From assembly GCA_947184155.2 (NCBI GenBank), contig CAMXCT020000118.1:239213-303212 (forward strand): DNA of 64,000 bases, given 5' to 3'. The DNA comes from Cladocopium goreaui. Its lineage: Eukaryota; Sar; Dinophyceae; Suessiales; Symbiodiniaceae. Positions 1-64,000 of the stretch are shown piece after piece. How positions within the stretch are numbered: position 1 is the first letter of the stretch; each line of letters starts with the position of its first letter. The position numbers and the translations under genes were made by a program. A model generated the notes under the pieces. It ran no database searches and was not told the origin of the DNA. It was given only the letters and a program-made list of their open reading frames with translations.

Positions 1-295
1 TAAATTTACTAAGCCTAGCAAATGGATTTAGTGGGCATAGTAAATTTATTTAGTATATATAGTAATTTGTTGGTAAAAAAACTATTTTTTAAAGATTTTT
101 TTGATTGATATATTATATATTCTTAAAGATTTTTTTGTTTTTTGTCTGAAGAACTTCAGAGAGGTTTTGTGGTGTGCAATGACCTATCATATAATTACAG
201 GTAGTTATAGCATACTTGAGGAACTCGAGAATGAATTGTCTTTTCCCAATGCAATATACTTGAACTGCCAAAGTACCTGTGACTTACAGGTGAGC

Positions 296-510
296 TACAT
301 GAAGTTGGACTACATGTGTCTACCTGTGCTTACTTGAGAAGTAGGTGAGCTACATGTGCAATTTGGGCTACTTGTGTCTACCTGTGCTTACTTGAGAGGT
401 AGGACAGCTACATGTGCACAGTTGGACTACTTGTGTCTTACCTGTGCATACTTGAGGTACTTGTGTCTACATTTGCACACTTGTTGTATAGAAAGTTTAC
501 CTGTGCATAC
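296..510. repeat. Degenerate ~60-bp tandem repeat
   Basis: Two to three imperfect copies of a unit containing CTACTTGTGTCTACCTGTGC followed by TTACTTGAG recur at about 60-base spacing. Short ORFs here are Cys/Leu-rich products of the repeat and show no protein family. I see no gene in 1-628. Confidence 0.6.
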
Positions 511-628
511 TTGCTGCACATGTGGAATGATCAGTCTGAGCAACATCAATGCTCCTGTTCTCAGAAATGATTTGACTACTTGGGCATGTACTCATTAAAA
601 AAAAATACATGTAGAAATGTCCAAAAAT

Positions 629-950
629 GATGATGCACTTTTGATGCACTTTTGAAACTACATCATTTGGATGCACTTTTGATTTAGTTTCATAGGGTTT
701 TGATGCACTTTTGTAGTTTCAAAAGTGCATCATCAGTGCATCAAAAGTGCATCATGTTTTTTGAGCACTTCAGCAAAAGTTTTAAGAAAAATCTGCAAAA
801 CTCTGAAAAAACATGATGCACTTTTGATGCACTTTTGATGCACTTTTGATGCACTTTTGAAACTACAAAAGTGCATCAAAACCCTATGAAACTAAATCAA
901 AAGTGCATCCAAATGATGTAGTTTCAAAAGTGCATCAAAAGTACATCATC
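629..950. repeat. Fold-back inverted repeat rich in GATGCACTTTTG
   Basis: Left arm 629-764 and right arm 802-950 are near-perfect reverse complements separated by ~37 bases. Both arms are built from repeats of GATGCACTTTTG in both orientations. A small satellite of the same word recurs near 1845-1880. The arms differ only in the number of internal units and a few substitutions. A transcript would form a ~140-bp hairpin. No ORF or transposase is present, so this is either a non-autonomous fold-back element or a palindromic rearrangement. Confidence 0.75.
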
Positions 951-1430
951 TTTCCCTTAAAAATTGAAAAACATCTTAGATGTGGAGATAGACAAGATCC
1001 TCAATGACTTTCACCCTCGATATGGTTTTTTAGCTGTGCCACTGCCAGAGGCTGAGCAACTTTACACAAGAGGCATGCAACTGGCTCAAATTCACTGCCA
1101 ATTAATGGCTTTCTAAAAAGGCCAAGGCATCAAGCTTTTCAACTTGACGAGCAAAACTCATTTTGTCCTCCACAGCCTTTATTTTGCCAGATGGCTCCAT
1201 CCATCCTTGGTCTGGTGCTACAAAGGAGAAGACCAGATGCAGCGGATGGCAAAGTTATGGAAGAGTTGCTTGGACGGCAGCAAGCATTGGCAGACAGCCA
1301 AGAGGGCTGCTTGGAAAGAACGCCATCTGCTGTTTTTGCGTAGCAAAGTTGGGTGAGAGAAAAAGGTGTCTGTTCTGCTGCAGCTTCCACTCTGTTCCTA
1401 CTTGTGTTCTATCCCTACTTGTGTAATGTC

Positions 1431-1730
1431 ACTGGCTATAGCTTGACTTCACTCACTACATGTGTGATCTTTCTGCACATGTCGTTCTTGTGTTCTACTA
1501 CATATGCCATTTATGAAAGTCTTACTTGTGATCAAAAGCAGAGCCATAAATTCTAGCTTAGGATTCTACTTGTGTAAACTCATGAACTATAACTTGACTT
1601 CACTCACTACTTGTGTAATCTTTCTGCACATGTCGTTCTTGTGTTCTGCTACATATGCCATATATGAAAGTTTTACTTGTGATCAGACACAGGGCCATAA
1701 ATTCAAGCTTGAGATTTTACTTGCGTCACA
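1431..1730. repeat. ~149-bp tandem duplication
   Basis: Sequence around 1440-1560 is repeated around 1589-1715 with about 90% identity (shared words CTTGACTTCACTCACTAC and CTGCACATGTCGTTCTTGTG). An ORF runs through it only because the unit is in phase. No protein family is recognised. The rest of 951-1984 shows nothing further that I can assign. Confidence 0.65.
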
Positions 1731-1984
1731 GAACAAATTACTTCCCAAGTTTCAGAAAGAAAGAAATCGTGAAGAAAAAATGAAAATATTTTTAGAAATC
1801 AAAAAAAGGAGAAAAAACAAAAACAAACACAAAAATTGTATAACGCACTTTTGATGCACTTTTGATGCTGTTTTGATGCGGTTTCTTTTTTTCCCAAAAA
1901 TTACTTTTTTTAAGATTTACTAGACAAAGTAAAGTAATTTGAGCTACTGAAGTAAATTCCTGGAAAAACTAAATTTACTAGATT

Positions 1985-2463
1985 TGCAGGGTCAGGGTGG
2001 GCTTGATGCTCATGGGTCTTCTCTACCATGGATTGAAAACTGGATTCAACGGTGTTCTTCATCTGTTGAAGAAGCTCCTCAGGACCGATGGAGGTGGTAG
2101 ATCCAGGCGTGACAGGATTGGACGCTGGTGTCGGTGGATCTGGTGCAGAAGGTGCTGAATGTTGTGATGTGGATTGGACTGAGGCCGGTGGATGCTGGAC
2201 AGCTGGGTGGAGGTTGGTGATATGGAATAAGTTGTTATTAGTTGTTGGAGGTGTTGGATGTGAGATTGAGCCTGTGAGTGGAGGTGTTGATTCAACAAAG
2301 CGTTCTGTTGCTGGAGAGCTGAAATCTGCGCCTGAGTCTGAGCTTGAGACTGTTGGTTCAAGGGGTCACCTCCACAAAATTGGCCGGGAAATCCCATCGA
2401 CTGAGGATTCCATCCATAGTTCCACATCGATTCAGGGCCAGTGGGAAAGCGTCCCGGGAACAT
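1985..2463 (-). pseudogene. Gln/Pro-rich gag-like N-terminal fragment, frameshifted
   Basis: On the minus strand an ATG at 2463 opens a Trp/Gly/Phe-containing start followed by a Gln-rich, coiled-coil-prone stretch (ISALQQQNALLNQHL). Around 2235-2260 the sensible reading moves to another frame. It continues as a Pro/Thr/Ser-rich linker and then a helical segment (EELLQQMKNTVESSFQSM) ending near 1990. This order (short aromatic start, Gln coil, Pro-rich linker, helix) resembles the N-terminus of dinoflagellate retrotransposon Gag proteins. That assignment is inference, since no zinc knuckle or downstream pol is present. Confidence 0.35.
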
Positions 2464-2884
2464 GGCACAAGTGTCAGGTCGAAAATGAAAATCAACAGTT
2501 CAAAATGTGATGCATCCACATTATCATGCAAAGTCCCCTGGTTAAGGCTCAATGGCCCAGATCCAAGTCACCCCCATAGACGGCTTACGTTGTCAACCCC
2601 TGAATTACGTGCACAATTGAACCTCACCAACGACCAAAAAAGAAGAATCACCAAACCTGCAAGCATGTCCTGTTGCCCGGTATTTTCATGTAAAAAGGCT
2701 GCGGTCAGTCTCTTGAGGTAACAGAACGGATGTTGACGCAGCTTCAGTCTACCAACCCTTGAACCGCTTCAGTCTACCAACCCTTGAACCCTAGGCAAAA
2801 AAGTGAGTCCCAGGCACAGCGGGCCACTGTTCAACACACACTTGACGATCGACAGGTGAAACCCTGAAGCAAGGCCAGCTGTTT
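2464..2884. other. No gene recognised; 25-bp tandem duplication
   Basis: The only structure I see is an exact duplication of a 25-base unit (GCTTCAGTCTACCAACCCTT plus 5 bases) at 2741-2790. Confidence 0.5.
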
Positions 2885-3495
2885 CACAATACTTAAACGA
2901 ATTACTAATTCAAAATTGTAAATTCAGACATCAGGTCGTTGCATCCACACTTTGCTTAGAAAAGCATTGCCCGAGGGGTTCATGCCACCTTGACGAATCC
3001 AGCATGAATCACACACTTGCTCAGAAACATCTTTGCGAATTCTGATGTGGAATGCATCGTACGTGCAAAAACACTTCAGTTAAACCTGACAGGAAATGGT
3101 TAGTGACCAGACGCGAGAAACAGCGTAAAAGAATTCTTTCTACGTCCTTGCTAGATGCAATTGTTCCATCTGAACCAAATCGTGGTCTTCCAAACGGCAT
3201 GGTGGGTTTTGGGTTAGCCACTTCCCATTTCAGAAAAAAAATGACATGAGAATCGAAGCAGGTACGTCGGGATGATCAGTCCCGATATCACAATCTCAAA
3301 CCACCGTCTTCGTTGGGCAGTGGATGGAATGAGATTCACTGCCCCCCTGCTCTAAAGTGGATTTCGAATTGGAAACGGCATTCGAAATTGACAAAGCGTC
3401 ACGAGGCGAAACAACGAAAACCTAACTAACAGCAAAAATCGACATCATCAGGTAGAGAGGTTTTACATCTATTCAGATGTTTCACACACACAAAG
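2885..3495 (+). repeat. Structured dispersed repeat, copy A
   Basis: Aligns by eye with copy C (6092-6495): both share TTGCGAATTCTGATGTGG, a CCTGACAGG word, a hairpin, CGAGAAA, a TTAG-loop hairpin, the GCAGG-to-CCTGC pseudoknot domain and a 3' end of AAGTTTTACATCTATT-hairpin-CACACAC. The upstream part (2885-3010, ACTTAAACGAATTACTAAT) is also found at 5711-5730. Conserved loops with changed but still paired stems, and a CA-rich tail, suggest a transcribed non-autonomous retroelement. Orientation is taken from the tail. Confidence 0.6.
3258..3350 (+). ncRNA. Pseudoknotted RNA domain, copy A
   Basis: GCAGG (3258-3262) can pair with CCTGC (3346-3350), closing the domain. Inside are hairpin P1 (TCGGGA 3267-3272 with TCCCGA 3280-3285, 7-base loop TGATCAG), P2 (AATCTCA 3292-3298 with TGAGATT 3330-3336) and P3 (GGGCAGTG 3315-3322 with CACTGCCC 3337-3344). 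P2 and P3 interleave, and their 3' strands abut, as in an H-type pseudoknot. CTTCGTTG precedes or overlaps the P3 5' strand. Stem sequences differ from copies B and C while pairing is kept. No known ribozyme or riboswitch class was recognised. Confidence 0.6.
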
Positions 3496-3499
3496 TAGA

Positions 3500-4190
3500 C
3501 AGAAAAAATGATCACCATGATTGGTTGGGACATGAATCCCCCATGCAAGAACAAATCAAACCCTAGACACACAAAAAGGGGGCCACTTGAGGCACGGATA
3601 TATGTTTTGTATGTTTGTATATGATTGTATATGTTTGTATGATTTTGAACGAATGTGCCCAGGCACACACGTGCGTAATTACGTTTGTTTGTGTGCGTGT
3701 ATGTGCCTATGTGTCTGTGTGTCTATGTGCGTGTGCGCATGTATGGTTACATGGATATACGGATCTATGCACATTTGCAAGTATTTATGTAAGCACGAGC
3801 GCACGGGTAATTCTGTGCATGTATGCGAGCATGGATGCATGGATGGATGGATACACGAATGCACAAATACCTGCATACATAGGCAGACGGACGGACAGAC
3901 AGACAGGCAGACAGACGGACGGAGAGACAGACAACGGAAAAGCAGACATGCAAGCATGCATACATACGTGCATACATATGGCACACCTGAGTACACACAT
4001 ACGTACGTACGTGACGCACGTGTATACCTACATACATACATGCATACATACGCACAAACGTACATGCATAAATTCAGAAGTGCATACATGCATCCATGCA
4101 GGCAGGTATGCAGGCGTGCATCGTGCATCTGCGCACGTCTACATGCATGTATGTTTGTATCCCTGTGAGCCTTACCTTCGCCCAAAGTTT
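3500..4190. repeat. Tetranucleotide-rich tract (CATA/GTAT/GACA type)
   Basis: Irregular runs of ATGT, ACAT, GGAT and GACAGACA units fill about 3600-4150. They produce long, low-complexity Cys/His/Thr ORFs on both strands, which I do not regard as genes. At 3510-3567 lies a short module (TTGGGACATGAATCCCCCATG then AACAAATCAAACC) that recurs at 4764-4823 and, in variant form, at 4872-4922. Confidence 0.6.
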
Positions 4191-4856
4191 CATCAGAAAT
4201 TCAAAAGATTAGGGCCAATTTTAGGCAATTGAGGGTTTGTTTTAGGGTCCGTACTATTTGTTGTCAAAGGCTTGGGGTTCAGGTCCAAACGTCGAAAAAC
4301 ATGCAGAATGCGTTGCTCAAACTGTCCTCTTGGCATCCCGTTAGGCCAGGAATCCAAAGGGGAAACAGGGAATATTGACAGTTTTTGATGTTTCAAATTT
4401 ACGGAAACCACGCCCCGCAACAAAACAACAAGCTCCGGCCAGCATTTCCAAGCAAACCTCAACCCCCTAGTGGGATTAAACATTGCCTTCTGCGTAACAA
4501 GCAGGCTGCCACCCTCACCGGCTATGAAACTTGCACGCTCTGAATCTCTCATGGTTATTGGCCCAACAAAAAATTGCCGTTTGATAGGGCTGGAAAACCA
4601 CTGAATCAACCGAACTGGCAGCACTTCTACAAATAAACCCACCCTCTAAAACTGCGACTGCTCACGCCTCATCATCCACGTTTACGCTGATGATAGGTCC
4701 ATTTGAAAGCCCATCTGCTAAGCAATCTTCCTGGCGTCCCATGTCCCACCAAAAATTGAGAAAGTGCTCACTATATTGACCGGTTGGGAATTGAATCCAG
4801 CATGCATGAACAAATCAAACCCTACACAAACACACAAACACACAAACACACACACA
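4191..4856. other. No gene recognised
   Basis: One minus-strand open frame (4193-4642) has unremarkable composition and no recognised domain. The end (4764-4860) holds a second copy of the GGGA-TGAATCC-CATGCA module followed by a CACA-rich tail, so part of another structured-repeat copy probably lies here. Confidence 0.4.
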
Positions 4857-5117
4857 CACACTAGACAAGAATGGATCATTATATGATCCGGCAGGAACTG
4901 AATCCTGAAACATGCAGATTAGATACGAAACAACGAAACAAAAATTGCAGGTACGTCTGGATGGCCAATCCAGATATCCCACTCTGTGACCTAGCTTCGT
5001 TGAACTGGGTCAGTCACAGAGTGCCCAGTTCCCCTGCACTAGATTTAAAAAGGGAAGAGGACAGAAAAAAGAAAAAGAGAGAAGTTTTACATCTATTTAG
5101 ATGTTACACACACACAC
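4857..5117 (+). repeat. Structured dispersed repeat, copy B
   Basis: Identical by inspection to 5835-6095 (offset 978 bases). It contains a perfect hairpin near 4874-4890 (GGATCATTATATGATCC), the GGCAGGA-CTGAA-TCCTG module, the pseudoknot domain and the 3' ACATCTATTTAGATGT hairpin followed by CACACAC. Its 5' part differs from copies A and C, so the family has variable 5' modules joined to one 3' domain. Confidence 0.7.
4947..5037 (+). ncRNA. Pseudoknotted RNA domain, copy B
   Basis: Same topology as copy A with different stem bases. Closing pair GCAGG 4947-4951 with CCTGC 5033-5037. P1 TCTGGA 4956-4961 with TCCAGA 4969-4974 (7-base loop). P2 CACTCTGTGAC 4980-4990 with GTCACAGAGTG 5013-5023. 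P3 AACTGGG 5003-5009 with CCCAGTT 5024-5030. The linker again reads CTTCGTTG. Conserved single-stranded parts are TACGT after the closing strand and TATC after P1. Confidence 0.6.
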
Positions 5118-5834
5118 CCGGCCGGAGCCGGGTCAACCCTGAAAGGCAAGAGGAAGAAAAAAGCGGACACACGACGGGCAGACGGCCAAAAACAGCGCAG
5201 GAGGGGGAGGGGAACAGACGGACCTCCAGAACCAACCTACACGGCGAAACGGACCTGACCAAAAACAGCGCACACACCTAAACCCCACGACACATTACGG
5301 AGAAGCACGCGGGGAAGATTAGGGACCAAATGGGGAACTAGTTGATGACAGACAGAGAAACCAAAACAAGTAGTTAACAAGCAGGACTCAGTTCCTAGGA
5401 CCTAGAATTCGTGCGATTATTCCCTGAACCGGGACCGTTGTCAATTCTTGCCACAATTGGCATAAGACGGCTTTCAAGTTCCAGCGAATTAGATGCACAA
5501 CATGGTTAACTTCACCTGAAAGTCGTGTACCTGCCTGGTACCTGAATCATGGTTTGCTGTAGTGATGCTGCAAAAGTTGCTGCAAAAAACGGAGGTTTCA
5601 GGCATTTCAGCACGGCTTCACTTGAAAGAGTAGATCACTGGGAGCTCTGGGACGACCGGTACAGCAGGAAATCATGAAATGGTGAAGAACCGTAAGGCTG
5701 ACTGTTGCACTTTACTTAAACGAATTACTAATATAAAATGTGTAAATTCGGAGTTCAGATCAGTCGACATTGACCCCACAAAGGAGGTTGCCTCACCTGG
5801 CCCTATGGCACCATGTCGGAGCCACCATAGGAAT
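5118..5834. other. Spacer between two identical repeat copies; no gene recognised
   Basis: No ORF of note. About 5700-5834 resembles 2885-3010 (ACTTAAACGAATTACTAAT word and a GAATCACAC ending), so it is probably the 5' part of a structured-repeat unit. Confidence 0.45.
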
Positions 5835-6095
5835 CACACTAGACAAGAATGGATCATTATATGATCCGGCAGGAACTGAATCCTGAAACATGCAGATTAG
5901 ATACGAAACAACGAAACAAAAATTGCAGGTACGTCTGGATGGCCAATCCAGATATCCCACTCTGTGACCTAGCTTCGTTGAACTGGGTCAGTCACAGAGT
6001 GCCCAGTTCCCCTGCACTAGATTTAAAAAGGGAAGAGGACAGAAAAAAGAAAAAGAGAGAAGTTTTACATCTATTTAGATGTTACACACACACAC
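5835..6095 (+). repeat. Structured dispersed repeat, copy B' (exact duplicate of copy B)
   Basis: I found no difference from 4857-5117. The pseudoknot domain lies at 5925-6015. Exact identity implies a recent duplication, gene conversion or an assembly duplication. Confidence 0.75.
5925..6015 (+). ncRNA. Pseudoknotted RNA domain, copy B'
   Basis: Identical to the domain at 4947-5037, so it adds no independent evidence for the structure. Confidence 0.55.
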
Positions 6096-6495
6096 ACTTG
6101 CTCAGAACAATCTTTGCGAATTCTGATGTGGAATGCATCTTACGTGCAAAACATTCCAATTACACCTGACAGGAGTGGGTCGAAGAAAGGACCCGAGAAA
6201 AAACCGAAAAGGTACCATCGCCATGTCCAGTGCTAGATGAAATTAGTTGACAGATTGCGACAACAGTGCAGAAAACGAAGTGAACATCAAATCGACATGC
6301 CGGTTCTTGGCTTAGCCGGTTGCCATTGACGATAAATGGAAATGGAAAAATGCAGGTACGTGCAGTTGATCAGACTGCATAACCCCTCCAAACATCAGTA
6401 GCTTCGTTGGCCACGGACTGATGTATGGAGCCGTGGCCCCCTGCTACAAATCAAGTAGAAGTTTTACATCTATTCAAATGTTTCACACACACACG
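6092..6495 (+). repeat. Structured dispersed repeat, copy C
   Basis: Begins directly after the CA tail of copy B' and matches copy A over its whole length at moderate identity. Stems change together. The hairpin after CCTGACAGG is GGGTC/GACCC here and TGGT/ACCA in copy A. The TTAG-loop hairpin is CCGG/CCGG here and GTGG/CCAC in copy A. It ends with a slightly mispaired ACATCT/AAATGT hairpin and a CACACAC tail. Confidence 0.6.
6352..6444 (+). ncRNA. Pseudoknotted RNA domain, copy C
   Basis: Closing pair GCAGG 6352-6356 with CCTGC 6440-6444. P1 TGCAGT 6361-6366 with ACTGCA 6374-6379, loop TGATCAG identical to copy A. P2 is 6386-6399 with 6417-6430 (14 positions, one A-A mismatch). P3 GGCCACGG 6409-6416 with CCGTGGCC 6431-6438. 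The linker is again CTTCGTTG. Three independent stems therefore covary between copies A, B and C. Confidence 0.6.
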
Positions 6496-9400
6496 CCCCG
6501 CTGCCGCGGGGCTTTTTAGGGCTCCGACAAATGAGTTGAAGGTGAAAATCAAAGGAAAACGGAAATGAGATGACGATGAAAATGAGATGACAATTACTTA
6601 ACCGGAACAGAAGAGGGGGAACGCAAAAAAGGAAAGGAAAAAGGGAGAACACCAACACCAACACACCTAGCCCAAATCGGGCAAAGGAAAGGGCAAACCC
6701 TGAAAGGGCAGCCTGGTTTCCCACATGACTTCTGCCTGGTCCTGCTGATGTACAGGGTGTCCGGCACTGTCAACATGCGACGGCCTCGCAGCGATTTTCT
6801 GTTGAAGTTGCCATCCACAAAAGACTGGTTGAAGGTAAATTCTGAAGAAAAAAATGCAGGAACTTCTGTGGCCGATTCTGGAGCAACCAGTGCCTCACTG
6901 CTGTACCCTTCCCCTTCCCAACAGAGGCTGCAAAACTCTTATTTCCGGGCTCAGAAAAGAGTGGTTTGACACAAGAACATTGAAGATGCGATGCATGCCT
7001 GAAACTTTTAGCAGGGGCCTGTCTGAAAATTGAATGAAACCTGTTTCTGCTGGATCTCTGGCATAGACTTTTGGCGTCCTGCTTTCGTGAATTCTTGAAC
7101 CTACCCAATGAACCATCAACAAGGCACCGATACCCTGGAAGGGGCCGGATGTGTTTGCGCAAAGCCACCAAGTTGAACTCATGAGTGTGACGTGTTGGCG
7201 CAATCTGGTTAGCACCAGGCCACCCCACCCCATCCCACATGTGGTGACCAGGAACGACCGCCCCACCCGCTCCACCCCAGCCCGGATGCTGATTGCTTTA
7301 ATCTGTGCATTTGACCAGCATATTCTTACCGCAGAGAAAAGGAGGAAAGCAACAATCTTCCCTCGGACCTGATTGCATTGACTACACTTAACTACAGTCT
7401 CATTTGCCAGCAACAATCTCCAACCTGACAGACACAAAATCGGTTTAATATGTTTTAAGCAGCTCGTCTTTCATCCCTGCCTGCAATCTACCTGGATGCG
7501 TTGAAGGAGATCGTCTCCGCTCAGCAGATCATCTCCGGGGGCAAACGAAGCTCCCCATGCAGCGTCCTCAGGCATCATGGGACCCACGGGAGGAATAGGG
7601 CACCTAGTCATCCCATGATATTCCTGAAAAAGCAATTCCCCAAGTAATGAAATGGATGATATTAAACATTGTCAAGCCAAAAATACCCATATGAATAGGG
7701 GAAGACCATCCCCTAGTATATCATCAACTTTTGCTGTGGCACAGACTTGGGAAAGCCAAGGCGCTGTTGCGTCTTCGGAAGACATTGCAAGTGGCTCCTG
7801 GCCCAAGAAATCGAACATTCTGTGAATCGGCTGGAATCTGATAAATTGACACCAGTGAAGACCGTTTGTTCAACTGCATGTAGTAAATCGATGCCCTTGT
7901 GATCATGAGTTCCCCGACTCCACGCTTTGAAATATCAATTGCAGGAGCAACTCAGCCCCTAACTATTGTACAGCGCGGAAACATCCAAGGCCAAGAAAAT
8001 GCGAATCTCCACTGGAACTTGCAAAAGAACGGCCGTGTCTGGCACTGTTTTGTCAAGATATGCCTATAGGATGCTATTCAGTTGCCAAGCTGGGCTTTAA
8101 CACCGCAACAAAGCATGTTGTGATTAGGCCGCATGCCACTTTATGCAACAGTGCTTTTCGTGGCTTTTCTGACTAGAATAGGCTAGACTTGTCGTAATAG
8201 GAGAAGTTGGTGGCAACCCCTTCTAACAACTCAAAACTTTCAATGTCGTCAACAGACTCATCATCAACAAGCCACAACTGTCCCGGCCTTTGTTATGTTT
8301 GTTTCTCTTGGTATTCGTAGTTCCTCCAGAACCAGTACCTCAAGGAATAGGTCACCCATCTTCAACCCACCCAGGTTAACCAACCCTTCAGGTTCAGGAG
8401 CCTCGCTATTGACCAATCCAGCCATCATGCAACCAATTTGGCTGATCGGCGGGGCGTGGTCTGGGAAGAAGTAAAACATGTAGCCATTTTCAATCTTACA
8501 CTATTTTCATCTATTCTCTCCAAAATCCACTTCTGGATCTTCTGGCCTTGTGCAAAAATGACAGTTTGGAGGTAGTTATGGGTCATATAGTGCGGGATCC
8601 CTGGTCTAACCTTGGCTGAAACTGCCTGTGGCATTTTGTTGTTGAAATGTGCAGTGAGTCCCGCCCCCCTTGATGTGGCCAAAAGGCTACGGCATGCGGA
8701 AAAGTCTCTACTGCTGGTCAACCATCTGCACAACAGTTAAACAACTGGTTCTCTATGGCCATGCCATGCCTATGCCGTCATTGCGGTGCCACTTCTACCC
8801 TTGGGTCCTGGGCATCCTCTGAGGCAATGAGATCAATCGCCTAGTCCACACTGCCGCAGCGTTGCAAGGCGCTGTGCGCTGCATCCTCCGCGTAGCCCAT
8901 GTCCAGCATCATCTGCCTTAGCTGCCCCCCGCAAGATTTTGCCCACCAGGCCCACTTCACCCTTGACCTCAGCACGCAAACCCGACAGCACCCGCTGAGA
9001 CCAGCTGCAAATTCTGATCCTTCTTGGACTCAGCCTTTTTGCTCAGGATCTCCACTGCCCTTCCCAAGTCACCCTGCATGCATCCACATCCGATGCCACA
9101 CAGGCGACTGCGGTGTTCTGATCAGCCGCTACAGCCGCTACAGCCGCTACAGCCGCCGCTACGATGCAGAGTAATGCGAGGCGAAGAATGGCTCGAAAAT
9201 GGTTTGAAAACGCCACCAAATTGAGCTGCCAGGAGGGCTGGAGCCAAAAAGAATCAAAGGAGTCAAAAGGATCCTTCAAGGATCCAGGAATCAGTGGAAA
9301 CGTCACATCTTTATGTGGCAAGCACCACATTTGTGTCATGAAAAGCGTTGGCACAGACAAACGATGTCGCTTCATGTGAAGGCGATTGGTTTCCCGTTCT

Positions 9401-10244
9401 TTTTCGTCTGCGTTGATGTCGCTCCACTGATTCAGCTGACCACCAGGAATCAACTTATAACCCGTTGATTCCCAGTTGATTCTTCATCACTGGATGGCAT
9501 AAATATGTTGATGATTTGTAAATACATAAATCCAGATCGAAAGACTTCTGCTTTCTCAGCCTTGTCGCTAACGACCACCTCAATGTGCTGAATTTCTGGT
9601 GATTTTGGAGTTGCGAAATCTCCGAAACTGCCTGAAAAGTACTCCATGATCTAGGCAACCAGGTGGGACAACGCTGTCCAAACTGGAAGCTCCAAAAATC
9701 GCACAAGACAAATGTTCCTTTATCTTTTTTTGGACTTCCTCGTTGATATACCATGTTGCTTTGACATGTTTATACATGTTTCAACAATTTCAGTCAACTA
9801 GGAGAAAAGGATCCCATAAGAAAATGTTTCGGAGGCCTTTTTGCTAAAATCTGCAAGAATGTTTACACAAATAACTAAAGCACCGCGTAGTTTGCTCAAT
9901 GCGCAGCCTCCCACAGACTAGCGCTAAGCTTCTGAGATCTTCTGAGCTTGGCGCTTGGTGCTTTACGCAGGACTAGCGCATCATGGCACGCAATGGTCCT
10001 ATGACGCCGTATGAGTCATATGAGTCATATGAGTCATATGCATTGCATTTTGTGCAATTTCTCGGAACATCGCCCTGTCTTGGTGCCATCGACAGCTCAT
10101 AGCTGCCATAACGCCGACAAGACATGCTTGGTCTGACCAATCTCATTATGTCTGGTTTACGAGCACACCTGCTGTGCATCACACTGGCATACACTGGCAG
10201 CAAAAATTGGAGATCGAACTTGACAATGGATGTTGCCGCCGCGT
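6496..10244. other. No gene recognised
   Basis: Overlapping minus-strand open frames near 8264-8733 have protein-like composition but match no family I know, and have no clear start or splice context. Small repeats are present: CAGCCGCTA units at 9127-9168 and ATGAGTCAT units at 10010-10040. The latter word recurs at 29780-29815. Confidence 0.4.
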
Positions 10245-10576
10245 TGCCACCTCGGATCTCGGACCTCGGACCTCGGATCTCGGACCTCGAACCTCGGACC
10301 TCGGACCTCGGACCTCGGATCTCGGACCTCGGGTCTCGGACCTCGAACCTCGGACCTCGGACCTCGGACCTCGCACCTCGGACCTCGGTTGGACCTCGAA
10401 CCTCTGACCTCGGACCTTGGACCTCGGACCTCGAACCTCGGACCTCGAACCTCGACCTCGGACCTCGGACCTCGGGTCTTGGGTCTCGGATCTCGGACCT
10501 CGAACCTCGGACCTCGGAATCCGAACCTCGGACCTCGGACCTCGAACCTCGGACCTCGGACCTAGGACCTCGAACC
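10245..10576. repeat. 7-bp satellite array (ACCTCGG)n, left array
   Basis: Tandem ACCTCGG with frequent ACCTCGA variants. All frames are open because the unit lacks stop codons, giving GPRTSDL-type heptapeptide ORFs on both strands that are not genes. Confidence 0.9.
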
Positions 10577-12023
10577 TAAGGGACAATCTGGTGAAACCAA
10601 CTATTTTTCTGAGCAAACCAACTTTTTTTCCAAGAGGTCTCTGTGGTTTTCCTTCCTTGCGTGGATGTTGAGCCTGTTGGTTTACATGGGTCTATGTTGT
10701 GTCTCAGTTGGATCTTCCTTGCCAAGATGTTGTCCATACCTCGCCTCCATGTTGGGTCTATGTTGGATCTGCCACCATGACCCTGGGTCTTGGTTGGGTC
10801 TATATCTATGTTGGATCTGCTATGTTGGGCCTATATGTTGGTCTATGTTGGATCTGCTGAGATGTCCACAAATGTGTAGCAAAGCTAGCGTTGGGGCCAT
10901 TGGCTTTATGTTGGACGTATCCCATGTTGGACATATTTTCCTTTTTTTTGTCCGCCTAAAGGGCCTAAACCGGGCGAAGGCAAACTCCCGTATTTTTTGA
11001 ATTTGGTGATCTTGGTTACATTAACAATGTTGGCTTTTACTGCAAACCACCACAGGTAAAGTTTCGGTGCATTTGCTATCCGTCAAAATAACCAGGACCC
11101 TAAGGCGCTGCCAAAGTGCCCCTGACGCTGCAAGGGTGTCATGAACTATTAATTAACCATGATTCATTTCATCATGGGTAATAACCATGAACGATTAACC
11201 ATGATTCATCTCATCAAGCGTATATCTTCATTGAACCAGCAATCAGTATGCAATTCCCTGCATCATTCTCTAACATTTTCACAGTTTACCGTACTATCAA
11301 TCAACATCATCATGCATGACAGTACGGTTAACTGTGAAAATGTTAGAATATGATGCGGGGAATTGCATACTGATTGCTGATTCAATAAAGATATATGCTT
11401 TCTGAGATGAATCATGGTTAATAGTTCATGGTTATTACCCGTGATGAAATGAATCATGGTTAATAGTTCATGACACTCTTGTAGCGCCAGAGGCACTTTA
11501 TTTTGACGGATAGCAAATGCACTGAAACTTTGCCTGTGATGGTTGGCAGTAAAAACCAACATTGTTAAAGGAACCAAGATCACCAAATTCAAAAAAAACG
11601 GGAGTCCGCCTTCCCTGGGTTTTGGCCCTTTAGGCGGACTCCTGGAAAGCAAAAAACAGGAAAATATGTCCAACATGGGATACGTCCAACATAAAGCCAA
11701 TGGCCCCAACGCTAGCTTTGCTACACATTTGTGGACATCTCAGCAGATCCAACATAGACCAACATATAGGCCCAACATAGCAGATCCAACATAGACATAG
11801 ACCCAACCAAGACCCAGGGTCATGGTGGCAGATCCAACATAGACCGAGCATGGAGGCGAGGTATGGACAACATCTTGGCAAGGAAGATCCAACTGAGACA
11901 CAACATAGACCCATGTAAACCAACAGGCTCAACATCCACGCAAGGAAGGAGAAACACAGAAACCTCTTGGAAAAAAAGTTGGTTTGCTCAGAAAAATAGT
12001 TGGTTTCACCAGATTGTCCCTTA
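10577..12023. repeat. Large inverted repeat, ~0.7 kb arms, 25-base spacer
   Basis: Left arm 10577-11295 and right arm 11321-12023 are reverse complements over most of their length, with indels. The centre is CACAGTTTACCGTACT, a 25-base spacer, then AGTACGGTTAACTGTG. Outer ends are TAAGGGACAATCTGGTG and its complement. Inside, GTTGGATCTGC/GTTGGGTCTATGT words form a weak internal repeat. No transposase or other ORF is supported. The flanking (ACCTCGG)n arrays have the same orientation, so they are not part of the palindrome. Confidence 0.85.
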
Positions 12024-12603
12024 CCTCGGACCTCGGACCTCGGACCTCGAACCTCGGACCTCGAACCTCGGACCTCGGACCTCGGACCTCGAACCTCTGA
12101 CCTCGGACCTCGGACCTCGCACCTCGGACCTCGGACCTCGGACCTCGGACCTCGGACCTCGGACCTCGAACCTCGGACCTCGGACCTCGGACCTCGGACC
12201 TCGGACCTCGGACCTCGAACCTCGAACCTCGGACCTCGGACCTCGGACCTCGAACCTCGGACCTCGGACCTCGGACCTCGCACCTCGGACCTCGGACCTC
12301 GGACCTCGGACCTCGGACCTCGAACCTCGGACCTCGGACCTCGGACCTCGGACCTCGAACCTCGGAGCTCGGACCTCGGACCTCGCACCTCGGACCTCGG
12401 ACCTCGGACCTCGGACCTCGGACCTCGGACCTCGGACCTCGGACCTCGAACCTCGGACCTCGGACCTCGGACCTCGGACCTCGGACCTCGGACCTCGGAC
12501 CTCGGACCTCGAACCTCGGACCTCGGACCTCGGACCTCGGACCTCGAACCTCGGACCTCGGACCTCGGACCTCGAACCTCGGACCTCGACCTCGGACCTC
12601 GGG
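12024..12603. repeat. 7-bp satellite array (ACCTCGG)n, right array
   Basis: About 80 units of ACCTCGG/ACCTCGA in the same orientation as the left array. Long ORFs across it (for example 11630-12664 minus, 11863-12807 plus) are artefacts. Confidence 0.9.
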
Positions 12604-12699
12604 TCGGGCTCGTTGCCAAGTGCGTTCTGGAGAATTTTGACGCAGTGCCATTCTCAATCCTCACATTGTCACGATCTTCAGCGTGGGTCCAACGGCTTC

Positions 12700-15415
12700 A
12701 GCTGGCCGCCATCTTCATCATGGCTGAGCCTCAGAGAGCCCAGGCAGAGCACCTCAGGTTTTCTAGACATTGGCAAGCTCTCAAAGCCAAGCGGCATACG
12801 GCCGTGACGATGACACCAAGGGTAACCATCATTGACATCTGTCCAATCTCTGTCTTGTTCCATTGCTCCTGATTCGAAATCCTCAGTATGAGAGTTGCAC
12901 CATTGTGACAAATTGTGACGCATGGGGAAACAGAGCCGTCTTCAAATTGAGACCAATGATCGTTCTTCCTCTCTCAAAGAAAGCGTTGAAATTTCACCCT
13001 CCTCCAAGCATCACTGCAGAAGCCACCGCGATCGCAACGCAGTTGTCATCAGCAGCGCCAATTCCTGAAGTAAATAGATGCAAGGGGTGCAAAAGCTGCA
13101 GTAGACATTTCATAACATTTCACGTCCATGTTTGAGCAGGTTGAAAACCGAAAATGCATAACATGCAGTTTGTATCATTTTGTCTTGTCTTATTTCTCTT
13201 GCCTCTTACATCGGCTTTGGGGTGGGGAATACCGTGTTGCCCAGCTGACCGACCTGGTCTGATGACATGTTGCCGGAAATCACCTGGTGGATCCTTGTGA
13301 ATTGATGTGAGTGTTGGACCAGACTTTGTAATCTATAAAAACTTACTGCAGAATGGTAAGACTCCGGTGCAAAGGAATTAGAAACTATGTTTATCCAGTC
13401 TATCCTTGCATCATGGTACGAAGGGAAACTAACTTGCTCGCTCATGCCTTGTTAGTCAAATCTGGCAACTAGCTACCCCAAATCTCATGCATCACCGGAA
13501 CAAAATGTGTGGTGCCTTTGAAAACAAGGCATTTTTTCAGAAGACCAAAGCTGTCAAACCGTTGGAAAATCACATGTGAAAGAAGGTCTTGTGAAATTGC
13601 TAGAATAATTGCGAGAGAAAAAAAATAATTGCGAAAGGCTGTGTGTTGGTCGAAAAAGACATTCGTTGCTCAAGATTCCTTGGATTGCGGAAGGCCTCAG
13701 GCTTTGATTTATGGAATGAATTGATGGACTGGATTTCTCAAAATCCAAACACTAGAATGGTGGTACCCAAACCAGCACTATACAATACTATACATCCATT
13801 TCAAGGATCCATGCGAAGATCGTCACTGTCCAAAACTTTTTTTTTGGTGGTTAGCATCCCTTAATATCCCTTATTTTGGTGGTTGGCATCCAATATGACA
13901 TGAGGGAAAACAGGTCTTCAACCCATTGGGAATCTGAAGGCATCCAGTATGACATGAAGGACAAATACCGTCATTATATAGTTTGGACTTCTTCGTATCT
14001 AACCAAAACTCCAGCTTCGCACCCAACTATTGCGATTCGCAATGAAATGTGCTCATTCGTTATTGGACCGTACACAGCATGTAAATGTAAAAGCCGAAAA
14101 TGCCAAGAATTGACCTGCAAGAATGAGTAGAACTAAAATAACTCGATTAGAACTTCTTCTTCTTCTTCTTCTTCTTCTGTGAGCTCCGAAGTCTAGGTTA
14201 GACTGCGCTCGGCGTGAAACTGAATTCTATGCAAACAGACCTGCCATGACCTGCCGCAACTGGCCAAACAACCATCAAAATAGTAGACAAAAAACCGCAA
14301 ACAAGGGATTGGCTGGTCTGCATGCCACTGGCTAGCTACGGGATGTTACGGGTATTCTCATGCTCAGGAACTTGCAACTTCTGCAGCCTTTTGGGCTGCA
14401 TCCAGATCTGAAATGAACGCCATCAGAGTTTCAGGCACGTCTCGACTTGGTCGGCCATGGGACCAGTGACGTTCAACATTGTTCAGAAATGAAACAGCAA
14501 GTCCACAGCTCATGTTGGAAACATATTCGTCTTGTCCTGATGGTTGAAGCGATGAATGTCGTGCACTTTGGGCAAAGGAGCACATGTCAGCTTGGAACCT
14601 GGGCATCCACACAACCAAGAGGTGAGCGGCACTATGCTGACTGGATGCACTAAAACCTGCTGCACACTGGGGTGCCTAAGAAGCCACTGCACCGGCCATG
14701 TTGTCCATATGCTTGGCAGATCAGGAGTGTTTGGCACACTTGCGTGCTCCAAGACAAATCGAACCCCTGCAAACAGGCAAGCTAGCGCCAACAACAGCGC
14801 GGCAAACAGCAAAGCGTTGGTCATATCGACCTGTCGCAGCTCAGCAGTCGTCAGACCATCAATGCACCACGGCGCATCAGCATGACGCGCCACTCTTGAG
14901 CCAGGAGAATTGCCTATGTCTGTGGAAATCCTTGCGCTGCTTGCAATCCATGTCTCACCTGGAGGAGTCAGCAAGACCCCAGCCAAGGACCCCAAAAGCA
15001 CGTGTTCCCAAATTTGCTGAACTTCTTGTCATCCAGAATGCATTGAATGCCAACCCAGCAGGATTTTTGACATCGAAGCAACTGTAAATTGGACATTTGA
15101 GGGTTTGAGTCACGAAGGGCTTCGTGTGCCTTTCCCCCAACTATAAATCTTACATCGAAAGCGATTGGGATTCTCAAAGGTGATGGATACAATGTATACA
15201 AAGTCTGTTGTGATTAAAAGTGTGTACTGCCTCTCAGCTTTCCCCACTCTTTGAGCAAAGCTTCGCTCCAATTCCAAAGTTGTTGGCGATATGGGTGGAA
15301 GATGCAACACAAACACATGGACACACCAGTGATGGTCAGCGACGTCATCTGCGCTGGGAAGGTAGTACTTGGATAAAATGCAGCCGCCGTGGCAAGAAGC
15401 ACTTTCCTGGCAAAG
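12700..15415 (-). CDS. Multi-exon membrane protein gene, copy 1 (partial, possibly decaying)
   Basis: Minus-strand exon-like blocks have homologues in the same order in copy 2 (16.5-17.3 kb). The first is 15262-15415, encoding a hydrophobic segment starting FARKVLLATAAAFYPS and ending HPYRQQLWNWSEA. The others are near 13000-13085 and 12795-12885 (EQWNKTEIGQMSM then a hydrophobic stretch). A further block at 14768-14963 encodes LRQVDMTNALLFAALLLALA, a clear membrane helix. Blocks are conserved between copies while flanking sequence is not, and the first differs by a whole codon, which argues for coding constraint. The 13.0 kb block needs a frameshift. The pattern 'charged-K-hydrophobic-PY-x-N-W-E' recalls large multi-pass protist membrane proteins; no function is claimed. 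Start and end are not located. Confidence 0.4.
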
Positions 15416-16479
15416 CTTTGTTGTGCAGCCTGACTCGTTTTGCTCAAGCCTCTATGACGAAAAGTGCTAAGCAATATATGACAATATCGTGTCCTGATTG
15501 TACATCTTTGTATGCAGCCAGGCAAAGTGATCTGCTATCATCATTTTCTTTCAAACAAATATGGGTGTGTCTGAAAATAGTGTACCCCTAAACCCAATGG
15601 TTAATGATCATTATCCCTATTAAATGGCTATAATTGGGAATATACCCTATTTTCAGACAAACCCATATATGGAATACAGTAATTATACAATGTGTTGTAT
15701 GCAAAGCATTTGTTCAGCAATACGGGTTGCCACTACAGTGAAGCTCGTGCAAATCTCCGAAAGAATTGTTTTTCAAGAAACCGGTTCAAAATGATTCAAA
15801 CGAAAAAATGAAGACTTGACAGAAAGTATTTCACCTGTGACTTCAAGTGATTGATCGTGCACGAATTGCACGGCCGCCAACGTCACTCCATGCCTGATCA
15901 AGCGCTCGGCTTCCAGGTAGCGCCCCTGGCAAGTTTCATACAGAACCAATGCGCCAACTGTGGCGCTAAAACCTGCACATCATGAGAAATCTTGTAAAAC
16001 TGAATGGCTACTCTCATCTCTCATCTCTGTCCCAGGTGCAGCGCATTTTGTGAAACGAGGATTTCTCAGGAAATCGTCATGGTGCTGAAGCCAAAAAGGC
16101 GATGTGGCACTCACTTGTTGCGAAAGCATTCGCGGCCAACCGATACAGGCAATCACATGCAATCTCGCGCAAAAAAGCAGCCGAACAAGATGGGCAGGCA
16201 AAACTGATACTAGGCATGTGATCAATGGTACCATGCGTTGTTCTATCAGGGATGCGTGTTGTTCGCCTCGTTCTAAGTTGAATTGACTCCTCCTGATGCG
16301 ATACCGGCAATACCGCCAAAACGTACTCTATCGTACTCTCCATGGCCAAATCTTTTTCCTCTGCATCACTTCATGTCTCTGCATCATCTCTTTGCAGGTT
16401 ATACCTGCCCCACTATTCCGGTGATTCATTCTGGATGCGATGACCCGTCAGCTGGCCGCCGTTCATGCCATACTTCCAT

Positions 16480-17269
16480 GGCGATTTTGACCATGAAGAC
16501 AGAACCTCAGGGAACCGTGGCTTGCTCAGGCCTGGAAAAGAACAAGAGGTGCTTTGGAAGGAAAACACTGGCGGATGCTCCTTTGAATCCAAGCTGCATA
16601 CAGCGGTGACAATGGCACCCAGGGTGACTATCATTGACATCTGTCCAATCTCTGTCTTGTCCCATTGCTCCTCATTCGAAATCCTGAGGCAATTTCAGTG
16701 GAAAGTAATCGCGCCATGGTGAAGGCTGGGGCAGGGAAGAAAGCCTCCTACCATGTCCTACCATTTCTCTATCAAGGCGCAGGCCGCACCAAATTCAACC
16801 AACGGATTGCAGCAAAGGAAATTTTGGGAACAGCCAAAATGAACCAAAGGTTTCATCAAATTGACCGCAACAAATTGTGCCCCACTTGCAAAAGCTCAAA
16901 GTGTCCGTGCAACTTTCTCCGAGCGGCACTGCGGAAGCCATGGCAATCAAAAGCTGAGCAGTGGCAAGCAGCCCCAGTTCCTGAAGCAAGTTGCAGATCC
17001 AAGGTGTGCAATGTGTGCAAGTAGCAACGGTGGCAACGGGTGGCAATGTTTGACTCGACCTTAGCCATCCTTGGCCCACATGGTTAAGGATTTCAATCTG
17101 ACACCAGGCTTCGCTCCAATTCCAGATTTGTTGGCGATATGGATGGAAGATGCCATACAAACACATGGACGCGCAGGTGATGACCGTCAGCCCGGTCATC
17201 TGCAGCGCTGGGAAGGTTGTGCTCGGATAAAATGCAGCTGCCGTGGCGAGAAGCACTTTCCTGGCAAAG
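16480..17269 (-). CDS. Multi-exon membrane protein gene, copy 2 (partial)
   Basis: Exon-like blocks on the minus strand are 17110-17269 (FARKVLLATAAAFYPSTTFP through HPYRQQIWNWSEA), about 16915-17000 (LLQELGLLATAQLLIAMASA, hydrophobic), about 16598-16690 (EEQWDKTEIGQMSMIVTLGA, hydrophobic) and a weak block 16480-16545. Each has a counterpart in copy 1 and the order is the same. The first block follows an AG acceptor (..AG|CTTTGCC) and the two copies diverge straight after GGAGCGAAGC, as expected for an exon edge. It is a paralogue or a tandem duplicate of part of the gene. Start and stop codons are not identified. Confidence 0.4.
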
Positions 17270-19568
17270 CTTCGTACAATCTTTTACATAAACCGTCAAA
17301 CTCGTCAGGCTACCAGGATTGTGCGTTTGGACAAGCTGCTGCAAAATGCAAAAAAAAAGGTTCGATTATGAGCCAGCCAGCCAGCATGAAAAATGGATTT
17401 CCTACAGGCCATGTTTCCTGCGACCTGTTAGAGAGGGCAATCCCTGCGTTTCTTCTAAAAACTGGGTCAAATTTCAAACATGAAATACAAAAACTTCGCA
17501 GATTTCCTGATACCAGGGCTCATGTTCTGAATTGTTTTGTTGTCAAAGCTGTTTCAAATCGGCAATCAAAATAAATAATAATTGCTGTCCTAACCAGTCG
17601 CTCGGCTTCAAAGTACCGCCGCCCCTGGCAAGCAAGAATGAGCACGCCCTTGGCCCTTCGAAAAACGCACCTATAAAATTCTTCTGGAGACCCAAAAAGA
17701 CTAGACTTCCGTATTGTTCCTTGTGACTCTGTCCCGCAGCTGAATATCTTCACGACAAATACAATTCATTTGACCGTATTCGACCATATTTGATGTGCCA
17801 TACATTGCCATACTGTGCCATTGTTCACACGTCTGCACATTTCCCTGCCATTTCTGCACATGTCGTGTTCATGTCATGTTCATGTCGTGTTCATGTCGTG
17901 TTTTCGTCATTTTTGTTTCGCCTCTCCATATTTGTTGGTCAGGAACGCCACGTGGGGAAGCTCGTGAAGTTTGTCCTCCTTAACCTTGGCTCAGCGTGAC
18001 CACCCACACGAGCTGATTTTCGCGTTGCAAGATGTTGGAAAAACGCATCGGCGCATCGGACGCTGTCGATTTTGCCAAACCCAACTCATGTCCACTTTCA
18101 TATCATGTCATATACTTTCATTAGAAAAACACATATTATATTCTTTCATGATTCTTTCATGATTCTTTCATGATTCTTTCATGATTCTTTCATGATTCTT
18201 TCATGATTCTTTCATGATTCTTTCATGATTCTTTCATGATTCTTTCATGATTCTTCATGATTCTTTCATGATTCTTTCATCCTTTAAACTCGCAAATTGA
18301 AATCTTCCAAGACGCTGAAGTCGAGAGCAGGATCCACACAAGCCTCAAAATCCAGAGGATTCCAGAGGTTTGTGGTGAAAAGCTCTCATCGTGGCTTTGT
18401 TCTGTATGCCTACAGTTTCCGGAGAAAGCGACAGAGCTGCAATGGGATTCGAATCAACTTGGCCTTGTTGGATCCTTTTTGTTTACATTCACTGCAAAAT
18501 TTATCTAGGTTCAAGATAGGTGTGATTATGGATACTGAAAACCAGGTACGATATATCATGGTACGATAGGTACGGTGGTACGGTACGATGGTACCATGGT
18601 ACGGTATATGTATGGTACGATGGTACGATGGTAGAATAATACTGGTACAATTTGACATAGTAGAGTCATGTGATATGTGGTATAATATGTTGTATTATTG
18701 ATTATTATTGATACAATGGCAATATATAATTCGATCTTTGATATGATATATAAACATAAACTTATATAATAAATATAGATATAGATATGAACCAGTGTAC
18801 AAGTGTACTGTAAATCTGTATATAACGTAGTTTGAACTAGCGTTTTGTTATACTTGCCACCCACAAGATAGTCATATATAACACATCGGTCATATCACAT
18901 ATTGTATCGAATCTTATATGCTATGGTGTTTTAAGTGTTGTGTATTGTTTGTTTTCATCCAGACAACAAAACAATACTGTAAAAAAATGTTCCAGTATCG
19001 CGTATGAGACCGGACAAACCCTGTCGCTGTCGCACGTCCGTGTGTGCTCGTCATCTGTACGCGCTCATCACGCGTATCTGTCGACCGTCAATCAACTACT
19101 ATATCAGCACCTTCATCATCTTCATCAATCATCAACATTGGCGGGTTTCAACCTGCTTCCAGGACGGAGCATTTTTTTTAACCCCCAGTGACTGTATCAC
19201 TGCCAATGTCGTGACAGGGCATGCGGCGTTGTGCCTCCAAATGCCACTCGCAATTCACAGAGTCTGAATCATCATCTGGTGAAAAGGCTGTTGGAAGTTA
19301 AAATATGTTAGCTATAGTTATATAGTCATAGTCATAGTCATAGTCTATACAGTCGTGATAATCAGCTTATATAAGATCTAAACTATGTTGACTCCTCTGC
19401 TGGATCTTCTGTGAAGTGAAAACACTCTCTACAGTGCAGCTCTAAAAGCTACGTGTCGATTCCATTCCATTCAGGAAAGAACTACCATACGAAAAAAGGT
19501 AGTTGAGTTGACTTTTCTCATCTCAACGAAGTCTGTTCAGACATTGCTGGATCGCATCCATGGCCAAG
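17270..19568. other. No gene recognised; simple repeats
   Basis: Contains an 11-bp array (TGATTCTTTCA) at 18141-18281, CATGTCGTGTT repeats at 17860-17910, and GGTACGATGGTA-type repeats at 18545-18655. No supported coding sequence. Confidence 0.5.
18141..18281. repeat. 11-bp tandem array TGATTCTTTCA
   Basis: About 12 almost perfect units; one unit lacks two bases near 18250. Confidence 0.9.
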
Positions 19569-22500
19569 TCATCCGAAGTCGATGGATAATCTAAAGAGCA
19601 TATCATTGAGATCTGCAGCGCAATCATAATCGTCGAAGGAAACCTAGGAATGCCCAGAGATTGGTTGAAGATCATGCATAGCAATGGCTGCATGGCTGAA
19701 TATTTTACATGGATTTGAATAAACTTTGGAAATATAAATCACAAGTCCCAAATTCAATGGTGTCACAGTTTTTTTTTCAGAATCACCAAGTAGCTAGTAA
19801 ACAAATAAAACAAGATTCATCCTTGTAAATGAAAAAAGAATTCATCCCCCTAAATTGCCAAATGATATGATGCTGCTATAGTTGGAGTCATTGTTGTTCT
19901 GGTTGCGGTATGTTTAGAATAATATGACCAGGACCAAAAGTCAGCGTGTCAACAGGCTATCAATGGGTAATAACTGGTATGTTTCAGATTGTTCCGATGT
20001 GTGTGAGTCTATGTCTAGAATCATTCTTGTCTTTTTGTTCCTCTGAAAATTGTTCCTCTGAAAATCATTGATCATAATGATAAGAATTGTATTAGTATTT
20101 CTCATTGATGATGTCCACTGATAACACCCACAACACAATGGTAGATTAGTCATGTAAACCAAATAACAATATAAATCAATATGATAATAATAAAATAATA
20201 ATATTATATAACCGCTCGATGTCAACCGCCCACATCTACTGACAAGGTGCGCATTGCCGGCCAAATCCTGGTTCTGGTTGTTGGTCAGGATGTCCGGTGA
20301 TTCGAATTGGATACCTTGTAGCGCAAGCTGTTCCATGCCAAGTAAAAGCCGGCCACGCTTGCAATCCCACACCGTTCCCGACGGCAGGATCGTTGGTACA
20401 ACCTGCATTGGTTTCCCGGCATCACAACGTCACAATTAACCTCACTGATGATTGTTTCAACTTCAACTTGAACATCAATTGTCAATGAATTTGATGATGG
20501 ATTATTTTTTACTAATTACTAATCTCAAATCCGAGTATGGTGCAGTGATGATTCTAATTCTAATGATTTATGAATACAGTAAGTCTATCAGTAAACATAA
20601 TTAGTACAACGCATACATATCATATCATCATATCATATCATGTCATATCAAGTAATTGTTATATGATTATACCTGGATAATAGTGACCGTCAATGTGTCA
20701 AGTTGTCAAGTGTCGAGTCACGTCATGTGAAGACATCGGAGTCCTATTGGCGCTGTGGTACAAGTCAGCAAAGCGCACCAACGGTTCATCTGTGGAGCTG
20801 TTGTCCTTGTTCTTGTTCATCACAAATATCACGACCTGGGGTAACATAACATGACAAAAAAATAACTGCATTCGAATTCGAATCATGATTCAGAAAGCAA
20901 AGAGATCAACAATGCATACATATGAATACATACAGCGTACAACATGTAACATGTATAATGTAATCATGTATATTATATTTTCGTGTTATAATATCAAAAT
21001 TCAATCATTGCAAAACTGTGATCTCTGGATTTTTGGTATAGTGTAAAATATATGCTGCAAATTTTATAATCATATCAAATCAGCCTCACGTTCACGAAGC
21101 GGGAGGGTATTGAACCATTCGTTTTTCTCGAGATCGTCCGGAGTTTGCAACGGCCAATTGACGCCACCTCAGATGGTGATGATTTTGACAATGACGTGTA
21201 TGCTGTATGTTCCAAACTCCGAAATAATCGCCGACTTCCACTTCTGATCAAAAAAACGGAAATATCGCAATTAGTAAACATAATGGCATATATGACTCGA
21301 CTCGACTCATATATGAAATTATCGGTAGTGTATCTCATGTAGTGCTGTCATCGTAGTATGAGATTCATTGACTAGTGATCAGTTGTATCTGAAACTAAGT
21401 CTATGACTGGCATTTGCCATTGCCATATGTGTTTCTTTCCACTTCCCACCACGTAATGAATTGTCCAAGTCAAAATCTTGATCATCCTGAACATCACCGG
21501 ATTGTCGCTTCGAACGATCGTGTCGCACTTTCTGACGCCTGCGGAGTTCGTCTTGCACAAACTCGTCTGTGTCACGAAGCAGAAAGTCATCCTTGGCATG
21601 AAGAACCAACAAATTAAATGAAATGTCTTATGATGCAATTTGATGAAATGATGATACGACTTGATTCGAAATTAACAGCTGATGAAAAGTTGATTGTGTA
21701 ATAGTTGTGTTGTAATTTATACTGGCCCAGTGCGGTGTGTAGTTCATCATTTAGCAACATATGTTGTGGTTGGCTCTAATTTTTTTGATTCGTCTTTATA
21801 ACATGATGTACCATCAACCAACAGACATGTTACCACCTGTAACGGAGTCGTCTTGAACTTGGGAAGATATGTACCAAGCGCGGTGTCCAACACATCCGAA
21901 GGGGGATTATGAAGCTCTGCAGCTGCACGTGATGTACTCACCCCCAAGATGAACAGTCGTGTCCGTCGCTGTGGCAACCCGAAATCTGTGGCTGTCAGCA
22001 GGATCATGCCTCAGTCGCAGCCCGTGATGTCATAGTCATATCCAGTTTTAGTTTACTAGCTCATGATGAAGCACACTTAAATGTGATTTATATATATACA
22101 TTCATATTATTATAAAAATATAGTTATAACAATATATATTTATAAATGGAATGTATATAATCTAGTAAGACTCAAGTACATAAAGAACAATGAATTAGGT
22201 AAGTAAGTAGATTGATAAAAAAAAAAACAAACAATGAATGAAGTTTAATAAAGCCTAATTTTAGAGAATTGAAACTGATGGATAATTACATCGCAGGCTG
22301 ATGTCGATAAATCAAAACAATAATCACATATCGGCATATATTGTAACACCACTATTATTTTTTTGTTGCGATAAACAAATAGGTTGATAAAAAACTGCTC
22401 CACAACATTACCATTGTGTTACTTCCATTACCATATCTAGACTTAGACTAGTGACGTGTCTCATACCCTGCTTCTGCCATCACCTTCTGAATGACTGCAC

Positions 22501-33796: not shown

Positions 33797-35960
33797 CTTA
33801 GACTCGGTTTACTCTGCAAAGGTCAATGTGTCAATGCGGTCATTTGAGCCATTTGTCTCCACATCAACCCGTACCATATCTTCTTTCCTACCTTTGATTT
33901 TTAAAAAAAAACATACTGTAATCAAAACGGGCTGGACTAGCATCATACATTCACATAAGTTTAAATACATTTACCACACTCACGTACCTATAGATAGATT
34001 CACATGCATGCGCTGGCATGCACATGCAATTGCCCACGTACACTTATTGTATGCATTTTTAATCATACATCAACAAAAAACATACCTACCATCATACCTA
34101 CCTACTTACCTACATGTCCATGCGCAAACATACGCACACACCTGTGCACATACCTACGCACGCCCACCCGTACACCACCGTACACCTGTATACAAACTGC
34201 ACAAAGTCCGCAAAATACACGCAAATATAGTTACTCATACATAGTGTCTCATACACGGAATTTACAGACCTACGTGCTTGAAGCCAAAGGGTCAGGATGG
34301 AATTCTGGGGGCGCAACGACGCGGCTGGAAGAGTGAAGAGTAGATGAGACACAGCGCGGCGTAGGATGATGAGGATGATGATGAGGATGATGAGGATGAT
34401 GAGGATGATAATAATAATGATAATGATCCAATCGTGACAATGGTGATAAGGATGATACATGATGATACTGAGCAGGATTAGGATCAGGGTGAGGTGATGA
34501 AGCTGAGGATGACGGCGAGATAACAAGCAAGATAAGGACAAGGATGAAGAGGGGGAAAGCCGGGGGGTTCATGTGCACTGTGAAATATCCTTGCCAGTCT
34601 TCAGCATGATGCATTACCTGTAAATACGAGTCTACCCTCAATACATGTTCCTAAAGCAAGACCAACTCAAGCTACGCAGTTTTCACACATAGAGACAGAC
34701 TAGGTCTGCATACATACATATATTCCTACACTTGTTTCAATGCTCTTCACTCTCCGACGCAAAGCTTCCAGCAAGATTGTTCAGGGGAGGGCTGAATGCT
34801 CGACAGGCCCGCTTCCAACCTCGCAACCTTTGCAAATAAACAACTTCCGCAATGTACGGATTTTCGCCAACATGCTTTACTCGTTGCGTTTTCTCATTGT
34901 TTAGATCCGTTTGATTTTTTTGTTTTTGCTACACCGAAACAAGTTGCAACTGGCAACCTAGAGGCACTGATTGTCATAGGCAGCCTCCGCGACAATCATC
35001 AGGGTCAGGAATTGCCAGTGTTTGGTCTTGGGTTTTCATGAGCTAGTTAAGGGGGGAATTCTCCAAACAAATCCTCAGTACTTAGACAAACGCCAGAAAC
35101 TCACTGAGTTTGGTGTAAGTGGCAATCTCTCCACGGCGCCAAATCGCTATCCACAAATGTCGTGCAATATCCACAAATGTCGTGTTTTACTGAAGGTATC
35201 TTCTTCATTGCGCATTCCTCGCGTTGTGTCCTCTGAATCCATATTCGAGCCAGGAAAACACCGTCTACATATCAAGCACGAACCACTGCCGCTAGTATAA
35301 TTCATGTGATGCATACAAAATGGAAACACCTGACATGGAAAGGCATCTTGACTTGGTGACATGTGAAAGTGAAGGGCCCCGGGTTTAGCACAAACGAAAA
35401 ACTCCGTTTGCCTTTCCGTGGGAAAACATGTTCCGCCTAGAAGACACTTCTTTCCATTGCTGCCATTGCTACCGTTGCCGATGCTGACTCTCTGCAAAAG
35501 TTGCTTCGTTAACCGCCTCATCCACAGGCCTTTTGCATCCGCAGGTACGGCCCGTCTTTCAACCCCACCTACCTTGCACTCAAGGCTTCCTGGCCAAAAC
35601 GACTAGCATCTCCAGTCGAGAGCACGCCGAATTCCATCCTGTGAAACTCCAAATCCTATCCCTGCGACCTAAAGCAGACCGGCAAGTCACGAAGTGAAGC
35701 CCCATAGGCACAGCCGAGCTTCTCAAAAGTTGTCAAAAAAGTATCCTGCCGCAGCTTCATCTCATGTTGACACTTTGCTTTCATATGACGTTTAGATGCT
35801 CGGGTATTTCACTTGTCATTGAATTAGTTGCAGGTGTTCACTAAGCAAATGGCCCAGATTTTGCTGGATTGAACCACCCTGACATCCCCGCCGCATCTGC
35901 CTTCTCTTCCGATTCTTCTCTTAATTTCTCCTTAGCAGAGGGCAGACAGGTCATCCTCAA
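33797..35960. other. No gene recognised
   Basis: Contains a CATACCTAC-rich tract (34080-34200) and a GATGATGAG microsatellite (34365-34420). ORFs have no recognisable features. Confidence 0.45.
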
Positions 35961-35964
35961 CACA

Positions 35965-36300
35965 AGTCCACCTACGATTTTTTCCACTGCAACAACTTTA
36001 ATATAAGCTATTGGAACTGGAATTACCGCGGCTGCTGGCACGAGAGTTGCCCTCCAATTGATGCTCACTAAGAGCGTCCAGTTCTACTCATTGCAACTAC
36101 AAGACATGGATCCCCTCTATTGTTATTTTTTGCATTACCTCACCGTGTCAGGATTGGGTAATTTGCGCGCGTGTTGCCTTCCTGAGATATGTGGCAACTG
36201 CTTCTCAGGCTCCTTCTCTAGAATCAAACGCTCACTCTTCACTGCCCGTCAGCAAGGCCACGTGATTCGTCCAGTCATCATGAATCACCACATGACCAAG
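35965..36300 (-). pseudogene. 18S rRNA pseudogene fragment
   Basis: The plus strand reads as the complement of conserved eukaryotic small-subunit rRNA: GCAACAACTTTAATATA, GGAATTACCGCGGCTGCTGG, TTGCCCTCCAATTGAT, GGATTGGGTAATTTGCGCGC and ATCATGAATCACCA occur in the order and rough spacing expected. Many substitutions affect universally conserved positions (for example CACGAGAG where CACCAGAC is usual) and the right end has a deletion. It covers roughly the 530-loop region and sequence 5' to it. Similarity may continue weakly to about 36360. It is a non-functional insertion, not an rDNA unit. Confidence 0.85.
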
Positions 36301-36360
36301 TAGAACACAACCCTTCTGCCAAGCCCGGCTTGGATGCATGTATCAACTCATCCATGCCGA

Positions 36361-38000
36361 ATAAGAAGAGCCAAGTTTCCCAAGGTACTGCGTTCAGACG
36401 GACCGGCCTCTTCAAATTTGACGCTGTTCCAGTGGGCGCCACCATGATGGGTCCTGTGGTAGCTCAGCCTTGGCTGCTCCAAGAAACCACAGGTCCACAC
36501 CGCTGTCCAGCATGTTGTCCCCACACGCGTTTAAAGAACTTCAGCCAAGGTGCTGGACACAAGGTGATGATTCTGTAGCCGGAGTAGGTCCACTGATTAA
36601 AAAAGCACGCGAGTCACAAGGTTGGTGAACGACCTTGGGAGCTGAAGAGTCAGTCCCAATGACCCCAATGAGAAAACCACGCACCTAAATTTGTTCCCGC
36701 ACCAAGAGCCCACGATCCGCCCAAGGGACTGCATTGACATTGAACAGGAAACAAAGACCTTTCAACTCGATATGGCCGCCCCAAGTTCCTCTTTGTCTCA
36801 TGTGAGCAATGTAGGGCTCAAAGTCACCCTTGGCTGGAGTTGGTGGTGGTAAGCGCCTCGCGTAGGCCTACATCAAATACTCGCCTAGGCCTGCGTTTAC
36901 AAATAGATTTGCGCATTCATGATCTGTATGTGCACATGTGTCGCACATTATGTATAAAGGTCTACATGTATACACATGTGCATATGCATGCAGGCATATG
37001 TGCACATGTAAGCGGATATACATGTATCGTTGCAAAAGAAACCCAAACGCCAGGACGCATTTTTGCTGCCATTTAAAGGTAGACCGTGATGTCAATGACA
37101 TAGAAACATTGAAAAAACATGCACAAAAACACGCACGTATGTATATATGCATGCGCATAGGCACACATCTCATCTCTGCATTGACATTCACATTATCATC
37201 TTTTGCGTACCCCTACTCACCAGCCATCATCACCATCGTCATTGCTGCTGGCCAGGTTCTTCAATAAAACCCTGGAAGTCCCCAGGCTTTTTTTTCATAT
37301 AGTCAGCACATTCTTCGCGCAACCGCACCTAGGGGACAACGGAAACTTACACGGCTCAACTTACACAACTCATTTCACACGGGTGGGTTTCAAAGCAGCC
37401 AGCTTCACATGTGGGGTTAACCGGTCCTATAATTCCATTTTTCAACATGCGGTTCCTCCGAAGGCCCCAAGGGGTCCACTCCAAAGCTAGCGCCAAGGCA
37501 CGTGCGCCTCGGGGTCGTGGGCACCAACCTGTTCCGCCCACCTCAGGAAGTTGCGCGTGCGCGGCAAAGCTGTGGGCTTGCGCGCTGCGGTGGGGATCGG
37601 GAACGGAAATGAAGGGAAATGAGGTGACACGGGGGAGTGTTGGATGGTGCTCCTCATGCTAATTGATGGTGGGATGATTGGATGACGGTCGCTTTTGGTA
37701 AAGATTTTCCATCTTTCATCATTGATTCTGATTGACTGACCACTTTTCACATACAAATCGTCCATCTGAATCCAAGATAGGCAAAAAGAAGCCAAAAGCA
37801 AGAAGGACTCCACCAACAGTTAAGTTAAGTGGTCGCGAACACTCTGCTGAACCAAGTTGGCGATGATCTACCTCTTAAACATGTTGTTTTCAGAGAAAGA
37901 GAGGAGACCTCAAGCACCTTTCGGTCCATCAGTGGCTTCGCTCTGCCATCCCTGATTCACAACCACCAACCTCTCCTATAGGTTTCCTATTTTTGAAACT
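36361..38000. other. No gene recognised
   Basis: Mixed-composition sequence with ACATGTGCA-type repeats near 36930-37030. No coding or RNA signature seen. Confidence 0.4.
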
Positions 38001-38012
38001 TCCGCCACCGCC

Positions 38013-39406
38013 TTGTGCGGTACTACTGGTATTATTGATGAATACATCACCCTTGACCATCCTGTAATCATGAGAGGTGAGGTACCCGGGACGGGTAAGA
38101 GCTGTATATGCCAAAGGATGTTAGACAGGGATTTTAAGGTTATATTTGTTTGCCCTACTAGTAAACGATTACAATCTTTTGAGGGAGAAGCAATTACAAT
38201 AAAAAAGTTTTTGGTATATCACCTGGCACTGTTAAATTGGATGAGTTAGTTTGATTTTTCAGAGTTTGATGCCATTGTTTTTGATGAGGTGTATTTTGCT
38301 AGTAGGAATGTATATTGGAAAATGAAGCAGTTTGTGGAGAAAAATACGAAGGATAAAAGGATAATTGGTACCGGTGATGCCTTACAACTAAAACCTATTC
38401 AGGAGCTTACTAACACTCAGGGTTATCATACTCATGCTCATGAAATCATTGATGACATTCTTGAAAGCAAAATTAATCTTAAAATATGCAAAAGGCTAAA
38501 TAGTGAAGAAGATAGAAAGAAAATATACAATATTAACGATGACTTTTTTGTTAATAAACTATCATTTACAAAAATCATTGAGAAATACTTTTCATATACA
38601 ACTGACATCAAGGGTTTTTAGTATAACATAGCTTTCTTAAACAATACCTGTAAAAATGTATCAATTGAAATTAGGAAACAAGAAAATAGACAATATGTAT
38701 ATGAAAAACGAGAAAGGCTAATATGCAGAGAATACACCAAGGTTGATGGTAAAGTTTTTAATGTAAACTTTGAGTATGAAATAGTAGAAGTACGTGATGC
38801 ATTTTTAATGCTGAAGGATATTAAAAGTCAGGAGGTTAGAGGTTTGGATAAAGATGAGGTCAGGGCATCATGTATATTTGCTTCGTGCTTTACTTGTCAT
38901 TCCGCCCAAGGCAGTAGTATAGATGGAGATATTACAATATTTGATTACAACCACGTTCTGGTAAGAAATTACCGTGAATTCTTATGGACTGCTATTACAC
39001 GCACAAGGGACTGAAGTAAAGTTAAGTTTTTTTAATACAGTGATGATACAGAAGGTGAATTAAATAAGCAAAACAGAATGAGCTATTTTAATAGGAAGGT
39101 TGTAAATTATAAAATACAAGACCGTAACGCCAGGAGAGAAATACCTAAAGTACCTAAAGAAGGTTATGTAAATACTCAATTGTTTTTAGACAATATTAAA
39201 AACCAATGTAATTACTGTGGCTGTGGCTTTGCATTAGGTATTAGAAAAGGTAATATACCAACAAATCTGACAGCCCAAGGAAAGGATAATGATATAAGCC
39301 ATACTTTAGATAATTGCATTGCTTACTGTTGTAGATGTAATAGTGGTTGTAAATGAGGATTTAAAAAATATTTCTTAGAAAAAGTATATAAGGAAAAAAC
39401 TGTATT
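38013..39406 (+). pseudogene. AT-rich SF1 helicase + HNH-like gene, interrupted (5' part)
   Basis: One reading frame holds superfamily-1 helicase motifs in order: Walker A (GEVPGTGKS, ~38080-38105), Walker B (IVFDEV, ~38270-38290), GDALQLKPI (~38375), CKRLN, CHSAQGSSIDGD (~38895-38925) and AITRTR (~38990). It then runs into a cysteine cluster CNYCGC...HTLDN...CCRC resembling an HNH endonuclease (~39200-39345). Five in-frame stops (38247, 38619, 39012, 39033, 39354) but no frameshift interrupt it. No ATG is clear at the start. Composition is far more AT-rich than the surroundings. Relatives by style are helicases of large DNA viruses and virus-like mobile elements. The frame resumes after the LTR element at 46053. 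Confidence 0.7.
39402..39406 (+). other. Target-site duplication GTATT (left)
   Basis: GTATT directly precedes the left LTR and is repeated at 46048-46052 after the right LTR; 5 bases is the usual Copia duplication size. Confidence 0.9.
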
Positions 39407-39502
39407 TGCAAACCCTGCCTATATCAGGCACACCCTTTTGGCCCCAGATGGCTCACACGTAATGATGTGAAACCACCTTACATGAGATGCAACACATTTG
39501 CA
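39407..39502 (-). repeat. 3' LTR of the Copia element
   Basis: 96 bases with TG...CA ends and a 6-base terminal inverted repeat (TGCAAA/TTTGCA). A G-rich tract (complement of CCCCCT at 39503-39508) directly precedes it on the element strand, as expected for a polypurine tract. Confidence 0.9.
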
Positions 39503-39573
39503 CCCCCTGCGCTGCGATGCCACGGTTCCGTGGTCTAAGCAGCAAAAGTAGCGGAGTCTGGGATCCATGGGCC

Positions 39574-41125
39574 TCAAGTCAGTTGCTTATGGCCTGTTCT
39601 CCCAGCTATCTGAAAACATAACCTCTGAAGATGCGAACTGATCGCAGCCTGAGGTTGCACTTTGGTCACGAGGTCCGAGTCGTTGAGGACCCCTTTCACC
39701 TTGTCAATCTCCAATTCCTTCTCAGAGACTTTCTCCTGAAGCCACAAATATTTGGCCTGAATGTGTCGGCTCTGCCCAACACCTTTCCTCTCTGTCATGG
39801 CCTTCGCTGACGAGCTGTCAACCTTGACCTTCGTCATTCCCACCTTATCGTACCAAAACTCCAAGATGCCCTTGACGAACTCGGCCAAAGTCGCTGTCCT
39901 GCAAATCCCGTAGTACTCGCTCTCAGCGCTCGACAAGGCCACGATCTTCTGGCTTGCACCTTTGACTAGGACGGAATGTCCTCCAATCTTCACCACTGAT
40001 CCACTTGTTGACCTTCTCGTTCGAAGATCTCCTGCCCAATCAGAATCGCTCCATGCTGTCACCTTGAGCTCCTTTAGCGTCTGCTCCGCAAAGACACGCT
40101 TCATGTAGGGGTACTTGAGCAAATACCTCACAGCCTTCTTCAAGCGCAGCATGTCGTTGAGCTTGGGACTTTTCATAGCTCCCGCCAAAGTTCTCACTGC
40201 ATGGCATAGATCAGGACGATCTGTTGAAAGGTAGGCCAATCTCATCACCATTGACCTGTAGGTGCTCTGCTGAGCTTGGTCCAGCACAGGCTGCTGTTCC
40301 GTCACCGCCAGCTCTCCAGGCGTGATCTTGTCCTCCGGCACGTCGCACCCCTTGGTGTTGACGCCAAAGTTGAAATCCCTGATCAAGATCTCAGCATGTC
40401 GAGCATCAGCCTCAATCTCGAGACGCTTGCCCCCACTGTCCGTTCCATCTGGGATGAATCTGACCAGGCGATTCAGGAAGAACATCTCCTGCACCTCTGA
40501 CCCATCCTTGCCCAACAGAGATTCCCATCTTGCTGTGTACTTGGTGTTCAAGACCTTGTCCAACCAGCACAGGTCCTCGTAGTTCCCAACGACCAAGAAA
40601 TCGTCGCCATGAACCAATCCCACCAAGCTTTTCTCCGGAAATCGGAAAATTGCCGGGCACAATCTGCTGAATGTAGCGCCCTGCGAACCCATCCACGAAG
40701 TGTAGTCCTTCTGGAAGATCTTTGAAGCATCCTGCGTTCCGTACATGCTCTTGAGATCTCTTGAGAAGTTTTCCCACCATAGCACCAGGATCGTCAGGTC
40801 GATGTTGATCTTCTGGAGGTAGTTCAACAAATAGGTTCCTCTCTGCCTTGCCCATGAAGTGCGCACGGCTGATGTCCCAACTGGCCATCATCTTGTTGTT
40901 GTCCTTGCCCTCCACGTTCGTCATGAACATGCTCATCAAGGCATACACACTCTCGATGGGCGGTGTCGCAGAAAAGACTTCCGCTCCTCCAAGTTGATCC
41001 TCAATCCTCTTTGCACGCTTCACCTCTTTTGCCACGAGGCGTGATCTCACCTTGGGTTTGTTGCTGTCGCCCTTGTTGATGTCCACCCACTTGAGCTTCA
41101 GCACTTCCACATCACATTCTTCCAT
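39574..41125 (-). pseudogene. pol: Reverse transcriptase and RNase H of the Copia element, one frameshift
   Basis: The region starts with LKLKWVDINKGD and RSRLVAKEV (RVT_2-type fingers), followed by ASWDISRAHFMG. After a single-base shift near 40770 it continues with the active-site GLVHGDDFLVVG. RNase H follows: WSDSDWAGD, STSGS, ALSSAESEYYG and VKVDSSSAKA, ending near 39574. Function: copying element RNA into DNA and degrading the RNA strand. The shift separates the fingers from the VHGDD-type palm in different frames. Confidence 0.88.
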
Positions 41126-42200
41126 TGGGACTCACATAGACGGACTCCTGATGAATCCACCTCAGCTCCTCAGCTCTTGCCTCCTGCACGAGCTTTGGAT
41201 CCAATGTTGCACCAGACGCATCGTCCTTGTACTCCTCCATCTCGGCCTCCCAAGACACCATGTCGTCAGGCGATGGTCCTGACACTTGTTCCTCCACCGC
41301 ACTGATGACGTTCATCTTCTCCAGCTCTCTCTTGAGCCCTCGAAGCACCGCTTCCACCAATGCCACTGGGTACACCTGTGCAGCTTTTGCCCGATTGGCA
41401 CCCACCAGATGTACATGCCGATGAACTTCTCGACCTTTCAGATCGTTTTCACAAACTCCTTTCAGCTCCTTCGCAATCTCCTCAGAGTTGGTAAGCCACA
41501 GCGTCTCCTTGCGCACATGCAGTAGCTCTCCCTCATCGTTCTTCAGCTTCATTCCAAAGCGACACATCGGGGATTGCACCAGGTAGCTGTTGGGGTCATT
41601 GGCTAACTCCTCCACCTCGCTTTCCTTCCATGAAGTTGCATCACGAGGGTGTTCATGAAGATAAAATCCTCCAAGTCGTGCTTGCCTCTTGCAGCACCTG
41701 ATAGATCTCCTCAGCCGAAGTCTCCCAAGCATCTCCTCTTGCTCGACGATCTCCTTCAGCCTCTTGTGGTTTGATAACCTCCGCAAAGGACTGAATGTTG
41801 TGCACGGCGGCGAAGATGTCACCAACCACGGCTTCTCCGCATCCAAGATCTCCAGCAGCAATTGGAAGTCCTCGTCCTTGTCCAGGTTCCATCTTTCTGA
41901 TCCATCTGGTTTCATCTCTTCCAAATCCACTGCTATCCCTTTTCTCAAGCCGAACCTCTCGGCTTCTTTGTTCATCCTTTCAGGTGAGAAGACCTCAACC
42001 ACATCCATAGCCGCCAGATCTGCAATGCTCTTGGCTGCCTCGTAGCTCCCGATCAGCAATGTCATAGCCTGGATCGAAGCTGCCCTCACCGGGCTTGCAC
42101 CTTCTGCATCGGCCTCTTGACAAAGGTCATCCATCCACATCCACAACGCCTTCTTCACCTCCTTTTCTCTTTGTACCCCCTGATGCTTCCGGCGCGGCAA
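41112..42200 (-). pseudogene. Cytosine-methyltransferase-like module within Copia pol
   Basis: Between integrase and RT. Visible in order are VVEVFSPERM...GLRKGIAVDL (like motifs I-II), VTSSPPCTTFS (like motif IV with its catalytic Cys) and FYLHEHPRDATSW (position of motif VI, His-Pro in place of Asn-Val). A QRRxR motif VIII is not evident, so it may be a reduced or repurposed domain. Retrotransposon-borne cytosine methyltransferases have been reported in dinoflagellates; whether this module is active is unknown. It is joined to its neighbours through single-base shifts near 42165 and 41120. Confidence 0.6.
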
Positions 42201-44118
42201 CCCCAGCTCCTAGGTTCAGCTCTCCTCCAGCCGATCCCTGAGCAGGTTCTGCAGCCATCGGCACCACTCCTTGGGGATCCACTGCCTCTTCAAGAAGCCT
42301 ATCCTCCTCTCTGAGCCTTTTCACTTCCGCATCGTCAGATGCTGCTGCCTCATCTAGGCATCTTTTGATCCTCTGTCGGCATTCTGAGCTGTGCGCCACT
42401 TGCTGAAATCCAGCACCCCTCACCAGCGACAAGCACCCTGGGCATTCATCTGTACGCCCAAATCTTGTCAGGTACTCTCTCCTCACTGGCCAGGCTTTCA
42501 CACCTTGCCTGCTCTGTTGGCTGCTTGCACTAGGCCCACCAACCATTGGCCTGTTGTCTCCAGCTGCACCTTCTCCTCCATCTTGACGTCCTCCACCTTG
42601 TCCAGGAACTCCTTGTTGAAGAGCTGGTCCAAGTGCAGGTTGAACGATGACCACTTGAGGTTGAGGTTCCGCTGGTTGAGCTTGTTCAGGAAGTTGTCTC
42701 CTCACGTAGGCACGAACATCCCATGGGCTGCCCTTCAAGTTCTCCTCCAAAGCAGTCCATTTCTCATCCTCCGGCAGTGAATGGTATGAAGTTCCCACCA
42801 CCACGCCTTCTGTTGTCATGCCCAGCACGCTCCCAAATCTGTTGTGACATCCAAGAAACCGTGCTGGCTTCATTCTTGCTTGATCACCTCTCTTCCCTTT
42901 CCCTGCCGGCTTGATCATGATTCTTTCTCCAAAGACCGGCATGGGTTTGATCCATTTCTTGCCTGTCCTTCTCTCCTCAGCTGTTCGGCCATCTGCGCCG
43001 ACCCTGTAACGGTTCGACTGCTCGGCGGCATACCGAGGAACCCAAAGAAGTAGTGGATGATCCTCAGGAATGTCCTCATACTTCTTCTTCAGCGACATAG
43101 TGATTGCACGCACTCTCCATTTCACCTCTCGAACTGCTGCTTCAGCTTCTCCATTGGCACGTGCATCACCTACAGGACTTTCCTCGCAGACCACTTTGGT
43201 CAGGCATTTGGCTTCTTCCCCTGCAGCCTTCTTCATCTTCACCAAAGCATGCTCACCGTCGGACTTGAGGACGACTTCCTTGTATCCAAGAAGTTCCAAG
43301 AATCTCGCCAAAAGTTTCCGACCAGTAGTTTCGCCATCTCCCTTCTCCCTGAGCGAAGTTGCCATCTGCATGCCCGTCTTGCGGTCTTGTGCCACCAAAT
43401 GCGGCCTGGCACCCTCAGCATCCGTCAGGTACCAATAGTCCATGACCACTGTGTTGAGCAACTCCCCCTGATGAGGTACTCGACGATGTTGTTGCCCATA
43501 GCCCGTTGCCGCCACGCATTCAGTGCACCAGCTTCGGTACACCGCATGGCCAGAAGCTTCATGCTCTTTCTTCTCCGCTGGTGTTGGTGTCGGCGGACTC
43601 CACCCCGGGTTGGCAGGTCTTGCCTCAACTCCTTCAGAGATGACAAGCTCCTCTCCACCCGCAGGCACATCCACCTCTTCCTCCAGGGCACACGCAAACC
43701 GTGGTGACCTGGTTCTCTCCCTTCTCGGCACTCCTGCTGGTTCTGGAGGTGCTTCACTCCTCCTTGGGATCGCTCTCACTTCTCCAGTTGTTCTCGTCGA
43801 AGGCAGTGTTGATGTCATAGTCCCGGAAGAAGACAACGGTCTCGACATAGATGGTGGTGGTCCTTCAGGTGAATGTGGAGAAACTGCATCTTGATCGGGG
43901 ATTTTCTCCTTGAGGTAAAAGTTGTAGACTCCATCTTCTTCAGCCACTGGAATGATCCCCTCTTTCCCAAATCTCCACACTGCTTTCTGGTAGGCCTCAT
44001 TCATAGCCTTGTTGACCGGATGCGAACAGGGAATAATCTCCCCTCCACCAGTTCCCAGCCATGTCACGTAGCCCTTGTCGTGCATCTTGGCTGCACTGCA
44101 CGTCGGCCACCTGACCAT
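42127..44118 (-). pseudogene. pol: Integrase region of the Copia element
   Basis: Reading 5' to 3' on the minus strand: an HHCC-like start (HEASGHAVYRSWCTEC), then the core with Asp in VVMDYWYL, Asp in VLKSDGEHAL and Glu in RANGEAEAAV, matching the DDE triad. The C-terminal part is Gln/Pro-rich and includes a cysteine/histidine cluster (CPGCLSL...HSSECRQRI), a feature I associate with dinoflagellate Copia elements. It joins the protease frame by a shift near 44100. Confidence 0.8.
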
Positions 44119-44572
44119 TCAACTTCCGCATGGCTCCTTTGGTGTCTTCTCCACGTAGTACAGCATTGCCATAGGCGTTGATCACCTCACCACTCGCAGT
44201 CTTGAGCTTCATGGTCTCCTCCTCTCCAACGTTGAACATCTTCTTGGGAAACACCGTCAACGAAGCTCCTGTGTCTAAGTTGCAACGGACCCATTCTGGA
44301 TCCACCGAAGTCGTAGATGCAATGGAAGGCAAAGAATCTGGGCTCCACTCCTCCTCAGTCTGATCCACTGCCACCATGATCGTCTCCTCGTTCTCGTCAG
44401 CCACCTCTGTTCTTGCTCTCGAAGAATCCCTTGACCGACTTGCATTCTCGTTGAACGGCCTCTCAACCACCTCCGGTGTACTTGAAGGCGATCTTCTTCT
44501 CCTCCTCGAAGGTCTCGACTTTGCCACTGTCAGCGTATTGAGCTCCACCAAACCTTCCCACAGTTGTTGCAT
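43997..44572 (-). pseudogene. pol: Aspartic protease region of the Copia element
   Basis: Contains the active-site triplet in CNLDTGASLTVFPKKMF, expected to cleave the polyprotein. The preceding linker is Arg/Ser- and Glu-rich. Frame changes near 44555 and 44470 separate it from Gag. Confidence 0.75.
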
Positions 44573-45765
44573 TTTCCGTTGAACTTCTCCCCCTTTTTCG
44601 GTGAACTGCTTGCCGACCTCGAAGTTGAAGAAGCAGGTTGACCTTTTCCACTTTTGGGTTTACTCCAACAGTCCCGACTGCGATGTCCATGCTTCCCGCA
44701 ATTGTTGCAGGTGCCGTCGAACTTCACGGTCATCTTGTTGTGGTTGTCATTCTTCCCATGCCCCTTGCCCTTTGCGAGCGATGCCAAAGTTCCTGAAACT
44801 GCTTTTGCCAAAGAGTCAACGTCCATAGGAATTGTTCCCCCTGAGCCCCCTGACGATTTGGCGAAGTTTGCACTCAACGTCATCCGGCTCCCTGTCTTCA
44901 CTTCCATATAATTGACGACTTCACGTTCCATGTCGTCAAAGCTGCGAAACCGTGTGTGGTTCAGCAGCAAGTGGGTCTCCAACTCCTTCGGGACCAGCTT
45001 TTCCAAGGCGTTCATCGCCAGGCTATCTGGTAGGGCTTCTCTTTGACCAAATTGATCCCTTTTCTTGTCGTACCTGCTTTTCAAGGCTTTCCATCGCTCC
45101 AAAGCGCTCTGCAAAGAGTCATAGGATGCCCTCTCTGGATTGGTCAATGCCTGGAGCATTATGCGTTTTCTCGACCCAGTTGCAGGATCAAATCGGCGAT
45201 GAAGTGCTCGCCATGCTTCTAGTCCTTGGCCCGTGGTGACATTCTCCACAACATCGAAGGCCACCGACTCCGTTGTTGCCCTCAGCACACTGTAGAGCTG
45301 GGAGTTGAAGTCACCAATGTCCTCCCAGCGGTCCAAGTCATCTGCATTGATGCCGAAGGTGTCCATGATGTCGTTCTCCGTGATCTCAGCGTCCATGGCC
45401 GATGCCCACTCCATCACCTCTCTTGATTTGCCTCCGAAAACTCCATGAGCATAGTCCTCCAGCTTCACACTCCACAACCTGAATTTGCTTTCTGCGTCAT
45501 CACCTAGGATCTGTGGTTCTCCCAGGCCTCGATGGTCAATCAGACCTTTCGGCTTCCCCAGCTTTGTCAAAGCCGTGGGTAGTTCACGTAGTGCTTGTAG
45601 AACTTCTGCCATGCCAGCTTGTGCTCCTCCATGTTGAGGCGACTGACCTTGGGACGCCTCAAAGGTCGCCAGTCTTTCCCTCAGCACCGTGTTCTCTGCC
45701 TGGGCCTGCGCCATCTGAGCTTGCAATTGCTGGATGGCTGTCGTGACCTCTTCCAAGCTCGCCAT
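44530..45765 (-). CDS. gag: Gag of the Copia element
   Basis: ATG at 45765 (ATGGCGAGCTTGG). It starts with a Gln/Ala-rich coiled coil (TTAIQQLQAQMAQAQAEN), followed by a Copia-type capsid region (WRALHRRFDP, RWKALKSRYD, NYMEVKTGSRMTL) and a zinc knuckle CNNCGKHGHRSRDC of CX2CX4HX4C type. A second knuckle begins (CNNCGK) but is cut by a frame change at ~44555. Role: RNA packaging and particle formation. Confidence 0.82.
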   Translation of the reverse strand: MASLEEVTTAIQQLQAQMAQAQAENTVLRERLATFEASQGQSPQHGGAQAGMAEVLQALRELPTALTKLGKPKGLIDHRGLGEPQILGDDAESKFRLWSVKLEDYAHGVFGGKSREVMEWASAMDAEITENDIMDTFGINADDLDRWEDIGDFNSQLYSVLRATTESVAFDVVENVTTGQGLEAWRALHRRFDPATGSRKRIMLQALTNPERASYDSLQSALERWKALKSRYDKKRDQFGQREALPDSLAMNALEKLVPKELETHLLLNHTRFRSFDDMEREVVNYMEVKTGSRMTLSANFAKSSGGSGGTIPMDVDSLAKAVSGTLASLAKGKGHGKNDNHNKMTVKFDGTCNNCGKHGHRSRDCWSKPKSGKGQPASSTSRSASSSPKKGEKFNGKCNNCGKVWWSSIR

Positions 45766-45938
45766 CCCCACAAAGTGCTCCTAGTAGCACCAGCCCCACC
45801 GAGGATCTCCACAGTGCCACCAGGAGGATCGCCAGCACGGCCACCTTGATGTAGTGGGACCACACTGATGCCGAAGGTCTCGTCCCCAGCACCAGTTGCC
45901 CACGAAGTGCCTCGCGGCCTCGAGCCGCAGCACCACCA

Positions 45939-45951
45939 GGGGTCGCTACCA
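45939..45951 (-). other. Primer-binding site of the Copia element
   Basis: On the element strand TGGTAGCGACCCC immediately follows the 5' LTR. TGGTAGC is complementary to an initiator-methionine-tRNA-like 3' end (GCUACCA). Confidence 0.75.
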
Positions 45952-46047
45952 TGCAAACCCTGCCTATATCAGGCACACCCTTTTGGCCCCAGATGGCTCA
46001 CAAGTAATGATGTGAAACCACCTTACATGAGATGCAACACATTTGCA
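45952..46047 (-). repeat. 5' LTR of the Copia element
   Basis: 96 bases, one mismatch to the other LTR (CACAAGTAAT against CACACGTAAT). A promoter is expected here but no motif is recognised. Confidence 0.9.
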
Positions 46048-46052
46048 GTATT

Positions 46053-46886
46053 ATATAATACTATGAGTTATTTTGATACAGGGAATTATGAATATGAATG
46101 TACTATGGTTTATTTGTGTAAAAGGTGCGGTGATGCAAAACCCTTAGAAGATTTTTACAACAAATGGGATGATAAAGCGAAAGAAGAAATATATTATAAA
46201 ACTTGCAAGGAATGTAGAGGTAAGACAAAAGCAACAAAGGAAAGAAACAAAAATATGCCTGCAACTTGGGTTAAGGAATTTGTTAAAGAAAATAATACTT
46301 GGGAAGAAGGCAACAATTGGGCTGGTAACCCAAGAGAACTTAAGCTGACATCCTACAAAAGATACAAACAATTGGCTACAGCAAAAGGTATTGGAATACT
46401 GACACAAAACAGTTTGGTTTTGAAATGGTATTTAATAATAACATAAATGTTGAAAAAGAAGATGGACAGCAATATTATATAAATATTGTTTTTGGACTTG
46501 CAGATTGAGTTTTAGATAAATGTGCTACAGTGTTGTCTTCTAATAAATATTTAGTTATAAGATAAAATATTTACTGTAAAAAACTGTATAAAGAAATCAT
46601 GAGATATAATATTAGATATTATGAGCAATACTGGCAGTGAGGTGGGGCTTTGCAAAATTTACTCCATTGAAGAGTTAGAAAAGCAAAAAGACAAGTAAAA
46701 AACAATTATATGTGCAAATGCTGTGATATTAAATATTGCGACGAATGCCTCAAACCAAAGATAAGACTATCAATATGTTTTAAATCATTCCCCATTGAAG
46801 TATTAGATACTATTGGTAGTTTTATGAGATGTAGTGATTGTATCAGAATGCTGAAGGTAATAGAAGAAGAGACACCAGACCAGTAA
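46053..46886 (+). pseudogene. AT-rich gene, 3' part: zinc-ribbon region
   Basis: Removing the Copia element plus one GTATT rejoins codon 39405-39406+46053 and the frame continues without a break into YNTMSYFDTGN and a zinc-ribbon-like CKRCGDAKPLEDFYNK...YYKTCKECRGK. That frame is open to 46446. From about 46400 the sensible reading moves to another frame, with four in-frame stops and a second cysteine cluster (CKCCDIKYCDEC, CSDC), ending at TAA near 46884. Composition matches 38.0-39.4 kb. Zinc ribbons of this type are common in large-DNA-virus proteins; virus-like origin is inference. Confidence 0.6.
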
Positions 46887-47491
46887 ATAAGAGACCACGG
46901 TTGCGTTCAGGATACATTTGGTGCTAAAGCCTACTATCATACTACCCAGCGCTGCCCCCAGGCACCTGGTCACGAAACCCCTTTTTTTGTTTTTTTTTGG
47001 GTTTGGGGTGGGGGGGCGATGTTAACGTCCCTGTGAACTTGCTCACGTCATGTATGCAAGATTACAAAATGAAAATCGCATTTAGATACATATACATATA
47101 TATGTATATAAACATGTGCATACATATACATTTATTTTCACCGTTGTATACGTACAAATGTACACATCTTCTTGTTTATATTTATCCACATAAATATATT
47201 TATCACTTACGTGCACATATATATATAGCATGTATTTATATATATAATATCTATATATATATACATGTATACAAATGTTTGGACAACTTAAATTAACTTG
47301 TCGGGGAATGTTCCATTGCACTTTCTCAAACAATTGGCCAAAGCTTGCAACGCTCGCTGATAATGGCGCAAGAACAAAAGAGCACAAGGCGCAAAGAACA
47401 AAAGGCACTGAAAAACACCAGTTGCCCAAGGGCGGCGCGACCTTATACTAATTTGAATGCATTCCCGTCCCAAGTTGATATATAGGATATA
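46887..47491. other. No gene recognised
   Basis: Holds a T/G homopolymer stretch (46981-47018) and a TATA/ACAT-rich tract (47080-47280). Confidence 0.4.
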
Positions 47492-47828
47492 ATGGGTGGT
47501 GAAAAGGTATATGATGAATGGCGCCACAGCAAATTGGAAAGATTATATGACGGACTTAAAGATTATGAAAACATATATAACTGCAAAGATGCCATTTTAT
47601 ATGATAATGACTTTAGCCAAGACATGAAAATAGCCTATGAAGAATTGAAATTATCATTTTCAGATTTCATTAAGATTTTAGGCTACATTTTGAAGCATAA
47701 TATTCTATATATGGTGAAGGTTTTGGTTTTTATTATTTAATATTAAATGATATTAAATATTTTTGTTGTAAAAAATTGCTTAAAGAAAAAGTTGTATTAA
47801 TCTGGGTAAATGAAAATAATTCGTAGGT
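47492..47828 (+). pseudogene. AT-rich coding fragment, same style as the helicase gene
   Basis: An ATG opens GGEKVYDEWRHSKLERLYDG and continues as a Lys/Tyr/Ile-rich helical protein. After a shift near 47705 the reading YGEGFGFYYLILNDIKYF carries on to 47826. Codon use and AT-richness resemble 38.0-39.4 and 46.05-46.9 kb. No domain is recognised. Confidence 0.4.
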
Positions 47829-47924
47829 CACTGGGTCGATTTATTTTTTTCCACACAACTCTGTGTGGGGTTCTTGTTTTTGATTCTGTATCCCGGGTCG
47901 CTTCCCCGCCTCCCGCCTCCTTTG

Positions 47925-48585
47925 TCAACCACCATCTTTCACGCCCAACTTGGTCAACCACCATCTTTCACACCCAACTTTGTCACACACCATCTTTCAC
48001 ACACACCATCTTTCACACACCATCTTTCACACCCAACTTTGTCACACACCATCTTTTACACACACACAATCTTTCACACACCATCTTTCACACCCAACTT
48101 TGTCACACACCATCTTTCACATACAACTTTGTCACACACCATCTTTCACATACAACTTTGTCACCCAACTTTGTCACACACAATCTTTCACATACAACTT
48201 TGTCACACACCATCTTTCACATACAACTTTGTCACGCACCATCTTTCACGCACAACTTTGTTAACCACCATCTTTCCCATACAACTTCTTTCACACACAA
48301 CTTTGTCACACACCATCTTTCACACCCAACTTTGTCACACACGATCTTTCACATACAACTTTGTCACACACCATCTTACAACTTTGTCACACACCATCTT
48401 TCACATACAACTTTGTCAACCACCATCTTTCACATACAAATTTGTCAACCACCATCTTTCACACCCAACTTTGTCACACACCATCTTTCACACACAACTT
48501 TGTCACACACCATCTTTCACACACAATCACTTCACCATCTTTCACACACAACTTGGTCACACACACAACTTTGTCACGTGGCACT
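47925..48585. repeat. 29-bp tandem array (ACCATCTTTCACA-type)
   Basis: About 22 units of ACCATCTTTCACAYMCAACT followed by TTGTCACAC with variable length. Related units reappear at 54195-54240 and 54345-54360. There are no unique spacers, so it is not CRISPR. ORFs of up to 513 codons here are artefacts. Confidence 0.9.
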
Positions 48586-48587
48586 TT

Positions 48588-51500
48588 GCGTGTGGCAGGC
48601 GTGGCGCAACCTCAAATCCACCTTCGTTTTGCGTGGCAGGCGTGGCGCAATCTCCACATCTACCTTCGTCATGCGTGGCAGGCGTGGCACTTAGCGCGCT
48701 TGGTCGCCGCTGGTCGCCTGTGACGCCGCGGCACTTTGTGTGGCAGGCGTGGCACTTGGTGACATCCGCCTTCGTTTTGCGTGGCAGGCAAGGCACAAGG
48801 ATACATCCACCTTCGTTTCACCTTCGTTTTGCGTGGCAGGCGTGGCGCGGCGTCACCGGCGACCAACGGCGACCAAGCGCGCCATGCAGTGCCATAAGTG
48901 CCACGCCTGCCACGCATTACGAAGGTGGAGACAAGGTAGATGTCTCCTCGTGGCACTTCGCGTGGCAGGCGTGGCACTTGGAGACATCTACCTTCGTTTC
49001 ACGTGGCAGGCGTGGCACAATCTCTCATCTACCTTCGTTTTGCGTGGCAGGCGGGGCACTTATGGCACTGCGTGGCGCGCTTGGTCGCCGCTGGTCGCCT
49101 GTGACGCCGCGGCACTTTGCGTGGCAGGCGTGGCACTTGGCGACATCCACCTTCGTTTTGCGTGCCAGGCGTGGCACAAGGATACATCCACCTTCGTTTC
49201 ACCTTCGTTTTGCGTGGCAGGCGTGGCACAAGGAGACATCTACCTTGTCTCGACCTTGGTTTTGCGTGGCAGGCGTGGCACTTTTTGCACTGCGTGGCGC
49301 GCTTGGTCGCCGTTGGTCGCCTGTGACGCCGCGGCACTTTGCGTGGCAGGCGTGGCACTTGGTTTCACGTGGCATGCGTGGCACAATCTCCCATCTACCT
49401 TCGTAATGCGTGGCAGGCGTGGCACTTGGTGACATCCACCTTCGTTTTGCGTGGCAGGCGTGGCACTTACGGCACTGCGTGGCGCGCTTGGTCGCCGTTG
49501 GTCGCGCGGCACTTTGCGTGGCAGGCGTGGCAGGCGTGGCACTTATGGCACTGCGTGGCGCGCTTGGTCGCCGCTGGTCGCCTGTGACGCCGCGGCACTT
49601 TGCGTGGCAGGCGTGGCACTTGGTGACATCCACCTTCGTTTTGCGTGCCATGCAGGCGTGGCAGAAGGATACATCCACCTTCGTTTCACCTTCGTTTTGC
49701 GTGGCAGGCGTGGCACAAGGAGACATCTACCTTGTCTCCACCTTGGTTTTGCGTGGCAGGCGCGGCACTTATGGCACTGCGTGGCGCGCTTGGTCCCCGC
49801 TGGTCGCCTGTGACGCCGCGGCACTTTGCGTGGCAGGCGTGGCACTTGGTGACATCCACCTTCGTTTTGCGTGGCAGGCGTGGCACTTATGGCACTGCGT
49901 GGCGCGTTTGGTCGCCGTTGGTCGCCTGTGACGCCGCGGCACTTTGCGTGGCAGGCGTGGCACTTGGTTTCACGTGGCAGGCGTGGCACAATCTCACATC
50001 TACCTTCGTCATGCGTGGCAGGCGGGGCACTTATGGCACTGCGTGGCGCGCTTGGTCGCCGCTGGTCGCCTGTGACGCCGCGACACTTTGCGTGGCAGGC
50101 GTGGCGCTTGGTGACATCCACCTTCGTTTTGCATGGCAGGCGTGGCACAAGGATACATCCATCTTCGTACTTACGGCACTGCGTGGCGGACTTGGTCGCC
50201 GTTGGTCGCCGGTGACGCAGCGGCACTTTGCGTGGCAGGCGTGGCACTTGGTGACATCCACCTTTGCTTTGCGTGGCATGCGTGGCACTTATGGCACTGC
50301 GTGGCGCGCTTGGTGGCACAAGGAGACATCTACCTTTTCTCCACCTTGGTTTTGCGTGGCAGGCGTGGCACTTATGGCACTGCGTGGCACGTATGGCACT
50401 GCGTGGCACGCTTGGTCGCCGTTGGTCGCCTGTGACGCCGCGGCACTTTGCGTGGCAGGCGTGGCACTTGGTTTCACGTGGCAAGCGTGGCACACTCTCA
50501 CATCTACCTTCGTGATGCGTGGCAGGCGTGGCACTTATGGCACTGCGTGGCACGCTTGGTCGCCGTTGGTCGCCTGTGACGCCGCGGCACTTTGCGTGGC
50601 AGGCGTGGCACTTGGTGACATCCACCTTCGTTTTGCGTGGCAAGCGTGTCACAAGGAGACATCCACCTTGTCTCCACCTCGGTTCTGCGTGGCAAGCGTG
50701 GCACAAGGAGACATCTACCTTGTCTCCACCTTGGTTTTGCGTGGCAGGCGTAGAACTTATGGCACTGCGTGGCGCGCTTGGTCGCCGTTGGTCGCCGTTG
50801 GTCGCCTGTGACGCCGCGGCACTTTGCGTGGCAGGCGTGGCACTTGGTTTCACGTGGCAGGCGTGGCACAATCTCACATCTACCTTCGTAATGCGTGGCA
50901 GGCGTGGCACTTATGGCACTGCGTGGCGCGCTTGGTCGCCTGTGGTCGCCTGTGACGCCGCGGCACTTTGCGTGGCACGCGTGGCACTTGGTGACATCCA
51001 CCTTCGTTTTGCGTGGCAGGCGTGGCACTTATGGCACTGCGTGGCGCGCTTGGTGGCACAAGGTGATATCTACCTTGTCTCCACCTTGGTTTTGCGTGGC
51101 AGGCGTGGCACTTATCGCACTGCGTGGCGCGCTTGGTCGCCGTTGGTCGCCTGTGACGCCGCGGCACTTTGCGTGGCAGGCGTGGCACTTGGTGACATCC
51201 ACCTTCGTTTTGAGTGGCAGGCGTGGCACAAGGAGACATCCACCCTGTCTCCACCTTGGTTCTGCGTGGCAGGCATGGCACTTATGGCACGCTTGGTCGC
51301 CGTTGGTCGCCGGCGCCGGTGACGCGGCACTTTGCGCGGCAGGCGTGGCACTTGGAGACATCTACCTTCGTTTCACGTGGCAGGCGTGGCACAATCTCAC
51401 ATCTACCTTCGTTCTGCGTGGCAGGCGTGGCACTTTTGGCACTGCGTAGCGCGCTTGGTCGCCGCTGCTCGCCTGTGACGCCGCGGCACTTTGCGTGGCA

Positions 51501-51610
51501 GGCGTGGCGCTTGGTGACATCCACCTTCGTTTTGCATGGCAGGCGTGGCACAAGGATACATCCACCTTCGTTTCACGTGGCACTGACATCCACATTCGTT
51601 TTGCGTGGCT
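48588..51610. repeat. 3-kb GC-rich higher-order array (GCGTGGCAGGCGTGGCAC)
   Basis: A basic word GCGTGGCAGGCGTGGCAC alternates with a few partner blocks (TTGGTGACATCCACCTTCGT, TTATGGCACTGCGTGGCGCG, CTTGGTCGCCGTTGGTCGCC, TGTGACGCCGCGGCAC). At 48880-48955 the words run in the opposite orientation. Every frame is largely open because the blocks lack stops. I do not accept the many ORFs (up to 455 codons) as genes. Confidence 0.9.
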
Positions 51611-54600
51611 GCGTCTTCGCCATGTTTTATGCCCCGACACGTTTATTGCTTCGGCATGTTTTGACATGTTCGATTTTCTGGCATGTTTACCTACTTTCTT
51701 CTCCCGGCTTTCATTTCTATTCACGTTTGCAGCCTTGCTGACATGTTTCCTTGGGCCTGTTCTGTCTTCCGGCATGGTTACCTGGTGTCTTTACGTGCCA
51801 AGTTGCTGTATGACCCAATTCATCTTTGTGTGCCTGTGGTGGAAGACGGCAAGGACTCCCCTTGGAATAAGCTGGCTTTCGCGGAAATCTGCGATGCTAT
51901 TCAGCATGCAAGCTTTCTTATCTGCTGTTTTGGCTGCCGGCATTGTTGATTCAATGTGGAAAGACATGCCAAGCAGATGACATTGGAACGCGCAGTGATC
52001 CGGAATGGCTTGGCGCAACGTGCAAAGAGCCCAATCTCAGTCACACTGCGTGCGGTTAACATATTTGGGAAAAGACTGCACAGGTAGCGTCATAAGATGA
52101 AGAAACTGTGACTGTGTCGCAAGAAGATGCTGCCTGATGTCAGCATTCCGAGGCTTCGCATTGTTGATTGATGTTTGTTCGCAGACGAGGGAATGTACCA
52201 CAAACTGTGATATGTTGCAGACGAAAGTTGATTGATGCCTGTCTGACATGTGATTTGAACTGTTTGTGGCTGGTCTGTTTGAAATGAAATATTGTAAACT
52301 TCTGTCCGTTTGCTGCAGGCGGAGGTACCTAGTGTGGCACGGCGGCCCAGTGAAGTTTCTGGATCGCAAGCTTTGGAAGATTCACGCTTAAATGTTAATG
52401 TTTGGCTTTAGTTAGTCCGTTGTTGACAAGCTGAATTCTGCAGCGATGGCAACGTCGCGAGACCGAGAAGAACGTGGAAGATTGCAGGAGCCGAGCAACA
52501 GGCGGAATCGCCTTCCTGATCTCATCAGTGTGACAATGAGCGACGGCTCACTTGTGGAGATCAACTTGACTGGAGCCAATCGAGAAGAAAGGGAAGATGT
52601 GGCATGGTTCTTGGACGTACACACTACGGTAGCCATGGCACCACCTGCTGCGCACCGTGAATCCAGAGACCGGTCGCCAAGACTGGCGTTTTCCTCAGGG
52701 CCTACCCTTCGTGTAACCTGAACCAGATGTACAAGACCGTTTCAGGCAACTACCACCACCGCCCATCGCAAGGCATGGCGAGTCAGCTTCTGATGAAAGA
52801 ATGCCGCTTGAGCGAGCTGGAGCCGCGAACTTCGCGCAACTGCGACCCCAACGATGTGGAGGCGCACCCATGTCGAAGGCATCAGCGGTGGCCACAAGCG
52901 CTGGTCATTGCCTATATGTCCACTGCTCCAGCGGAATCTCCGTCTGAACAGCGTCGCGAGAAGACGTGGTGACAGCAGGCCACGGGAAAAGAAATGTTTC
53001 TGTAATTATGATACATATCACATATCTTTCTGTACATATCATGAAATGGTTTGATGCAATGTGCGAAGAACCGTTTGATGCTGTAGCAAAAGTGGTTGTG
53101 TGTGTTTCTGAATATGATGAAACAAATGATTTGACACAATGTGTGAAGAAACATTTCTGGTCCGGAAAGAAACCTTTCTTCATCCGCAATGAGTGCGGAG
53201 CAGCTTCGGTTTGTTTGTCGGAAAACAATCAGCTGCTTGCCAATTGTCACATTACAGGTGCACAGTTACCAACGAGAATGTCTTGCCTTTGCATCTGCGT
53301 CTGTGTGCCGTCCTTTCTTTCCGTTCGACATTCCCCGTGGTGTGTTGCTTCCATTGCGAAATGAGAAGCGGGGAACCTAGGACATTAATTCGAGAGCATC
53401 TATACGGTTGATCAATAAGATATCTAGTGTGGTTAAACTATCAAGAATAGATTGGTTCTTTGGGTTCATATTGTGACAAGATAGCATGCGTGCTAAGTTG
53501 AGAACCCTACACACAGCAATTCATTGCATAATATATCCAATATGGATCAATATGGTGGAACTAGTAAGATTTCATTGGTTGCCGCTGTCATGTAGTAACA
53601 AGATAGCACGAATGAAGCCTCTGTGTGTTTGCAATTGGCTCAGGTGCCCATCCAGTGGGCTTCTTGGACGGAGGACAGGCGCGTGTCGCACGGCCCGACA
53701 ATGAGTCAACGAGTCTATGTCCTCGGGAGCAAGAGCTTTGACCCAATGTGGGAAGAAGCGTATGCAGATGCATCGCGAACCGACACCTATTTGAATGTCC
53801 GTGACGCCTGTGTGTTTCTGAAATTTGTGGTTGGTTGACATATTTGGAAAAAACTGCACAGTTAGCGTCATAACCATGGTGCTTGCCACTGTGACTGTGT
53901 CGTGACTTGACAGGCATGCGCTCTGTACTTGTCTTCCATAGTTGCTTTGACAACCAGCTACATACGTGTTCTGCACTTTTTGCGGCCAGGTACTTTTCCG
54001 CTATGTCGTCATCGTCGGATTCGTGGCTGGAGGAGAGGCGCGGCTGTCACGTAGCACATCTCGTTGCACCACATGGAGCGCAGAAGATCATGGAACACCT
54101 CATTCAGCCCATTCCAGGTCCACAGTGCTGCCGCACGCAGAGCAGATGACATTGCAGCGCTGGCAAAAAAATGTCTGCACTGTCGCGCACTCACGTCACT
54201 TTCACACACACCATCTTTCACACGCAACTTTGTCACACACATACACATACATACATACATACATACGTACGTACGTACGTACATACATACCTACGTACAT
54301 ACGTACATGCATACTATCTTTTCACATACTTTCTTGCTTTGTCACACACAGTCTTTCACCACCTCCTTTGTCTTTCCTTCCTTCCCCGTCCCCGCTACAA
54401 CCTTTGAAGCTCAGTATTGGAAGAAGTTGACTTGTGGGGTTATCCGGTCCTTTAATTCGAACATGAAATCCGCCCACACCGCTTTGGCGGTGAAGGCGTG
54501 CTTATTGGGGGGCAAAACAGCAACACTACATGCTCAATGACATTTGTTAATATAGCAGTCGCTATATCAGCTTTAGCTGGGGGGGGCCAAAAACGGTTTC

Positions 54601-54835
54601 GCACCGAGACCAGAATACGGTGGTGTTTTCGACATTTTTCGAGGATTTTTGCGTGTCTGAGCGCAAGAGGGTATTGAAATGGAATTTTGGGTCATTTTGG
54701 TAGCTTTCCGGCAAGGGAAAAACGGCCAAAAATGAAAAAAACATTGTACATAGCAAGATTTTGCAGGGTTTTTGGATGCCAGAGCATTGAAAACACTGCA
54801 AAAACAAGTGTTTGGGACTGACGTTATAGCAAAAA
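51611..54835. other. Unassigned sequence with short ORFs and partial duplications
   Basis: No recognised family. A segment at 52055-52115 resembles 53833-53895 (ACATATTTGG..AAA.ACTGCACA..TAGCGTCATAA and TGTGACTGTGTCG). An ACGTACGT/ACATACAT run lies at 54245-54305. The ORF at 52446 is listed separately. Confidence 0.4.
52446..52721 (+). CDS. Small hypothetical protein, 91 aa
   Basis: An ATG in GCGATGGCA context opens a charged start (ATSRDREERGRLQEPSNRRN) followed by a possible beta-strand pair (LISVTMSDGSLVEINLTG). Composition is protein-like and it stands clear of the repeat arrays, but there is no homologue I can name. It could be one exon of a longer gene. Confidence 0.25.
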   Translation: MATSRDREERGRLQEPSNRRNRLPDLISVTMSDGSLVEINLTGANREEREDVAWFLDVHTTVAMAPPAAHRESRDRSPRLAFSSGPTLRVT

Positions 54836-54837
54836 AC

Positions 54838-55015
54838 GTGTAAATTACCGTATGCTTGACTGGAAACATTACAAAAACACTGTCAAAAGCAATGTTTTGG
54901 AAGGATTTACTGCCTTTATGGCAAAAACGTGTAAATTACCGTCTGTTTGACTGGAAACATTGGAAAAACTCTGTCAAAAACAATGTTTTGGAAGGATTTC
55001 TTATATATATGTTGG
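54838..55015. repeat. 91-bp tandem duplication
   Basis: GTGTAAATTACCGT...GACTGGAAACATT...CAATGTTTTGGAAGGATTT occurs twice with period 91; a degenerate third copy may precede it. No gene. Confidence 0.7.
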
Positions 55016-55252
55016 AGTTGGCTACCGGCATTGGCACATGGAAAAATTGAAGAAACCACTGTAAATAGCGGTATTTTCAACGGTTGGGGAGATAAGGGAA
55101 TTGGAAGCATTGTCGAACATGATGTTTTCGACCGGTTTTATGGCGACAAAAGTGTAAAGTCCCGTGCTTTGAAGGAAACCATTGCAAAAACATGGAAACA
55201 CATTCAAAGAACACGGGATTTGGGGGACTATCTAGGCGTCGTTGTCTAGCTA

Positions 55253-55500
55253 TTTGAAATTCCGCAGCTTGGAGAGCCTCCAATGGAGGAAAAAGTGAAA
55301 ATTCCATAGCTTGGGAAGCTGTCACGGCGGGGAAAAGTGAAAATTCCCTAGCTTGGGAAGCCCCCACGGGGGGGGAAAGTGAAAATTCCCTAGCTTGGGG
55401 AGCCCCCACGGGGGGGAAAAGTGAAAATTCCCTAGCTTGAGGAGCCCCCACAAGGGGGAAAAGTGAAAATTCCCTAGCTTGGGGAGCCCCCACGGGGGGG
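55253..55500. repeat. 42-bp tandem array
   Basis: Five to six units of AAAGTGAAAATTCCCTAGCT followed by TGGGGAGCCCCCACGGGGGG (spacing 42, at 55295, 55337, 55379, 55421, 55463). The right-hand unit is cut exactly where the LTR starts, so the retrotransposon inserted into, or at the edge of, this array. Confidence 0.9.
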
Positions 55501-55704
55501 TGTGATTTATTTTGTTTTACGTGTCTACACAATGCATTCATGCATGTTGACATGTACACTTAATTCATATCTTTCATGCGCACTCCGCATGGCTCAAGAC
55601 TAGCAGCAATTCCGCAGCATAGAAAAGTGTTCGCCGCTCATCGCTTGTCACAGGTGTTTAGATTAGTTGTCCAGGGCTCCCCTAATAGAGGGATAGCTAC
55701 CTCA
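55501..55704 (+). repeat. 5' LTR (TGTGATTT ... CTACCTCA)
   Basis: The start is fixed by identity with 63916 onward; the base before differs between the two sites. The end is inferred from the terminal CA three bases before the primer-binding site, giving 204 bases; it cannot be checked because the 3' copy is truncated by the window. Confidence 0.75.
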
Positions 55705-55707
55705 AAG

Positions 55708-55720
55708 TGGTAGCGGAGCC
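55708..55720 (+). other. Primer-binding site
   Basis: TGGTAGCGGAGCC is complementary to an initiator-tRNA-Met-like 3' end (..GCUACCA). The Copia element at 39.4-46.0 kb uses TGGTAGCG too. Confidence 0.7.
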
Positions 55721-55827
55721 TGTGCCTTCGCCAAGTCTAGATCCGTGTGCCGAACTGCCGTTCTCTGCATACATTCCGTATATCGGACTTGCAGAGGCAA
55801 CCTGTAGGTCAAGTTAGAGTAGCTGCC

Positions 55828-58800
55828 ATGGTCTTAATCCACAACATGGATTCAGATGAAGAACAACTCCAGATTGTCTCTTATGAAGAGCCTGAAGCAT
55901 ATGCCGCCACCAGTCATTCCGAAAACCGGATGGGCATCAAAATGACACCGAAGGTTCCACCCCAATTTGATGGCCAATCAAGCTGGTTTGAATATGAAGA
56001 TTTAATTGATGACTGGTTAGGGATCACAACATTGGATGCAGATAAACATGGACCATCATTAAAGAATGCCCTCATTGGTTCCGCTTCTTTTTATAAGTCG
56101 ATGCTCGATAATGCCCTACTCCGAGATCCGGATCGTGGCCTCGCTCATTTCAAGGACACATTGAGACCATACTTCGTGAAGGGAGTAAATCATGTGTTCC
56201 TTTGGCGATTCCTCCAGATGTTTCGCACATATCGAGGCCAGAGCGAATTCGTGCACTGGATAGGGCGATTTGAGATCGCGCAGAAGCGTTTGTTGGCTTC
56301 TTGGTCCGATCTGCTGGACATATCCGATCTTCCCGAAGCAGGCACTCAGGCATTTACAGCAGCACTCACAGATGAGCAAAGACTGCAATATAATGCAATA
56401 GTAACAGATGAAGATAAGCTAGCTTTTCAACAAGAGTTGAGAGAGCAGACCATAACCAACAGAAGGACCAGACATGCACAGCAGTTTCCATTGTCAGACA
56501 ATTTGATGTCACTGATTTTTCTAGTGCAAGCAGACCTCAACGAGCAACAGCGCGAGCGCTTTGTCTCGTCCATGAACATCCGTCAGATTGCAATGCCTCA
56601 ATACACCTATCTCCAAGTGAAACAGCTGTTCTTAGAACTTTTTGCCGTTTCCCACACAGGTGTTGCAGACCCAAATATCACGCACCGCAAGCGGTCCAAC
56701 TTCTACGTCATCGACGAGGGCGAGACCGAAGAAGGTGAGTACGGATTTTGGGTTTTTGATGACACAACCCGCTGTAGTCGCTCCAAACGCTTCGAAGCCG
56801 AAGAAACCCAAGCATGATCCTGTGCCTGATGACTTTGATGATGACGAGCCTGATCCAGATGCCGCACCATCCGGACACAATGGACCGCCGATACTTCCGC
56901 TAGACGGAGATGAACCTTTTAGTCCATCGCCAATGCCAGAGAATGATCCACAACCAGACACTCAAGATCAGCAAGAACCACAAGAAGAAGAAGAAGAACC
57001 TGAAGAGGACACAGATGAAACAATTCCTTATGGTTCAACAGATACAGATGAGACTCTTGACTATAATGATCTTGTTATTGATGATTCAAAATGGTGTTTC
57101 CTGTCACAGGAACAAAAATTGTGCAGTAATACTGCGTCATTCTCTGTGCCTAGACTGATTGATGGTTCACCAGTAGCTCTGAGCAGTGTCGAATCTTCTA
57201 ATTCTATTGGTATGTCTTATTCCGTTGTCTCGGAGAGACAACGCACCAGATGCCGTAAGACTAGATCTGATATCATTGAAGAATATCACGGCATTAATGA
57301 AGAAGACAAGGCTTTTATGACATTGTATTCCATGACAGACAAATTTTCTTATCTTGTTGGCAAGAAGAGAAAGGAAGCCACTCAACAAGAGAAGAGACAA
57401 CTTGCCAAACAGTTTTTAGATGCAAAGAAGGCTGAATGCCAATCATGGATTGATAATGAAGTTTTTGATCTTGTTGACATGAGAAAAACCAGAGTTCGGA
57501 ATTTCGTTGCCGGAAGATGGGTTCTTACCGTAAAGAAAGACAAAGACGGTAACTTCCAGAAATGTAAGGCAAGATGGGTCCTCAAGGGTTTCCAAGACAA
57601 ACAGAAGAACACCCAGCAGACTGATAGTCCAGCAGCGTCACGTGCAGGTTTCCGATGTGCAACACAGCTGGCTGCGAACTATCACTGGGACTTGTACCAT
57701 ATGGACCTAAAGACCGCTTTCCTCCAAGGTGAAGCCTATGATGAAACTAGAGACATCATTTGTCAGATTCCACCTGAGTATGGTTACCCACCATACATTG
57801 GTGCTAGGCTTAAGAAACCTGGTTACGGTCTTAATGATGCGCCACGCCGTTGGTGGCAGATCATTGATAAAGCCTTACTTGACTGCGGACTTGTTCCCAC
57901 ACGCGCAGACAGATGTACCTATGTTCTGTATGACAGTACTTCTAAGACAAGGACCTACCAACCACCTCGTAGTGTAAACACTGAACAGGTAACCATCTCT
58001 GAGGCAATTGACCATCTTATGGATCCGGTAGCCCGAAACAATGCTCAGGGACGCCGACCGCATGGTTTTATTTGTCTTCATGTCGACGACCTGTTCATGG
58101 CAGGCGAGCAGGTGTTTGAGTCCAAGGTCTTGTCCAGTCTGCGTAAGAACTTTGCTGTCGGTTCAGAAGACAAAAATGACATTATGTTTGTAGGACAACG
58201 CATCAAATGGAAGACTCATGACAAGTATGGACCATACATTTCTGTTGACCAGAAACTTGCTGTCGATGCAGTTGAAGAAGTCAAGATTGATAAGTCCTTG
58301 AAGGATAACATCCAATGCAATCCACAACTTCACACCGCTTATCGATCAGTTCTTGGACAGCTCAACTGGTTACAGAGTAGGACACAGGTTCACATATGTT
58401 ACAAGTTTTCGCGTTGTGCCTCAGCCGCTGCTAGTCCGACCATAGGTGATGTCAGGGAAATCAACAAGGTTGTTCGAACCCTCAAGAGTCAATATGTGGA
58501 CGGTAGATTCTGGCCTCTGAAGGGTTCTCAGCGTATCCTTGGCATGCCTGATGCATCCTACCGTAACAACAGTGATAAGTCTAGTCAGCGTGCTCATGTC
58601 ATTTTCCTAGCCGAAGATCGCAAATTGCCTTCCAAGGGAGCATACCGCAATTCCGGTTACGACACGCAAACACACCGTATAGACGGTTCCAACTCAGCAA
58701 CCCGTGGATCGATTATTGACTATGAGAGTCATAAGATAACCACTACAACACAATCCACAACTGTTGCCGAATTGAATGCCTTAATGAAATGTTTTGGAAC

Positions 58801-59242
58801 CTGTTTGTTTTTGCGTGCACTTTGGGCCGACATCAGTGGTGAGATCGTCCCCATACACATCCGAACCGACGCGAACAATTTAGTCACCACCGCTCAGACA
58901 ACACACCTACCTGAACAGAAGGAGACCCATCATTTAATACAAATGTTAAGACATGAGAGTAACACCGGACACTTGGATGACCTGAGTCACATTGCAAGTG
59001 AATATTGTCTGGCTGATCCACTTACTAAGTCAACAGCGAAACCAGACCAGTTAGTGTCATCTATAACCACTGGCAAACTTGAGAATGTTGATACGCACCC
59101 GCCATTCCGGTCGTTACTCAAACATAAAGCATTTTTAACTACATGGGTCATTGAAACGTTGTCAGAGCCGCACAATGTGTTAACATTTTTCAATGAAGAC
59201 ATTTCTGATTATGTTTTTGCCATGCTATACTTCGAGGAGTAA
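55828..59242 (+). CDS. gag-pol: Gag-Pol: Gag followed by reverse transcriptase and RNase H
   Basis: Gag starts at ATG 55828 (GCCATGG) and would run to 56817 unspliced. It has the pattern PPQFDGQSSWFEYEDLIDDW, LRPYFVKGVNHVFLWRF and WIGRF, with no zinc knuckle. Pol is in the +1 frame to 59242. Removing 56735-56777 (GTGAGT...TGTAG, 43 nt) fuses both frames exactly, giving 1123 residues. Pol begins with an acidic Pro/Glu linker, then RVT_2 motifs (GRWVLTVKKD, ARWVLKGFQDKQ, YHMDLKTAFLQGE, LKKPGYGLNDAPRRWW, active site HVDDLF at 58079-58096) and RNase H acidic residues (GMPDASY, VAELNAL, RTDANNLV, LADPLTK). No protease (DTG/DSG) or integrase (HHCC, DDE) region is visible, unusual for an element with intact LTRs. 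Confidence 0.9.
56735..56777 (+). other. Candidate 43-nt intron or frameshift region at the gag/pol junction
   Basis: GAAG|GTGAGTACGG ... CGCTGTAG|TCGCTCC has consensus-like donor and acceptor, and its length (43) is exactly what brings gag into the pol frame. The alternative is +1 ribosomal frameshifting within the overlap. Unspliced RNA would give Gag alone, a way to set the Gag:Pol ratio. Confidence 0.5.
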
Positions 59243-59446
59243 ATTTTCGTCTCAAGAAAATTTGTGTCTGCAATCTCTCGGCTCACAGGGTTCTTATTGT
59301 TTTTCTTTTTCGCGACGCCCGGACTCACGTCCCTTGGCACTGTTCTTGAACCCGGAAGCCAATTCTTGGAGACACCTCGAAGATCTTGTTTGAAGATCGA
59401 TTTCTCAAAGGTCGCATCAAAAGGGTGACCAACTCATTTCTCTTTT
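59243..59446 (+). other. Spacer between pol and ORF3
   Basis: 204 bases without an ORF. Contains AAGAAAATTTGTGTCTG (59254-59270), repeated exactly at 63897-63913 just before the 3' LTR. It may hold an internal promoter, a splice acceptor, a translation re-initiation region or a second polypurine tract. Confidence 0.5.
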
Positions 59447-62400
59447 ATGCCTCCAAAGTTCTCAAAGCATGGCCGCACAGATCATTCCGCCTCTGCGGAT
59501 TACACACCACGTGGCTTCCGCAGTCCTCGTGGCAACCGACCACATCACACACCGCGTGGCGGTAATCCAGACAGAAGGCAAACGCGCGACACCCGGACTT
59601 ACGAATCTCGTAGCAGGGTCATAGACGATGCATTCGGCGCGCCTCTTGACTCTGTGCAGTCGAACAGCCGCATTTTTGCTGAGTGTATTTCTCAGGTCCT
59701 CAGAAAGCAATCCGGTATCAAGACCAAAGAGGACCATGATTCCGCATTAGCGGATAGCCATTTTGAGACCATGTCACGTCACTTGTCTTATATCTTTCGG
59801 CATACGAAGTTAATGCACCGTGACGGATCATTGTCCTTGCATGAGCTTATTAGCCATCCTGGCACAGCCAGAAAAATTCGCACTTTGTACCGTGAAGGAC
59901 AGAAATTTTTGCAAGATTTTGACCCTAATGAGCTTTCAATGCAGGTCAGACGTAGAGAAAACACTGTTACCTTCCTTATGCCCTTGGCCCATGTAATCTG
60001 CGACTCTAATAAAGCCAGGGCCATGATCGGCTATGTAACCACCGAAGATTTCCAACCAGGCATTGTTCCGATACCGGACACGTGGTTTAAGCCGGCAGAA
60101 TTCGATGATGAGGTCACCAGGGAAGGCCAAGCCGACATGCTTGAAGGTCTCGACATTGCGAATATTTTTATCCGCTTTGAGAGTGGTCATTCCACTGAGG
60201 TCGAAATTCAGCATTGCCCATTTAAGCCTGATGTTTTTCCGCTAAGGTACCTCATCCATGGAGCGAACGAGAAAAATCTTGAATCCATCCGAAGACTAGG
60301 TTTGCTCCCAGGAGGCACCCGTGGTGGAAGGAACCATGTGCATTTCACACTTGATTCTGCACTCAGTACGATCAGGGACGTATTACGTCCCGAATCAGAC
60401 TGCATCCTAATTGCCAGACCTGGTGCCGTTACCGGCCTTGGTCCAGTGATCACTCACAACCGGTATGTCCTCACCGATCAGACCGTGCCGTTCAATCGCT
60501 TTTGCGGTGTTTGGTCCTTTGTCGATCGATCCTGGCTTGTTGCACCGGAACCGGGCGAGCTAAGGAGAATGAATGATTATACATCCAATGTTGACCTTGC
60601 CATGCATGTCTGCCACCACCAACTTTACTGGGAGAAGAAGAATGAAAATGAACAAGATGGTTTCACATGGTCACGTTCCGAATATGTGGAGTATGTGGCA
60701 GAAGAAATCGAGAAACTCCCAGTTGTTAAGAAGTTTTTGGAAAGTTTTCGTAGTACCGATTCCGGTCCGGCCAGGCCTCTGCGAACAGATGCAACTCCGA
60801 ACGACCAAGAGCTTGGCCCACCTGAGACCGAGGCAGACAAGAGAGTAAAAACACTCAAGGCAGAAATTTCCGAGCGATTTAAGAAACATCTTGCCAAAGA
60901 GCGAAACAAGGAGCAGTCTTCCGCCTCGGAGAGTGAAGCTCCCAAAGGACCTGTTAAGGCCAAGCCTATGCCTAGGAAACCGAAGGATGCCGCCGCTGCG
61001 GCTAGCTCAGATCCAGCATCCGGCCAAGTTGATCCTGACGCTGAAGTTGATCTTCAAGCAGCATCTCCCTGGGGCGGCCGCCGACAGGTTGTCAAGACAA
61101 AAAGACGCCGTGAAATGAACGCTCAGGCAAAGGATCTGTTCCGCGATGCGGACGCCGCCCAAAAGTTTTTCACTAAGTTTAAAAAGGACACAGAAGAAAT
61201 TCAATGGTTTCCTCGCCCTGCGGGTCCTCAATGCTGTAAGAATTTTGAAGACTGTGGATGTTCAGAGGCAATGTTCTGGTGCCACCCTTGTGGCTTTGCC
61301 TACTGCTTGGAATGCCGCACCTGCGGCTTATCTTGCAAACATAATATTGTTAATTTTTCTTCTGAGTTGTCCTCCGACTTTATTCCAGACAGCATCGGCT
61401 CATCCAATTCGCCTTTCGACATCGAAGACCTGGTTGATGCCGTTCTTGCCGAATCTTCGTATTTCGGAGCCACACGTCGAGAGCATGCTCAAAATCGCCA
61501 GGAAAAATTCTCGGAACTAATCACGCATCTGCGTGAGGGCCGCTCAATTGGAAACACTTACCTTCAATCTTTTGCTCGTCATGGAATTGAAGATTTTGAT
61601 TATACAGAATTCATTTATGAAATGCCATTTGGATGTCGAATTCCGACTCTCCAGGAGCACTTTGTTGATGCCCAGGACCAGACGCCTCTTCCGATCTGGC
61701 GACCTGAGGCTTTCTTCAAGTACCCTGATGGCGGTGACCTTAAGTCAGAGGAGATTCTCCGTTTATTGGAGCTCTTCAGATCGTGCCTTCTCGGTAAGAG
61801 AGCAATCCTTGGTGTTACCAAGCGCACTAAGGAGAACATCCACGAGTTTCAGAAGGACACGTATCAGCTTGGTATTTTGACTTTGAACCTTGGTCACATC
61901 AACCGTCTTCCGTATATCGGAGGTTGCGCCAAATTTCCAAAATGGGTACGAACTGATATCAACCACCGTGCATTGCCACATTTAGTGTTCCGTAATGCGG
62001 CCCATATTGTGTGCTTGTGCGAGGCGTCCGACGAGTACGGAGGAATTGCCGTCCATCGAGAGCTGGCCGAAGAGTATGGGATGATTGGCATGGTAGTGCA
62101 CCCGCACATCCAGTCACAATCCGTTGCAATTTTTCTCCGTGGCTCACATGATACAGGCTCCTTTATTGAACTTTTGTGTCCCCACCAAATTGAAACTTCC
62201 ACCAAAGAAGCACCCTTTTGGATTTTGCATGGCGCCATTTTTCGCCTTTGCCATGGAATGAACACGTCAGGAGAATTTGTTGATCCTTCTACTGGCGCTC
62301 GTGTTCCGAAACCGGACATCGAGAAAAATTCCGAATCTACGGTTTGGCAGCATGATCGCCCACTTGCATCCTCACTCGATTTTCTTGATCACTCGATCTG

Positions 62401-62593
62401 CGAGATCGACGGAGATGATGACCTTGCCGTCTCCGGCGTGGAAGCTTGTGAAGTGAATCTTGGAGCTGACACTCATGACGTCCGACGTCTCATGTTAGCT
62501 GAATGCCGCATTGCGGTTTTTCATATCTCCTCATATGCATGGAGTTATGCTTATAAAGAAACGTGCCAGAAATGGCTCCAATTTGTCGTATAA
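59447..62593 (+). CDS. ORF3: Tpt1/KptA-like RNA 2'-phosphotransferase with Cys-rich and EEP-like regions, 1048 aa
   Basis: ATG at 59447. Residues 1-55 are Arg/His/Gly-rich. About 108-365 match the Tpt1/KptA fold: LSYIFRH (Arg118-His119), FIRFESGHS (Arg243, His248), LIHGANEKNLESIRRLGLLP, RNHVHF (Arg295) and THNRYVLTDQTVPF. The four catalytic positions expected of Tpt1 (Arg, His, Arg, Arg) all appear present; about 60 extra residues sit between the N-lobe and C-lobe. Tpt1 removes an internal RNA 2'-phosphate using NAD+; some members act on other RNA or ADP-ribose substrates. Residues 596-632 hold ten Cys and two His in a cluster (CGCSEAMFWCHPCGFAYC), probably zinc-binding. Residues ~808-1030 (LTLNLGHINR, HIVCLCEASDEYGG, IAVFHISS) weakly resemble an endonuclease/exonuclease/phosphatase domain. 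It lies in the pol frame, 204 bases downstream. Confidence 0.85.
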   Translation: MPPKFSKHGRTDHSASADYTPRGFRSPRGNRPHHTPRGGNPDRRQTRDTRTYESRSRVIDDAFGAPLDSVQSNSRIFAECISQVLRKQSGIKTKEDHDSALADSHFETMSRHLSYIFRHTKLMHRDGSLSLHELISHPGTARKIRTLYREGQKFLQDFDPNELSMQVRRRENTVTFLMPLAHVICDSNKARAMIGYVTTEDFQPGIVPIPDTWFKPAEFDDEVTREGQADMLEGLDIANIFIRFESGHSTEVEIQHCPFKPDVFPLRYLIHGANEKNLESIRRLGLLPGGTRGGRNHVHFTLDSALSTIRDVLRPESDCILIARPGAVTGLGPVITHNRYVLTDQTVPFNRFCGVWSFVDRSWLVAPEPGELRRMNDYTSNVDLAMHVCHHQLYWEKKNENEQDGFTWSRSEYVEYVAEEIEKLPVVKKFLESFRSTDSGPARPLRTDATPNDQELGPPETEADKRVKTLKAEISERFKKHLAKERNKEQSSASESEAPKGPVKAKPMPRKPKDAAAAASSDPASGQVDPDAEVDLQAASPWGGRRQVVKTKRRREMNAQAKDLFRDADAAQKFFTKFKKDTEEIQWFPRPAGPQCCKNFEDCGCSEAMFWCHPCGFAYCLECRTCGLSCKHNIVNFSSELSSDFIPDSIGSSNSPFDIEDLVDAVLAESSYFGATRREHAQNRQEKFSELITHLREGRSIGNTYLQSFARHGIEDFDYTEFIYEMPFGCRIPTLQEHFVDAQDQTPLPIWRPEAFFKYPDGGDLKSEEILRLLELFRSCLLGKRAILGVTKRTKENIHEFQKDTYQLGILTLNLGHINRLPYIGGCAKFPKWVRTDINHRALPHLVFRNAAHIVCLCEASDEYGGIAVHRELAEEYGMIGMVVHPHIQSQSVAIFLRGSHDTGSFIELLCPHQIETSTKEAPFWILHGAIFRLCHGMNTSGEFVDPSTGARVPKPDIEKNSESTVWQHDRPLASSLDFLDHSICEIDGDDDLAVSGVEACEVNLGADTHDVRRLMLAECRIAVFHISSYAWSYAYKETCQKWLQFVV

Positions 62594-63722
62594 CGTAGTT
62601 TCTTCGACCACTGCAGCCAACTACATCCGAAGCATGCGTGGAGATGATGCTGATTGTGATTCAATGCTTTTAATTTCTCTTTGTTACGGTAAGCAGATCG
62701 CCGTCACGGAAGCACGTGCAAAAGAAGAATCAGCCTCTGCAGATGGATTCGCAGGATCTGCCTTCTCCGACGAAGTTATGCTGAACGATGTTGAACAGCT
62801 CAAACATTTGATGGCATACGACCTTGGTTTGGCAGAAAAGGACTGTGCATGGCACTCACCTCTCCTTGCCTACGCCCAGTTGAAGGCACTGAAAAATATG
62901 CGCATCCGATCCAAGGAATCTGAAGATAAAAGACGTGAAAAATGGATGCAGCGAACACAAGGATATCTCGAAAAACGAGAAGAAAGGAGAGACAGTGTTC
63001 CGCCGCTGCGGACTGACTCACACCGAAATGTTGGACGCACTCGAAGTCGATCGGTCAGCAGGACCAGAACACATCGACCCAGAGCTGAAACACCAGCACC
63101 GCCTCCGGCACCTGTGCGAGGTCCAGCAGCAAAGGCCAGACCAGTTGAACCTGTGAAATATAAAGCTGCACCGAGATCCTTGAAAGAATCACCAGCTCCG
63201 ACGTCATCAGGATCTTCCTCTAGTGCTAGGCCGCCTGTAAAGGCTCCTCCAGTTCCGGTTCCCGGACGAACACTAGGTTCACAGCAGCCAAGAACGCCTC
63301 CTGATCCACCAGGACCGCCGAAGACTCCACCGCCGTGGAGAGAGAGATCACAGCAGGCTGAGCAGAGGCAAACGACCAGAAAAAGGCCAATCAACGTACC
63401 TGAGCCTCCTGCGCCTCCATCCCGAATGTCGGGTCCGCAATGGCTTGACCAAGGAACAGCTTCCAGCTCTTCCGGACACCGTAATTACGGTTACAGTTTT
63501 GATCAGCCGTCGCACTATAGAGTGAATCCCAACACCACTCAAGCAGAATACGTCCCAGGGTACCAAGTACCCAGACAGCGTTGGGTCCAGAAATACGACG
63601 GATCGTGGCTTGACATGATTCCGCAGACACCGGATCAGTCTATTTTCTTTCATCAGACAGGTGAACACCGTAGACAAAACGAGTTGAGTTTTTACGGTTA
63701 CTATTTCACTATGGGCTTGTAG
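62535..63722 (+). CDS. ORF4: basic, Pro/Arg-rich protein, ~395 aa
   Basis: Overlaps the end of ORF3 in the +1 frame; the first ATG is at 62535 but the frame is open from 62511, so ORF3-ORF4 could be one polyprotein made by +1 frameshift or splicing. Residues up to ~120 look folded and helical (CDSMLLISLCYGKQIAVTEA, MAYDLGLAEKDCAWHSPLLA). Then comes a strongly basic stretch (SKESEDKRREKWMQRTQ, RTRSRSVSRTRTHRP), a long Pro/Ser-rich linker, and an aromatic C-terminus (YGYSFDQPSHYRVNP, FYGYYFTMGL). No zinc knuckle. The basic, Pro-rich character would suit nucleic-acid binding, perhaps replacing the missing Gag knuckle; this is speculation. Confidence 0.7.
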   Translation: MHGVMLIKKRARNGSNLSYNVVSSTTAANYIRSMRGDDADCDSMLLISLCYGKQIAVTEARAKEESASADGFAGSAFSDEVMLNDVEQLKHLMAYDLGLAEKDCAWHSPLLAYAQLKALKNMRIRSKESEDKRREKWMQRTQGYLEKREERRDSVPPLRTDSHRNVGRTRSRSVSRTRTHRPRAETPAPPPAPVRGPAAKARPVEPVKYKAAPRSLKESPAPTSSGSSSSARPPVKAPPVPVPGRTLGSQQPRTPPDPPGPPKTPPPWRERSQQAEQRQTTRKRPINVPEPPAPPSRMSGPQWLDQGTASSSSGHRNYGYSFDQPSHYRVNPNTTQAEYVPGYQVPRQRWVQKYDGSWLDMIPQTPDQSIFFHQTGEHRRQNELSFYGYYFTMGL

Positions 63723-63915
63723 CCCCAGAAAAATTGCAATGTTCCGCATTTGCGGTCGCTTACCACCAGCAGAGAACACCGCTTTCCAACAGCGGAGAGT
63801 AGCTTTCTGTACAGTTTTGTTTTTGTTTTCGGACCGTCTCACAGCAGATCACAGGCTGAGCGCTACCTGTGAAACAGACTTGCATGTTCCGACACGAAGA
63901 AAATTTGTGTCTGTT
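63723..63915 (+). other. 3' untranslated region of the retrotransposon
   Basis: No ORF. Ends with CGAAGAAAATTTGTGTCTGTT directly before the LTR; the purine run CGAAGAAAA could serve as polypurine tract though it is 12 bases from the LTR edge. Confidence 0.5.
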
Positions 63916-64000
63916 TGTGATTTATTTTGTTTTACGTGTCTACACAATGCATTCATGCATGTTGACATGTACACTTAATTCATATCTTTCATGCGCACTC
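63916..64000 (+). repeat. 3' LTR, first 85 bases
   Basis: Identical by inspection to 55501-55585; cut by the window end. Confidence 0.9.

Follow-up and report, generated by a model that had tools for sequence, protein, structure and literature searches.

Why would an LTR retrotransposon carry an enzyme of RNA repair between its pol gene and its 3' LTR? The question is raised by a 64,000-nt stretch of the genome of the dinoflagellate Cladocopium goreaui (GCA_947184155.2, contig CAMXCT020000118.1, or C118, positions 239,213–303,212 of the forward strand), here called the window, whose end is also the end of the contig. Judged from its sequence, the element lying there belongs to a copia-type family of LTR retrotransposons and is a damaged copy. 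Its features, in window coordinates, are as follows.

55257..55500, no strand: 42-bp tandem repeat with C/G runs (sequence)
55501..55704, +: 5' LTR, 204 bp, TGTGATTT...CTACCTCA (comparison with other copies)
55585..55598, +: CCGCATGGCTCAAG within the LTR (sequence)
55708..55720, +: candidate primer-binding site TGGTAGCGGAGCC, three bases past the LTR (sequence)
55747..56817, +: N-terminal part of gag, its frame ending past a deletion junction near 56762 (position)
56642..59242, +: pol remnant with linker, RVT_2 (residues 272–434) and RNase H region, the last by eye (Pfam, by eye)
59254..59270, +: 17-mer AAGAAAATTTGTGTCTG after the pol stop (sequence)
59447..62593, +: ORF3 as left in the window copy, 1048 aa (open reading frame)
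59768..60409, +: Tpt1/KptA domain, ORF3 residues 108–321, with tetrad R118, H119, R191, R295 (Pfam, alignment)
61232..61366, +: Cys/His-rich stretch resembling a zinc finger (by eye)
61868..62593, +: beginning of a region whose motif order resembles that of EEP nucleases (motifs)
62511..63722, +: rest of ORF3, 403 aa, in another frame, past a 173-bp deletion near 62587 (open reading frame)
63897..63913, +: 17-mer AAGAAAATTTGTGTCTG directly 5' of the 3' LTR, at the expected position of the polypurine tract (sequence)
63916..64000, +: 3' LTR, of which the contig end leaves the first 85 bp (repeat match)

A first-pass annotation had delimited the element by matching repeats at 55501 and 63916, and these are indeed direct and identical over 85 nt. 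The 3' LTR measures only 85 bp in the window because contig C118 stops there. The repeat is not an unrelated dispersed sequence: it is the end of an LTR, which is ~204 bp long in other copies. Moreover, a 3' LTR was found downstream of ORF3 in 20/20 fetched copies (only its first half in L020), a 5' LTR was present in the three upstream regions fetched (3/3), and ORF3 lies inside the LTR pair wherever both LTRs were seen. The two LTRs of a copy, compared in three cases, were identical at 203/204, 203/206 and 197/199 positions (plus 2 gaps).

The full element is ~14.2 kb long. Relative to other copies, the one in the window bears two deletions, of ~5.4 kb near 56762 and of 173 bp near 62587. 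The intact gag-RT-RNase H frame reported earlier therefore does not exist: as ~5.4 kb are absent at 56762 compared with L010 and L029, the gag part and the reverse transcriptase (RT) are in separate frames, and neither the protease nor the integrase stretch remains. An origin of both deletions from a spliced copy was considered and rejected, since the junctions, inspected by eye, are unlike GT-AG introns, which makes plain deletions more likely.

The gag part gave no profile match and is assigned by position. The copia-type reverse transcriptase RVT_2 was detected by Pfam with E values of 4.6e-20 in the window and 4.7e-19 in L018. Upstream of the RT, an integrase match (rve) occurs at E 0.003 (18.2 bits, below the cut-off of 32.6), and DSG protease and DDE integrase motifs were read by eye in L029 and L031. 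A stretch with methyltransferase-like motifs, also read by eye, lies between integrase and RT in L018; we do not claim it as such, as it had no Pfam match at E 10 and its PDB matches were at chance level (best 0.59). The family is like Ty1/copia in its RVT_2 reverse transcriptase, the TG..CA ends of its LTRs, the integrase-like stretch upstream of the RT in full-length copies and a 5-bp target duplication (one clear case, L010). It is unlike Ty1/copia in combining 14,216 bp, as measured in a single copy, with LTRs of just 204 bp, and in having, between pol and the 3' LTR, an additional ORF3 that encodes Tpt1.

We therefore turn to what ORF3 encodes. An ORF of 1048 residues is present between pol and the 3' LTR, as first annotated, but this is not its native length: the 173-bp deletion, which the window copy has in common with L018, splits ORF3 into two ORFs (1048 and 403 aa). 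In 12/21 copies, ORF3 forms a single frame of at least 1480 aa (about 1482). Profile search places the domain in the Tpt1/KptA family. The window ORF3 matched PTS_2-RNA (Tpt1/KptA, PF01885) with 29.8 bits and an E value of 7.6e-07 (Pfam cut-off 26), and L012 scored 34.0 bits with the domain alone and 28.5 with the whole ORF3 against the same cut-off. An hhalign comparison between the window-family profile and three stand-alone Tpt1 sequences gave 95.6% (E 1.3e-08, 57 columns). The support from NCBIfam and PHROGs consists of sub-cut-off or partial matches: ORF3 of L012 matched NCBIfam RNA 2'-phosphotransferase at E 1.2e-05 and PHROG 5470 at E 2.8e-05, and the cut-off of the NCBIfam equivalog models was missed (25.3 bits vs 239). 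The domain is divergent, as indicated by PDB search with a single sequence (E 0.0089) or a family-only profile (0.15), and it is 20–30% identical to seven aligned Tpt1 sequences that are stand-alone or from other groups. The central proposal of the first-pass annotation is thus borne out: copies elsewhere in the genome, the Pfam and hhalign results and selection on the frame all support an LTR element that encodes Tpt1/KptA downstream of pol and ahead of its 3' LTR.

Like Tpt1/KptA (PF01885), the ORF3 domain has an Arg-His-Arg-Arg tetrad, a Lys two positions ahead of the third tetrad residue, the sequence RNHVHF and the motifs GHS and HG; unlike stand-alone Tpt1, it sits within a retroelement ORF and carries insertions. 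With the tetrad defined as in the available part of PMC6333775, alignment to 6e3a places it at R118, H119, R191 and R295. Three of the four catalytic positions originally proposed (R118, H119 and R295) are correct, but R243 is a conserved Arg of an IRAxxGHS motif outside the tetrad, and the true third member is R191. That part of PMC6333775 terms all four residues essential; it also gives a merely threefold effect on step 2 for a His-to-Ala change in the Runella enzyme.

In the window family, the tetrad does not vary at any of its four positions (21/21 copies). The Tpt1 region is under purifying selection, with a dN/dS of 0.128 overall and 0.121 for L027/L028 vs the rest. Selection has kept the active site, which suggests that the elements need RNA cleaning or repair for their own copying. 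We tentatively favour a role for the third ORF as a Tpt1-type NAD+-dependent RNA 2'-phosphotransferase that would clear element or primer RNA for reverse transcription, a reading that we place slightly short of probable. 2'-Phosphates stall reverse transcriptase. In the proposed sequence of events, a host repair ligase of the fungal/plant type would re-join cleaved element RNA (or the primer) and leave 2'-phosphates behind; Tpt1, acting within the element ribonucleoprotein or particle alongside the reverse transcriptase, would strip them from the element RNA or primer; and reverse transcription, once unblocked, could proceed to full-length cDNA.

Conservation within ORF3 could also be read differently. 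ORF3 is large, and other regions of it are at least as conserved as Tpt1 (dN/dS 0.080 for residues 661–790 and 0.101 for 791–1250), as would fit a non-catalytic role in RNA binding or particle structure, or as an env-like extra ORF, with the Tpt1 fold serving as a binding module. The L032/L037 group, in which Gly replaces the tetrad His, is in line with such a role and counts against the favoured reading, but the invariance of the tetrad in the window family and its completeness in L033, L038 and L040 argue against it, and we consider it distinctly improbable. Certain Tpt1 enzymes ADP-ribosylate 5'-phosphate ends, and the domain may instead be an ADP-ribosyltransferase acting on 5'-phosphate ends of RNA or DNA, with a cap that would guard element RNA or cDNA from decay or ligation. 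This appears quite unlikely, since the domain retains the tetrad residues responsible for binding the 2'- and 3'-phosphates at the junction, which points to the 2'-phosphate reaction.

The favoured clearing of RNA for reverse transcription leaves room for the primer rather than the template as the object of healing: a cleaved or 2'-phosphorylated tRNA would be processed to a usable 3'-OH for the start of the minus strand. The initiator-tRNA-like primer site of the first-pass annotation holds as far as a site beginning with TGG after the LTR is concerned, but a tRNA primer was not confirmed. Strict pattern searches for a tRNA gene with a 3' end fitting the site yielded 6 matches, none tRNA-like by eye (control 15), in one case and 0 matches (control 7) in the other, which would allow for an unusual primer and in this respect favours primer healing. 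However, the patterns permitted zero mismatch or wobble at the acceptor, the assembly may be without some tRNA genes, and a TGG start three bases past the LTR resembles ordinary priming from a tRNA 3' end. Overall, we regard primer healing as unlikely.

Tpt1 is not confined to the window family. A genome-wide Pfam search scored at least 150 Tpt1 places, of which 150/150 exceeded the cut-off. One related group, with at least 120 scored copies, is represented by L038, whose pol is 61% identical to the window pol over 150 aa and is followed downstream by a Tpt1 ORF. An L032-type RNase-H-like stretch occurs 2.5–2.9 kb upstream of Tpt1 in 90/150 scored places; in L032, both lie in one open frame, which would deliver the enzyme together with pol. 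The copia RNase H seen by eye in the L032 group had no Pfam match, no PDB match and no BLAST match to the window pol, and one 44-aa match (E 7e-04) links this RNase-H-like stretch to L038. The RT seen by eye in L033 had no Pfam or PDB match. Motifs read by eye are most of what marks the L032 and L033 groups as retroelements. No RVT_2 was seen by eye close upstream of the 150 scored Tpt1 places among the best 150 of 7362 RVT_2 candidates, a comparison that covers the best-scored RTs and says nothing on lower-scoring ones. In a tree of the Tpt1 domain (16 rows), the retroelement groups sit at the ends of long branches and the forks are open, so the tree does not fix how many captures took place. 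A search of viral_contigs for relatives gave 69 and 3 pattern matches, 0 of them confirmed.

Beyond Tpt1, the C-terminal half of ORF3 contains the motifs LNLGH, CLCEA and VFHIS, with GDGN within the deleted 173 bp, an order that we take to be that of EEP (AP-endonuclease-like) nucleases. This order is common to L040 (hhalign 28.5% over 54 columns); no EEP nuclease was detected there by Pfam at E 10 (L012, L040) or by PDB search, and the motif order is a lead only. The zinc-finger-like stretch at 61232..61366 had no profile match.

A broader, more speculative reading is that several dinoflagellate retroelement lineages recruited Tpt1, as a separate ORF or in the pol frame, as built-in RNA repair; with an EEP-like ORF3 partner, it could form a module healing 3' ends and junctions for the copying of host-cut, re-ligated RNA, and would reveal a host RNA-cleavage defence or a retrotransposition step dependent on RNA repair. 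We hold this to be rather unlikely, a rating lowered because the L032 and L033 groups are known as retroelements mostly from by-eye motifs.

The numerous Tpt1 copies in repeated frames are also consistent with a common pressure, such as a host RNA-damage or RNA-ligation defence aimed at transposon RNA that the enzyme would reverse. In favour of such a counter-defence, a defence in which cleavage and ligation remove transposons from mRNA is known from animals, where it uses RTCB, and RNA ligation can aid LINE-1 (available part of PMC13247085). RTCB ligation chemistry leaves no 2'-phosphate, which speaks against it. We give the counter-defence a low probability.

Dinoflagellate retroelements with a host-type enzyme have a precedent in the DNMT-carrying retrotransposons of Symbiodinium (PMC5890265, as far as available). 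Unlike the window family, those elements are LINE and DIRS with DNA methyltransferases as cargo, and Copia elements are described there as being without a DNMT domain. Term searches found neither phosphotransferase nor Tpt1 in the accessible main text of PMC5890265, nor 'phosphotransferase' in that of the dinoflagellate genomics review PMC11453091; PF01885 appears as a table row in the portion seen of PMC4053983. No published report of Tpt1 in retrotransposons was found by title and abstract start, in a search with most subscription journals outside its scope. According to the available part of PMC6333775, Tpt1 is a tRNA-splicing enzyme that is common in bacteria, where its substrate has no evident source. 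The presence of Tpt1 in retrotransposons, in numerous copies that are subject to selection, would tie RNA repair to retrotransposition, give a natural context in which a Tpt1 substrate could be found, and extend the enzyme classes borne by mobile elements to RNA repair.

Three details of the terminal regions may be added. The window element was inserted directly 3' of a seven-G run. The 17-mer AAGAAAATTTGTGTCTG occurs twice in the window copy, past the pol stop and beside the 3' LTR. Finally, the CCGCATGGCTCAAG motif is found at LTR position 85–90 in 20/20 fetched 3' LTRs, and its final nine bases are those with which the spliced leader of dinoflagellates ends.

ORF3 of the element at 55501–64000 carries a Tpt1/KptA domain, as the first-pass annotation had proposed. 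A profile search placed ORF3 residues 108–321 in this family (Pfam, 29.8 bits vs a cut-off of 26), and hhalign against three stand-alone Tpt1 sequences of the same assembly gave 95.6%, with an E-value of 1.3e-08 over 57 columns. ORF3 of the family copy L012 matched NCBIfam with E 1.2e-05, but at 25 bits against a model cut-off of 239, and its residues 240–305 matched PHROG (E 2.8e-05). Counting against this identity, a single-sequence PDB search of the Tpt1 region reached an E-value of only 0.0089 and a family-only profile gave 0.15.

In Cth Tpt1, the active-site tetrad is described as Arg18-His19-Arg68-Arg121 (PMC6333775). Alignment to the structure 6e3a gave R118, H119, R191 and R295 as its equivalents in ORF3, all unchanged in 21/21 copies of the window family. 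Thus, among the catalytic positions initially named (Arg118, His119, Arg243 and Arg295), three belong to the tetrad, while R243 corresponds to the Arg in the motif IRAxxGHS and the third member is R191. Moreover, the domain is under selection, as indicated by dN/dS values of 0.128 for the Tpt1 region and 0.135 for the whole ORF3; for Tpt1 in L027/L028 versus the remaining copies, the value was 0.121.

Further copies were sought in the 1.166-Gb assembly, in which the window is the final 64 kb of contig C118. The best 44 of 925 ORF3 candidates were scored, and 10-kb regions around 20 copies (L009–L028), mostly top-ranked, were fetched, with upstream regions for three of them. ORF3 lies inside the element: 3' LTR sequence was found downstream of it in 20/20 fetched copies (in L020, the first 104 bases only) and a 5' LTR upstream in 3/3 regions. 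The matching LTR starts reported at 55501 and 63916 were confirmed as an identical 85-nt direct repeat, the 3' LTR being truncated by the end of C118; in other copies the full LTR is ~204 bp and ends TGTG...CTCA. When the best 40 of 338 LTR candidates were compared with the best 44 ORF3 candidates, listed LTRs flanked ORF3 on both sides in 8/44, on one side in 9/44 and on neither in 27/44. The 5' LTR lies 8.5–9.6 kb upstream of ORF3, except in the window copy (3.7 kb) and two others (17–18 kb). From its coordinates, the L010/L029 copy measures 14,216 bases (C2335:300299-314514). LTR pairs are near-identical in three copies (203/204, 203/206 and 197/199, the last with 2 gaps), so these three insertions are young.

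The window copy itself is damaged. The gag-RT-RNase H frame, first described as intact, is not: ~5.4 kb is absent at 56762, a loss that takes with it the protease and integrase stretches as well as the remainder of gag, and that puts gag and RT in different frames. ORF3 is broken by a further deletion, of 173 bp, near 62587, which L018 also has. Overall, ORF3 has at least 1480 aa in 12/21 copies and is shorter in 9/21.

Tpt1 is also present elsewhere in the genome. The best 150 of 1496 candidate places, none of them from the window family, were all above the Pfam cut-off, in frames of up to 4039 aa; six listed rows, read by eye, had one internal stop. Three places (L034, L035 and L036) scored 172–180 bits. 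L034 looks like the host Tpt1 gene, and L036, on a 7.38-Mb contig, is probably bacterial, as are probably some contigs of the assembly; L036 (G000:C1) and L035 (C5523) are bacterial-type KptA genes.

The other groups were judged from one or two fetched members each. In L038, a separate Tpt1 ORF lies downstream of a pol end that is 61% identical to the window pol (150 aa, E 6e-61), revealing a second group of retroelements with this domain; the best 120 of 818 candidate copies of the group were scored, and L040 is a further member. In L032, a copia RNase-H-like stretch, recognized by eye, and Tpt1 share a single open frame. A stretch of this type occurs 2512–2912 bases upstream, on the same strand, at 90 of the 150 listed places (the bulk group). 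That of L032 gave no match to Pfam, PDB or the window pol, and matched the L038 pol over 44 aa (E 7e-04). A third set, at 92–101 bits, comprises 22 of the best 150 places; its member L033 has an RT-like frame, seen by eye, with neither a Pfam nor a PDB match. When the best 150 of 7362 RVT_2 candidates were compared by eye with the 150 Tpt1 places, none was seen a short distance upstream of the latter. L033, L038 and L040 each keep all four tetrad residues; in L032 and in L037, another member of the L032 group, Gly takes the place of the His. A tree of Tpt1 domains gives no number of captures. By eye, a stretch between integrase and RT in L018 (ORF residues ~58–235, before RT) and in L032 has motifs in an order like that of cytosine methyltransferases; profiles gave it no support.

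The frame common to Tpt1 and the RNase-H-like stretch suggests that the enzyme can travel with pol, and the retained 2'-phosphate-binding residues suggest that it removes a 2'-phosphate. The likely substrate would be element RNA or primer RNA that had been cut and re-ligated. In animals, an anti-transposon defence by RNA cleavage and ligation has been described, and LINE-1 can also benefit from RNA ligation (PMC13247085). DNA methyltransferases carried by Symbiodinium LINE and DIRS elements are a known precedent (PMC5890265). Judged by titles and abstract openings, the literature searched on this topic held no report of Tpt1 in retroelements.

Moreover, a 17-mer lies directly before the 3' LTR in 21/21 copies and directly after the pol stop in 20/21, as if ORF3 had been added beyond an older 3' end of the element, or as if the inner 17-mer were an internal polypurine-tract region. 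The features concerned, with the insertion flank, are:

59254, 17-mer after the pol stop
63897, 17-mer before the 3' LTR
55470-55500, insertion flank of the window copy, with C/G runs

The 3' LTR ends were taken from the 20 copies L009–L028, those of L014 and L020 being unresolved. A C or G run of at least 5 bases lies within 12 bases of the end in 18/18 resolved copies, compared with 0.66% of positions in a single-window control (1–55500). L015 and L025 have an identical 3' flank, leaving 17 distinct flanks among the 18; their region is probably duplicated or haplotype-split. These sites suggest targeted integration. L010 shows a clear target duplication (CCCCT), L011 is uninformative on this point, and in L012 the duplication is off by one base. 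By eye, the 3' flanks of L013, L026 and L020 show insertion into the 42-bp repeat type found at 55257–55500.

The LTR also contains CCGCATGGCTCAAG, at 55585–55598 and in 20/20 fetched 3' LTRs, the end of which resembles that of the dinoflagellate spliced leader. It may be left over from trans-splicing or may mark where R begins. A pattern search with the leader sequence gave 172 exact matches in the genome and 0 for the reversed control, which identifies the host as a dinoflagellate.

Elsewhere in the window, an inverted repeat (10577–12023 and 11897–12800; 374-nt arms, 98% complementary) adjoins an array of 14-bp units, and 48611–51665 is a complex array of 88–300-nt repeats, both direct and inverted.
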